Part shown: piece after piece, positions 1 to 45,597 of the stretch
Layout: each line of letters opens with the position of its first letter
Numbering within the stretch: position 1 is the first letter of the stretch
Assembly: GCA_022340265.1 (NCBI GenBank)
Contig: JAJDOH010000164.1
Coordinates: forward strand, 1 to 45,597
Source of the DNA: Deltaproteobacteria bacterium
Lineage (GTDB): Bacteria; Desulfobacterota; DSM-4660; Desulfatiglandales; Desulfatiglandaceae
Direction: 5' to 3'
Length of the DNA: 45,597 nucleotides
Notes under the pieces: model-generated
What the model was told of the DNA's origin: nothing
Databases searched by the model: none
Seen by the model: only the letters and a program-made list of their open reading frames with translations
Position numbers and translations under genes: made by a program

Positions 1-81
1 GACATGCTTCCCAAAAGCAAGGTGGGAAAACTCCTTCGCCGCGAGGTGCGAAGCGAGGAGGCGAGACGGAAGGAAGGATAA
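1..81 (+). CDS. acyl-CoA synthetase, C-terminal tail only (5' end outside window)
   Basis: Frame 1 is open from base 1 to a TAA at 79-81 and reads DMLPKSKVGKLLRREVRSEE and then a basic tail. The 'LPKSxVGKxLRRE' string is the catalytic-lysine C-terminal motif of AMP-forming long-chain acyl-CoA synthetases (FadD type), where the lysine completes adenylate formation. Only about 26 residues are visible, so substrate preference cannot be judged. It converges on ppdK, with a shared hairpin between the two stops. The assignment rests on this single motif, which is nevertheless very characteristic. Confidence 0.72.
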   Translation, partial: DMLPKSKVGKLLRREVRSEEARRKEG

Positions 82-97
82 GGGGGAATCTTAAAAC

Positions 98-150
98 AAT
101 AGCGCCGATTCCAACCGGGTTACGGGTGGGAAACGACGCTATTTTTTTGC
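98..150. terminator. bidirectional hairpin between convergent genes
   Basis: AATAGCGCCG (98-107) pairs with CGACGCTATT (134-143), followed on the plus strand by a run of seven T. Read on the minus strand the single mismatch becomes a G-U wobble and the stem is followed by GTTTTAAG. It sits between the stop of the acyl-CoA synthetase (81) and the stop of ppdK (170), so it can terminate both. Confidence 0.6.
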
Positions 151-169
151 GGATCAACGGGTGCGTCTG

Positions 170-2971
170 TTAGTCAAACACGAATTCCTTCTCCTTGATT
201 TTGGCATGTGCCGCCGCCAGTCTGGCAATGGGGACCCTCGGGGGTGAGCAGGAGACATAGGTCATCTTGATGTGGTGACAGAACCGGATCGATTCAGGAT
301 GTCCACCCTGCTCGCCGCAAATGCCCACGGTCATGCCGGGCCGCGTTTTTCGGGCCCATTTGACCGTCAACTTCATGAGCCGACCCACGCCTTTGATGTC
401 CAAGACTTCAAAGGGGTTGTTTTGAAGGATACACAGCTCTTCGTAGAGGGGCAGGAATTTGTTTTCAGCGTCTTCCCTGGAAAAGGAGAAGGTCGCTTGT
501 GTCAGGTCGTTGGTGCCGAAGGACATGAATTCGGCCAGTTCAGCGATTCGGCCCGCGCGCATGCAGGCCCGGACCACCTCCACCATGGTGCCGAACTCAA
601 GGGGGATGGCAAGGCCGAATTTCTTTTCGATATCCTTTTTGATATCCGTTACATAACCGTGAACCCATTTGAGTTCCTGCAGGGTGCACACCTGAGGAAT
701 CATGATTTCCGGTTTCACTCGGCCTCCCTCTCGAATCACCTCGGCAGCGGCCTCAAGAACTGCCCGGATCTGCATGGCATAGATTTCCGGATAGGTGATC
801 CCCAGCCTCACACCCCGGTGCCCCAGCATGGGGTTGATCTCGGTCAGATCTTTTACTTTTTTAAGCATCCGTTCCTTGTCTTCAATCATGGGGCCTTCCA
901 GGTGTTTGGATTTCAATTCCTCAAGTCCCTGCAGCATGGCTTCCAGGTTGGCGGCGTAACGGCCGTGAAGTTCCGGATCAATCAGCTTGAGGGTATCCGG
1001 CAGGTCTACCATGCCGTCGATGGTCTGCTTGAGTTCCCTTAGTTTTTCAATTTCGCTGATGAGCTCATCCGCCGAGGGGAGAAATTCGTGAATGGGGGGA
1101 TCCAGCAGGCGCACGGTCACAGGGTATCCGTCCATGAGGCGAAAGATTTCCTTGAAGTCATCCCGCTGAAAGGGGAGAAGCCTGTCAAGTGCCGATTGAC
1201 GGTCTTCTTTGTTTTCCGCCAGGATCATCTCCTGGACCACCGGGAGTCTTTCCTGCTGATTGAACATTCTCTCAGTTCGACAAAGACCGATGCCCACGGC
1301 CCTGTACTTCCTGGCTTTACTGACGGTATCCGGGGTATCGGCGTTGGCCATGACTTTCAGTTCCGCGATTTCGTCCGCCCATTCCAGCAATATGAGAAGG
1401 TCTTCCACAAATTCCGGTTCAATGGTGGGAACAGTGCCGCTGTAAACGTTGCCGGTGGTGCCATCGATGGTAATCGTATCTCCTTCCCGCATTGTCATGC
1501 CACCGATGGTTGCTTCGCGGGCCACATCGTCGATGACGATGGCCTCGCAGCCCGATACGCATGGTTTGCCCATGCTGCGGGCCACAACGGCGGCATGAGA
1601 CGTCTTTCCACCGCGGCTGGTCAGAATTCCCTGGGCCGCAAAAAAACCGTGAATGTCTTCCGGCTTGGTCTCCACCCTTACCAGGATCACTTTTTCACCC
1701 AGTTTCGCCTTGCTTTCCGCACGGTCCGCGTCGAAAACCATTCTACCCGATGCGGCACCGGGTGACGCGGGGAGCCCCTGAGCCAGCACGTTCGCCTTGG
1801 CCTCGGGGTCGAGGCGCGGATGAAGGAGCTGTTCCAGCATGTCCGGCTGAATGCGTAAAAGGGCTTCTTCTTCGGAAATGAGGCCCTCATTCACCATGTC
1901 GATGGAGGTTTTAATGAGAGCGGCGGCGTTCATTTTGGCATTACGGGTCTGCAGACAGTAGAGCTTCCGGTTTTCAATGGTGAATTCCAGGTCCTGGACC
2001 TCACGGTAGTGGCTTTCGAGAGTATGCCGCAATTCCATCAATTCGGGGTAAACGTCCGGCATGTCCTGCCGCAATTTGCGAATGGGTTGCGGCGTGCGGA
2101 TGCCGGCCACCACGTCTTCCCCTTGGGCGTTGATCATGTATTCTCCGAAGAAGCGGTTTTCTCCGTTGGCAGGATCCCTGGTAAAGGCGACACCCGTCGC
2201 GCTGTCATCGCCCATGTTGCCGAATACCATGGTGCAGATGTTGACCGCCGTGCCGTTGGCCATCTCTTTGGTGATCTTGAACTCGCGCCGGTAGTCGATG
2301 GCCCGTTTTCCCATCCAGGAGCCGAATACCGCTTCAACGGCCATGTTGAGCTGTTCGTAGGGGTCCTGGGGAAAGGGCTTGCCGGTCTTTTTCTCCACCG
2401 CATCCAGAAACCCCTCGCAGGCCTTTTTAAGGGCTTTCGCATCCAGGTTTACATCTTCCTTTGCGTTGTTTTCCTTCTTGATTTTGTCGAAGATGAGATT
2501 GAAGTCTTCGTCCCTTATCCCGAGGGCGATGTTTCCGAAGAGTTGGATCAGTCTTCGGTACAGATCATAAACAAACCGCTCGTTCTTGGAGGTTTTAATC
2601 AGGCCTTTGACGGAGGTATCATTGAGCCCCAGGTTCAAAATGGTATCCATCATGCCCGGCATGCTCATGGCGGCACCGGATCGAACGGAAACCAGCAGCG
2701 GATTGGCGGCGTCACCGAATTTCTTACCGGTCTCTTTTTCAAGGGCCACCATGGCGGCTTTGATCTCTTCGGACAACTCCTTGGTGAGACCGGATTTCTT
2801 CTGTTCCAGATGATCCAGGCATGCTTCGGTGGTGATAACGAAACCGGGCGGCACGGGGAGGCCGATCTGGGTCATTTCGCAGAGGTTCGCCCCCTTGCCG
2901 CCAAGGAGTTCCTTGTTCTTTCCGTCTCCTTCTTGAAAGGAGTACACAAATTTCTTTTTTTTCATCTTCAT
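170..2971 (-). CDS. ppdK: pyruvate, phosphate dikinase
   Basis: This 933-residue protein interconverts pyruvate + ATP + Pi with phosphoenolpyruvate + AMP + PPi in the cytoplasm, feeding gluconeogenesis or acting in a PPi-linked glycolysis in anaerobes. Seen in the sequence: the N-terminal ATP-grasp start (LLGGKGANLCEM, about residues 22-33), the swivelling phosphohistidine domain with GGKTSHAAVVARSMGKPCVSG-type core (His near residue 457), and the C-terminal PEP-binding TIM barrel with the VGICGEQGGHP catalytic Cys motif near residue 880. Length is in the family range (about 870-930). The ATG overlaps the stop of the upstream 59-residue membrane protein (ATGA), implying translational coupling. 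The chosen start MKMKKKKFVYSF directly precedes the conserved N-terminus. Confidence 0.97.
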   Translation of the reverse strand: MKMKKKKFVYSFQEGDGKNKELLGGKGANLCEMTQIGLPVPPGFVITTEACLDHLEQKKSGLTKELSEEIKAAMVALEKETGKKFGDAANPLLVSVRSGAAMSMPGMMDTILNLGLNDTSVKGLIKTSKNERFVYDLYRRLIQLFGNIALGIRDEDFNLIFDKIKKENNAKEDVNLDAKALKKACEGFLDAVEKKTGKPFPQDPYEQLNMAVEAVFGSWMGKRAIDYRREFKITKEMANGTAVNICTMVFGNMGDDSATGVAFTRDPANGENRFFGEYMINAQGEDVVAGIRTPQPIRKLRQDMPDVYPELMELRHTLESHYREVQDLEFTIENRKLYCLQTRNAKMNAAALIKTSIDMVNEGLISEEEALLRIQPDMLEQLLHPRLDPEAKANVLAQGLPASPGAASGRMVFDADRAESKAKLGEKVILVRVETKPEDIHGFFAAQGILTSRGGKTSHAAVVARSMGKPCVSGCEAIVIDDVAREATIGGMTMREGDTITIDGTTGNVYSGTVPTIEPEFVEDLLILLEWADEIAELKVMANADTPDTVSKARKYRAVGIGLCRTERMFNQQERLPVVQEMILAENKEDRQSALDRLLPFQRDDFKEIFRLMDGYPVTVRLLDPPIHEFLPSADELISEIEKLRELKQTIDGMVDLPDTLKLIDPELHGRYAANLEAMLQGLEELKSKHLEGPMIEDKERMLKKVKDLTEINPMLGHRGVRLGITYPEIYAMQIRAVLEAAAEVIREGGRVKPEIMIPQVCTLQELKWVHGYVTDIKKDIEKKFGLAIPLEFGTMVEVVRACMRAGRIAELAEFMSFGTNDLTQATFSFSREDAENKFLPLYEELCILQNNPFEVLDIKGVGRLMKLTVKWARKTRPGMTVGICGEQGGHPESIRFCHHIKMTYVSCSPPRVPIARLAAAHAKIKEKEFVFD

Positions 2972-3147
2972 TTCCTTTCCTGTTCTTTCTTCCTGATATA
3001 TTCAAATAAATAACTGAAACCGAGCAGTGCGGCTCCCAAACCGGCGATCTTGGCCAAGGACGCATCCTGAAAAAAAAATTTGGCAATAAAAAAAGCAAAA
3101 ACGGCGGAAAGAGCCGCGCGAAAAATGAGTTTATAGAAACTGTTCAT
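2968..3147 (-). CDS. small membrane protein coupled to ppdK (59 aa)
   Basis: A 59-residue frame starting MNSFYKLIFRAALSAVF and ending in a Lys/Glu/Arg-rich tail. It has one or two hydrophobic stretches (about residues 8-26 and 30-47) and a charged C-terminus. The ATG at 3147 is preceded by a good GAGGAGG ribosome-binding site about 12 bases upstream. Its TGA shares bases with the ppdK ATG (ATGA), the usual sign of translational coupling. I do not recognise the family and cannot say what it does; the overlap and strong RBS are the reasons for calling it real. It could alternatively act only as a leader that sets ppdK translation. Confidence 0.6.
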   Translation of the reverse strand: MNSFYKLIFRAALSAVFAFFIAKFFFQDASLAKIAGLGAALLGFSYLFEYIRKKEQERK

Positions 3148-3277
3148 GATGGTATCAGGCGCCTCCTCTGCTTAAAACCGAAGAATAATGCAAGGCCTCT
3201 CTTCCTTTTCCTAAACACTTTCCGGAGTTGGTTGCCCTGTTGTAAAAGAGACAGTTACGGATGAGTGCTGAAGTCGT

Positions 3278-3604
3278 TTAGGGTTTTTTAAATGGAATGA
3301 TGGTCCCCTGTTTGGGTGAGGGCATGATCGGCCTTTCTTTTTTGGCAGGTGGTTTTTCTGTTTTCGCAAGAACAGCCTTCTTCACTTCCTCCAGCCGCAT
3401 GGGTTTACCCCCCATGGTGAATTCTTCTCCGTTGATATAAACATCTTTCAAAATCCATGTGACAATCTGGGTGGGAATGGTGAGAAGTAAAAGGGTAATG
3501 TGGTACCAGTCCCTTTTAATGTCCGGTCTGATATCCTCTACACGGGCAAAAGTCATTGGGTTGTTTTCATGATAAATTAAAACCACATCGCCTTCCTGGG
3601 CCAT
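3278..3604 (-). CDS. conserved-looking hypothetical protein (108 aa)
   Basis: Starts MAQEGDVVLIYHENNPMTFA, with a small N-terminal beta-rich segment that resembles an SH3-like barrel start, a hydrophobic stretch around residues 35-50 (HITLLLLTIPTQIVTWIL), a glycine turn, and a Pro/Lys-rich tail. No signal peptide is visible, and the hydrophobic stretch may be buried beta strands rather than a membrane helix. It lies between FmdB and the ppdK pair on the same strand but with 130-base gaps on each side, so it is probably its own transcription unit. Function unknown; the family is not named here. Confidence 0.6.
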   Translation of the reverse strand: MAQEGDVVLIYHENNPMTFARVEDIRPDIKRDWYHITLLLLTIPTQIVTWILKDVYINGEEFTMGGKPMRLEEVKKAVLAKTEKPPAKKERPIMPSPKQGTIIPFKKP

Positions 3605-3736
3605 TGGATGTTCCTCTAGTCGCTATTTTAAGCCGGTAACCTGATTCCGTTTATAGCTTTATGGCCGGAGCATAACAGAAATAATAGGTTTACTCAATAG
3701 GATTTGATGCCTCAGGATTTTGCAACCACCGCACCC

Positions 3737-4078
3737 TTAATCGGTGGTGTCGAGCGCGGAACCCGGGTTGGTCCTCAGTTTTTCAACTTTGGCATCAAAA
3801 CTGCCGCCGAGATCAACCCCCATCTGTTTTGCGCGCTTTTTGGCGTGCAGGCCGATATTTCGCGTGTCTTTCATGAATGAATCGCTTTGTCTGGCCGAAG
3901 GATCATAACCGTCAATGCGGTCGTTTTCCGATTGGTGGTACGCGACCCTTGAAACCAGCCGCTTTAATCGCGTTGTTCCGCATTCTGGGCAGACGAGGGT
4001 TTCAGTTTCTTCCGCTTTCATGATGAGCTGTTGGAACTGGTGTTCACAGCTTAGGCATTCATATTCAAAAATTGGCAT
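3737..4078 (-). CDS. FmdB-type zinc ribbon protein
   Basis: A 113-residue protein beginning MPIFEYECLSCEHQFQQLI, the hallmark of the FmdB family: a four-cysteine zinc ribbon (CLSC near residues 8-11 and CPEC near 32-35) followed by a variable, charged tail. FmdB members are small putative regulatory or chaperone proteins; the precise job is unknown in most bacteria. The ATG at 4078 is preferred over an upstream TTG two codons earlier because the family starts with MPxYEY and GAGAGG lies upstream. The C-terminal part (SESDR... KKRAKQMGVDLG) is lineage-specific and probably disordered. It lies 34 bases downstream of the GspE-like gene and may be co-transcribed with it. Confidence 0.85.
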   Translation of the reverse strand: MPIFEYECLSCEHQFQQLIMKAEETETLVCPECGTTRLKRLVSRVAYHQSENDRIDGYDPSARQSDSFMKDTRNIGLHAKKRAKQMGVDLGGSFDAKVEKLRTNPGSALDTTD

Positions 4079-4111
4079 AACCAACTGCGCCTCTCTTTAA
4101 AATCTATTTTG

Positions 4112-6397
4112 TTACATACAGACCCGTCTGACTTGGGAGAAGTCCGTCAATCCCAGACAGACTTTTCGAATTCCCTCCTGCATGAGGGTCGCCATGCCGT
4201 CCTTTACAGCCTGCTGCTTCAGCTCTTTTACCTTTGAACGGTTCTGAATCATATGTTTAATGTCTTCGGTTCCCACCAGGAGTTCATGAATGGCCGTTCT
4301 TCCCGAATATCCGGTATGACCGCATCTGGGGCATCCTCTTGCTCTGTAAAGGACAAAATCATTGTTGTGGGAAAATCCAAGCCTGTCAAAATCACCATCA
4401 TAGGCCCGCACCAGCCCGTCAAATTCCTTTTTTGCGGGATGATAGGGTTCCTTGCACGCCTTGCAAAGGGTGCGGACCAGACGTTGGGCAAGCACTCCCA
4501 GCAGGGCATCGGCGAAGTTGAATGGATCCATCCCCATATCCAGCAGTCGGGTGATGGTCTCCGGTGCGCTGTTGGTATGAAGGGTGCTTAGGACCAGGTG
4601 ACCGGTAAGTGACGCTTCAATGCCCATGGATACGGTTTCCTCGTCGCGCATTTCCCCCACCATGATGACATCCGGATCAGCCCTCAGGAAAGCTCGCATG
4701 GCGCTCGCAAAATTGAATCCGATCTTGGGAATCACCTGAACCTGGCGAAGACCTTCCTGCGTGATCTCCACGGGATCTTCTGCGGTCCAGATCTTGGTTT
4801 CGGGTTTATTGATGTGGGCCATAACCGCATGCAGGGTGGTTGTTTTGCCGCTTCCCGTAGGTCCCACCACCAGCACGATGCCGTATGGTTGGGAAATCAT
4901 TTCGGTGAATGCCTTGAGGGCCCAGTCGCTCATGCCCATCTGGTCCAGGGCCATGGGTTTTCCGGCCGGCAGCAACCTCAACACCACATCTTCGTTGTTT
5001 CCGGCGGTCGGAATGGTGGCCACACGCAGTTCAATGTCCAATGGCGCGAATTTCTTGAATTTAATCTTGCCGTCCTGTGGTTTTCGCCGCTCCGAGATGT
5101 CCAGATCACTCATGATTTTAAGGCGGGATACAATGGCTCTTTTAAAGGTATAGGGAATGGTTTGGTATACCTGGCACGCTCCGTCGATCCGGAAGCGGAT
5201 CACGGTATTGTTCTTGCCGGGCCGGGGCTCCACATGAATGTCGGAAGCCTTTCGCGCGTAGGCATCGATGATGGTTTTGTTGATCAATTGAACAATGGCC
5301 CGGTCGTCTTGGGCAACGCTATCACTTTCCTCAGGTTCATCTTCATCATCAGTTTTCAATTGTCCCAGAATCTCTTCAATGCTGCCCGCGTCCGGAATGG
5401 CATCCTTGCTGCTTCCCACAAAGAAGTGATCAATCATCCTGAAAATATCTTCACGGGTTGATACGCAGTATTCCAGGTTCCTTTTCTTTATGACCCGTTT
5501 GATGACATCCCTTGCGGGCAGATAGTCCGGGTTTTCCATGGCCACGGCAATATTTTCGCCTTCGTCGCTGACGGGAATGAAAACATGGGTTTTGAAAAAA
5601 CCGGGCTTCAAATCTCCAAGCAGTTCCCCTGGGATGGTCATGTTGTCGTCATATGGGATGAAACGGGTATTGTAGTGTTGCGATAATGAATCGGCGATAA
5701 GATCCTTTGAAATCCCGAAGTCAGACATCAGGATCGCCTCAGGACTCTTACCGGTTTTTCTGGCACGTGCAAAAGCTTCGTTAATGTCTTCTTGATTTAA
5801 AATGGCCTCGGAGATAATCAAATGAAATTTTGAGGATCTTGTGTTTTGGGCCACTTTCTGATTCTTGAAAATGGCGATGCCCAGGACCTTGGCGATGTCG
5901 AGCACGGCAGCCTGGTCCACCTGATTGAAACAATCACCGGTTTTTTTGTTGATCAACTGAATGATACCGAGCAGGTAACGGTCGTAAACCACCGGCACCA
6001 CCAGCGTTTGCTTTGTGCAGTAACCGGTCTTTTCATCCCAGGTGACATCAAATATCAGGCCGGGATCAATGCAGCGTAACGCATCGTTGTCACGAACATC
6101 CTTGATGTTTAGAAGTTTACCGGTGGCTGCGCAATAACCCGCCAGGCTTTTCTTGTTGATGAGCACGCGAATTTCCATGGGTTCATTGCCGGTCTTAATC
6201 TTTGAATAGATCTCTTTTTTGGCGGTATCAACCACGTAAATGGTCAGTCGATCCGCATCAAAAAAATCGAGCAGATCGCCGTGCAGTTTCAGCAAAATCT
6301 CATTGGTATCTCTGGCCGAATGAATTTTGTTGGTGATCTCATTAAGGCTTTTCTGGTATTCAAGCTGCTTTTTCAAGGTTATTTTCTCTGTGACCAT
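4112..6397 (-). CDS. GspE/PilB-family secretion ATPase with N-terminal GAF domain
   Basis: A 761-residue protein with three parts: a GAF-like sensory domain (about residues 20-170, ending in IAIFKNQKVA), a GspE/MshE N-terminal domain (about 190-330), and a type II/IV secretion ATPase. The ATPase shows Walker A GPTGSGKTTTLHAV, an Asp-box region, the Walker B segment DPDVIMVGEMRDEET and the His-box STLHTN. A zinc-binding tetracysteine (CKAC ... CPRCG) is present before the GYSGRTAIHELL tail. Such hexameric ATPases power pilus or pseudopilus assembly at the inner membrane. No gspF, gspG or pilin genes are nearby, so it is an orphan here. The GAF fusion suggests a ligand- or nucleotide-sensing input. 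Substrate system unknown. Confidence 0.88.
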   Translation of the reverse strand: MVTEKITLKKQLEYQKSLNEITNKIHSARDTNEILLKLHGDLLDFFDADRLTIYVVDTAKKEIYSKIKTGNEPMEIRVLINKKSLAGYCAATGKLLNIKDVRDNDALRCIDPGLIFDVTWDEKTGYCTKQTLVVPVVYDRYLLGIIQLINKKTGDCFNQVDQAAVLDIAKVLGIAIFKNQKVAQNTRSSKFHLIISEAILNQEDINEAFARARKTGKSPEAILMSDFGISKDLIADSLSQHYNTRFIPYDDNMTIPGELLGDLKPGFFKTHVFIPVSDEGENIAVAMENPDYLPARDVIKRVIKKRNLEYCVSTREDIFRMIDHFFVGSSKDAIPDAGSIEEILGQLKTDDEDEPEESDSVAQDDRAIVQLINKTIIDAYARKASDIHVEPRPGKNNTVIRFRIDGACQVYQTIPYTFKRAIVSRLKIMSDLDISERRKPQDGKIKFKKFAPLDIELRVATIPTAGNNEDVVLRLLPAGKPMALDQMGMSDWALKAFTEMISQPYGIVLVVGPTGSGKTTTLHAVMAHINKPETKIWTAEDPVEITQEGLRQVQVIPKIGFNFASAMRAFLRADPDVIMVGEMRDEETVSMGIEASLTGHLVLSTLHTNSAPETITRLLDMGMDPFNFADALLGVLAQRLVRTLCKACKEPYHPAKKEFDGLVRAYDGDFDRLGFSHNNDFVLYRARGCPRCGHTGYSGRTAIHELLVGTEDIKHMIQNRSKVKELKQQAVKDGMATLMQEGIRKVCLGLTDFSQVRRVCM

Positions 6398-6563
6398 ATT
6401 TAGAAAATCCTTTAAGTGCTCACTAATTTATAAGTTAAGTATAGTAAGCCGACCGCAGAGTCAAGAACAAAGAAATGAATAACCATTGCGAAATCGTTGC
6501 TCATCCATTATAAATGCGACCAATGCAGATGTTTTTTGCAAAAAGTGTGAACGAGGAAGAAAA

Positions 6564-7334
6564 ATGTTGATTGACAGCCATTGTCATCTGGATATGAAGG
6601 ACTTCGACAAAGACAGGGAAACGGTCATTGAAAGAGCGCGAAGGGACGGCATCGGCCATATGGTTTCCATCGGGATCGATCTCAAGAGTTCCCGGTTTGC
6701 TTTAGCACTGGCCCGAAAATACGATTTCATTTACGCAACGGTCGGGTGCCATCCCCATGATGCCGATGCATGCAGCTTCCGGGATCTCCAGGAACTGATC
6801 GCCTTGGCCGGCGAGCAGGAAGTGGTGGCCTGGGGTGAGATTGGCCTTGATTACTATCGGAATTATTCCGGGAAGGAAAACCAGCGAAGCATTTTTCAAA
6901 GGCAGCTTGAACTGGCCCATAATGCGGAACTTCCTGTTATCATTCATGATCGGGATGCCCATGAAGAGGTATACGCTATCCTTGAGAAGATGGGAAAAGG
7001 AGAAAGAAAAGGTATTATCCATTGCTTTTCCGGGGACAGGGAATTGGCTGAGGCGTTTATTGCGTTGGGATATTATATATCCATTCCGGGCACCGTCACC
7101 TACAAGAATGCCGTTCAAATAAAAGAAGTGGCCGCTACGATCCCGCTGGATCGCATGCTGGTGGAAACCGATGCGCCTTTTCTGGCCCCCGTTCCCGGAA
7201 GGGGAAAGAGGAACGAGCCCGCCTTCGTGGTCCATACGGCCCGTGAAATAGCGAAATTGCGGGATATTCCTTTCGAAACCGTTGCTGAACAGACCACTCA
7301 GAATGCCGGCAGAATTTTCGGTATTTCTCTCTAA
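6564..7334 (+). CDS. tatD: TatD-family metal-dependent DNase
   Basis: A 256-residue protein starting MLIDSHCHLDMKDFDKDR. It carries the TatD metal-binding HxH (SHCHLD), the WGEIGLDYY glutamate motif, the PVIIHDRDA histidine, GIIHCFSG and the VETDAPFLAP aspartate motif, all in the expected order for the TIM-barrel amidohydrolase fold. These enzymes are 3'-5' exonucleases or deoxyribonucleases in the cytoplasm. The ATG at 6564 follows GAGGAAG and begins exactly at the family N-terminus; an upstream in-frame start at 6486 would add a non-conserved extension. The stop is one base before the ATG of maf, so the two genes form an operon, divergent from the GspE-like gene. Confidence 0.95.
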   Translation: MLIDSHCHLDMKDFDKDRETVIERARRDGIGHMVSIGIDLKSSRFALALARKYDFIYATVGCHPHDADACSFRDLQELIALAGEQEVVAWGEIGLDYYRNYSGKENQRSIFQRQLELAHNAELPVIIHDRDAHEEVYAILEKMGKGERKGIIHCFSGDRELAEAFIALGYYISIPGTVTYKNAVQIKEVAATIPLDRMLVETDAPFLAPVPGRGKRNEPAFVVHTAREIAKLRDIPFETVAEQTTQNAGRIFGISL

Positions 7335-7335
7335 A

Positions 7336-7947
7336 ATGGCCATTTTCCCCATTGATGAAAAACATCTCCTGACGCTGGCAAGTGCTTCACCCAGGCGAAG
7401 ACAACTGCTGGCACAGGTTCATGTTCCGTTCCGGGTGGTTGCGAGCTGCATTTGCGAAGAAAGCGAGTCAGGAAGCCCGGAAGACTTTTGTCAAAAGCTG
7501 GCTCTTTTAAAGGCGGAAGAAGTGGCCTCCCGCGAAAAGGATTCCTGGATCCTGGGGGCGGACACCATTGTCGTGATCGGGGAAAAGGTACTGGGAAAGC
7601 CGGAAAACCAAGGTGATGCCAGAAAGATGCTTTCCCTTTTGAGCGGAAGGGAGCACCGGGTCATCACGGGTTTTGGTGTGCTTGATCCATCGGGAAAAAC
7701 CGTTCACGCCGAATCGGTGAGCACGCAGGTTCGGTTCAAACCCCTGAGTGAAGAGGAACTCTCAGGTTATATCAAAACGAGCGAGCCTTTTGGAAAAGCG
7801 GGCGCCTACGCCATTCAGGGGGTAGGATCGTTCATGGTGGAATCCATTTCCGGTTCATACACCAACGTGGTGGGCCTTCCCGTTTGTGCGCTGATCAAGG
7901 CTCTTTTAAAATGTGGTGCCCTCCGATCTTTTCCATTCAAACGTTAA
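7336..7947 (+). CDS. maf: Maf-like nucleotide pyrophosphatase
   Basis: A 203-residue protein with the Maf signature ASASPRRRQLL near residue 17, the catalytic-Asp stretch ILGADTIVVIGEKVLGKP, the SGREHRVITGFGV segment and the C-terminal AYAIQGVGSFMVESISGSYTNVVGLP motif. Family members hydrolyse non-canonical or modified nucleoside triphosphates (dTTP/UTP, m7GTP or pseudo-UTP) and can inhibit septation. The ATG at 7336 is one base after the tatD stop; further-upstream in-frame starts overlap tatD and extend past the conserved N-terminus. Which subfamily substrate it uses cannot be decided by eye. Confidence 0.95.
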   Translation: MAIFPIDEKHLLTLASASPRRRQLLAQVHVPFRVVASCICEESESGSPEDFCQKLALLKAEEVASREKDSWILGADTIVVIGEKVLGKPENQGDARKMLSLLSGREHRVITGFGVLDPSGKTVHAESVSTQVRFKPLSEEELSGYIKTSEPFGKAGAYAIQGVGSFMVESISGSYTNVVGLPVCALIKALLKCGALRSFPFKR

Positions 7948-8066
7948 CGTTGTAACCGATTTCAATCTGCCGTCTCTATATCCTGCAAACAGTCAATGAA
8001 CGATGCCCTCTTTAGAAAGAGCGGATGGAATGACGGGCGTCATCAGCGGATGAGAGGATAAGGCAG

Positions 8067-9041
8067 ATGGAAGGAAAAATTTCAAGAAGATCATTTATTA
8101 AAGGCAGCCTGGCGGCTGCCGGGGCGGCGGTGGCATCATCTTTGCCCATGCCCGAGGCTGTTAAAGCGTCTTCGGTGGAGGAGTTGGCCACCCTGATTGA
8201 TGTTCGAAAATGTATCGGTTGTGAAGCCTGCGTGGAAGCCTGCAGGGAAGTCAACGCACCGAAGTTTCCGAAGCCCAAAAAACCCTTTCCCAAAATGTAT
8301 CCGAACCGGGTGAAAGCCTCCGACTGGTCCGACAAACAAGATGTAATGGATCGTTTGACCCCCTATAACTGGGTGTATATTCAGGAAGCGACGGTCAATG
8401 TAAACGGCAAGGAGGAGACATTTACGCTCCCACGGCGGTGTATGCACTGTCAGAACCCTCCCTGCGCGGATCTTTGCCCCTGGGGGGCGGCCAGTAAACA
8501 GGAAAACGGTATTACGCGGATCAATTCCGATTACTGTCTCGGGGGGTCCAAATGCAAAAAAGTTTGTCCCTGGCATATTCCCCAACGGCAGACCGGGGTC
8601 GGCTTGTATCTGGACCTGATGCCGTCCTTTGCGGGAAACGGTGTCATGTACAAATGTGATCGGTGCTACAATCGCATTGCCGACGGAAAACTCCCCGCCT
8701 GTATCGATGCGTGCCCGGAAAATGTCCAGAAGATCGGTCCCAGGGATGCCATTATAAAAGAAGCCCACGCCATTCAAAAGGAGATTGGTGGGTATATTTA
8801 CGGGGAAAAGGAAAACGGCGGTACCAATACCATCTATGTTTCTCCTGTTCCTTTTGAAGAAATGAATAAAGGTATTGAAAAAGGACCGGGAAAACCGAAT
8901 TTAAAACCGGCCAAAAATTCCATGGCGCAGGCCGACAATCTGGCCAAAGCCATGGTGATTGCTCCCATTGCCGGGGTGGCGGCTGCCGCGGCAAAATTTT
9001 TCGTGGGCGCAAAGAAGGTTATGGGATCGGAGGATAAGTAA
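8067..9041 (+). CDS. Tat-exported 4Fe-4S electron-transfer protein, membrane-anchored
   Basis: A 324-residue protein with a twin-arginine signal (SRRSFIKGSLAAAGAA, residues 5-20). It has four ferredoxin-type clusters of the FdnH/HybA type: CIGCEACVEAC (about 53-63), CMHCQNPPCADLC (about 125-137), CLGGSKCKKVC (about 156-166) and CDRC...CIDAC (about 193-213). In the third set the second cysteine is replaced (CLGG), so one cluster lacks a canonical ligand. A hydrophobic alanine-rich helix near the C-terminus (about 292-312) fits the membrane anchor of beta subunits of periplasmic formate dehydrogenases or hydrogenases. It precedes a cytochrome b-like gene by 3 bases. No molybdenum or nickel catalytic subunit lies nearby, so its electron donor is unknown. 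Confidence 0.88.
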   Translation: MEGKISRRSFIKGSLAAAGAAVASSLPMPEAVKASSVEELATLIDVRKCIGCEACVEACREVNAPKFPKPKKPFPKMYPNRVKASDWSDKQDVMDRLTPYNWVYIQEATVNVNGKEETFTLPRRCMHCQNPPCADLCPWGAASKQENGITRINSDYCLGGSKCKKVCPWHIPQRQTGVGLYLDLMPSFAGNGVMYKCDRCYNRIADGKLPACIDACPENVQKIGPRDAIIKEAHAIQKEIGGYIYGEKENGGTNTIYVSPVPFEEMNKGIEKGPGKPNLKPAKNSMAQADNLAKAMVIAPIAGVAAAAAKFFVGAKKVMGSEDK

Positions 9042-9044
9042 GTT

Positions 9045-9545
9045 ATGACAAGATCAAATGAAACCAGAAGGACATTGGGAAACCGGGCGGTAAAGCGTGT
9101 GTTTATTCCGACTGTGGCGGTTATGGCGTTTACGGGTTTTGGCCAAATGCCGATCTTTAAACGATACTATATCTCCGATATTCCGGGAATGGCCTGGTCC
9201 GCCGATTTTTACGTCACGCATTTTCTCCATTACATAGGGGCGGCAGTATTGCTGGCCCTTTTCGCCTATTTTATCATGGATTATGTTTTAAGCGGCAGAA
9301 AGCGGTTCCAGTTGACACCGTCGGCTTATCTGCGGATTATATTTTTGGCGGGCATCGTTGCCACGGGTATCTTTCGGGTCTTCAAGAATATGCCAGATGT
9401 CGTATTTTCCCCTGTGTTTACGGTGTTTATCGATATTTCTCATCTGTGGTTCGCCATGGCCTACCTGTTTGTCGCGCTGGTGCTGGCGGTGATGAAGCGG
9501 GGCTGGCTGACGGAAGCGGGATCCTATGGAAACGCTGCTGCCTAG
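9045..9545 (+). CDS. cytochrome b-like four-helix membrane subunit
   Basis: A 166-residue protein with four predicted membrane helices (about residues 18-36, 60-85, 98-115 and 128-152). Histidines occur inside helix 2 (THFLHYIGAA) and helix 4 (DISHLWFAM), positions suited to heme b ligation as in FdnI-type gamma subunits. Known members pass electrons from a periplasmic Fe-S beta subunit to quinone. It starts 3 bases after the Fe-S gene stop and its own ATG follows AGGATAAG, so the two are translated together. The next gene (Cys/His-rich protein) begins 13 bases downstream. Heme content is an inference from histidine placement. Confidence 0.75.
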   Translation: MTRSNETRRTLGNRAVKRVFIPTVAVMAFTGFGQMPIFKRYYISDIPGMAWSADFYVTHFLHYIGAAVLLALFAYFIMDYVLSGRKRFQLTPSAYLRIIFLAGIVATGIFRVFKNMPDVVFSPVFTVFIDISHLWFAMAYLFVALVLAVMKRGWLTEAGSYGNAAA

Positions 9546-9558
9546 AGAAGGAGACTTT

Positions 9559-9777
9559 ATGCACTGTAGGAATCACCCAAATCGCGAGGCTGTTATTCCC
9601 TGCCAGAAACACCTGACAGGTTACTGCAGCGAATGTCTGGAAAACGGTATATCGTGTACGGACCCTTCAATTTACTGCAAATTCCGGCCCCAATGCGTTA
9701 TCTGGGAGCTGGGGCGTAAAGATCGGAAAAAGGCGCTTTTTGAAGAGGATGTGGAATCGGTTCAGGTGGCGGTTTGA
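9559..9777 (+). CDS. small Cys/His-rich (B-box-like zinc-binding) protein
   Basis: A 72-residue protein starting MHCRNHPNREAVIPCQKH, with the pattern CxxHP...CxxH...CxxC(L)...C, spaced like a B-box zinc finger, then two further cysteines and an acidic tail. No signal peptide, so cytoplasmic. The ATG at 9559 follows GAAGGAGA; a start at 9526 would overlap the cytochrome gene. It is the third gene of the Fe-S/cytochrome b operon, which suggests a role in assembling or regulating that complex, but this is inference from position. Its 3' end overlaps the convergent adenylate cyclase stop by 16 bases. Confidence 0.7.
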   Translation: MHCRNHPNREAVIPCQKHLTGYCSECLENGISCTDPSIYCKFRPQCVIWELGRKDRKKALFEEDVESVQVAV

Positions 9778-10967
9778 GATACATTTTGAAGCGGGTTTCG
9801 CAATAGAGAGTAAACCCGCTGGGGTTCACTGATCCCCTTCAGGGATACAAGCCCCATGTCATGGACAGGCCAAAGCCCATCAATCATTTTGCGGGTCTCC
9901 TCGCCGATCAAGATATCGCCTCCCTGGGCGTAGTCCGCCAGCCGCGCCGCCAGGTTCGTCACCGGACCCGTTGCCGTATAGGTCATGCGGGTTTCAAGAG
10001 TCCCTTTGAAAACGGTCATCCCCAGCAGTGCCACGCCTGAGTTGATGCCGATGTTGACATTGACCGGGTCGAAATGGGTTTGTATCCTACTGTTGAGCTG
10101 ATGATTTCGTTCATGAATGTCAAAGGCGGCCTTCACTGCATTTACGGCGTTGCTGTGAGCATCCCCATCCTTGAATATAATCATCAGGCCATCCCCGGCG
10201 GTTTCGTTGATATCTCCACCCGAGCGGTGAATGGGGTCAACAAAGTTGGAAAACATTTCTTCCACCATGTCGTTTACCTCCACCGCGGTTTTGCTGGTGC
10301 TGAGCCGGGTATATCCTTCCAGGTCCAGGAAAAGGACGGAAAGTTCCCGGCTTTTCTTTTCCTGTCCGAGCAACTCAGGGTTGGTTTCCACGATGCGCCT
10401 CACCGATTGCGGCACAAAGGGGGATAGATGGGCAAGTTTCTGACTGATTTCAATTTTCTCCTGAGTGATGGCCCAGTGGTTTTTGGCAGTCATGATGGCG
10501 TTGCCGGCTATTTCGGAAAGGTCTTTCATGAAATAGAAGTCTTTTTTCATAAATCGGGCGCCGGGCTGGGAGACCACATTGATGACTGCCAGAATATCAT
10601 CCTTGACAAATACGGGCATGGCGGCCTCGGGGCCGGTATCAACGGTGGTGCCGTCGGGTCTCACGATGGGATCGGTTTTGGAGATGACCACCCCTTTTCG
10701 GGCTGATAGGGCTTTCTGGATGGCGGGTCGGTTTTTTTTGCAGGACAGGCAGTTGACGGGCCGGTCGTACAGAGCGCATTGAAGGGGTCTGGTGTATTTC
10801 TGCGCATCGGGATCCAGCAGGATAATGCAGGTTTCCATGGATGAGGGGATCAGGTTTCGGGCCTCCGAACGCAGCGTTTCAAGAATCTCATTGACTTCAA
10901 TGGTGCTGGCAAGCTTTTTGGTAAGACGCCGCTGTGCTTCAAACCGCTCTTTATAATATTTTTTCAT
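9762..10967 (-). CDS. class III adenylate/guanylate cyclase with GAF domain
   Basis: A 401-residue cytoplasmic protein. Residues about 15-170 form a GAF-like sensor with a Cys-rich stretch (CLSCKK). A short helical linker (about 175-205) leads to the class III cyclase domain, which shows the metal-binding LFLDLEGYTRLST and GGDINETAGDGLMIIF motifs and the later YTATGPVTNLAARL segment. It makes cyclic AMP (or another cyclic nucleotide) from the triphosphate. The start is 32 bases downstream of the oleD stop on the same strand, so it is probably the last gene of the ole operon. What the GAF domain binds is unknown. Confidence 0.88.
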   Translation of the reverse strand: MKKYYKERFEAQRRLTKKLASTIEVNEILETLRSEARNLIPSSMETCIILLDPDAQKYTRPLQCALYDRPVNCLSCKKNRPAIQKALSARKGVVISKTDPIVRPDGTTVDTGPEAAMPVFVKDDILAVINVVSQPGARFMKKDFYFMKDLSEIAGNAIMTAKNHWAITQEKIEISQKLAHLSPFVPQSVRRIVETNPELLGQEKKSRELSVLFLDLEGYTRLSTSKTAVEVNDMVEEMFSNFVDPIHRSGGDINETAGDGLMIIFKDGDAHSNAVNAVKAAFDIHERNHQLNSRIQTHFDPVNVNIGINSGVALLGMTVFKGTLETRMTYTATGPVTNLAARLADYAQGGDILIGEETRKMIDGLWPVHDMGLVSLKGISEPQRVYSLLRNPLQNVSQTAT

Positions 10968-10999
10968 GAAAACCCTTTTACCCGTATCGGTCGTGATCT

Positions 11000-11983
11000 C
11001 TATTTCAGTGATTCCGCCAGACGTTCAAGCCCCTCCGAAATGGAAATTCCGGGTGTGTATCCCAAATCCTTTCGTGCCGCACTGATGTCAAACCAATGGG
11101 CCGTTGAGAGCTGTTTGGCCAGAAAACGCGTCATTGGGGGTTCCTGTTTGAGTTGCAGTGTACCATAAATCAATTCAAGGAGCCAACCCGCTCCGTAAGC
11201 AAATTTTTCAGACACGGCACGATCGATGGGGTCAAGACCCGCAGCTCCGAGAATACGGTCCATGAGGTCACCGATGTCGATGGGTTCTCCCTGGCTGATA
11301 AAGTAGGGTTTTCCGGAAACGGGAGATTTCGGGTGGAGCTTTTCCAGGGCCAGCAGGTGGGCATCGACGGCATTATCAATATAGATGCAGTCCACCAGAT
11401 GGGGATTTTTCCCGACCCTGGCGAGCCGGCCCGATTTTCTCCGTTCGATCAACCTGGGTAGAAAATTGGGGTCACCGGGTCCCCAGATCAGGTGCGGCCG
11501 CAGGGCCACCGTGGCGAGAGATGTACTGTTGGCGGCAAGCACATCGCGTTCCGCCATGGCCTTGGTTTTGGGATAATGGGCCAGATAGCTTTCGGGGTAG
11601 GGCACCGATTCGTTGACCCCCTCCATGCTGCCCCCACCAAAAACCACACTGGGTGAACTGGTATAAACGAGCTTTGAAACCCTCGTTTTAAGGCAGGCCT
11701 CAATAACGTTACGGGTTCCCCTTGCATTGGCGGCAAAATACAAACTGTAGTCGCCCCATATGCCCGGTTTGGCGGCCACGTGGAAAACCGCACCACACCC
11801 TTCAACCGCCGCCAAAACAGCACTTTTATCCACCAGGTCGCCGCTACGAACCTCCGCCCCGAGATCGCACAATTCCGGATAATCGCCGCGGGAAAAGCTG
11901 CGGACACGGTCTCCCCGTTCCAGCAGCCGTTTGACAATGGCTTTTCCTAAAAATCCGCCGCCGCCGGTCACGAGAATTTTCAT
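11000..11983 (-). CDS. oleD: OleD-like NAD(P)H-dependent beta-keto acid reductase
   Basis: A 327-residue short-chain/extended dehydrogenase of the 3-beta-HSD type. The Rossmann motif TGGGGFLGKAIVKRLL starts at residue 6 and the catalytic YPKTKAMAE (YxxxK) lies near residue 150, with an upstream SSPSVVF serine. In olefin biosynthesis OleD reduces the 2-alkyl-3-ketoacyl acid made by OleA to the hydroxy acid. The ATG at 11983 overlaps the stop of the oleC gene (ATGA), fixing the start; upstream in-frame codons lie inside oleC. Function is inferred from this context as well as from the sequence, since the wider family also includes sterol dehydrogenases. Confidence 0.88.
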   Translation of the reverse strand: MKILVTGGGGFLGKAIVKRLLERGDRVRSFSRGDYPELCDLGAEVRSGDLVDKSAVLAAVEGCGAVFHVAAKPGIWGDYSLYFAANARGTRNVIEACLKTRVSKLVYTSSPSVVFGGGSMEGVNESVPYPESYLAHYPKTKAMAERDVLAANSTSLATVALRPHLIWGPGDPNFLPRLIERRKSGRLARVGKNPHLVDCIYIDNAVDAHLLALEKLHPKSPVSGKPYFISQGEPIDIGDLMDRILGAAGLDPIDRAVSEKFAYGAGWLLELIYGTLQLKQEPPMTRFLAKQLSTAHWFDISAARKDLGYTPGISISEGLERLAESLK

Positions 11984-13665
11984 GGCTTTTTGCGCTTCCT
12001 TTCTTCGGCCAGTTTCTTTGTGGCCCAAACCCCCAGCCGTTCCCGGTAGATTTTGGCGTTATGCCGAATGTCAACGGGAAACCCATCATGGAATAAAATG
12101 GTTTTAACCTCTTTTGTATGGGGAAATCGGGCACCCAGTTCAAGGAGTTCCGTCCTGACCGCGTCTTTGTGCACGTTTTTTGATTGGTCTTCCAGTTCAA
12201 CACAAAGGACGGGATGTACGTTTCCATCTCTTTTAACCCCTGTAAGTGCCGTTCGGAAAACGGCTTTGTGGGTATTGAAGACCCCTTCGCAGGGAATGGT
12301 AAAATAGGTTCCCGAAGGGGTGACGACACGGTGGGATTTTCGGCCGAAAAACCATAGCCGCCCCTTTTCGTCCAGTGTGCCGAGATCGCCCATGCGATGC
12401 CAGAACCCTTTCCCCCCTCTTTCGTAAATTTTTGTGAGTCGTGTTCCCCGATCATCCTTGTAATAGGAACCCGTGGCCACGGGACCTTTGACGGTGATTT
12501 CCCCCACTTCTCCCGGTGGCAGTTTGAGGGAATCATGCCATTTTCCAATGGCGTCGTCACTGATGGGAACCACGCAGATTGCCATTCCATCCACCGGTTT
12601 TCCCACGCAGACGCCTTTTCCCCTGTCGGTGCCATATCGGGTGTCCCTCAGAATTTCGCGACTTCCGATGGAGGATACGGGCATGGCTTCCGTGGCCCCG
12701 TAACCTGTGTGAACCTGGGCGTTTGATTCAAGCATGGTGCAGAAACGTTCCAGGACGGCGGGCGGCATGGGCGCTCCGGCTGCGATGACCCGGCGAATGG
12801 TGGGCAGTTTGATGCCGCGCTTGTGGCCGTATCGTCCCACGCGGTTGATGAGCGCCGGCGAACCGAACATGTTGGTGATGCCGAAATCTCGAATGGCTTC
12901 AATGATCTTTCGAGGGTCCACATTGGCCGGCCGGGTGGGGTCCATATCCGGGATCACAACGGCCATGCCAAGTGCAGGGCCGAAGAGGGCAAACAGAGGA
13001 AAGGTGGGCAGATCGATTTCCCCCGGTTCGATGCCATAGGTCTTCCGAATCGATTCCACCTGAGCCGTGAAATTGCCGTGCGTATAAAGAGCGCCCCTGG
13101 GGGGACCGGTGCTGCCGCTGGTAAAAAGAATGGCCGCTATTTCATCCTTTGCCGTTTGCGCCATGGGGCTTAAAGCGGCGGATCTTCCAATGGTCCGGAC
13201 CTCTTTCAGCGTGAGGCCTTTCCAAAAGAAACGTTTTCCAACGGTAATGAGGGTTCGAATGGTTTTCCGGCCCCATCCCAGCATCAGGCGGGCCGCATGG
13301 GCCTCAGGGATGCCGATAAATGCCTCGGGTTCCGCCTGCGCAAGGCATTTTTTCAGGTTGCCAATGCCGATACCGGGATCGATGAGTACGGGAACGGCGC
13401 CGGCTTTGAAAATGGCAAATGTCAGTGCAAAGAATTCAAGGCTCGGTTTCACCATCAGCGTGGCGCGGACGCCTCTGCCGATGCCGGATTGTTCCAGGCC
13501 CCGTGCAATCCAGTCGCTTTCACGATCCAGTTGACTAAACGTGTAATGGGTATATTTAACCCGGCCGTTTTTGTCACGGCCCGCCGGGAAGTTCACTGCC
13601 GGCCTGTGGGGCTGTTTCTTGGCCATTTCAGGCAGATAGGCGGCAATGTTTTCGAAATCAGGCAT
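11980..13665 (-). CDS. oleC: OleC-like beta-lactone synthetase (AMP-ligase family)
   Basis: A 561-residue member of the ANL adenylating superfamily. The P-loop ILFTSGSTGPPRGALYTHGNF lies near residues 177-197, the A5 motif TGYGATEAMPV near 320 and the C-terminal FPVDIRHNAKIYRE near 535. The 'FPxDxRHNAKI.RE' ending is characteristic of OleC, which converts the beta-hydroxy acid plus ATP to a cis-beta-lactone. No alpha/beta-hydrolase domain is fused to it, so it is not an OleBC fusion. The stop overlaps oleD; oleA ends 34 bases upstream. The start MPDFENIAAYLPEMAKKQP matches the family N-terminus. Confidence 0.9.
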   Translation of the reverse strand: MPDFENIAAYLPEMAKKQPHRPAVNFPAGRDKNGRVKYTHYTFSQLDRESDWIARGLEQSGIGRGVRATLMVKPSLEFFALTFAIFKAGAVPVLIDPGIGIGNLKKCLAQAEPEAFIGIPEAHAARLMLGWGRKTIRTLITVGKRFFWKGLTLKEVRTIGRSAALSPMAQTAKDEIAAILFTSGSTGPPRGALYTHGNFTAQVESIRKTYGIEPGEIDLPTFPLFALFGPALGMAVVIPDMDPTRPANVDPRKIIEAIRDFGITNMFGSPALINRVGRYGHKRGIKLPTIRRVIAAGAPMPPAVLERFCTMLESNAQVHTGYGATEAMPVSSIGSREILRDTRYGTDRGKGVCVGKPVDGMAICVVPISDDAIGKWHDSLKLPPGEVGEITVKGPVATGSYYKDDRGTRLTKIYERGGKGFWHRMGDLGTLDEKGRLWFFGRKSHRVVTPSGTYFTIPCEGVFNTHKAVFRTALTGVKRDGNVHPVLCVELEDQSKNVHKDAVRTELLELGARFPHTKEVKTILFHDGFPVDIRHNAKIYRERLGVWATKKLAEERKRKKP

Positions 13666-13699
13666 GGTTTTCAGGCGTAACGGTTTCCATTAAAGAGAC

Positions 13700-14716
13700 T
13701 CACCAACGGACTTCCATCATCGCGCAATTCAGTCCGCTCCCGATCCCCATGAGCGCAACCCGATCGTTTTTGTGAATGCGGTCTGCCTCAAGGGCTTTAG
13801 AAAGGGTGATGGGGATGGCGGCAGGGCCCACATTGCCGTATTCCGGAAATGTCTTGAAAACTTTTTTGTCGTCCAGACCCAGTAGTTCGGTCAGCTTGGC
13901 TGTATGGACGGCACTGACCTGGTGCAGAATGAATTGATCGAGTTCCCCGGGGATCCATTCCAGTTCTTTTACGGCCTTTTTGAAGGTGGCACCAGCCAGC
14001 TTAAGCCCGGCAACCAGCAACGCGCTGGCATCGGTTTTCATGCAGTCCATCTGACCTCGACACAGGTTTTTATGTTCGGTGGCAGCAAGCGTGACACCGC
14101 CCAGGAGACGATGGCCGTTTGGGGCCAGATCCGACCTCGCCAGTACCATTGCAGCGGCGCCTGATCCCAGGGTGAACGTTGCAAAATTGTTGCGAAATGT
14201 TTCTTCATCACAGTCGGAAGTGAGAAGCCGTTGAATGGTGGTTTCAACCACAAATCGGCTTCCTTCTCCATCCACGACAATCCCGTAATCGATCTGGCCC
14301 CGTTCGATCATGTTGCCGATGATTTCCATGCCGTTTAAAAACGCCAGGCAGGCGTTTCCCACATCGAAATTCATGCAATCCGAACTGAGACCAAGGTTTC
14401 CATGGACCAGACATGCCGTTGACGGCTCAATATAGTCCCTGCAGACGGACGTGTTCACCAGAATGCCCAAATTTGAACGGTCAATGCCGGCATCCCCTAT
14501 GGCTTTTTCAGCGGCCATGGTGGCCACTTCGCTGGGTTGTCGCTCAGGCTCCCAAAACCGTCTCGCCATAATACCCGTAAGAGACTGAATGACGTCTGAT
14601 CGCACCTGAATCCGATTGAGGAGAGGTGAGAGTTGGGTTTCCAGTTCAGCCGATGTGACACGGTAAGGTGCATCCACATGGGCGAGGCCGATGATGGATA
14701 CATTTTCGAATTTCAT
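13700..14716 (-). CDS. oleA: OleA-like thiolase, head-to-head acyl condensation
   Basis: A 338-residue thiolase-fold enzyme. Seen: catalytic Cys in VGNACLAFLNG (near residue 128), the upstream DYIEPSTACLVH segment whose glutamate corresponds to the OleA-specific base, QFILHQVS histidine (near 262) and YGNVGPAAIP asparagine (near 292). OleA joins two fatty acyl-CoA molecules by a non-decarboxylative Claisen condensation to a 2-alkyl-3-keto acid, the first step of long-chain olefin formation. FabH is the alternative call, but the EPSTA glutamate and the oleC/oleD neighbours favour OleA. The ATG follows GGAAAGGA. First gene of the operon. Confidence 0.9.
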   Translation of the reverse strand: MKFENVSIIGLAHVDAPYRVTSAELETQLSPLLNRIQVRSDVIQSLTGIMARRFWEPERQPSEVATMAAEKAIGDAGIDRSNLGILVNTSVCRDYIEPSTACLVHGNLGLSSDCMNFDVGNACLAFLNGMEIIGNMIERGQIDYGIVVDGEGSRFVVETTIQRLLTSDCDEETFRNNFATFTLGSGAAAMVLARSDLAPNGHRLLGGVTLAATEHKNLCRGQMDCMKTDASALLVAGLKLAGATFKKAVKELEWIPGELDQFILHQVSAVHTAKLTELLGLDDKKVFKTFPEYGNVGPAAIPITLSKALEADRIHKNDRVALMGIGSGLNCAMMEVRW

Positions 14717-15249
14717 AGGTCAAATCCTTTCCAGAAAGTACGTTCCAAAAAAGCTTCCCGATTCCAATGGGGATTCGCTGAAGCCTTAAAACCGGAAATA
14801 ACGTAAGCCGCTTAAAAATCCCGTTTTTTTGTCTGGAACCGCTCACTGAAACCACCCCTGCGAATATGGATCTGGCCTTGGATCATATTTGCACATTCTG
14901 ATTCAACTCGAGGCTTTCGTGTTGGTATGATGGGCAAATCCGGACTGGCCTTGAGGATTTTGTGTTCTCAAAACAAAACAGCAAATTTTTTTCTTTTAAT
15001 CAAAAGAGAATGGCTTTGTTCTTCCTTCTAATTTTATTTTCCCATGGAAATAGCAATTTATCCGTAAATGTGCAACAGGAAACACTGTAAATTTGCTCTA
15101 TCCGGAAGAAGTTCGAGGTAGAAAGTTATTGGTCATGGGGAGGTAGTCAAAAACGGCCCGTGTATTTTGCGTAAGCTGGCGCATTTTTTGCGCTAACTGG
15201 GAACGCCTTTGGATTTTCAGGACCCATTTTGATGCTGGTTTCGCACTGT
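14717..15249. other. intergenic region upstream of oleA
   Basis: No convincing gene in 533 bases. It must hold the oleA promoter and any terminator of the secreted protein upstream. It is AT-rich at 14980-15070. At 15155-15220 there is an imperfect pair of repeats (TTTTGCG...CTGG twice) and a small hairpin GCGCA-AAAAA-TGCGC when read on the minus strand; its role is unknown. A short frame at 15098-15307 overlaps the next gene and looks spurious. Confidence 0.5.
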
Positions 15250-16923
15250 TCAATCCAAGAGTAACAGGAGATATATCGCCGGTAAACCGTTGCCGTAGGG
15301 CGGCCAACTGATGCGGCCGATGCGGCTGCCCCAGGTGGCGTTTGTCAGGATCCGTTCATTGACAATCCAGGCCGTTAACCCACGGGAATCGGAAGGGTCA
15401 AGCGAGACCGCGGAATAGTCTCCCCACCGTTGTGCCAAATTGTTAATATTGGCAGAATAGAAAGTGTTGCTGCCAGACAGCAGCGAGCCGGGACTGGCGA
15501 TGACGCCCACGGGGTCGGTATGGAGGCGGCCCGAATACCGCACCTCGGCATTGACATTATTAGCGACATCCGTTGAGGACCAGGTCACAAAGACATCCTT
15601 GCGCCGGTTGGCGGCGATGGCGGCATTGAAATCAAAGGAGGTGTCGCTTCTGCCAAAGGTGCCGGTTTGGATGACCTGTTTATTCACGGTGTCAAATTCA
15701 TAAAATCGGCACTTGGCGAAGTCGCCACTCTTAATCGTGTGGACTTGAAAGAGGGAATTGCCTATCTGGGTGCCGGCATTGACGAAGCGGCAGTCAGAGG
15801 TGTCGAGAGTATTGATGGTTCCTGGCTGGGGCGCATTTGCAGGTATCGTATAGGCCGCCACCGGGATAGTTGCCCCAGTGCTCAGGGTGGGAGGATCCCC
15901 CGCCGAGTTCGCCAAGGTATAAATCGTCACCTTGTTATCGTTGGTTTGGGCCGCTACCAGATAGGTATTGGGATTTTCATCCAGCACCAGGGGCGGCGAC
16001 AGGGTGCCCACCAGGCCGGTGAACATATAGGGAGTCAAGGTCTGGGGCGAGCCGTTGTAGATCAGGGATTTGGCCACGGCAAACATGCGGGCGTCAATAA
16101 AAGTAGTTAAATAAAAGAAATTGGCTGTGAAAATGACTGCATCTCTGTCCAGCCCCAACTGGGGGAAATCCCAGACCCGGCCGAAAATATCAGTAACGAC
16201 CTGGTAGATATAATAAGCCCCCAAAGGATCGGCAGTTTGGGAAACCGCAAAGAAGAATCTTTGCTCCAAGGTAGGAGGATCAAGCCTGGCAAGCGCTGAC
16301 ATGATCCACCGGTTTTCATTTTGGTCGTAAATGACTCTGGGGTCATAAAAATATGTGGGAGTAAAATCCGAGGTGGGGTATCTGAAGAAATAGATCAGTG
16401 GCAGGCTGCCAATCCGGGTGTTGGGGGCGGCTTTTTCGTAAACATCGAGATGCGAGTTGGTAATCTCCACAAAATGGTTGAGGCCAACGGCGCCATGGGT
16501 GTCCGGCGGCGTAAAGTTGCCGGCAACAACCGAGTCGACGCCGTCGAAATTAATAATCTCGGTTGACAAGGTTTGCGCCAACGGGGCAGCACTCCTATTC
16601 TCAAACGTCGTTGGGGCCTCCAAAGCGCCATCTTGGGCGGCCTTATCTTTATGCGCCTTATAGGCTGCATCATCCATTGTTGGCAGGAAGGGTATGCTCT
16701 GGAAAGAAGGTACGGGGGCGGCGGGTGCCTTCAAGGCTGCTGCTCGCATCTGTTCCCAGGTTCGGACCTGGGCAGGCGGGATACTAACCTGCAAAGTCGC
16801 CTTGATTACGCCATCGGAGGAGGGAGCAACCGGTTGCGTCTCAGCCACGGGTACCGCCCCTCCCAGGATCATCAGGATAAATAGACTTGCCAGAATTGAT
16901 GAGAATATTCTTGTGGATTTCAT
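15250..16923 (-). CDS. secreted beta-rich protein with C-terminal poly-Leu tail
   Basis: A 557-residue exported protein of unknown function. Residues 1-28 are a Sec signal peptide (MKSTRIFSSILASLFILMIL...). The body begins after a Pro-rich stretch and contains PPDTHGAVGLNHFVEITNS (about 141-159), a motif I associate with large secreted repeat or propeller-like proteins, then many aromatic/beta strands (FFFAVSQTADP, DTSDCRF, VTWSSTDV). It ends WPPYGNGLPAIYLLLLLD, a short linker with five leucines one residue from the end, shared in kind with two other secreted proteins of this window. The ATG follows GAGGAG. It lies downstream of the multicopper oxidase gene on the same strand, but terminator-like hairpins separate the two. 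No catalytic motif recognised. Confidence 0.72.
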   Translation of the reverse strand: MKSTRIFSSILASLFILMILGGAVPVAETQPVAPSSDGVIKATLQVSIPPAQVRTWEQMRAAALKAPAAPVPSFQSIPFLPTMDDAAYKAHKDKAAQDGALEAPTTFENRSAAPLAQTLSTEIINFDGVDSVVAGNFTPPDTHGAVGLNHFVEITNSHLDVYEKAAPNTRIGSLPLIYFFRYPTSDFTPTYFYDPRVIYDQNENRWIMSALARLDPPTLEQRFFFAVSQTADPLGAYYIYQVVTDIFGRVWDFPQLGLDRDAVIFTANFFYLTTFIDARMFAVAKSLIYNGSPQTLTPYMFTGLVGTLSPPLVLDENPNTYLVAAQTNDNKVTIYTLANSAGDPPTLSTGATIPVAAYTIPANAPQPGTINTLDTSDCRFVNAGTQIGNSLFQVHTIKSGDFAKCRFYEFDTVNKQVIQTGTFGRSDTSFDFNAAIAANRRKDVFVTWSSTDVANNVNAEVRYSGRLHTDPVGVIASPGSLLSGSNTFYSANINNLAQRWGDYSAVSLDPSDSRGLTAWIVNERILTNATWGSRIGRISWPPYGNGLPAIYLLLLLD

Positions 16924-17175
16924 GTACTCCTCTAATGGATATCATCAAATGTTATGCCGAATCCGGTTTGCCGGCCCCACGTATTTCTTGACTATTTCAG
17001 CTCGTCGAGGATTATCCGGATATGGTCCTTTGATATGGTTCTGGGACTCCATCGCGGAAAGAGGCGCAGATCCCCTATTGGAGCGTGAGCGGCGAGGCGG
17101 GGATATAATTTGCGGTAGGTCTATTAGCCTTTGGCTAGTGGTCATCGGCAACCCAGGCATATAAACAAACAACAG

Positions 17176-17204
17176 ATCCCGGCTAAGCTATGTGCCGCCG
17201 GGAT
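17176..17204 (-). terminator. second terminator-like hairpin after the multicopper oxidase gene
   Basis: ATCCCGGC (17176-17183) pairs with GCCGGGAT (17197-17204). On the minus strand the stem is followed by the T-rich CTGTTGTTTGTTTAT, as expected of an intrinsic terminator for the gene ending at 17315. Confidence 0.5.
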
Positions 17205-17226
17205 TTCTGGATGTTGCACTTACATG

Positions 17227-17263
17227 GGAAAGGTCACCAGATTGTCAATCTGGTGACCTTTCC
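17227..17263 (-). terminator. long perfect hairpin after the multicopper oxidase gene
   Basis: A perfect 17-bp inverted repeat: GGAAAGGTCACCAGATT, loop GTC, then its exact complement (17227-17263). It lies 52 bases past the stop at 17315. There is no long T run, so it may be an RNA-stabilising 3' stem rather than a classical terminator; the near-perfect symmetry would also suit a DNA-binding site. Confidence 0.5.
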
Positions 17264-17314
17264 TGAGTTTCAAGTTTGAAACCTTTTTTTTGCGCTCTCG
17301 CTATCCTCACTCAG

Positions 17315-20300
17315 TTAAAAAAGCAGGAGCAGATCCAACGTTCCGGGGGCAACAACCCCCGTCACCTTGATGGGCCGCATCATGTCGTTCTCTTCGTGTC
17401 CCAGGATGTGGCAGTGCCACACGTACTCATGGCCGAAATTATACAGGCTGTTAACCGTAGGCGTTGTGGTAATCGGTTGTCCGGTTTTGGGGTCGATGTT
17501 AGTGAAATCCGCAGTGGAACCCAGCGGCTGCGAAGGGCTATAAGGTCGTATGCTGTATGGGACCGCGAAGGGAGGGGTAGGCAAATCGGCCTTCTGGGCG
17601 ATAAAGATGACCTCCAACGGGTTCATCCGGATGGTTTCCTTCCAGCCCCTCTCGTAGGGCTCGGGGGGTTTGATCGTCCCGTCCCAGCCGACCCGGTTGA
17701 TAATCTGTGCGTTGTTCAGGTGGATGTGGATGGGATGGGTGTCCACGCCATTATGGGTGACCTTCCAAAGCTGAATCTCCCCTCGACGGAAGATCTCCGC
17801 GGGCGGATCGATGTAAGAGAAACCAATTCCGTTCGATCTGGCCGGATTCGCGGTCGGGTCGAAGACTTCATACCCCAGCACAGCAGTCAACCGGCCATAT
17901 TTTCCAAACTGTTCGACTATGGCCTTCTGCTTCGCCTGCAGAGTCTTCGGTACAGTGGAACCCAGAGGCGTGTAGGTCAGAGAAGTGGCATTGATGGACG
18001 CGTGATGATTCATACCGTCGGCGGGTTGATAAGCCACCGGATAATACATTTCGGGCACGATGGGCGGGGGCTGGGATGCGACGTAAGCGTCCGGCAGTGC
18101 GTTTTGCAGGGCGATCAAATTAAAGGGGACTGGAGTTGTATTCTTTACCCGGAATTGCATGATGGTCCGGGTGTTGGGCCCATACCCGGGCAGGGTCGAA
18201 GGGGCGCCGCCCGTTTCGGTTAGATCCTCGTTGCCCGTGTAGTAGTCGTAGCGGGGCTGGAAGCCCGGGATGGGCGTGGGGGCATCGTTATAGAGAATGA
18301 TGTTTTTGCCAGCAAATCCGGAGAAATCCACGATGACGTCGGCCCGTTCCGCCGGTCCAAGTAAAATCGTTACGCCTTTAATTGCAGGATCTGCTCCCTC
18401 TAAGTTCTGGACGTTCAAAACGGTTGCACTGCCCCGGTCATAGTCATAGTTAACCGGCTGGTTGTCGCGCACCGCCACCCCCGGCAGGATACCGCCTTCG
18501 GTGCCGATCATATAGAACTTGGGGCCGGCCGTGAACGGATCCGGCACGCCGCCATCCCTGCCGTCCGTCGGCCAGGTGGGGGGATAGCTCCCATTCGGGG
18601 CCGCCGGAACCATTTTGACTTCCGTGCTGCCACTGAGGTCGACAGTGGGAACAGAAGTATAACCTCTACCACCGTTGGTGAGCGTGATGCCAGCAATAAC
18701 ACCACTAGCTACCGTGGCTGTGGCAGTAGCACCCGAACCCCCACCTCCCCTGATGACAATGGGAGGAGGCGAGGTATAACCAGCGCCAGCAGAGGTAATA
18801 GTGATACCAGAAACAATACCATTAACAATATCTACCGAGGCTGTGGCAGTCGCACCAGACCCTCCACCCGTGTCGGCCTGATACAACTGCAGGTTTAGAA
18901 AACGGCCGTTAGAGCCATTGAGGATCCGGAACCGATAGGCCTTGGGCTCCACTTCGAGGTACGGGAAAACGGTGCCATTTACCATCATGACATCCATGAA
19001 AGCTTCGGGTGTTGCACTGGTAGGGTAATTCTGGGGGTTATTCACGTCCGCCGGAGACGGCAGTGGCAAAACAGCCTGCGACACAGGCGGTGGAGGGTCA
19101 TCCGGGTCCAATATATTAGGCTGGACCCAGGGGCCGAAGTCCCAGCGGCCGTAAGGATTCAACCCGGACGGATCGGACAGGTTCTGATTTGGTTCATAGA
19201 TATGGGGAAACCAAAGATCGCCGTACGTCCCCCAGGCTAGTGTATCCCACTTGTCATCCTGGACGGTATGCACATCTTTGGGTACGAAGCCTTTGTCCTG
19301 AATGATTAAAGGAATGCCCCATTTGTAAACGCCGCCGCCCTGATCAGGAATGATTTTGGCGAGCGTTGGATTGACACCGGTATTATTGGTGCCGTCGATC
19401 AGATCATCCTCCACCGGGTCATGGATGATGTACGGTCCAACCATGCCGGCATAGACGCCGAGGCGGGTGATGCCGACGGCGTGTTCGTGGTAAAACATCA
19501 ACCGAGCGCTCTGCTGGTTGGTATAATAAATAGTCTCGCTGCCCGAACCCGGATCCGGCATGTCGGGGACGTTATGGAAACTCTGACCCTTTGTATATAG
19601 GTTCGATTCTCCGGCGGGAGTAAACCATTGCCATGGCGTCCCGTCACTGATCCAGGACGTAAATCCGCCATGGAGATGCAGGGATGTGCGGTTCTGTGTG
19701 TAATATTCGGTATAGCCTCCGCCGGTTGTCGGGTTGTACAAATACCCATACCCGGCTCCCATGAGGGTGATGTCCACCGGGAGGGGGAGATGGCCCTGCG
19801 TAGGACTCGTGCTGGTACCCAATTGATTGGTGACCAAGACCCTCACAGGCCTGTCTCGTTCGGCCACGATCAGGGGACCGCCATAATGTGGCGCCGGTGC
19901 CGAACCGGTGCCGAGGTCAACATAACCCCGGAATTTGGTGCCATGTACATTAAGTGGGTCCGGTGGTACGGTGAGCGGTCCGGGCAGGTCAGAATGCACC
20001 TGTTCAGTATAATCAACCTCGCCGAGTTTGTAATAATCACAACCCGGATACGTGGCTGTATCCTTGACCGCAAGCGGGATATATTGCCCCAGGTTGTTAG
20101 CGCCGGTTGTCCCGCCGTCATCCGATATCCCGGGCAGTGAGTCGACAAATTTACGTAATGCCGTTCCCGTGTCGCTACCTAAAGGACTGATACCGGACGG
20201 GCTGTTGGCGTACCAAGTCGCCCCCACCGGGCCGGTATTCCCGAAGGCCGGGTCGTCGCCCCACGGAAAGATGGCTACCATTGATATCAATGCCATTACC

Positions 20301-20323
20301 ACTAAAATTCCAGACTTTTTCAT
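17315..20323 (-). CDS. large secreted multicopper oxidase with Gly-rich repeat insertion
   Basis: A 1002-residue exported multicopper oxidase (cupredoxin fold), starting MKKSGILVVMALISMVAIFPW with a Sec signal; GGGGGAGAAAGAGAG precedes this ATG, while an in-frame start at 20416 gives an uncleavable basic extension. All four copper-site blocks are visible: LHLHGG (about 213), FYHEHAVG (about 278), HPIHIHLN (about 858) and HEYVWHCHILGHEENDMM (about 963-980) with the axial Met. Type 1, 2 and 3 centres should therefore be complete. Between the second and third cupredoxin regions (about 484-566) sits a two-copy GGGSGATATA...GYTS repeat. It ends APGTLDLLLLF. Such enzymes oxidise Cu(I), Mn(II), Fe(II) or phenolics with O2; neighbours favour copper. 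Confidence 0.9.
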   Translation of the reverse strand: MKKSGILVVMALISMVAIFPWGDDPAFGNTGPVGATWYANSPSGISPLGSDTGTALRKFVDSLPGISDDGGTTGANNLGQYIPLAVKDTATYPGCDYYKLGEVDYTEQVHSDLPGPLTVPPDPLNVHGTKFRGYVDLGTGSAPAPHYGGPLIVAERDRPVRVLVTNQLGTSTSPTQGHLPLPVDITLMGAGYGYLYNPTTGGGYTEYYTQNRTSLHLHGGFTSWISDGTPWQWFTPAGESNLYTKGQSFHNVPDMPDPGSGSETIYYTNQQSARLMFYHEHAVGITRLGVYAGMVGPYIIHDPVEDDLIDGTNNTGVNPTLAKIIPDQGGGVYKWGIPLIIQDKGFVPKDVHTVQDDKWDTLAWGTYGDLWFPHIYEPNQNLSDPSGLNPYGRWDFGPWVQPNILDPDDPPPPVSQAVLPLPSPADVNNPQNYPTSATPEAFMDVMMVNGTVFPYLEVEPKAYRFRILNGSNGRFLNLQLYQADTGGGSGATATASVDIVNGIVSGITITSAGAGYTSPPPIVIRGGGGSGATATATVASGVIAGITLTNGGRGYTSVPTVDLSGSTEVKMVPAAPNGSYPPTWPTDGRDGGVPDPFTAGPKFYMIGTEGGILPGVAVRDNQPVNYDYDRGSATVLNVQNLEGADPAIKGVTILLGPAERADVIVDFSGFAGKNIILYNDAPTPIPGFQPRYDYYTGNEDLTETGGAPSTLPGYGPNTRTIMQFRVKNTTPVPFNLIALQNALPDAYVASQPPPIVPEMYYPVAYQPADGMNHHASINATSLTYTPLGSTVPKTLQAKQKAIVEQFGKYGRLTAVLGYEVFDPTANPARSNGIGFSYIDPPAEIFRRGEIQLWKVTHNGVDTHPIHIHLNNAQIINRVGWDGTIKPPEPYERGWKETIRMNPLEVIFIAQKADLPTPPFAVPYSIRPYSPSQPLGSTADFTNIDPKTGQPITTTPTVNSLYNFGHEYVWHCHILGHEENDMMRPIKVTGVVAPGTLDLLLLF

Positions 20324-20449
20324 CTCTCTTTCTCCCCCTGTGTTGGGATGACTTATCCCCTTTACGGCCACCACCCTAAATGAATGCCTTATTGAGCGCA
20401 ATCTATTCTGGGTCATGCATTTACTCCCAGATTCATTGGATCAACCTGG

Positions 20450-20827
20450 TTACCAGACACTTCTCAACTTTTCCATGATCTTATCCAACTTTGCTTTTTG
20501 CTGAACCCAGTTGGCTTCGGAAGATTTTTCCAAGGCTGTCAACTCGTTGTCGGCGGCGATTTTCTGCATCTGGACGTCATTAGCCGCCAGGCTAATCATG
20601 CGTTTATTTTGCGACGGTCCAGTACTCGCTTGAATTCTCAAGTCGGCAATTTTTCCCTGGATTGCTTCCAATTCCGCGGCGATTTTCTCTTCGTAGGCTT
20701 TCCGTTCCTCAGGGGTAAAACTTTTCGCCGTCCCCGCCGAGGTATCTTTTGGCTGTTGTGCACTCCCGTAACCCGGTGCACATACCAGCAGCGCTGCCAT
20801 GAACATTATCCCAAACCATTTCATCAT
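20450..20827 (-). CDS. secreted coiled-coil protein upstream of the multicopper oxidase
   Basis: A 125-residue protein with a Sec signal (MMKWFGIMFMAALLVCAPGYGSAQ) and a mature part that is almost wholly charged helix with heptad-like leucine/isoleucine spacing (EKIAAELEAIQGKIADLRIQ ... LDKIMEKLRSVW), so a periplasmic coiled coil. No cysteine or histidine cluster suggests direct metal binding. It is 126 bases upstream of the oxidase ATG on the same strand and probably shares its promoter. It resembles small periplasmic chaperone-like proteins only in general architecture. Function unknown. Confidence 0.7.
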   Translation of the reverse strand: MMKWFGIMFMAALLVCAPGYGSAQQPKDTSAGTAKSFTPEERKAYEEKIAAELEAIQGKIADLRIQASTGPSQNKRMISLAANDVQMQKIAADNELTALEKSSEANWVQQKAKLDKIMEKLRSVW

Positions 20828-21225
20828 TTTCGATATCCTCCTGAGCGCCCGGCCATAACATCCGACCCGGGCCTGATTGAGGCTGAATCAGCCTCTGAAA
20901 AAATTGCCGAATTATTCCCCATAAGCTAAAAGTACAAGGCTTCTCACCAAAAGAATACACCCCTTGGTCAGTTATTTCAATGAAAAAATGTAAAGATATT
21001 CATTAATTTGATTTTCCCCACTTGATCTTTTTCCGCAAGCAAGCTATGTTTCTATCTAACTGATCCGCACCCAAATTGGCAACCGCTAAGTTGCCGGACG
21101 CAGGTTAGCCCGGCAAAACAAGCGTCATGCTTAAGCTCACTCGGCTAAATTTCCTCAAACCTTGGTTCAACCTGGAGGAGAAACCGGTGATCGTAAAAAT
21201 AATCAATGACTTAAGGAGGGAGTAA
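20828..21225. promoter_or_regulatory. divergent control region between the oxidase unit and the NosL operon
   Basis: 398 bases drive transcription both ways. Three elements stand out. GAGGCTGA-A-TCAGCCTC (20879-20895) is a perfect palindrome with a one-base centre, suited to a dimeric regulator. GGCAAC-CGCTAA-GTTGCC (21078-21095) followed by GGACGCAGGTTAGCCCGGC could be a structured leader of the nosL transcript. A strong AAGGAGG precedes the first NosL ATG at 21226. No known copper operator (CueR or CopY box) was recognised, and no regulator gene lies nearby. Confidence 0.4.
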
Positions 21226-21747
21226 ATGAAAAGAAAAATTTTGTACTGGATGCTGACATCGTTATTTTTGTTGATCGCAGTTGCCGTTTGTGCGGAAACC
21301 ATGCAGGATGTTCAAGCCCATAAGAACTGCAAGTACTGTGGCATGGACCGGGAAAAATTTGCTTATAGCCGGATGCTGGTTGAGTATTCAGATGGCTCCA
21401 GCGTCGGTTTATGCAGCATCCACTGCACGGCTGTCGAGCTGGCCCAAGCCTTTGATCAGCAGCCCCAAGCCATTATGGTGGCGGATTACAACAATAGGAA
21501 TTTGATCGATGCAGAAGAAGCCTACTGGGTGATCGGCGGTAAAAAGCCGGGCGTCATGACCAAAACGGCCAAATGGGCATTTGCCGACAGGAAGGAAGCG
21601 GAAGCCTTCATCAAGGACAATGGCGGCAAACTCGCTAACTTTGATGACGCCATGCAGGTCACTTACGAGGATATGTATAAAGATACCAAGATGATACGGG
21701 ACAAGCGGGCCAAAATGAAGGCCATGAAGAAGAAGTCCATGCAGTAA
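21226..21747 (+). CDS. NosL-like periplasmic copper-binding protein (first copy)
   Basis: A 173-residue exported protein, signal residues 1-25 (MKRKILYWMLTSLFLLIAVAVCA). The NosL core starts with HKNCKYCGMDREKFAYSRM (CxxCGM near residues 36-41) and continues with VEYSDGSSVGLCSIHCTA. It ends in a Lys/Met-rich tail (KRAKMKAMKKKSMQ). NosL proteins bind Cu(I) and deliver it to nitrous oxide reductase, but no nosZ, nosD or nosY is in the window, so a general copper-chaperone role is more likely. The ATG follows AAGGAGGGAG. Lead gene of a plus-strand operon to 25532. Confidence 0.85.
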   Translation: MKRKILYWMLTSLFLLIAVAVCAETMQDVQAHKNCKYCGMDREKFAYSRMLVEYSDGSSVGLCSIHCTAVELAQAFDQQPQAIMVADYNNRNLIDAEEAYWVIGGKKPGVMTKTAKWAFADRKEAEAFIKDNGGKLANFDDAMQVTYEDMYKDTKMIRDKRAKMKAMKKKSMQ

Positions 21748-21850
21748 CCCTTGAGTATATCCGGGCCAGTGGGAAATTAATGACGATGAGACACAACTTC
21801 CCCCTGGCCTTGCCTATCTCCGGCTGACTCTCTGGCGCCACGGAGTTTTC

Positions 21851-22339
21851 ATGAAACATTATCAATCCTTTATCTTAGTCAGTGTATGGCTTATTTTGTC
21901 AATTTGCCCTCTTGCAGGCGCTCAAGACGTGCTACCCGCCAAGATCGCCCCGAGGGATAAATGTCCGGTTTGCGGCATGTTTGTGGCGAAATTTCCTGAT
22001 TTTGTCGATCAGATAGTCTTTAAGGACGGCACCCACGCATTTTTCGATGGCGTCAAAGATATGATGAAATATTATTTCGACCTGCCGAAATATAATCCCG
22101 GCAAAACCAGGGCCGACATTGCCGCCATTTTTGTGACGGATTATTATTCTCTCAAGTTGAGCGATGGATTAAAGGCCTGGTATGTGGTCGGGAGTGACGT
22201 CTATGGTCCCATGGGCAAAGAGCTCATGCCTTTTAACGATGAAGCCGCGGCCAAAGAATTTAAAGTCGATCATAAGGGCACCGCAATTTTATCATTTCAG
22301 GAGATCACGCCTGCATTGATAAAGACTCTGGATCAATAA
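21851..22339 (+). CDS. NosL-like periplasmic copper-binding protein (second copy)
   Basis: A 162-residue exported protein with a Sec signal (MKHYQSFILVSVWLILSICPLAGA). The NosL signature RDKCPVCGMFVAKFPDFVDQ lies near residues 36-54, followed by VFKDGTHAFFDGVKDMMKYY and a YVVGSDVYGPMG segment. It differs clearly from the copy 104 bases upstream: it lacks the LCSIHC cysteine pair and is Asp/Lys-rich, so the two are diverged paralogues and may bind metal with different affinity. The role is inferred as copper capture in the periplasm; the metal has not been shown. Confidence 0.85.
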   Translation: MKHYQSFILVSVWLILSICPLAGAQDVLPAKIAPRDKCPVCGMFVAKFPDFVDQIVFKDGTHAFFDGVKDMMKYYFDLPKYNPGKTRADIAAIFVTDYYSLKLSDGLKAWYVVGSDVYGPMGKELMPFNDEAAAKEFKVDHKGTAILSFQEITPALIKTLDQ

Positions 22340-22419
22340 GATCTGCTTCCGCGGGTAGTCTGTCTCAACCCGCTGTAACTTGATCAGGTCGAGCATTCTG
22401 AAACTATCGAGATAAGACC

Positions 22420-22728
22420 TTGCGAAAATCCGATGCCTTTTGCCTCTTTATCGGGAGCGGCATGCTGCTCCTGGCGGCGATTTTCATCCAGGCGCACTTC
22501 GTGGTGCGAGCCGACCTGCCTTTGCTGCTGCAAAAGGCCGATGTGGCCCGGAACCTGGGACTTACCGACCTGTGCCTCTCCACCGAGGCCCGGTATACCC
22601 GTCACCTTTCCCAATCCGATTGGCATGCGGCGTTCCAAAGTCATCCCCTGGCCCTGGATCATTTCCCCAGCGGGTCACTGCTCTCACCTCCCGGAACTTT
22701 GAAGAAGCCACATGATCCGATCGATTGA
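22420..22728 (+). CDS. small membrane-anchored protein of the NosL-ABC operon
   Basis: A 102-residue frame with a TTG start (MRKSDAFCLFIGSGMLLLAA) that continues into one strong membrane helix (about residues 8-27), then a periplasmic segment with DLPLLLQKADVARNLGLTDLCLSTEARYTRHLSQSD. Its end overlaps the permease ATG by 17 bases, and this tight coupling supports it being a gene. No metal motif beyond two cysteines and several histidines (HLSQSDWHAAF, HPLALDHF). I do not recognise the family; it could be a subunit tying NosL to the permease. Confidence 0.55.
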   Translation: MRKSDAFCLFIGSGMLLLAAIFIQAHFVVRADLPLLLQKADVARNLGLTDLCLSTEARYTRHLSQSDWHAAFQSHPLALDHFPSGSLLSPPGTLKKPHDPID

Positions 22729-23848
22729 AAAACAGCGGAATATTTTGGACTTCACCCTCTCCAGCCTGTGGCGGCGCCTGGGAAAAAACCTGGCCCTGGT
22801 GTTGGTTTACACCCTGGTGGTTTTTAGTCTGGGTTCCGTCATGTTCTTTACCCAGGCGCTCAAAGACGAAGCTGCGATCATCTTGAGTGGCACCCCCGAA
22901 ATCATCGTCCAGAAATTGGTGGCCGGCAGACATGAGCTTATTCCGGTGGCCTATGCCCAGAAAATCAGTGCCATCCGTGGGGTTGAGGCCGTCAAGGGTC
23001 GTTTCTGGGGTTACTATTTCGATCCGATCGGCCGGGCCAATTATACGTTCATGGTGCCCGATGACATTGATCTCAAGGATAATGATATCCTCGTAGGCGC
23101 TGGTATTTCCCGGGTTCGCCAGGTCTTCCGCGGCGGTGTCATGTTGCTACGAACATTTGACGGGAGGCCCATAAGTTTTCTTATCAAGGGGATCCTCAGT
23201 CCGGAATCGGAGTTGCTGTCTTCCGACCTGATATTAATTTCCGCCACGGGATTCGGTCGCTTGTTCGGCGTATCCCGAAATGACGCCACTGATTTAACGG
23301 TGAGAGTTTTGAATAAAAAGGAAATTCCCACCATTGCCGGCAAAATCGTCGACATCCTCCCTGATACCAGGACCATTACCCGGGAAGAAATCTTACGGAC
23401 TTATGATGCGGTGTTTGATTGGCGCGGTGGCATCATGATCGCCATTCTTGCCGGTGCGGTCCTGGCCTTTCTGATCTTTGCCTGGGATAAGGCCGCGGGG
23501 TTGAGCGCCGAAGAGAAACGGGAGATCGGCATCTTAAAGGCCATCGGTTGGGAAACCGCTGATGTGTTGCAGATGAAATTTTGGGAAGGCATGGTCGTGT
23601 CCCTGTCATCCTTCCTGGTCGGGATTATCTTGGCGTATTTTCACATCTTTTACGCCTCAGCCAGCCTTTTTGAACCGGTGCTCAAAGGCTGGTCCACTCT
23701 CTATCCGCATTTCAGATTGACCCCTTTTATCAGTGGCTATCAAGTCGCCATCCTGTTCTTTTTTACGGTTATTCCCTATACCGTGGCCACCATCATCCCC
23801 GCCTGGAGGGCCGCGACGATTGATCCTGATGCGGTCATGAGATTTTGA
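22712..23848 (+). CDS. FtsX/MacB-type ABC transporter permease
   Basis: A 378-residue inner-membrane protein with the FtsX-family layout: TM1 at about residues 28-48 (NLALVLVYTLVVFSLGSVMFF), a large periplasmic MacB-PCD-like domain (about 50-230), and three C-terminal helices (about 240-258, 290-315 and 348-368) separated by the cytoplasmic KREIGILKAIGWETADV coupling helix. It ends in AWRAATIDPDAVMRF, the usual FtsX tail. Such permeases do not pump solutes through a pore but transmit ATP-driven movement to periplasmic partners (lipoprotein release, efflux, peptidoglycan control). The partner ATPase is the next gene. Flanking NosL genes suggest it works on copper proteins. Confidence 0.88.
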   Translation: MIRSIEKQRNILDFTLSSLWRRLGKNLALVLVYTLVVFSLGSVMFFTQALKDEAAIILSGTPEIIVQKLVAGRHELIPVAYAQKISAIRGVEAVKGRFWGYYFDPIGRANYTFMVPDDIDLKDNDILVGAGISRVRQVFRGGVMLLRTFDGRPISFLIKGILSPESELLSSDLILISATGFGRLFGVSRNDATDLTVRVLNKKEIPTIAGKIVDILPDTRTITREEILRTYDAVFDWRGGIMIAILAGAVLAFLIFAWDKAAGLSAEEKREIGILKAIGWETADVLQMKFWEGMVVSLSSFLVGIILAYFHIFYASASLFEPVLKGWSTLYPHFRLTPFISGYQVAILFFFTVIPYTVATIIPAWRAATIDPDAVMRF

Positions 23849-23855
23849 GGCTTTG

Positions 23856-24539
23856 ATGATCGAACTTCAGAACATCAGAAAGGTTTTCAATGAGGGGCGA
23901 CCCAATGAATATATCGCCCTGCACGACCTGAGCCTGACCGTCGCCGCTCACCAGGTAACGGCCCTGACAGGTCCCAGCGGCTCGGGGAAAACCACCTTGT
24001 TGAGCCTGTTGGGATGTATGGCCAGGCCCACGGCCGGGCGCATTGTGCTTGCAGGGCGCGAGATCACCAGTCTGCCCGAGCGCTTTCTCACCGACATCAG
24101 GCGCAAAACCTTTGGGTTTATCTTCCAGCAATTCAATCTCGTCAACGGTATCAGCGTCATCGAAAACGTCATGCTCCCGGCTTACACCATGGGCGAGCCG
24201 TTTGCCACCTTAAAGCAACACGCCTTAGGCCTCCTGGAGCTGTTCAACATGGCTCACAAAGCCGCCGCCAAAGTTGAGTGGCTCTCCGGGGGGGAAGCCC
24301 AGAGAACCGCCATTGCCAGGGCCTTGATTAACCGCCCTGAGGTTATTATTGCGGATGAACCTACCGCCCACCTGGATACCAGCCTGTCCCGGGAATTCAT
24401 GGACATCTTGCGTGATTTTAAATTCCAGGGAAAAACCATCCTCATCGCCAGCCATGACCCTCTTGTGCACGAATCCGATGTGGTCGACCGGGTGGTGCGG
24501 ATGCGAGACGGCCGCATAATCGATTCCGGAGAAATATGA
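23856..24539 (+). CDS. LolD/MacB-type ABC transporter ATPase
   Basis: A 227-residue ATPase with Walker A GPSGSGKTTLLSLL (near residue 38), Q-loop FIFQQFNLVNG, signature LSGGEAQRTAIARAL (near 142), Walker B VIIADEPTAHLD (near 162) and switch His ILIASHDPLVHE. The LSGGE.QR form and the short length match the LolD/MacB subfamily that pairs with FtsX-type permeases. The ATG at 23856 follows GAGG; a TTG one codon earlier is possible. The stop abuts the next ATG, so the permease, ATPase and CPFC protein are one translational block. Confidence 0.93.
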   Translation: MIELQNIRKVFNEGRPNEYIALHDLSLTVAAHQVTALTGPSGSGKTTLLSLLGCMARPTAGRIVLAGREITSLPERFLTDIRRKTFGFIFQQFNLVNGISVIENVMLPAYTMGEPFATLKQHALGLLELFNMAHKAAAKVEWLSGGEAQRTAIARALINRPEVIIADEPTAHLDTSLSREFMDILRDFKFQGKTILIASHDPLVHESDVVDRVVRMRDGRIIDSGEI

Positions 24540-25532
24540 ATGTTTTTTAAACCGGGAATTATTGCCCTCTTTATCAGTTCACTCCTGATAAGCGGCATGC
24601 TGCTGTATGCCTCTTTCACCGGGGCGCTTATTTTAAGATATTGGGATATCAAGAGCGGGAGCGAATCCCAACTGAGGCTCGAAAGAAAAACCTACCTCGT
24701 ATCCACGATTGTCGGCTATGCGTTTGTTTTCCAACTTATTTCTTTTTTCTTGTTTGTTTACACCGCCGACGCTCTCCACCCATTTTTTACCGGCGCCATG
24801 TGCGCGGTGGGCACGCTCAATGTCAACCAGTGGGGCTTCCCATTGGTCATTCTCAAGCTGATTACCTTTCTCCTGGCAGGACTTTGGCTCATTCTCAATT
24901 TTGCGGATAACCGGGGGTACGATTATCCCCTCATCAAAGTGAAATACCTGCTCCTTCTGGTCATTGTGCCGTTGATTCTGACGGAGACCATGATTCAAGC
25001 CGAATATTTTCTGGGACTTAATCCCGAGGTTATTACTTCCTGCTGTGGTTCTCTGTTTACCGCCGATACCAAGGGAGTGGCTTCAGAGATTATCTCGTGG
25101 CCGCGCCCGGTCATGGAGATCATATTTTATGTGGCCATGGTCGGGACTCTGGGGTTGGGGGTGGTGTTCTATCGCACCGGAGCCATGGGGTATGGGTTTG
25201 CCGTCGCGGTTTTCTTGACCTTGGTGATATCCATCGCATCTTTCATTTCGTTTATTTCCATTTACTGTTATGAACTGCCGACCCATCATTGCCCCTTCTG
25301 TATTTTGCAGAAGGAATACGGCTACATCGGCTATTGCCTCTATCTGCTGCTTTTGTTGGGGAGCCCGGCCGGCATGGGTGTGGGCCTGCTGATGCCGTTT
25401 CGCCGGAGACCGAGTCTCAAGGCGACCTTGCCGACTATCCAGAAGCGTCTCGCCCTGACTTCGATCATCTTTTATCTGTTGTTTACCGCCATCGCCACTT
25501 ATAAGATCATCTTCTCAAATCTTAAAATGTAA
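24540..25532 (+). CDS. polytopic membrane protein with DsbB/VKOR-like CPFC motif
   Basis: A 330-residue protein with about eight hydrophobic helices (about residues 6-30, 52-76, 98-120, 130-152, 180-203, 208-235, 253-280 and 300-325). Three cysteine sites face likely periplasmic loops: AMCAVGTLN (near 83), TSCCGSLF (near 163) and HHCPFCILQKEYGYIGYCLY (near 250). The CPFCILQK string is close to the CxxC-xxQ/E-R/K redox motif of DsbB/BdbC and VKOR quinone-linked thiol oxidoreductases. I infer a thiol-redox job, perhaps keeping NosL cysteines in the metal-binding state, but the family is not recognised. Its stop is 121 bases from the convergent cusA stop. Confidence 0.65.
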   Translation: MFFKPGIIALFISSLLISGMLLYASFTGALILRYWDIKSGSESQLRLERKTYLVSTIVGYAFVFQLISFFLFVYTADALHPFFTGAMCAVGTLNVNQWGFPLVILKLITFLLAGLWLILNFADNRGYDYPLIKVKYLLLLVIVPLILTETMIQAEYFLGLNPEVITSCCGSLFTADTKGVASEIISWPRPVMEIIFYVAMVGTLGLGVVFYRTGAMGYGFAVAVFLTLVISIASFISFISIYCYELPTHHCPFCILQKEYGYIGYCLYLLLLLGSPAGMGVGLLMPFRRRPSLKATLPTIQKRLALTSIIFYLLFTAIATYKIIFSNLKM

Positions 25533-25581
25533 CGGCCCCGTCCGTTCCGGGCCGAGTGCCCGTCGTTATTACGCTAACCCT

Positions 25582-25609
25582 AAAAAAAGCACCTTCCCAC
25601 GGAAGATGC
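25582..25609 (-). terminator. intrinsic terminator of cusBA
   Basis: Read on the minus strand: GCATCTTCC (25609-25601), loop GTG, GGAAGGTGC (25597-25589) with one G-U wobble, then seven T (25588-25582). It lies 45 bases past the cusA stop at 25654. Confidence 0.75.
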
Positions 25610-25653
25610 CTGATGCCGCGTTGCGCTCAATAAATTACAGTCGATACGATGCC

Positions 25654-28600
25654 TTAAGGCTTCTTTTTAAGCTCGAAATGCCATTTCCAGATTTCATAGA
25701 TGGCGGGGTAGATCATCAACTCCAGGAGAAAGGAGGTGAAAACCCCGCCGATCATCGGGGCGGCGATGCGTTTCATGACGTCGGAGCCGGTCCCCGCGGC
25801 CCACATGATGGGGATCAGCCCCAAAAGCAGGGTGGCGACGGTCATGAACTTGGGTCGGATCCGCTTGGCGGCGCCGTCAATGATGGCGATGTGCAACTGG
25901 TCGCGGCTCTTGAGCCGCCCTTCCGCTTTCGCCTGGGCGTAGGCCAGGTCCAGATACAGGAGCATGAAGATGCCCGTTTCCGCATCTACCCCCAGCAGAG
26001 CGATCAAACCGACCCACACCGCGATGCTCATGTTATAGCCCAGCAGATACAGGAACCAGACGGCGCCCACCGCGGAGAACGGCACCGCCAGAATGATGAG
26101 CATGGTCTTAGCGATGGACCGCGTGTTCAGATAGAGAAGCAGGAAGATCAGGAACAGGGTCAGGGGGACCATCAGCAGCAGACGCTGCTTCACCCGTTGG
26201 GCCGCCGCGTACTGGCCGCTCCACGAGATGGCGTACCCCGACGGCAGTTTCATCTTGTCCGCGAGCAGGCGGGCCGCTTCCTCCACGTAGCCGTTGGGGT
26301 CCCGATCGGCAATGTCGATGTACACGTAACCCGTCAGCAGGCCGTCCTCATCCCGGATCATGGCCGGCCCGCTGGCCGTCTTGATGCTGGCCAGCCGCCC
26401 CAGGGGGATTTGCCGCTTGCCGCCGTCCGCCGGCACCAGAACGCGTTCCAGAGCGCTGAAATCGGACCGGAAATCCCGCTGGTAGCGCACATTGACATTG
26501 TAGCGTTCCCGCCCTTCCACGGTCGTGGTCACATTCTCCCCGCCGATGGCATTGGCGATCACGGCCTGGACCTCTGCGATGCTCAAACCGTAGCGCGCCA
26601 GTTCCTGCCGATTCCAATCGAAATCGAGAAAATAGCCGCTCCCGGTGCGCTCAGCAAAGACATTCCGGGTTCCCTTGACGCTGGGCAGCAGAGATTCGAT
26701 TCGCAAACCGATTTCTTCGATCGTGTTGACATTGGCTCCGGAGATCTTGATCCCCAGAGGGGTCCGCAAACCGGTGCTCAACATCTCGATGCGGCCCTTG
26801 ATGGGCATGGTCCAGCCGCTTGCCAGGCCCGGAAGCGTCAGGGCCTCATTCATCTCATTAATGAGTTTTTCCTGGGTCATATGAGGCCGCCAGGCTGATT
26901 TTGGCTTCAGGGTGATCACCGTTTCGAGCATGGATAGCGGGGCCGGATCGGTTGAGGTCTCGGCCCGGCCCGCCTTGCCCAGGACCCGGTCCACCTCGGG
27001 AAAGCCCTTGATGATACGGTCGGTGACCTGGAGCAGTTTCTGAGCTTCGGCGATGGAAATTCCGGGCATGGTGGAAGGCATGTAGAGAATGGAGCCTTCC
27101 TCCAATGGCGGCATAAACTCCGATCCTAAATGCGAATAGACCGGAAGCGTGATGAGCACCAGGGCCAAGGCCCCGCCGATCACCCACCATTTGCGGCGCA
27201 GCGACCAGGTGACCAACGGTTCATAAAGCCGGATCAAGCGCCGGCTGATGGGGTGTTTTTCTTCGGGATAAATGGTGCCCACGGCTACGGCGTTGGTTAT
27301 CCGGCTCAACCAGGAAGGCCGAAAGTTGAAATTCTGCACGTGGGTGAACAGGAGCCGCAAGGCCGGGTCCAGGGTAATGGCCAGAAGCGCGGCCACGATC
27401 ATGGAGAGGTTCTTGGTGTAGGCCAGGGGCTTGAACATCCGGCCTTCCACGGACTCCAGGCTGAGCACCGGTAGAAACGACACCGCAATCACCAGCAGAG
27501 CGAAGAAGCTGGGCCCTGCCACTTCCTTGACCGCCTTCACCACCACCTCCTGGTAGTCTTCCACGCGTCCTGTCTGTTGCCATTTCTCCAGCTTCTTATG
27601 AACCTGCTCCACCACCACGATGGCCGCGTCCACCAGCGCCCCCACCGCGATAACGATACCCCCCAGGGACATGATGTTCGCCGTGATTCCCATCATCCGG
27701 AACGGGATAAAGGAAATCAGCACCGCCACAGGGATGGTGATCACGGGAATGATGGCGCTGGGAAAGTGCCACAAAAAAATCAGGATCACCAGGGAGACGG
27801 TGATCAGGACCTCCACCAGAGTAAATTTCATGTTGCTGATAGCCCGCTGGATCAAATCGGAGCGGTCATAAATGGGCACAATCTCAACGCCGTCGGGAAG
27901 CCCCGGTTCGATGGCCTTGATCTTGGCCTTGACCCGTTCAATGACGTCCAGGGCGTTTTGGCCCTCCCGCATCACAATGATCCCGGACACCACCTCCCCG
28001 GTTCCGTCCAGGTCGGTGACCCCGCGCCTCAGGTCCGGCCCCATGACAACCCGCCCGATATCCTTGACGCGTATGGGGGTGCCGTCCTGGCTGGCTGTCA
28101 GGACGATATTTTCAAAATCCCGAAGGGACCGGGCGTAACCCCGGCCCCGCACCATGTACTCAGTGCCGCCGAATTCGATCAGACGCCCGCCCACTTCCTG
28201 GTTGCCGCCGGCTACGGCCTTCACCACCTGAGAGATGGACAGGTTGTAGGCTTGCAACCGGTTGGGATCCACATTGACCTGGTATTGCCGGACGAATCCC
28301 CCCACCGGCGCCACCTCCGCCACCCCGGGCACGGCTTTGAGGTAATAGCGCAGGTACCAGTCCTGGTAAGAGCGCAGTTCCTCCAGGCTGTGTTTGCCGG
28401 TGCGATCCACCAGGGCGTACTGGAAAACCCAGCCCAGGCCGGTGGCGTCCGGCCCCATTTCGGTCTTGACGCCGGCGGGCAGGCGCGGCAGCACCCCGGA
28501 CAGGTATTCCAAGGTGCGGGATCGGGCCCAGTATATATCGGTGCCGTCTTCGAAAATGACATAAACGTACGAGTAGCCGAAATCCGACACGCCGCGAACG

Positions 28601-28839
28601 GATTTCACCCGGGGGGCGCCCACCATGGTGGTGACAATGGGGTAGGTCACCTGATCTTCCATGATGTCCGGGCTGCGGTCCCAGCGGGAATAGATGATCA
28701 CCTGGGTGTCGGTGAGATCCGGGACGGCGTCCAGGGTCAAATGCTGCATGGACCACCATCCCATCATGCAGGCTGCCGCCGTGATGATGAAGACGATGAC
28801 CTTGTTGTGCACCGAAAAATCGATGATCCGGTTAATCAT
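25654..28839 (-). CDS. cusA: CusA-type heavy-metal RND efflux pump (Cu/Ag)
   Basis: A 1061-residue inner-membrane proton antiporter of the HME-RND family. It exports Cu(I)/Ag(I) through a CusB adaptor. Seen: the N-terminal helix and ADLTDTQV-type porter start (DAVPDLTDTQVIIYSRW), the proton-relay Asp in GALVDAAIVVVEQ (near 403) and the Glu in GVDAETGIFMLLYLD late in the chain. The three copper methionines of E. coli CusA have counterparts: MPSTMPGIS (near 585), APLSMLETVI (near 636) and IEMLSTGLRTPLG (near 683). This favours Cu/Ag over Zn/Co/Cd (CzcA). Twelve helices are expected. It overlaps cusB by 8 bases; no cusC/tolC is in the window. Confidence 0.95.
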   Translation of the reverse strand: MINRIIDFSVHNKVIVFIITAAACMMGWWSMQHLTLDAVPDLTDTQVIIYSRWDRSPDIMEDQVTYPIVTTMVGAPRVKSVRGVSDFGYSYVYVIFEDGTDIYWARSRTLEYLSGVLPRLPAGVKTEMGPDATGLGWVFQYALVDRTGKHSLEELRSYQDWYLRYYLKAVPGVAEVAPVGGFVRQYQVNVDPNRLQAYNLSISQVVKAVAGGNQEVGGRLIEFGGTEYMVRGRGYARSLRDFENIVLTASQDGTPIRVKDIGRVVMGPDLRRGVTDLDGTGEVVSGIIVMREGQNALDVIERVKAKIKAIEPGLPDGVEIVPIYDRSDLIQRAISNMKFTLVEVLITVSLVILIFLWHFPSAIIPVITIPVAVLISFIPFRMMGITANIMSLGGIVIAVGALVDAAIVVVEQVHKKLEKWQQTGRVEDYQEVVVKAVKEVAGPSFFALLVIAVSFLPVLSLESVEGRMFKPLAYTKNLSMIVAALLAITLDPALRLLFTHVQNFNFRPSWLSRITNAVAVGTIYPEEKHPISRRLIRLYEPLVTWSLRRKWWVIGGALALVLITLPVYSHLGSEFMPPLEEGSILYMPSTMPGISIAEAQKLLQVTDRIIKGFPEVDRVLGKAGRAETSTDPAPLSMLETVITLKPKSAWRPHMTQEKLINEMNEALTLPGLASGWTMPIKGRIEMLSTGLRTPLGIKISGANVNTIEEIGLRIESLLPSVKGTRNVFAERTGSGYFLDFDWNRQELARYGLSIAEVQAVIANAIGGENVTTTVEGRERYNVNVRYQRDFRSDFSALERVLVPADGGKRQIPLGRLASIKTASGPAMIRDEDGLLTGYVYIDIADRDPNGYVEEAARLLADKMKLPSGYAISWSGQYAAAQRVKQRLLLMVPLTLFLIFLLLYLNTRSIAKTMLIILAVPFSAVGAVWFLYLLGYNMSIAVWVGLIALLGVDAETGIFMLLYLDLAYAQAKAEGRLKSRDQLHIAIIDGAAKRIRPKFMTVATLLLGLIPIMWAAGTGSDVMKRIAAPMIGGVFTSFLLELMIYPAIYEIWKWHFELKKKP

Positions 28840-30940
28840 GCTGATCCCCCCCGCCGCCAGGGGAGCGATTTGGTGACGGCACAGATGGTTGCTCCTCTGA
28901 CTGGGACGGCGGAGCTTGCGGAGCCGCGGGCTTCATCCGGGATTTCAAGGACTGGTCCTCGTGCAGGTCCAGGTTTTTCCCCTCAGGTATGGCCCGGATT
29001 GATTCCCGCCTCAACCTCAACAACAAATCAGGATTCGTCGGCACTTCAGAAAAGGTGTGAGGTAATGCGTCCTCTGGGCTTCGGGATAAATAATATTCAG
29101 GGTCGTCGTCAAACCTTTGTTTGCATCCGTCGGTATCAAAGTAATAAAGTTTTCCCTGGTATTCGCTGGTCCTGCCTGCCTGTTTGGCCGGACCCGTTGC
29201 AACCGGCAAGCCGCACACCGGGTCTCTGGTCGTTCCGGGAACAACCGGCGTCTGGAAACCGCCGCTTTCACCCTGGGCTTCCTGCTGAATGTAGCGCTCC
29301 GGATTTTTGTCGAACTGCTTATTGCAGCTATAACTGCAAAAATAATAAGTTTTCCCTTTGTACGTGCTGGTCAGACCCGCGGCTTTTGCCCGTGCTTCGT
29401 CCAATTCGTGGCCGCACACCGGGTCTTTGGTTTTGACGGCCTGAGCGTCCTGCCCCCGGTCACCGGCCGCACCGCTGGCAGTCTTCTGGAACCCGCCTGG
29501 TTTTGCGGCGTAGCGATCGGGATTTTTTTCAAAATGCTCTTTGCATCCCGCGGAGCAGAAATAGTAGGTCTGGTTTTTATAAGTGCCCTGAAAGCCGGCA
29601 GCTTTGGCCTTGCTTACATCCACATTCAGGCCGCAGACGGGATCCTTGGTGATCTCGCCGAACATCCCCGCCGCCGCCAATTTCATCCGGCTCTCGGAGT
29701 CGATGAGGAAATTGGCGGAGATCACGATGCGCTCACCGGGCTCGAGACCTCTTACGATTTGCACCCGGTCTCCCAGGCGCCAGCCGGTCTCCACCTGACG
29801 CGGAGAGAAATAACCATTGCCCCGATCCACAAAAACGGTCTGCTTGAGCCCTGAATCCATAATGGCGTCAACCGGGATATTGACCGTGGGAGGTATACTG
29901 ACGGGAACCTCCACGTCCACAAACATCCCGGGCCGAAGGACAAATTGCGGATTGTCTACCTCCAGACGGACCTTTACGGTCAGTGTAGCAGGGTCGAATT
30001 CGGGCAGAATTTCGCTCACCGTCGCCATATACGTCTCGTTGTGGTCGGCGAGTGTCACCTTTACCTTATCTCCCGGCCGGACGTAGTTGGCTTCATCTCC
30101 GAATAAATCCGCCAGGATCCAGACCCGGCTCAAGTCCGCCAGCAGGTAGAGTTCCTCACCGGTGGTTATTTTTTGCCCCTCGGTGATGTTCCGGGCCAGG
30201 ACAAAACTGGTAGCCGGGGCGCTGAGGATAATCTCTTGAGTGATTGCCTTGCTACGGACCAGGTCTTTGAGCTGCCGCCTGCTCACGCCCAGATCCATCA
30301 AGCTGTATTCAGCTGCTTCTTTCTGAGCTTCCAGATAGTTCTTTTGGGACGCCGGTATTGACTGACCCTTCGGCAGGTTTTTTATGGCATAGACCGCATA
30401 ATAGTATGTCTGCAACACCGTAAACAAATCCTTACTGAAATACGTAGCCAGAGGTTCATCCTTCCTGACCAGACTTCCGGTGGTGTTATCGTATAGCTTC
30501 ATGATAAAACCATCTTTGAAGGCGTTCAACCGATAGGTGCGAGTCTCATCCGCGGCCACCGCGCCAAGCGATCTAAGGGTATAGGTCCGGGGAGATTTTT
30601 CCACCTCGGCCACCCGCACCCCGATGATCTGCTGTTTTTCCGGGGTGATCTTGACGGACCCGGGAGACAAGGCCACTGAAACAGTTTGACCGTCATCGGC
30701 GTAAACCGGCTCCATCTTCATGCCACAGGGAGCCAGACCCGGCTCCTGAGAGGTATGGGCAGGATTCATGGGATCCACATAGTGCAAGATGCGGCGGCCC
30801 CCGACAGTCTTTTGTTCTGCGACTGTTTTCCCGTACCAGGAACCGGCAAGGAACAATACTGCCATTAAAATCAGCAAACCCGGCACATACCAGTACTTTT
30901 TCAGGGTTTCTCGGGCCTGCTGCCCCTTCGATTTTTCCAT
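28832..30940 (-). CDS. cusB: CusB-type periplasmic adaptor with HMBD and three YHS domains
   Basis: A 702-residue adaptor that links CusA to an outer-membrane channel. An N-terminal membrane anchor (about 17-37) precedes a heavy-metal-binding motif (HYVDPMNPAHTSQEPGLAPCGMKMEP, about 54-80) similar to that of other CusB-like adaptors. The barrel-sandwich and beta-barrel parts follow (about 100-420). Then three YHS-type units begin DPVCGLNV (about 430), DPVCGHEL (about 505) and DPVCGLPV (about 572). The first two have YYFCSxxC; the third reads YYFDTDGC and so lacks one cysteine. YHS units bind soft metals. The protein is about 300 residues longer than E. coli CusB (about 400), and nearly all the excess is this metal-binding tail, which ends in a Pro/Ser-rich segment. 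Confidence 0.93.
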   Translation of the reverse strand: MEKSKGQQARETLKKYWYVPGLLILMAVLFLAGSWYGKTVAEQKTVGGRRILHYVDPMNPAHTSQEPGLAPCGMKMEPVYADDGQTVSVALSPGSVKITPEKQQIIGVRVAEVEKSPRTYTLRSLGAVAADETRTYRLNAFKDGFIMKLYDNTTGSLVRKDEPLATYFSKDLFTVLQTYYYAVYAIKNLPKGQSIPASQKNYLEAQKEAAEYSLMDLGVSRRQLKDLVRSKAITQEIILSAPATSFVLARNITEGQKITTGEELYLLADLSRVWILADLFGDEANYVRPGDKVKVTLADHNETYMATVSEILPEFDPATLTVKVRLEVDNPQFVLRPGMFVDVEVPVSIPPTVNIPVDAIMDSGLKQTVFVDRGNGYFSPRQVETGWRLGDRVQIVRGLEPGERIVISANFLIDSESRMKLAAAGMFGEITKDPVCGLNVDVSKAKAAGFQGTYKNQTYYFCSAGCKEHFEKNPDRYAAKPGGFQKTASGAAGDRGQDAQAVKTKDPVCGHELDEARAKAAGLTSTYKGKTYYFCSYSCNKQFDKNPERYIQQEAQGESGGFQTPVVPGTTRDPVCGLPVATGPAKQAGRTSEYQGKLYYFDTDGCKQRFDDDPEYYLSRSPEDALPHTFSEVPTNPDLLLRLRRESIRAIPEGKNLDLHEDQSLKSRMKPAAPQAPPSQSEEQPSVPSPNRSPGGGGDQHD

Positions 30941-31407
30941 ATTGCTCCTGTGATTCAGCCTCCGGCGCCAACTGTATTTGCCTGAGCTTTTAGCATAACA
31001 TAAATAGAAGCGTCAATAGGAGTAGCCTATAGCTTCCTCCAAACATTCCGCAGGGACATCCGGCACTCGCACAAGTCGAATCCGGCCATCTCTTGCCTTC
31101 TTTTTCGGTAGCAATCACTACTACCCTTTTTTCCAAAACGGCAGTCCCTCTTTTCCCGGGTTTTTCCCCCGGAATAAATCTTTCATGCCTTGAAATACAC
31201 TATCTCGAGGATACTGGAGACAATTGAATACTCCCATACCATAAATTAGCTCGGCTTACAAATGGGTGCCCGATCGGCGAAATTTAGCGATAGTTCGAAG
31301 CATTGCATTAAGCAAAGTCCGATAAGTCTGTACATTAGAACTTACAATTGTTATAATAATCGTTTAAAGAGCTCTTATGTATAATTTTATGTAAAAGGAG
31401 TAGATAA
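30941..31407. other. intergenic region between cusB and the TPR gene
   Basis: 467 bases without a convincing gene, carrying divergent promoters. The half near the TPR gene is strongly AT-rich, unlike the cus genes. No tRNA or repeat seen. A pyrimidine-rich tract runs through about 31090-31190 on the plus strand. Confidence 0.5.
31328..31357 (+). promoter_or_regulatory. candidate sigma70-type promoter of the TPR gene
   Basis: A perfect -10 box TATAAT at 31352-31357, 50 bases before the ATG, with only a weak -35 (TACATT/GTACAT at about 31330-31336) at 15-16 bases. AAGGAG precedes the start codon at 31408. Confidence 0.35.
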
Positions 31408-31893
31408 ATGGGGACAATAAAAATCGGCAAGCTAATTTATCCAGTCGTTTGCTTGGTAATTTTTATTTCTGTTGTGAATTGTTATTGCGCTGAGGGAAAG
31501 GCTGAAGAGTTTTTTAAGCAAGGGGAAAAAAATTCCACGGTTGAAAATGCTGATAGCGCAATTTTTTATTATAGCGAAGCTATCAAGATCAATCCTGAAT
31601 TTGTGCAAGCTTATAACAATCGGGGCATCGCCTATGTTTGGAAAAAAAAGTACGACCTTGCTATCGCAGATTTTAGTAAGGCTATCGAATTGGACCCAGA
31701 ATATGGTAAAGCTTACAATAATCGGGCAATCGTTTATACATATGAAGGAGAAACCGATAAGGCTCGCCAGGATCTTTACAAGGCCCAGCGTCTCGGCATT
31801 GCGGTTGATCCAAAGTTTTTGAAAAAAATCAAGGCAATTCCATCTACCCCTGAATCAATATTTCATAAGCCGGCTCCGTATTCTCCCAAGTGA
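31408..31893 (+). CDS. exported TPR-repeat protein
   Basis: A 161-residue protein with a Sec signal (LIYPVVCLVIFISVVNCYCAEG) and two to three tetratricopeptide repeats: SAIFYYSEAIKINPEFVQAY, DLAIADFSKAIELDPEYGKA and a third partial repeat TDKARQDLYKAQRLG. TPRs are protein-interaction scaffolds, so the partner is unknown. The gene is AT-rich compared with the cus and ole genes, and its upstream region shares this, which suggests recent acquisition. It has its own promoter (see 31328-31357). It might help the secreted peptidase just downstream, but this is only positional. Confidence 0.8.
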   Translation: MGTIKIGKLIYPVVCLVIFISVVNCYCAEGKAEEFFKQGEKNSTVENADSAIFYYSEAIKINPEFVQAYNNRGIAYVWKKKYDLAIADFSKAIELDPEYGKAYNNRAIVYTYEGETDKARQDLYKAQRLGIAVDPKFLKKIKAIPSTPESIFHKPAPYSPK

Positions 31894-32114
31894 AAAGAAA
31901 TGGAGATCCTGCCACGCCTGAATTCCGTAAGTCTTTAGGTCGTTCAGGTGAAACATTCTCTGAAAATAGTTGGGATCAGGATAGCCGGTTGTGTTGGAAT
32001 CTTTTCAAAATATCCCCGAATGATAAAATGAGATTGTGCCCGTTTTGGGCGGGGAATTCATAAATAATCATAGAACTGAGGTATATTTTTCTATCATCAA
32101 TTTTCGAGGTCATA

Positions 32115-33530
32115 ATGAATAGAATGAATCCCATCCCTGTCAGTAGATCTTCTTCACTGACGTCAATTGCCGGCATCGTATTGCTTCTATGTTCCATCCT
32201 TCTTGCGTTTCTTCCGGCCGCCAATGCTCAAGAGGCAAAAAGCACCGTGGTCACCCCATCACACCAGTTGATCCAGAAAGTTCTGCTGCAAAAGAGCAAG
32301 TATTTTACCTCCGAAAGACTTACATTCAGTAATGGTGAAAATCTGGAAAAATACATAATCAGCGGTCCACCCAAACCTCCGCCGGGATACGATCTCGAGC
32401 GTTTGATGGTTAATCTGCCGGTAGCCGACAAGGCGGCCGGAGTCAATACCCTGACAGTCCCCGCATTTAACTGGGTCTTCGGGTGTTCCTCGGTATCCGG
32501 CGCGATGATTGCCGGCTACTATGACCGAAACGGCTATCCCAACATATATGCCGGACCGACCAACGGCGGGGTCATGCCCCTGGATAACAGCTCATGGCCG
32601 ACCTGGTCGGACGGGGTCGATACGTATCCCAATCTCCCCTTGGCCGCCTCCCATAACGGGGTCGACGGCAGGACGACCCGCGGTTCCATCGACGATTACT
32701 GGGTGCAATATCTCAGTGGTTCTGACCCGTATATAACCGGCAGCTGGACCCAGCATGTCTGGAGCGATGCGATCGGCGATTATATGAAAACCAGTCAATC
32801 CGCTTATGGTAACAGTGATGGGTCGACATCGTTTTATAATTATACCTCCTCTGAAAGCCCGCTTACTTGTAGTGCCATGGTTAAGTATGGTATCGCCGAT
32901 CAGGACGGGACATACGGCAGAAAGCTTTTTTACGAAGCCAGGGGATATACGGTAACCGATTGCTATAACCAGAATACGGATAACATTATAGCCGGTGGTT
33001 TCTCCTTTGCCCAGTTCAAGGCGGAGATCGATGCCGGCAGACCGGTAATGCTCAACCTCGATGGGCATACCATCGTCGGCGTGGGGTATGACGATTCTTC
33101 GAATACGGTCTATATTCACAACACCTGGGACTACAGCAATCATACCATGTCCTGGGGCGGCAGTTACGCAGGTATGGAGCTGCTTTCCGTCAGTATCGTC
33201 AACTTGCAGGCGGTAAGTCGGATTCTGACCGGGCTGACCATCAGCGGCCCAACCTCGGTAAATGAGAACAGCATGGCCACCTATACGGCGACGGCCAGCT
33301 GGAGTGACAGCACGAACAGCACGGTAACGCCCAGCTGGAGCGAGAATTCGTCATATACCACAATAAGTACGTCGGGGGTATTGGCCACTTCGTCGGTCCC
33401 CTCGGACCAGACGGTCACCATCACCGCGAGTTACATTAGCGGCGGGGTAACGAAAACGGATACATATATGGCAACTGTGGCAAACACCTCCCAACCTCTG
33501 CCATGGTTGCTATTGCTGCTGGGAGAATAA
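32115..33530 (+). CDS. secreted C39-like cysteine peptidase with Ig-like domain and poly-Leu tail
   Basis: A 471-residue exported protein with a Sec signal (about residues 16-38, ending NAQEAK). The papain-like fold has WVFGCSSVSGAMIAGYY (Cys near 125), GHTIVGVGYDD (His near 316) and IHNTWDYSN (Asn near 334), an order that fits C39-type peptidases. A bacterial Ig-like domain follows (LTISGPTSVNENSMATYTAT ... ITASY, about 375-455). The chain ends NTSQPLPWLLLLLGE, matching the tail type of two other secreted proteins here. Substrate unknown; bacteriocin-processing C39 enzymes are intracellular, so this is a different, exported clan. Confidence 0.8.
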   Translation: MNRMNPIPVSRSSSLTSIAGIVLLLCSILLAFLPAANAQEAKSTVVTPSHQLIQKVLLQKSKYFTSERLTFSNGENLEKYIISGPPKPPPGYDLERLMVNLPVADKAAGVNTLTVPAFNWVFGCSSVSGAMIAGYYDRNGYPNIYAGPTNGGVMPLDNSSWPTWSDGVDTYPNLPLAASHNGVDGRTTRGSIDDYWVQYLSGSDPYITGSWTQHVWSDAIGDYMKTSQSAYGNSDGSTSFYNYTSSESPLTCSAMVKYGIADQDGTYGRKLFYEARGYTVTDCYNQNTDNIIAGGFSFAQFKAEIDAGRPVMLNLDGHTIVGVGYDDSSNTVYIHNTWDYSNHTMSWGGSYAGMELLSVSIVNLQAVSRILTGLTISGPTSVNENSMATYTATASWSDSTNSTVTPSWSENSSYTTISTSGVLATSSVPSDQTVTITASYISGGVTKTDTYMATVANTSQPLPWLLLLLGE

Positions 33531-33573
33531 TGTGACCCGCTTCTGACAGGATGAGCGAGCGGCTTTTTGCCGT

Positions 33574-33609
33574 CTGTCTTCTTGCGAAAGAAGGAGACAG
33601 TTGTTGTAA
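33574..33609 (+). terminator. terminator after the C39-like peptidase
   Basis: CTGTCTTCTT (33574-33583), loop GCGAAAG, AAGGAGACAG (33591-33600) with one G-U pair, followed by TTGTTG. It lies 44 bases past the stop at 33530. Confidence 0.55.
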
Positions 33610-33666
33610 GTACCAAAATTATCGGTTACCCCCCGTTTCTATTTTGTTTCTAGCGGCGGTATTTGA

Positions 33667-34002
33667 AGAGAATGCATAGCAAAGGAGATCCTGAAACATA
33701 TCGATCTGGAAATCGGTCCGGGCGAAACACATATCCTTTTTGGTCCCAACGGTTCGGGCAAGACATCCCTGTTGATGACCATTATGGGATATCCCCAGTA
33801 TGAAGTGGTTTCAGGAAAAATCTTTTTCAAGGGAGAGGACATCACCCACGCTCCCATTGATGCGCGGGCACGGATGGGAATCGGCATGAGTTATCAGCGG
33901 CCTCCCACCATTAACGGTCTTAAAACGCGTCAAATAGTGAATTTGTGTGCAGCTGGTGAGATCGACCGTGCCATAGAAGAAAGCGACAAGGACGTCATGT
34001 AA
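33667..34002 (+). pseudogene. truncated SufC-like ABC ATPase
   Basis: The frame [20 protein letters not shown] then [15 protein letters not shown] (Walker A) and [20 protein letters not shown]...[14 protein letters not shown] is a clear SufC-type ATPase start, but no start codon lies between an in-frame TGA (33664-33666) and the homology. It stops at 34002 after [12 protein letters not shown], before the signature, Walker B and switch motifs. About half the usual 250 residues remain. Both ends are lost, so it is a relic rather than a working gene; no sufB-like partner is nearby. ATG codons inside the frame could still give a shorter peptide. Confidence 0.8.
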
Positions 34003-34038
34003 GCTGACGACGCGCTTTCTCCATTTTATTCCGACAAC

Positions 34039-34077
34039 AGGGGCGGCTCAATACGGGGCGCCCCTTCTGTAATTTTT
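34039..34077 (+). terminator. terminator after the ABC ATPase relic
   Basis: AGGGGCG (34039-34045) pairs with CGCCCCT (34059-34065), followed by TCTGTAATTTTTG. It is probably the surviving terminator of the original ABC gene. Confidence 0.5.
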
Positions 34078-34190
34078 GCCCGCCGAGCATGCCTCCGGAT
34101 GATGTTATGTGAAAAAAGGAAAGTATTGGATTACGAAATGTTTCTATGGTAATCAGTAATAAGATATTTTTTGAAAGGTTCGAGGTATCG

Positions 34191-34784
34191 ATGATGGCGG
34201 AAAGAAAGAAGGGTGGCCTGGAACAGAACGCCTTCGTGCCCTCCTTGACGGAATTAAGAGGCCGACAGTCTGTGCGGGCAACCTTCAAATTGAGCGGCAG
34301 GGCCATAGAAGCGATCAGTATAGCGGCGGCGCACATGGGGATTAAACAGAAGTCTCTGTTCGATCATCTCATTGATGATGTGGAATCTCTGGCGCTGGTT
34401 GCGCGGGAAATTGAAACCAAACGCTTTTTGAACCTGAAACGGGTTCAGAAAACCTTTGTTCTGAGCCGGCGAACGCTTTACTGTCTTGAAACGGTTTCAA
34501 AAGATTTGGATACACCGAGGGATGCGCTTGTGGAATACTCCATTGCCAGACTTTTGCCGGTGATTGAGGAAGAGCGAAAAAAGCATGAAAAAAGAAAAGT
34601 GCTGCTCCAGGAAATCGAAAAATACCTTGAAGCTGGCGAGGAACTGTCCGAAAGAGTGGAACGATCGCTCGGACCGGAAGACCTGGTCAGTGAAAAGCTG
34701 AAAGGGGCGCTTTCCACATTGCGCAATACCTGTGAGACAACGGCGGCATTTGTGGAAAGGGGGAAGGTGATTGAGCAGTTTTGA
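34191..34784 (+). CDS. protein with two tandem ribbon-helix-helix-like repeats
   Basis: A 197-residue cytoplasmic protein that I do not recognise as a named family. Two segments align with each other: VRATFKLSGRAIEAISIAAA... (about 24-60) and VQKTFVLSRRTLYCLETVS... (about 83-120). Each has a beta-strand-like start, a turn with LS.R, and two helices, the layout of CopG/Arc ribbon-helix-helix DNA-binding units. A charged coiled coil follows (EEERKKHEKRKVLLQEIEKYLEAGEE). A single chain holding both halves could fold as a built-in dimer. Start MMAERKKGG at 34191 or 34194 is chosen for the GAGG just upstream. It lies 145 bases before the S1 gene. Confidence 0.6.
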   Translation: MMAERKKGGLEQNAFVPSLTELRGRQSVRATFKLSGRAIEAISIAAAHMGIKQKSLFDHLIDDVESLALVAREIETKRFLNLKRVQKTFVLSRRTLYCLETVSKDLDTPRDALVEYSIARLLPVIEEERKKHEKRKVLLQEIEKYLEAGEELSERVERSLGPEDLVSEKLKGALSTLRNTCETTAAFVERGKVIEQF

Positions 34785-34929
34785 AACCGGTTCTGTTGAA
34801 AATGCCGCCAGACTCTGATAAGGAGTGATGGAAGCGCTTTTTGCGGATCCAGGCCCAATGCAAATCGAAGATGAATGCGGCGATTTCAGAAAAAGACCAT
34901 TTATGAACGGAAACCAGAGGATCACGAGA

Positions 34930-36411
34930 ATGAACGAGGAAATCGGGGAAGATATTCCCGAAGAAATGGAAAACACGGATTCGGCGGAAGAAAGCTTTGC
35001 CGATCTCTTTGAGGCTTTCGACAAAAACGTTAGTGATGATATTCGGGTAGGCGATAAAATCAGCGGGGAAATCATATCCGTCGGCAGAGACGCTGTATTT
35101 GTGGACACCGGAACGAGGATTGACGGCGTGGTGGAAAAGGCTGAACTGCTCAATGACGAGGGTGAACTCGACTGCAAGGTGGGGGACGTGCTGGAGCTCT
35201 ACGCCGTAATGGTCAAAGGGGGGGAGATACGCCTTTCAAAGGCTGTTGCCGGCGGCGGGGGCATGGAGATTCTGCAGGATGCCTATGAAGAATCGATCCC
35301 GGTTGAAGGAAAGGTGAAATCCCTCAACAAAGGTGGTTTTGACGTCTTGCTGGGGAACAGGCGAGCCTTTTGTCCCATCAGCCAGATGGATATTCATTAC
35401 GTGGAGAAACCGGAAGATTACGTGGGGCAAGCCTTTGAATTTCTCATCACGGATTTTGAGGAAAGTGGCCGCAATATTGTGTTATCCAGACGAAAACTGT
35501 TGGAGAAGGCCGTCGAAAAAGCCCGTAAAAGCTTTTTTGAAGACCTGGTGGTGGGAAGTGAGATGACAGGCCGGGTTACCAAGCTCATGCCCTTTGGCGC
35601 TTTTGTTGAGCTCACTCCCGGCGTGGAGGGGATGGTTCACATTTCCGAACTGGGATGGTCCCGTGTGGAAAAACCCTCCGATGTGCTTCAGGTGGGGGAT
35701 GCCGTAAAGGTGAAGGTCTTAGGCGTTGCGCCGGACGAAAAGTCGCATCAGATGAAGATATCCCTTTCCATCAAACAGACCGCCGATGATCCCTGGCTGT
35801 CGGTGACGGATCGGTTCAAGGAAGGTGACGTGGTGGAAGGAAAAGTATCCCGATGTGCACCGTTCGGGGCTTTTGTAGAGATTGAACCGGGTGTTGAGGG
35901 ACTGGTTCATATCAGCGAGATGAGTTACCGGAAGCGGGTCCTGAAAGCCGAAGATGTGGTTTCGCCCGGCGATTTGATTCAGGTGCTGATCAAGGAGATC
36001 GATTCTTCCAGGCAGCGGATTTCCCTCAGTATGCGGGACGTGGAAGGGGATCCCTGGGCGGGGATTGCCAGAAAATACCGGACAGGCCAGGCGGTTGAAG
36101 CCACTGTTGAAAAGCATGAAAACTTCGGTATCTTCGTTTCTCTGGAGCCGGGTATTTCGGCGCTGTTGCCCAAGAGCCGGATTCGGGAATCGGCCAGCCC
36201 CGGCCGCATTGAAAAAACAAGGCCGGGGGATACGATTCCGGTGGTGATTGAAAATGTAAACGTTGAAGAACGGAAGATTTCCGTGGGTCCGGGGGATGCG
36301 CAGGACGAAGGTGAATGGCGGCGGTTTGTGCCCGACAAAGATCAAAACGGGGGGATGGGTTCCCTGGGTGAGAAGCTGAAACAGGCCCTTGCGGCAAAGG
36401 AGAAAGGTTGA
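34930..36411 (+). CDS. ribosomal protein S1-like protein, five S1 domains
   Basis: A 493-residue protein with five OB-fold S1 repeats in order: DKISGEIISVGRDAVFVDTG, PVEGKVKSLNKGGFDVLLG, EMTGRVTKLMPFGAFVELTP, VVEGKVSRCAPFGAFVEIEP and AVEATVEKHENFGIFVSLEP. Repeats three and four carry the RNA-binding PFGAFVE...GVEGLVHISE motif in full. Bacterial RpsA normally has six, so this is either a short RpsA or a second S1-like RNA-binding protein; the latter is common in this phylum. The ATG at 34930 is preferred because AGAGG sits nine bases upstream, whereas the earlier ATG at 34828 has its AAGGAG too close. An acidic N-terminus (EEIGEDIPEEMENTD) precedes repeat one. Confidence 0.9.
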   Translation: MNEEIGEDIPEEMENTDSAEESFADLFEAFDKNVSDDIRVGDKISGEIISVGRDAVFVDTGTRIDGVVEKAELLNDEGELDCKVGDVLELYAVMVKGGEIRLSKAVAGGGGMEILQDAYEESIPVEGKVKSLNKGGFDVLLGNRRAFCPISQMDIHYVEKPEDYVGQAFEFLITDFEESGRNIVLSRRKLLEKAVEKARKSFFEDLVVGSEMTGRVTKLMPFGAFVELTPGVEGMVHISELGWSRVEKPSDVLQVGDAVKVKVLGVAPDEKSHQMKISLSIKQTADDPWLSVTDRFKEGDVVEGKVSRCAPFGAFVEIEPGVEGLVHISEMSYRKRVLKAEDVVSPGDLIQVLIKEIDSSRQRISLSMRDVEGDPWAGIARKYRTGQAVEATVEKHENFGIFVSLEPGISALLPKSRIRESASPGRIEKTRPGDTIPVVIENVNVEERKISVGPGDAQDEGEWRRFVPDKDQNGGMGSLGEKLKQALAAKEKG

Positions 36412-36441
36412 TTCAAGCCTTTTATTAAGGAGCTTTTCCTG

Positions 36442-37182
36442 ATGTCTTTTATTAAATGTTGGCTTGTTATTTTGGTTCTGCCGTTGCTGTTTCTTTTTCA
36501 AGGTTTAGAGGCGGCGGCTACGGACTGGGGAGGATTGCTGGACACCGTTAAAAAGGCAGCGGGCCAAAATGAAAGCCTTTCCACGGGAGAGATTGCAGAT
36601 GGTTTGAAGGAGGCCCTTGAAATCGGGACGGAAAACGCCGTCAAAGCGGTGGGTAAGACGGGCGGATACACCGATAATTCCGAAATCAAGATTCCCCTTC
36701 CCGGTTCCATTGAAAAGGTTCGGGGGATGCTCACGGCTCTGGGGTATGGTTCCCAGGTGGACGAATTTGACAGAAGCATGAACCGTGCTGCGGAGATTGC
36801 GGCGCCAAAGGCAAAGGCCATTTTCTGGGACAGTATCAAACAGATGACCTTCTCCGATGCCAAGGGTATTTTGAACGGCGGAGACACAGCCGCCACCGAT
36901 TATCTTAAAAAGAAGAGTTCCGGTCATCTGGAAGAGGTTTTTCGCCCCATCATTCACAATGCCATGGGCGAAGTGGGGGTCACCCGCAAATATCAGGCTC
37001 TGGCGCAACCCCTTGAAAACATCCCCTTTGCCAAGGGTACGGTTCCGGATCTGGATGGGTATGTCACCGACGGCGCTTTGAAGGGACTTTTTTACATGCT
37101 GGGGCAGGAAGAAAAGAAAATTCGAGAAAATCCCGCGGCCCGGGCCACGGACCTCTTAAAGAAGGTCTTCGGCGGGTCGTGA
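36442..37182 (+). CDS. DUF4197-family exported protein
   Basis: A 246-residue protein with a Sec signal (about residues 1-26, ending EAAATDW) and a helical body typical of DUF4197: LSTGEIADGLKEALEIGTENAVKAVGK, IPLPGSIEKVRGMLTALGYG, MNRAAEIAAPKAKAIFWDSIKQM, SDAKGILNGGDTAATDYLKKKS and VTDGALKGLFYMLGQEEKKIREN. The function of this family is not known; the protein is periplasmic or lipid-layer facing. AAGGAG is 9-10 bases ahead of the ATG. It may be co-transcribed with the S1 gene 31 bases upstream. Confidence 0.88.
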   Translation: MSFIKCWLVILVLPLLFLFQGLEAAATDWGGLLDTVKKAAGQNESLSTGEIADGLKEALEIGTENAVKAVGKTGGYTDNSEIKIPLPGSIEKVRGMLTALGYGSQVDEFDRSMNRAAEIAAPKAKAIFWDSIKQMTFSDAKGILNGGDTAATDYLKKKSSGHLEEVFRPIIHNAMGEVGVTRKYQALAQPLENIPFAKGTVPDLDGYVTDGALKGLFYMLGQEEKKIRENPAARATDLLKKVFGGS

Positions 37183-37207
37183 AAACCCTGGAAGAGGAGG
37201 GATTGAT

Positions 37208-37729
37208 ATGGAACTGGAAGGCAAGAAGATCATTATTTTGATTGAAGAGATGTTTAATGACCATGAATTCTGGTATCCCTACTACCGTTTGAAAGAAGCC
37301 GGTGCGGAAGTGGTTGTGGTGGGATCGGGCAGCGCCGATACGTACAAGGGGAAATCCGGAACCGTGGGAAAGCCGGATGTCAGTGTTGATCAGGTGAATG
37401 CCGCTGATTTTGACGGCATCATTATTCCGGGCGGGTATGCCCCGGATATGATGCGGCGGCATCCCAAAATGGTGAAACTGGTGAAATCCATTTTTGAAGC
37501 GGGCAAGGTGGTGGCGGCCGTCTGTCATGCCGGGTGGATGCTGGCTTCCGCCGAGATACTGGAAGGCCGGACAGTGACCTCCTTTTTCGCCATCAAGGAT
37601 GATCTGGTGCACGCGGGTGCCACTTGGGTGGACGAGGAAGTGGTGGTCGACGGAAACCTCATTACCAGCCGAACCCCGGATGATCTTCCAGCTTTCATGA
37701 GAGCCATCATTAAAGAAATTGCATCATAG
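37208..37729 (+). CDS. DJ-1/PfpI-family protein
   Basis: A 173-residue cytoplasmic class I glutamine-amidotransferase-like protein. The core reads KKIIILIEEMFNDHEFWYP, DGIIIPGGYAPDMMRRHP and the nucleophile elbow AVCHAGWMLASAEIL (Cys near 102, followed by His), then ITSRTPDDLPAFMRAII. Family roles range from protease to glyoxalase or deglycase, and cannot be separated by sequence alone. The 'HEFWYPYYRLKEAG' N-terminus is typical of the PfpI/YhbO-like branch. Own RBS GGAGGGA; 25 bases after DUF4197. It is followed by a strong terminator at 37761. Confidence 0.93.
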   Translation: MELEGKKIIILIEEMFNDHEFWYPYYRLKEAGAEVVVVGSGSADTYKGKSGTVGKPDVSVDQVNAADFDGIIIPGGYAPDMMRRHPKMVKLVKSIFEAGKVVAAVCHAGWMLASAEILEGRTVTSFFAIKDDLVHAGATWVDEEVVVDGNLITSRTPDDLPAFMRAIIKEIAS

Positions 37730-37760
37730 CTCGCCGGTCTTTTCAAATGTTTTTTAATAT

Positions 37761-37805
37761 GACGGGTTCTCGTCTGGTAAATCAGGCGGGAACCCGTCAT
37801 TTTCT
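37761..37805 (+). terminator. strong intrinsic terminator
   Basis: A 16-base-pair stem from GACGGGTTCTCGTCTG (37761-37776) and CAGGCGGGAACCCGTC (37783-37798), with two G-U wobbles, loop GTAAAT, then ATTTTCTTCTTT. It ends the S1-DUF4197-PfpI run. Confidence 0.85.
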
Positions 37806-37863
37806 TCTTTGTTCCTGCATCATGTTTTTCGAGGGCAATCCCTCACTAAATAACCCATTCGCC

Positions 37864-38115
37864 TCAGGGATGTCTCGCTGACATGGATTTGAGGATGCCG
37901 ACGGTACCGATGAGCAGCCATGAGAACTCAATGATAAAAGCGGACAGATTGAACTTAAAATATAGTGAAATGCAAATAAATAAAGCACCAAATAAATTCA
38001 TAACGCTAAATTTTATTGATTTATTGTCTATTTTATATATTTTAAGCAATAATTAGGCACGTAGAATCAAAAAAACGCCAACGTTGCCCAAAAAATCGTA
38101 CCAATGATATATCAT
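37864..38115 (-). pseudogene. CBU_0592-family membrane protein gene broken by one in-frame stop
   Basis: From ATG 38115 (GAGGAT nine bases ahead) the frame reads MIYHWYDFLGNVGVFLILRA, then TAA at 38055-38053, then continues LLLKIYKIDNKSIKF...MNLFGALFICISLYFKFNLSAFIIEFSWLLIGTVGILKS to a TGA at 37864. With the stop read as tyrosine this is one intact 83-residue, three-helix protein of the CBU_0592 type (membrane, unknown function). A single base change (TAT or TAC to TAA) explains the break. Sequencing error is the alternative. A TTG-started 61-residue version (38049) would lack the first helix. Confidence 0.75.
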
Positions 38116-38194
38116 TTTGAATCCTCAGAAAGTAAATTCAATGCTTTTTGTCAGAAGCAGCTCAGGGTTTTCGTTCTTTTGTTTGAATCAATCA

Positions 38195-38404
38195 TTAGCG
38201 GGTGAACCTGTGTCCGCGGGGAAGAACAGCCAAGAAGAAAATGGACAGTTTGGGATTTAGGATATTTATCAGCAGGCCCTTTAACGCAATCTTTCGAAGC
38301 GCCTGTTTTTGATGGGAATCGTTAAATTTAAGGGCGCCTTTCTCACGCCACATGGACCACGCCAGATAGAGTAAATAGCTGGAAAACGTGTGCATAGGGG
38401 CCAT
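38195..38404 (-). pseudogene. LysE-family translocator fragment
   Basis: The 69-residue frame contains SSYLLYLAWSMWREKGALKF and ALRKIALKGLLINILNPKLSIFFLAVLP, the middle of LysE/RhtB amino-acid exporters (about 200 residues). The N-terminal helix and the C-terminal three helices are missing; the homology breaks into RGHRFTR and a stop. Nothing upstream of ATG 38404 extends it. It is therefore a relic next to the broken CBU_0592 gene. Confidence 0.75.
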
Positions 38405-38433
38405 TGTTTATTTCGCAGGGGGCCTTGGGCCGG

Positions 38434-39213
38434 TCATTCCGCATTCTGTTTAGCGATCAGCGCAGCCCCCAATGCGCCCACCAGTTGGGGGTCATCCGGC
38501 ACTGAGGGTATTTCTCCCAGGCTTTCTGCAAAGAGGGCTACCACCCCCTGATTTTTGGCCACGCCCCCGCTCATGGTATACGGTCCGGCAGGGCCCACGG
38601 AACGTACCATGCTCATGATCCGGTTTACAACGGAGCGGTGAAGCCCTTTGATGATTTCAGCCAGGGAATGGTTGCGGGCAACGAGGGAGACAATTTCGCT
38701 TTCCGCAAAAACCGTGCAGACACTGCTGATGGCCACTTCCCCTTGGGCTGAAAGGGACAATTTTCCCAGGTCTTCCAGGGTGAGTTCCAGTTTTGCGGCC
38801 ATCACCTCCAGAAAACGCCCGGTGCCGGCGGCACACTTGTCGTTCATGGTGAAATTGAGGACCTTGCCACCCGTTCCCACCCGAATAACCTTGGAATCCT
38901 GCCCGCCGATGTCGATCACGGTATGACAATGGGGGAAGAGGTGCCGGGCGCCCATGGCATGGCATGAGATTTCGGTGACGGCTTTTTTCGCAGCGGGCAC
39001 AGCGGTGCGTCCGTATCCGGTACCGATGATGCATGCGATTTGGTCCATGGACACGCCCGCCTGTTCCGCTGCCTGCCCCATGGCCGACTCCGCCGCCCGG
39101 GTGCTGTTGGCCCCGGTCATGGTAATGGCACTACCCGCTATTTTGGCATTTTCGTCGATCACCACCACATCCGTGGAGAGCGATCCCACATCAACGCCCA
39201 TGTAATAGGTCAT
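38434..39213 (-). CDS. HgdC/BadF-type activator of 2-hydroxyacyl-CoA dehydratase
   Basis: A 259-residue ASKHA-fold ATPase. Seen: phosphate-1 GVDVGSLSTDVVVID (residues 6-20), connect-1 VIDIGGQDSKVI (about 96-107), and the two cysteine loops NDKCAAGTGRFLE (about 124) and SVCTVFAESEIVSL (about 165) that hold the shared 4Fe-4S cluster in the homodimer. Such proteins drive a low-potential electron, with ATP, into hydroxyacyl-CoA dehydratases or benzoyl-CoA reductases. No dehydratase subunit lies in the window, so the client is elsewhere or is a corrinoid enzyme, as the operon partner is a cobalamin gene 25 bases upstream. Confidence 0.9.
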   Translation of the reverse strand: MTYYMGVDVGSLSTDVVVIDENAKIAGSAITMTGANSTRAAESAMGQAAEQAGVSMDQIACIIGTGYGRTAVPAAKKAVTEISCHAMGARHLFPHCHTVIDIGGQDSKVIRVGTGGKVLNFTMNDKCAAGTGRFLEVMAAKLELTLEDLGKLSLSAQGEVAISSVCTVFAESEIVSLVARNHSLAEIIKGLHRSVVNRIMSMVRSVGPAGPYTMSGGVAKNQGVVALFAESLGEIPSVPDDPQLVGALGAALIAKQNAE

Positions 39214-39238
39214 GATATCCCTCAGTGTTTTTCCCGTA

Positions 39239-41815
39239 TTATTTTAGCCCGATCCGTCTGTAGATATCGTCAATCCGGAGCCCTTCCCGGACCATATCCG
39301 CCAGGCGGTTGAAGGCGGGTTCCAGGTCATAGGTGGCCGTGATTTTGCCCAACGGTTTCATGCCGCGCCGTTTTCTCTGGCAGTCGATAAACCAGCGTCT
39401 GAAAGCATCCCGGTCAAAGACGCCGTGAAGGTATGTTCCCCAGATCATCCCGTTTTGCGACCTCAGCCCGATAGTCTCGCCGTTCTCCCCTGCGATGATG
39501 GGGGAAGCCTCTTTCCCTTCCGTCTTGCCGTGGTGGATCTCATACCCTTCCAGCTCAAAACCGGTTTCCAGGTGTTTGGCCTTGATGGCCTTGAGCGTTT
39601 TTTCCCGGTCGAGGGTGGTGGTGATATTTAAAAGTGAAAGACCCTGCATGGTTTTGCCGCCGGATTCGATGCCGTGGGGGTCATGAATGGTCGTTCCCAG
39701 CATCTGAAAACCGCCGCAAACACCCACGATTTCCGTTTCACCGTTGCTGGCAAACGTCCATATGCGTTCGGCAAAGCCTTCTTTAAACAGGTAATCGATA
39801 TCCCCGATGACGTTCTTGCTCCCCGGCAAAATCATCACATCGGGGGTACCCAGATCCCGCACGTTTCCGATGACGCGCAGGGTTACGTCGGGTTCCATCT
39901 TAAGGCAGTCGAAGTCCGTAAAGTTCGAAATGTGAGGCAAATCAATCACCGCAATATCTATGGCATCTTTATTGACCGTTCCCCTGTCTTTAACTATCTG
40001 GTTTTTAAAGGAGACCGAGTCTTCTTCCGGAAGCCCCAGGTTCCTGATGTAGGGGACCACCCCGTAAGTGGGAAGCCCGGTATATTGTTCCGTAAAATCG
40101 ATGGCATCATTCAGCAGGTCCTTCTGGCCGCGAAAACGGTTGACGATAAAGCCCGCCATACACGCCCGTTCCCATTCGGAGAGAACCTCCATGGTGCCGA
40201 TAAAGGACGCAAAAACACCCCCCCGATCGATATCCCCCACCAGCAGCACAGGGGCCCGCGCATAATCGGCCATTTTCATGTTCACGATGTCATGGTGCTT
40301 CAAGTTCACCTCTGCCGGGCTTCCCGCTCCTTCAAGCACAATCACGTCGTTTTCCGATGCCAGGGTATCGTAGGCCTCTTTGACGAACTCAAATGCGGTC
40401 GGTTTATATTTAATGTAATGGTTCACATCCATGTTGCCCACCGGCTTTCCCATGACGACCACCTGGGACCCCGTATCACTGTTGGGTTTGAGCAGTACCG
40501 GGTTCATCCTTACATCCGGTTTCAGCCGGCAGGCCTGGGCCTGTACCACCTGGGCACGACCCATTTCGCCGCCATTTTCCGTCACATAGCTGTTTAGCGA
40601 CATGTTCTGGGCCTTGAATGGGGCCACATGGTAACCGTCCTGGAGGAGAATGCGGCAAAGGGCCGCCGTCATAATACTCTTGCCGGCATTGGAACTGGTT
40701 CCCTGAAGCATTACTGCCGGCGGCCGTTTCTTTGCTTTGGCTCGATCTCCTGTCCTTAACAGTGGGCGAAGGGCTTCAACCAGTCGAACATTGTCACGGG
40801 GATTTCGGACGGCGATCCGGAAGAAGCGGTTGTCCAGGCCCTCGTAATTATTGCACACTCTGATGGCGATGCCTCTTTCCAGAAGCCTCGATGCCAATTG
40901 GGGAGCGTCCATGTCGCTCCGGTTCATGCGAATGAACAGATAATTGGCCTCGCCTTCATACACATACAGACCGGGTAGTTTACTGAGAGCCTTTGACAGT
41001 TGCGCCCGCTCTTTGTTGACAAGAACCTTTGTCTGCTCGATGAGCCGGGCGTCACCAATCGCTTTTTCGCCAACCCGTTGCGCGATGGTATTGACTGACC
41101 AGGGCGGCATCAACCTGTCTATGGCGTCGATTCTCTCCTTTACGCCAGCCACAAAGCCCAGTCGAAGCCCCGGAATGGCAAAACTCTTTGTGAGAGAACA
41201 GAGAACCAACATATTCTGGAGCCGCTTATCGATGAGCCGATCAAGCCCTTCCACAAAATCCCCAAAAGCCTCATCGATAATAAAAAGGGTATTCGAATTG
41301 GCCTTTGCCAGGCCAATGATGACGTTCGGGTTGATGGACCTACCGGTCGGGTTATTGGGCTGCCCCAGAAAAACCAGTTCGTCTCCTTTAAGTTTTTCCT
41401 GTAATCGTTCGGTATTAAAGATGAAATTTTCTTCTTCCAACAACGCCAGCTTTTCCACTGAAAGCCCTGCCAGTTCGCAGGCAGTGGCATAGTCCGCATA
41501 GGATGGAACGGGAATCACGGCCCGTTTTTTTTCAAATGCCCTCGGTATAATGTAAAGTAGCTCGGTTGATCCGTTCCCGAAAAGAACTTCATCCGGCGAT
41601 AGCAGCCATTGATCGCAAAGGGCCTTTACCAGTGGTGTACAATCCGGGTCGGGGTAATTGACCAGATCGGAAAGGCTGGCGCTGACAACGGGACGGAACC
41701 ATTCGGGAAGTCCCAGCGGGTTGATGTTGGCGGAAAAATCTAGGATTTCCTTTTCAGAAAGCCCTGCTTTGTTGGCAATCAGCCTGATGTGGCCGCCATG
41801 CTTGAATTCTTTCAT
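39239..41815 (-). CDS. fused threonine-phosphate decarboxylase-like CobC/CobD and cobyric acid synthase CobQ
   Basis: An 858-residue fusion acting in cobalamin assembly. Residues about 1-355 are a PLP class I aminotransferase-like CobD/CobC (HGGHIRLIANKAGLSEKEILDFSANINPLG; PLP lysine in SLTKSFAIPGLRLG near 210), which makes aminopropanol phosphate. Residues about 366-855 are CobQ (MLQGTSSNAGKS P-loop near 369, IDLPHISNFTDFD, GVCGGFQMLG Cys near 695, YLHGVFD His near 800), which amidates adenosylcobyrinic acid diamide. The ATG at 41815 is used; an in-frame start at 41875 lies in the riboswitch terminator hairpin. A B12 riboswitch precedes it. The HgdC-like gene follows after 25 bases. Confidence 0.93.
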   Translation of the reverse strand: MKEFKHGGHIRLIANKAGLSEKEILDFSANINPLGLPEWFRPVVSASLSDLVNYPDPDCTPLVKALCDQWLLSPDEVLFGNGSTELLYIIPRAFEKKRAVIPVPSYADYATACELAGLSVEKLALLEEENFIFNTERLQEKLKGDELVFLGQPNNPTGRSINPNVIIGLAKANSNTLFIIDEAFGDFVEGLDRLIDKRLQNMLVLCSLTKSFAIPGLRLGFVAGVKERIDAIDRLMPPWSVNTIAQRVGEKAIGDARLIEQTKVLVNKERAQLSKALSKLPGLYVYEGEANYLFIRMNRSDMDAPQLASRLLERGIAIRVCNNYEGLDNRFFRIAVRNPRDNVRLVEALRPLLRTGDRAKAKKRPPAVMLQGTSSNAGKSIMTAALCRILLQDGYHVAPFKAQNMSLNSYVTENGGEMGRAQVVQAQACRLKPDVRMNPVLLKPNSDTGSQVVVMGKPVGNMDVNHYIKYKPTAFEFVKEAYDTLASENDVIVLEGAGSPAEVNLKHHDIVNMKMADYARAPVLLVGDIDRGGVFASFIGTMEVLSEWERACMAGFIVNRFRGQKDLLNDAIDFTEQYTGLPTYGVVPYIRNLGLPEEDSVSFKNQIVKDRGTVNKDAIDIAVIDLPHISNFTDFDCLKMEPDVTLRVIGNVRDLGTPDVMILPGSKNVIGDIDYLFKEGFAERIWTFASNGETEIVGVCGGFQMLGTTIHDPHGIESGGKTMQGLSLLNITTTLDREKTLKAIKAKHLETGFELEGYEIHHGKTEGKEASPIIAGENGETIGLRSQNGMIWGTYLHGVFDRDAFRRWFIDCQRKRRGMKPLGKITATYDLEPAFNRLADMVREGLRIDDIYRRIGLK

Positions 41816-41849
41816 CGTTTCTCTTTGTACTTTCGTTATTTTCCGTGGC

Positions 41850-41884
41850 AAAAAAAACCCGAAGCCATTATCCATGGCTTCGGG
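41850..41884 (-). terminator. riboswitch-controlled intrinsic terminator
   Basis: On the minus strand CCCGAAGCCAT (41884-41874), loop GGATA, ATGGCTTCGGG (41868-41858), then eight T (41857-41850). It sits between the cobalamin aptamer and the cobCQ ATG, so B12 binding probably switches transcription off here. Confidence 0.85.
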
Positions 41885-41951
41885 ATTCCGTATTCAATCC
41901 GTTACAGACAGCCCCCTCCCGTCCACGAAGGGTTTTTTCCGACTGTTTTTT

Positions 41952-42116
41952 ACCGGCAGGTCTTCTGGCTTCCTCCCTCTTTCAGCGGCCTTCCCGGCAA
42001 AAAACATCCCAGTGACTTGAACTTGCTAAAAAAGTTCCACTTTTTGGTTCGGACAATAGTGGAGAGGTTACAGCGGCGGGCCCGCGACGGAATCACACCG
42101 TCTTCCCTTGACCGGT
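41952..42116 (-). promoter_or_regulatory. cobalamin (B12) riboswitch
   Basis: Read on the minus strand, the conserved blocks are in order: ACCGG (42116), GGTGTGATTCCGTCGCGG then GCCCGCCGCTGTAA (about 42101-42069), AGTCACTGGG (about 42018-42008), GCCGGGAAGGC (about 41998-41988) and GAGGAAGCCAGAAGACCTGC then CGGT (about 41976-41952). These match the aptamer core, the ACTG block and the B12 box. P1 closes ACCGG with CCGGT. It controls the CobCD-CobQ gene. Confidence 0.95.
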
Positions 42117-42261
42117 TGGTGAAGAATCTATAGCAAGAAGAGATTCCTGTCAAGATCAATATCTTGCCTGGCCATAAGGCGGCATGACAATTCTTGGACA
42201 CGATTTTTCTCTTTTGGCGTACCTTGTTCCGTCAGCATTTCTGCGCTATCGCCGGGGCGTG

Positions 42262-42900
42262 CTAGAAATGATAGTTCAGTCCGAAAACCACGGGCAAGGT
42301 CCAGAAGGCATCCGCGTCCGAGAGGTTGCCCAGGGCCGAATCGGGGGCCCCCAGATACCGCGCCTTCACATCGACGGATACGCCCCACGGCCCCCAGCGG
42401 TATTCTGTGCCGACCCCCACGTCAAAGAGGAACACCCACGAAGAATTCCAATACCGGCCCTCGAAGGCCCCGTACCGGATATCCACCGAGGACAGGTTAG
42501 CGGCCCCCACATCCAGTCTCAGATACAGGTCCCAAGGGGACATTCCGGGGACCATGTGAAATTTCCCTCCGGCATACACGGGAACCACATCGAGATCGTC
42601 AAAGGCAATCCCTTCATAGGTGTCGCCGTCATACACCTCGTAGCCGATTCCCCCGACAGCGCTGAACCAGCGGCAGAACCGCCATGAAAACTCGCCGCCG
42701 AATCCCAGGCCCGTATCGAAGGCGTCCGTGTAATCCGGTGCTCCCTGGCCGGTGCCGGCCTCGCCGGAAATAAAGGGTGTCGCTTGGACCCAGAGGCGCA
42801 CGGCGGCCCTGTCTTCCTGGGCGCGCCCTTCAAGGGGAAACAGTAGCATCAGCGAAAGGATACCGAACAATACACTGCCGATCACTGCCTGTCGATTCAT
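42262..42900 (-). CDS. outer-membrane beta-barrel protein
   Basis: A 212-residue exported protein: signal (MNRQAVIGSVLFGILSLMLLFPLEGRAQ) followed by alternating aromatic strands (VRLWVQATPFISGEAG, LGFGGEFSWRFCRWFSAVGGIGYEVYD, PVYAGGKFHMVPG, SSWVFLFDVGVGTEYRWGPWGVSVDVKARYLG) and a C-terminal LPVVFGLNYHF ending in phenylalanine, the signature for BAM insertion. Eight strands are likely. It resembles OmpA/OmpW-like small barrels only by layout, so the transport or structural role is unknown. It shares no visible operon with the B12 genes beyond strand. Confidence 0.8.
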   Translation of the reverse strand: MNRQAVIGSVLFGILSLMLLFPLEGRAQEDRAAVRLWVQATPFISGEAGTGQGAPDYTDAFDTGLGFGGEFSWRFCRWFSAVGGIGYEVYDGDTYEGIAFDDLDVVPVYAGGKFHMVPGMSPWDLYLRLDVGAANLSSVDIRYGAFEGRYWNSSWVFLFDVGVGTEYRWGPWGVSVDVKARYLGAPDSALGNLSDADAFWTLPVVFGLNYHF

Positions 42901-43052
42901 GACTTCCTCCCTTTTAAGTACCGTTAGGCATATCCTGCTTACTTCGTTACCTCAACAATCTGCCGCAACCGGGGTCCAAGATGCTGCGGGTGCCGGAGCC
43001 GGACGAGCAGCCGGACCAGACGGCCCCTGGGTGTAATGACTGGACATGAGAC

Positions 43053-45569
43053 TCAGAACTCATGGTCCACAAAGGTCACGGAGAGGTGGGTGAGGGAATC
43101 CAGATTTACCCCATAATTGTAGTCGCCGCTGTCGTTGCTGCCCTCTCCCTGGATGTTCACAAAGGCATAGTAGTGGACCCCCGGCTCCACCGTAAAGGAG
43201 AACTGGGCGTCAAGGGATTGCGACCAATGATTGGTCTTGTCCAGATGCTTGGGTATGCCTGAGTGATAAAAATGGGCTGCAAAATTCTGGTGGGTGGCGT
43301 CGATCACCCCGCCCTCCACGGCAATTTTACAGTCGGCCGAGTAGTTTTCAATGTGTTTATAGGTGGTCCCGTCCGCGTTTCCGGCGACGTTGAGGTACGC
43401 CGTTGCGGAGCCGGTCCCGTTATAGGTGAAATCATGGGCCCACTCCAGCTTCTGCGTTATGTTGGAACTGCTGTTAACATACTTATTGCTCGCGGATAAA
43501 TTGAGGACCAGGCTGCCGTTTGCATCCAGTTCGTCAGTACCGTTGAAAATGACGTCCCCGCTCTTGTTTACCGTGTACTGGTCGCGATGGAACGCGGAAG
43601 GATCCATCATGACTTCCTTGCCGCCGACGCGAAACGGGGTCAGGAAATAGCCGTAGGAAATCTCGCCGTCCGGGTCCTGAACATAGTCTTTGGTATAAGT
43701 GGTCACCACTGCGCTGCCCAGAATATGGTACTGCTGTTTGTCCGTCGTGTAACTGGTCGTGTACGTGCCCGGGTCGAAAGCCCCGAGATCGCCTCTGAGC
43801 AGGGTGTAGATCGTTCCCTTCTGCAAATCGCCCAGGTCGACGTTCTTCAGGGTGCCCCAGTAATCATAGGGGCGGTCCTGGGCATCCACATCCAACTTCT
43901 TCCCCGCCGTGCCGATCCACTGATTTGCATTGATGGCGCCCATCTCCTGGATGTCGTGGACCAGGTTTCCCGTTCCAAAGGCGCCGAGTCTCAGCCCGTA
44001 GTGATCCTCGCCCAGGGTCTGAATCAAGAAGAACGTGGACCTGGCCAGGATGTCCTGCGCGGTATCGGGGAGGAAATTCTTCTCCCAGAAAAGCCCGCAG
44101 TTGTTTACGACCAATTTCAACACGTTATACAGGAACCGGTCGGTCTCCTCCTGGATCATGGGTTGAAAGGTGCCTGTCAAATAGCTGTAGGCGGGGGTCT
44201 CCCCCTCGTCATCGAGTGCGGTCTCCATGGTGGCCGCGGCGCCTGAAATGGATTGGTAATTGAGGGCCTCCACCACCATGTTCGCCCCTTTGAATTGGTA
44301 AAAAAGCAGGACGCTGAAATACTGTTCCAGGGTCTGGTAATACGCCATCAGCTGATTGCTGCTTACCGGCCCCTGCAGGAGGAAGGTTTTCGTCCACAGA
44401 TCCAGTAGGCCGTCGGTACTCCCCACGTCTGGGAGGATGGCGTCATGGATCTGCTGCACCTGGTCCTGGATGTCCCACGCCCCGTTGATATTCTCCACCA
44501 GCGTGGTGATCTGGGCCTTTGTGGTCTGGGTTACGTCCTTGGAGCGCAGGAAGGAGAAGTACTTCAGGGTGTTGGTATCCCCGTGACTGTCCTTTTCTTC
44601 CGGACCATAATGGGTCTTGATCGTTGAGATCGCATCCTGGGCGGCCTGGCCCTGGATATAGGTTTCGACGGCGTTGGTGTCCATGGAGAGCTGCTGGGCC
44701 AATGCCTTCAAGGCCGTGATGATCTGTCCCAGGTCACTGAGGATTCCCTGGAGGTCGCTTTCCATTTCCGAAAGCCTGGAATCTTGGTCTCCACCGCCGT
44801 CCAGCAGTCCAAGGATCCATCCGGTGCCTTCATCTCCGAGTTTGGTCAGGGCGCCTTGCAGCAGGGCCTTCATGGCGTCGGAAAAGAAGGACGAGCCGAC
44901 GGCATCCACGTTGTAAAAGGACCGGGTTTCTCCCTCCTTGAGTTCATCCAGGAGCTGGCCCACAAAAACGGTCATGCCCTGTGCGGCCTCCGCCTGCTTC
45001 CTGAAGCGGTAGTTGGAAAAATAGTAGCAGTACCACTCGCTGCTGTAGATGACGTCGTCCAGGCCCACCGACTCCGGGATCTCCAGGTAGGCTTCCACGG
45101 CCGACGCCGCCACCTTGTAGGAAGTCCCCGGATGGCGATCCAGATAAGCGGCCAGCAGCGTGGTGATGGCGGTCACCTTGTATGATTGCGTGTCGTCAAA
45201 ATGTTGGATATCTCGGGCCAGCTCATAGTCGAAGGGCTGGTCATTCAGCCAGCCTTCGTCGATCCTCACCGTGAAGGATTCCGGCAATGGAAGGGTAATG
45301 GAAAACGAGCCGTCTTCTCCGGTCGCGTTATCCACCGAGTGGAGCAGCATACCGGAGCGGTCGTATATGCACACGGTCGCCCTTGAAAGGGGAACATCCA
45401 GAAAGGCTTTTCCCCGCAGCGTCCGGGGATGCTGCAAGGAAAGTTTGTCCTTGACCAGATCCGCCGAGTTTGCGGCAGTGGCTGTCGATAAGACACTGAT
45501 TGCGAGGAATGCGGCCAAAAAGGCCGCCCCCGAGATCCGATGGATAAGACGCTTTTTTCCTCCCAGCAT
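43053..45569 (-). CDS. large secreted protein of unknown function
   Basis: An 838-residue exported protein starting MLGGKKRLIHRISGAAFLAA with a Sec signal to about residue 33. Residues about 47-110 (LRGKAFLDVPLSRATVCIYDRSG...GEDGSFSITLPLP) look like a carboxypeptidase-regulatory or transthyretin-like beta sandwich. The middle (about 190-420) is a long helical region (ESDLQGILSDLGQIITALKA and LVENINGAWDIQDQVQQIHDAIL). The C-terminal third is beta-rich and ends SVTFVDHEF. No catalytic motif, metal motif or membrane helix after the signal is seen. The helical middle could be a stalk or pore-forming bundle, but nothing demonstrates it. Complete at both ends. Confidence 0.75.
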   Translation of the reverse strand: MLGGKKRLIHRISGAAFLAAFLAISVLSTATAANSADLVKDKLSLQHPRTLRGKAFLDVPLSRATVCIYDRSGMLLHSVDNATGEDGSFSITLPLPESFTVRIDEGWLNDQPFDYELARDIQHFDDTQSYKVTAITTLLAAYLDRHPGTSYKVAASAVEAYLEIPESVGLDDVIYSSEWYCYYFSNYRFRKQAEAAQGMTVFVGQLLDELKEGETRSFYNVDAVGSSFFSDAMKALLQGALTKLGDEGTGWILGLLDGGGDQDSRLSEMESDLQGILSDLGQIITALKALAQQLSMDTNAVETYIQGQAAQDAISTIKTHYGPEEKDSHGDTNTLKYFSFLRSKDVTQTTKAQITTLVENINGAWDIQDQVQQIHDAILPDVGSTDGLLDLWTKTFLLQGPVSSNQLMAYYQTLEQYFSVLLFYQFKGANMVVEALNYQSISGAAATMETALDDEGETPAYSYLTGTFQPMIQEETDRFLYNVLKLVVNNCGLFWEKNFLPDTAQDILARSTFFLIQTLGEDHYGLRLGAFGTGNLVHDIQEMGAINANQWIGTAGKKLDVDAQDRPYDYWGTLKNVDLGDLQKGTIYTLLRGDLGAFDPGTYTTSYTTDKQQYHILGSAVVTTYTKDYVQDPDGEISYGYFLTPFRVGGKEVMMDPSAFHRDQYTVNKSGDVIFNGTDELDANGSLVLNLSASNKYVNSSSNITQKLEWAHDFTYNGTGSATAYLNVAGNADGTTYKHIENYSADCKIAVEGGVIDATHQNFAAHFYHSGIPKHLDKTNHWSQSLDAQFSFTVEPGVHYYAFVNIQGEGSNDSGDYNYGVNLDSLTHLSVTFVDHEF

Positions 45570-45597
45570 TCGTCATACCTCCCTGGTTAAGTACTAT

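Follow-up and report, generated by a model that had tools for sequence, protein, structure and literature searches.

A long multicopper oxidase encoded in a 45,597-nucleotide stretch of DNA from a deltaproteobacterium (contig JAJDOH010000164.1; the whole of this stretch is referred to as the window) contains an insert that an earlier note, made from the sequence alone, had described as two copies of a Gly-rich unit of the kind usual in phage-like proteins. The locus thus raises the question of what this repeat is, how an enzyme accommodates it, and what it might do there. The explanation that we favor, at slightly better than even confidence, is that the insert is one compact two-unit β module of the phage-virion type, which would sit as a closed pair in a surface loop of the oxidase and act in contact or as a spacer. 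The oxidase and its insert are laid out as follows.

17315 to 20416, minus strand: multicopper oxidase open reading frame, 1033 amino acids from the ATG at 20416
18629 to 18868, minus strand: two-unit module, amino acids 517–596, strand order a1 b1 c1 a2 b2 c2
18746 to 18868, minus strand: unit 1, amino acids 517–557 (41 residues)
18629 to 18745, minus strand: unit 2, amino acids 558–596 (39 residues)

The repeat is present in the sequence as described, and its matches to a unit profile, to the PHROGs families and between the bases of its own copies all exceed chance. A profile of the 35-residue unit, built from relatives and begun with a 35-residue consensus, matched the insert with E values of 3e-12 and 3e-8, plus a leading half unit. 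The first 12 residues of the two units are encoded by DNA that is identical at 31 of 36 bases, and 11 of 24 residues are identical in the stretches that follow these starts. Tandem Repeats Finder, run at its default score, reported nothing on the insert, and we therefore consider the two copies to have diverged at the DNA level. The position previously given for the repeat, residues 484–566, fits a protein that begins at M32 (MKKSGIL..., at 20323), which is our guess for the likely start of the oxidase; counted from M32 the insert comprises residues 486–565, whereas it comprises residues 517–596 when counted from the ATG at 20416. Residue numbers in the structure models are those of the ATG count minus 31.

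Several lines of evidence confirm the identity of the host protein. Pfam Cu-oxidase_2 matched the oxidase (E 1.6e-10), and its best sequence match in the PDB was the CotA laccase (E 2.6e-38). In a VIA-align search with the predicted model, the first 23 entries had Z scores of 28.7–29.4 over 475–491 residues at an rmsd of 2.2–2.8, and almost all of them were CotA-type laccases; the core is therefore laccase-type and, in the model, has the fold of three cupredoxin domains of a CotA-like oxidase. The copper-ligand motifs HLHGG, YHxH, HPIHxH, and HCHxxxHE are all present, and their His and Cys residues are invariant or at least 90% conserved in an alignment of 50 sequences. In its three-domain fold and copper motifs the protein thus resembles the CotA spore-coat laccase and the Bacillus bilirubin oxidase (1gsk and 7z5p); however, CotA-type enzymes have about 500 residues and the query has 1033, and the segment between the aligned stretches on either side of the insert is 18 residues long in CotA (270–287) and 163 in the query (517–679). 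Because the core still matches CotA, the fold evidently tolerates the insert.

The insert follows the strand LNLQLYQA of domain 2 and precedes TEVKMVPA. In the whole-protein model the last residue of this strand is 483 in model numbering (A514), and the first residue of the insert is 486. Consistent with this, alignment with oxidases that do not carry the insert showed a plain loop at the same place, between NLQLYYADP and TEVKMVPA. Because many oxidases have such a plain loop there, we regard the insert as a loop insertion that breaks no strand, and the earlier suggestion that it interrupts a strand of the cupredoxin fold does not hold.

We call the oxidase a CotA-like protein of the long OmpB/MofA-like type because its relatives are long, because two of them are named Geobacter, and because of the way in which PMC5566968 describes OmpB and MofA. 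That paper presents OmpB of Geobacter sulfurreducens and MofA of Leptothrix as homologous outer-membrane or extracellular oxidases and links such copper oxidases to the cycling of iron and manganese (PMC5566968). The relatives of the query are mostly 900–2100 residues long and come from many phyla, with two records named Geobacter among the matches, and the query resembles OmpB and MofA in being a long CotA-like oxidase. It differs from OmpB in that a Pfam scan (E 0.1) found no fibronectin III domain in it, whereas its relative L052 does have an fn3 domain, and in that little sequence follows its last copper motif. The EXXE motif of OmpB has one counterpart in the query, EPYE at 919, which could easily occur by chance. 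The sequence that follows M32 is hydrophobic, and the protein is probably exported; overall, it is likely to be a metal-related oxidase that acts outside the cytoplasm.

We also noted that the C terminus of the oxidase (17315–17350, minus strand) is a poly-leucine tail, LDLLLLF. A neighboring protein of 557 amino acids without a Pfam family ends in AIYLLLLLD (15250–15290, minus strand), and another open reading frame of the same genome, L208, ends in VVIPSLLLLLL. Judged by sequence, these could possibly be sorting or anchoring tails; the corresponding DNA pattern was not enriched (52 matches compared with 104 in the control).

The oxidase is surrounded by two NosL-family proteins, an ABC system, a CusA/CzcA pump, and a CusB-like adaptor. 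The genes referred to below are the following.

20450 to 20827, minus strand: small protein with a weak match, below the cut-off, to the sll1863 stress-response family
21226 to 21747, plus strand: NosL-family protein 1 (Pfam NosL, E 1.2e-16)
25654 to 28839, minus strand: CusA/CzcA heavy-metal RND pump (TIGR00914, E 0)

This setting is shared with relatives. A homologue of the sll1863-like protein adjoins the oxidase in L014 and L015, a stretch homologous to NosL-family protein 1 lies near the oxidase in L014 and L005, and the pump is found near the L014 oxidase (tblastn, 92% identity over 782 amino acids), the gene order of pump, NosL, sll1863-like protein, and oxidase being conserved in L014. 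The two NosL-family genes are in tandem (21226–22339, plus strand), upstream of an FtsX/ABC pair, and the CusB-like efflux adaptor (702 amino acids; 28832–30940, minus strand) contains three stretches that matched YHS. A 430-amino acid open reading frame at 25606–26898 on the plus strand is most likely no gene because it is antisense to the CzcA pump gene both here and in L014.

We next consider the fold of the insert. It was all β both in the model of the whole protein and when the module was modeled alone, in agreement with the β element that had been predicted. Within the whole-protein model its pLDDT was about 80–94 and its strands span model residues 489–498, 503–514, 523–525, 530–539, 542–553, and 560–562; the module alone had a mean pLDDT of 85.6, with low values at the ends, and a pTM of 0.69. 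Each of the two tandem units, 39–41 residues long, would thus consist of a long β hairpin formed by strands a (GATATAxV) and b (VxGITxT), a GGxGYTxxP turn, and the short strand c after GYTxxP.

The module is widespread in the virion proteins of tailed phages. In PHROGs, 21 families matched the insert at an E value of 1 or better (best, 1.4e-17), and these are virion, head, baseplate wedge, connector, and tail fiber families; phrog_701 (virion structural protein), phrog_708 and phrog_2885 (baseplate wedge), and phrog_460 (head closure) resembled it by profile with E values from 1.4e-17 to 1.1e-12. A search of BFVD with the module returned 33 predicted viral proteins at an E value of 0.001 or better, the first eight with TMq values of 0.74–0.85 over 77–86 columns, and one match, a cyanophage neck protein, superposed with an rmsd of 1.0 over 77 columns at 53% identity. 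The whole-protein model recovered three of the same phage proteins (81–83 columns, rmsd 1.4–1.6). The repeat unit was also searched in viral contigs, where at least 474 stretches were confirmed among the 600 matches listed, and in related oxidases (see below). The profile and the predicted fold thus both point to the phage-virion repeat that the earlier note had recognized in the insert. In phages, however, the repeats are part of large virion proteins, whereas in the query two units occupy a loop of a bacterial oxidase beside metal-handling genes; we therefore regard it as the same module in another setting.

Solved structures gave no counterpart. The PDB, searched with the single sequence and with a profile, yielded no match to the module better than an E value of 0.14; Foldseek against solved structures reached an E value of only 1.1, and the best Z score in VIA was 3.0 among 224 chains. 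The absence of PDB matches does not prove that the fold is new. No Pfam family matched the module of the query, and across 66 members of the repeat Pfam gave stray weak matches only, each to at most 3 of the 66. Thus, we found neither a Pfam entry nor a solved structure for this repeat, common though it is in phage proteins, and our literature search found no paper on the module. We put forward only tentatively, and with less confidence than the explanation for this locus, the more general proposal that a small β fold without a solved representative found here is common to tailed-phage virions and bacterial enzymes, and that its closed pair is a permutable loop cassette, in even copies only, which OmpB/MofA-like oxidases have used repeatedly at a few loops.

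Closure of the two units on each other would bring both ends of the module together, so that any circular permutation of it could be accommodated in a surface loop with the enzyme fold left intact; longer inserts would be whole numbers of pairs. A closed two-unit module therefore predicts an even number of units and all three permutations of strand order, neither of which is predicted by an open β solenoid or stalk in which the units are stacked end to end and even numbers merely reflect the duplication of an ancestral pair. Among the internal arrays of the oxidases, query included (n = 40), the rounded profile coverage was even (2, 4, 6, or 10 units) in 37, and in all 40 once three unclear arrays were read by eye (the first arrays of L063 and L067, with 3.46 read as 4 and 1.43 read as 2, and the L069 array at 377, with 5.4 read as 6, some of its half units being degenerate). 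These counts are not independent events, but there were at least 13 changes of state at one of the two main sites and at least 8 at the other; the counts cover neither N-terminal arrays (24 rows, many diverged or partial, such as L046, L056, and L055 with 7, 5, and 5 hits and L053, L051, and L043 with 1) nor the single weak hits behind the oxidase core of L032, L068, L088, and L091. Read by eye, the inserts at the query loop start with strand a in five oxidases (the query, L014, L015, L016, and L052), with strand b in 14, and with strand c in one (L067), so that all three circular permutations are present at this loop.

In viruses, among the 94 listed arrays that are uncut (8 of 102 near contig ends were excluded), the number of hits was even in 77 and odd in 17, and the rounded coverage was even in 70 and odd in 24. 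Phage arrays are thus mostly even and sometimes odd, and some of the odd ones look real: tail-sheath-like proteins were found with 3 units, others with 4. An even number in viruses is a bias and not a law. The open stack can draw on these odd viral arrays, as well as on the existence of arrays of 4, 6, and 10 units. However, it would separate the two ends of the loop, and closure accounts better both for the occurrence of all three permutations at a single loop and for unit numbers that are even although the gains were many and separate; we consider the open stack quite improbable. Two further signals were dropped as support for unit pairs. Identity between units at distance two exceeded that at distance one only weakly in the oxidases (14 of 19 arrays; 38 of 2000 shuffles reached the mean difference) and was not higher in viruses (12 of 43 arrays), where the direction was the opposite. 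An alternation of hairpin length is clear in both arrays of L042, in the first arrays of L052 and L064, and in L057 and is absent from other arrays, such as that of L061.

The earlier view that the unit is foreign to multicopper oxidases is not supported. We built a tree of 81 rows from the repeat-free core (the query and the best 80 of 139 relatives, ranked by tblastn, which may favor query-like rows; short and duplicate open reading frames were dropped). Repeats were found at the query loop in 20 of these 81 oxidases, at a second loop (about query amino acids 815–824) in 14, and at any site in 46, with minimum numbers of state changes on the tree of 13, 8, and 21, respectively. The insert is present in every member of the clade formed by the query, L014, and L015 (SH-aLRT 100), whereas it is absent from the query loop in the rows that come next in path distance, L075, L074, and L076, and the Geobacter-named L074 and L076 have no repeat. 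The possibility, raised at the outset, that the nearest subfamily has the insert as a standard feature thus holds for the innermost clade and fails just beyond it.

Such recurrent gain and loss, with at least 13 changes at the query loop, would also be expected if the insert were neutral loop filler, i.e. if low-complexity Gly/Thr/Ala repeats grew and shrank wherever a loop permits it, with neither pairing nor function under selection. Very few residues of the insert are charged, and it shares 47% identity with the L014 insert compared with 77% for the oxidase core, indicating that it diverges faster than the core; both observations fit filler as well. Neutral filler nevertheless does not account for the even unit numbers at internal sites, for a confident β model common to phage proteins, or for G, A, Y, and P positions that are conserved over 66 rows, and we judge it unlikely, somewhat less so than the open stack.

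The base composition of the insert suggests a more recent event. Its third-position G+C content is 0.375 compared with 0.668 expected from the codon use of the gene itself (0 of 2000 draws were as low), and sliding windows over the insert are the lowest of the gene. One explanation is that the copy in the query was lately swapped in or rewritten from another gene, genome, or phage. Phage proteins widely carry the module, whereas among the genome of the query and 98 relatives it was found in only 2 of 99, in the oxidase both times. However, the module occupies the same loop in L014 and L015, in the same strand phase, and its presence is therefore older than the split of these proteins; the inserts of most other oxidases show no or mild skew; and no donor was found, tblastn of the repeat against phage records having returned nothing, a result in which the low-complexity filter probably hides matches. 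Recent exchange, which is compatible with the closed module, is in our view a less than even prospect, slightly ahead of neutral filler, and the sequence data fit a site of insertion that is old and a module that was recently rewritten or exchanged there.

With respect to function, the insert lacks His, Cys, Met, and Trp and has just 2 Tyr, and a metal-binding role was rejected on this composition. That the module might be a copper- or electron-handling extension of the enzyme is suggested by its host, a copper oxidase within a metal-efflux island; given its composition and its occurrence in phage virion proteins, we regard this as very improbable indeed. The absence of His, Cys, Met, and Trp leads us instead to read the insert as a contact or spacer module. 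By this reading, it would decorate the loop after LNLQLYQA of an oxidase in a copper and heavy-metal gene island and would most likely serve at the surface as a contact with envelope, matrix, or mineral or as a spacer towards them, and not as part of the copper site; the surface or matrix contact suggested earlier is a plausible, putative role. For the role of the large non-catalytic parts of such copper oxidases, a phage-type module in fixed loops and even copies offers a concrete cassette that can be cut, swapped, or permuted, and parity offers a rule for recognizing the true structural unit of a repeat common in phage proteins.

Finally, of the 21 genomes reached through the loci, 17 have the module. 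In the genomes of L014, L015, L016, L020, L027, and L062 it occurs only in open reading frames of oxidase length, and in that of L069 it occurs also in several shorter ones. In this verrucomicrobial genome, a two-unit module in the same strand phase as the query lies near the N terminus of other proteins (L193 and L176).
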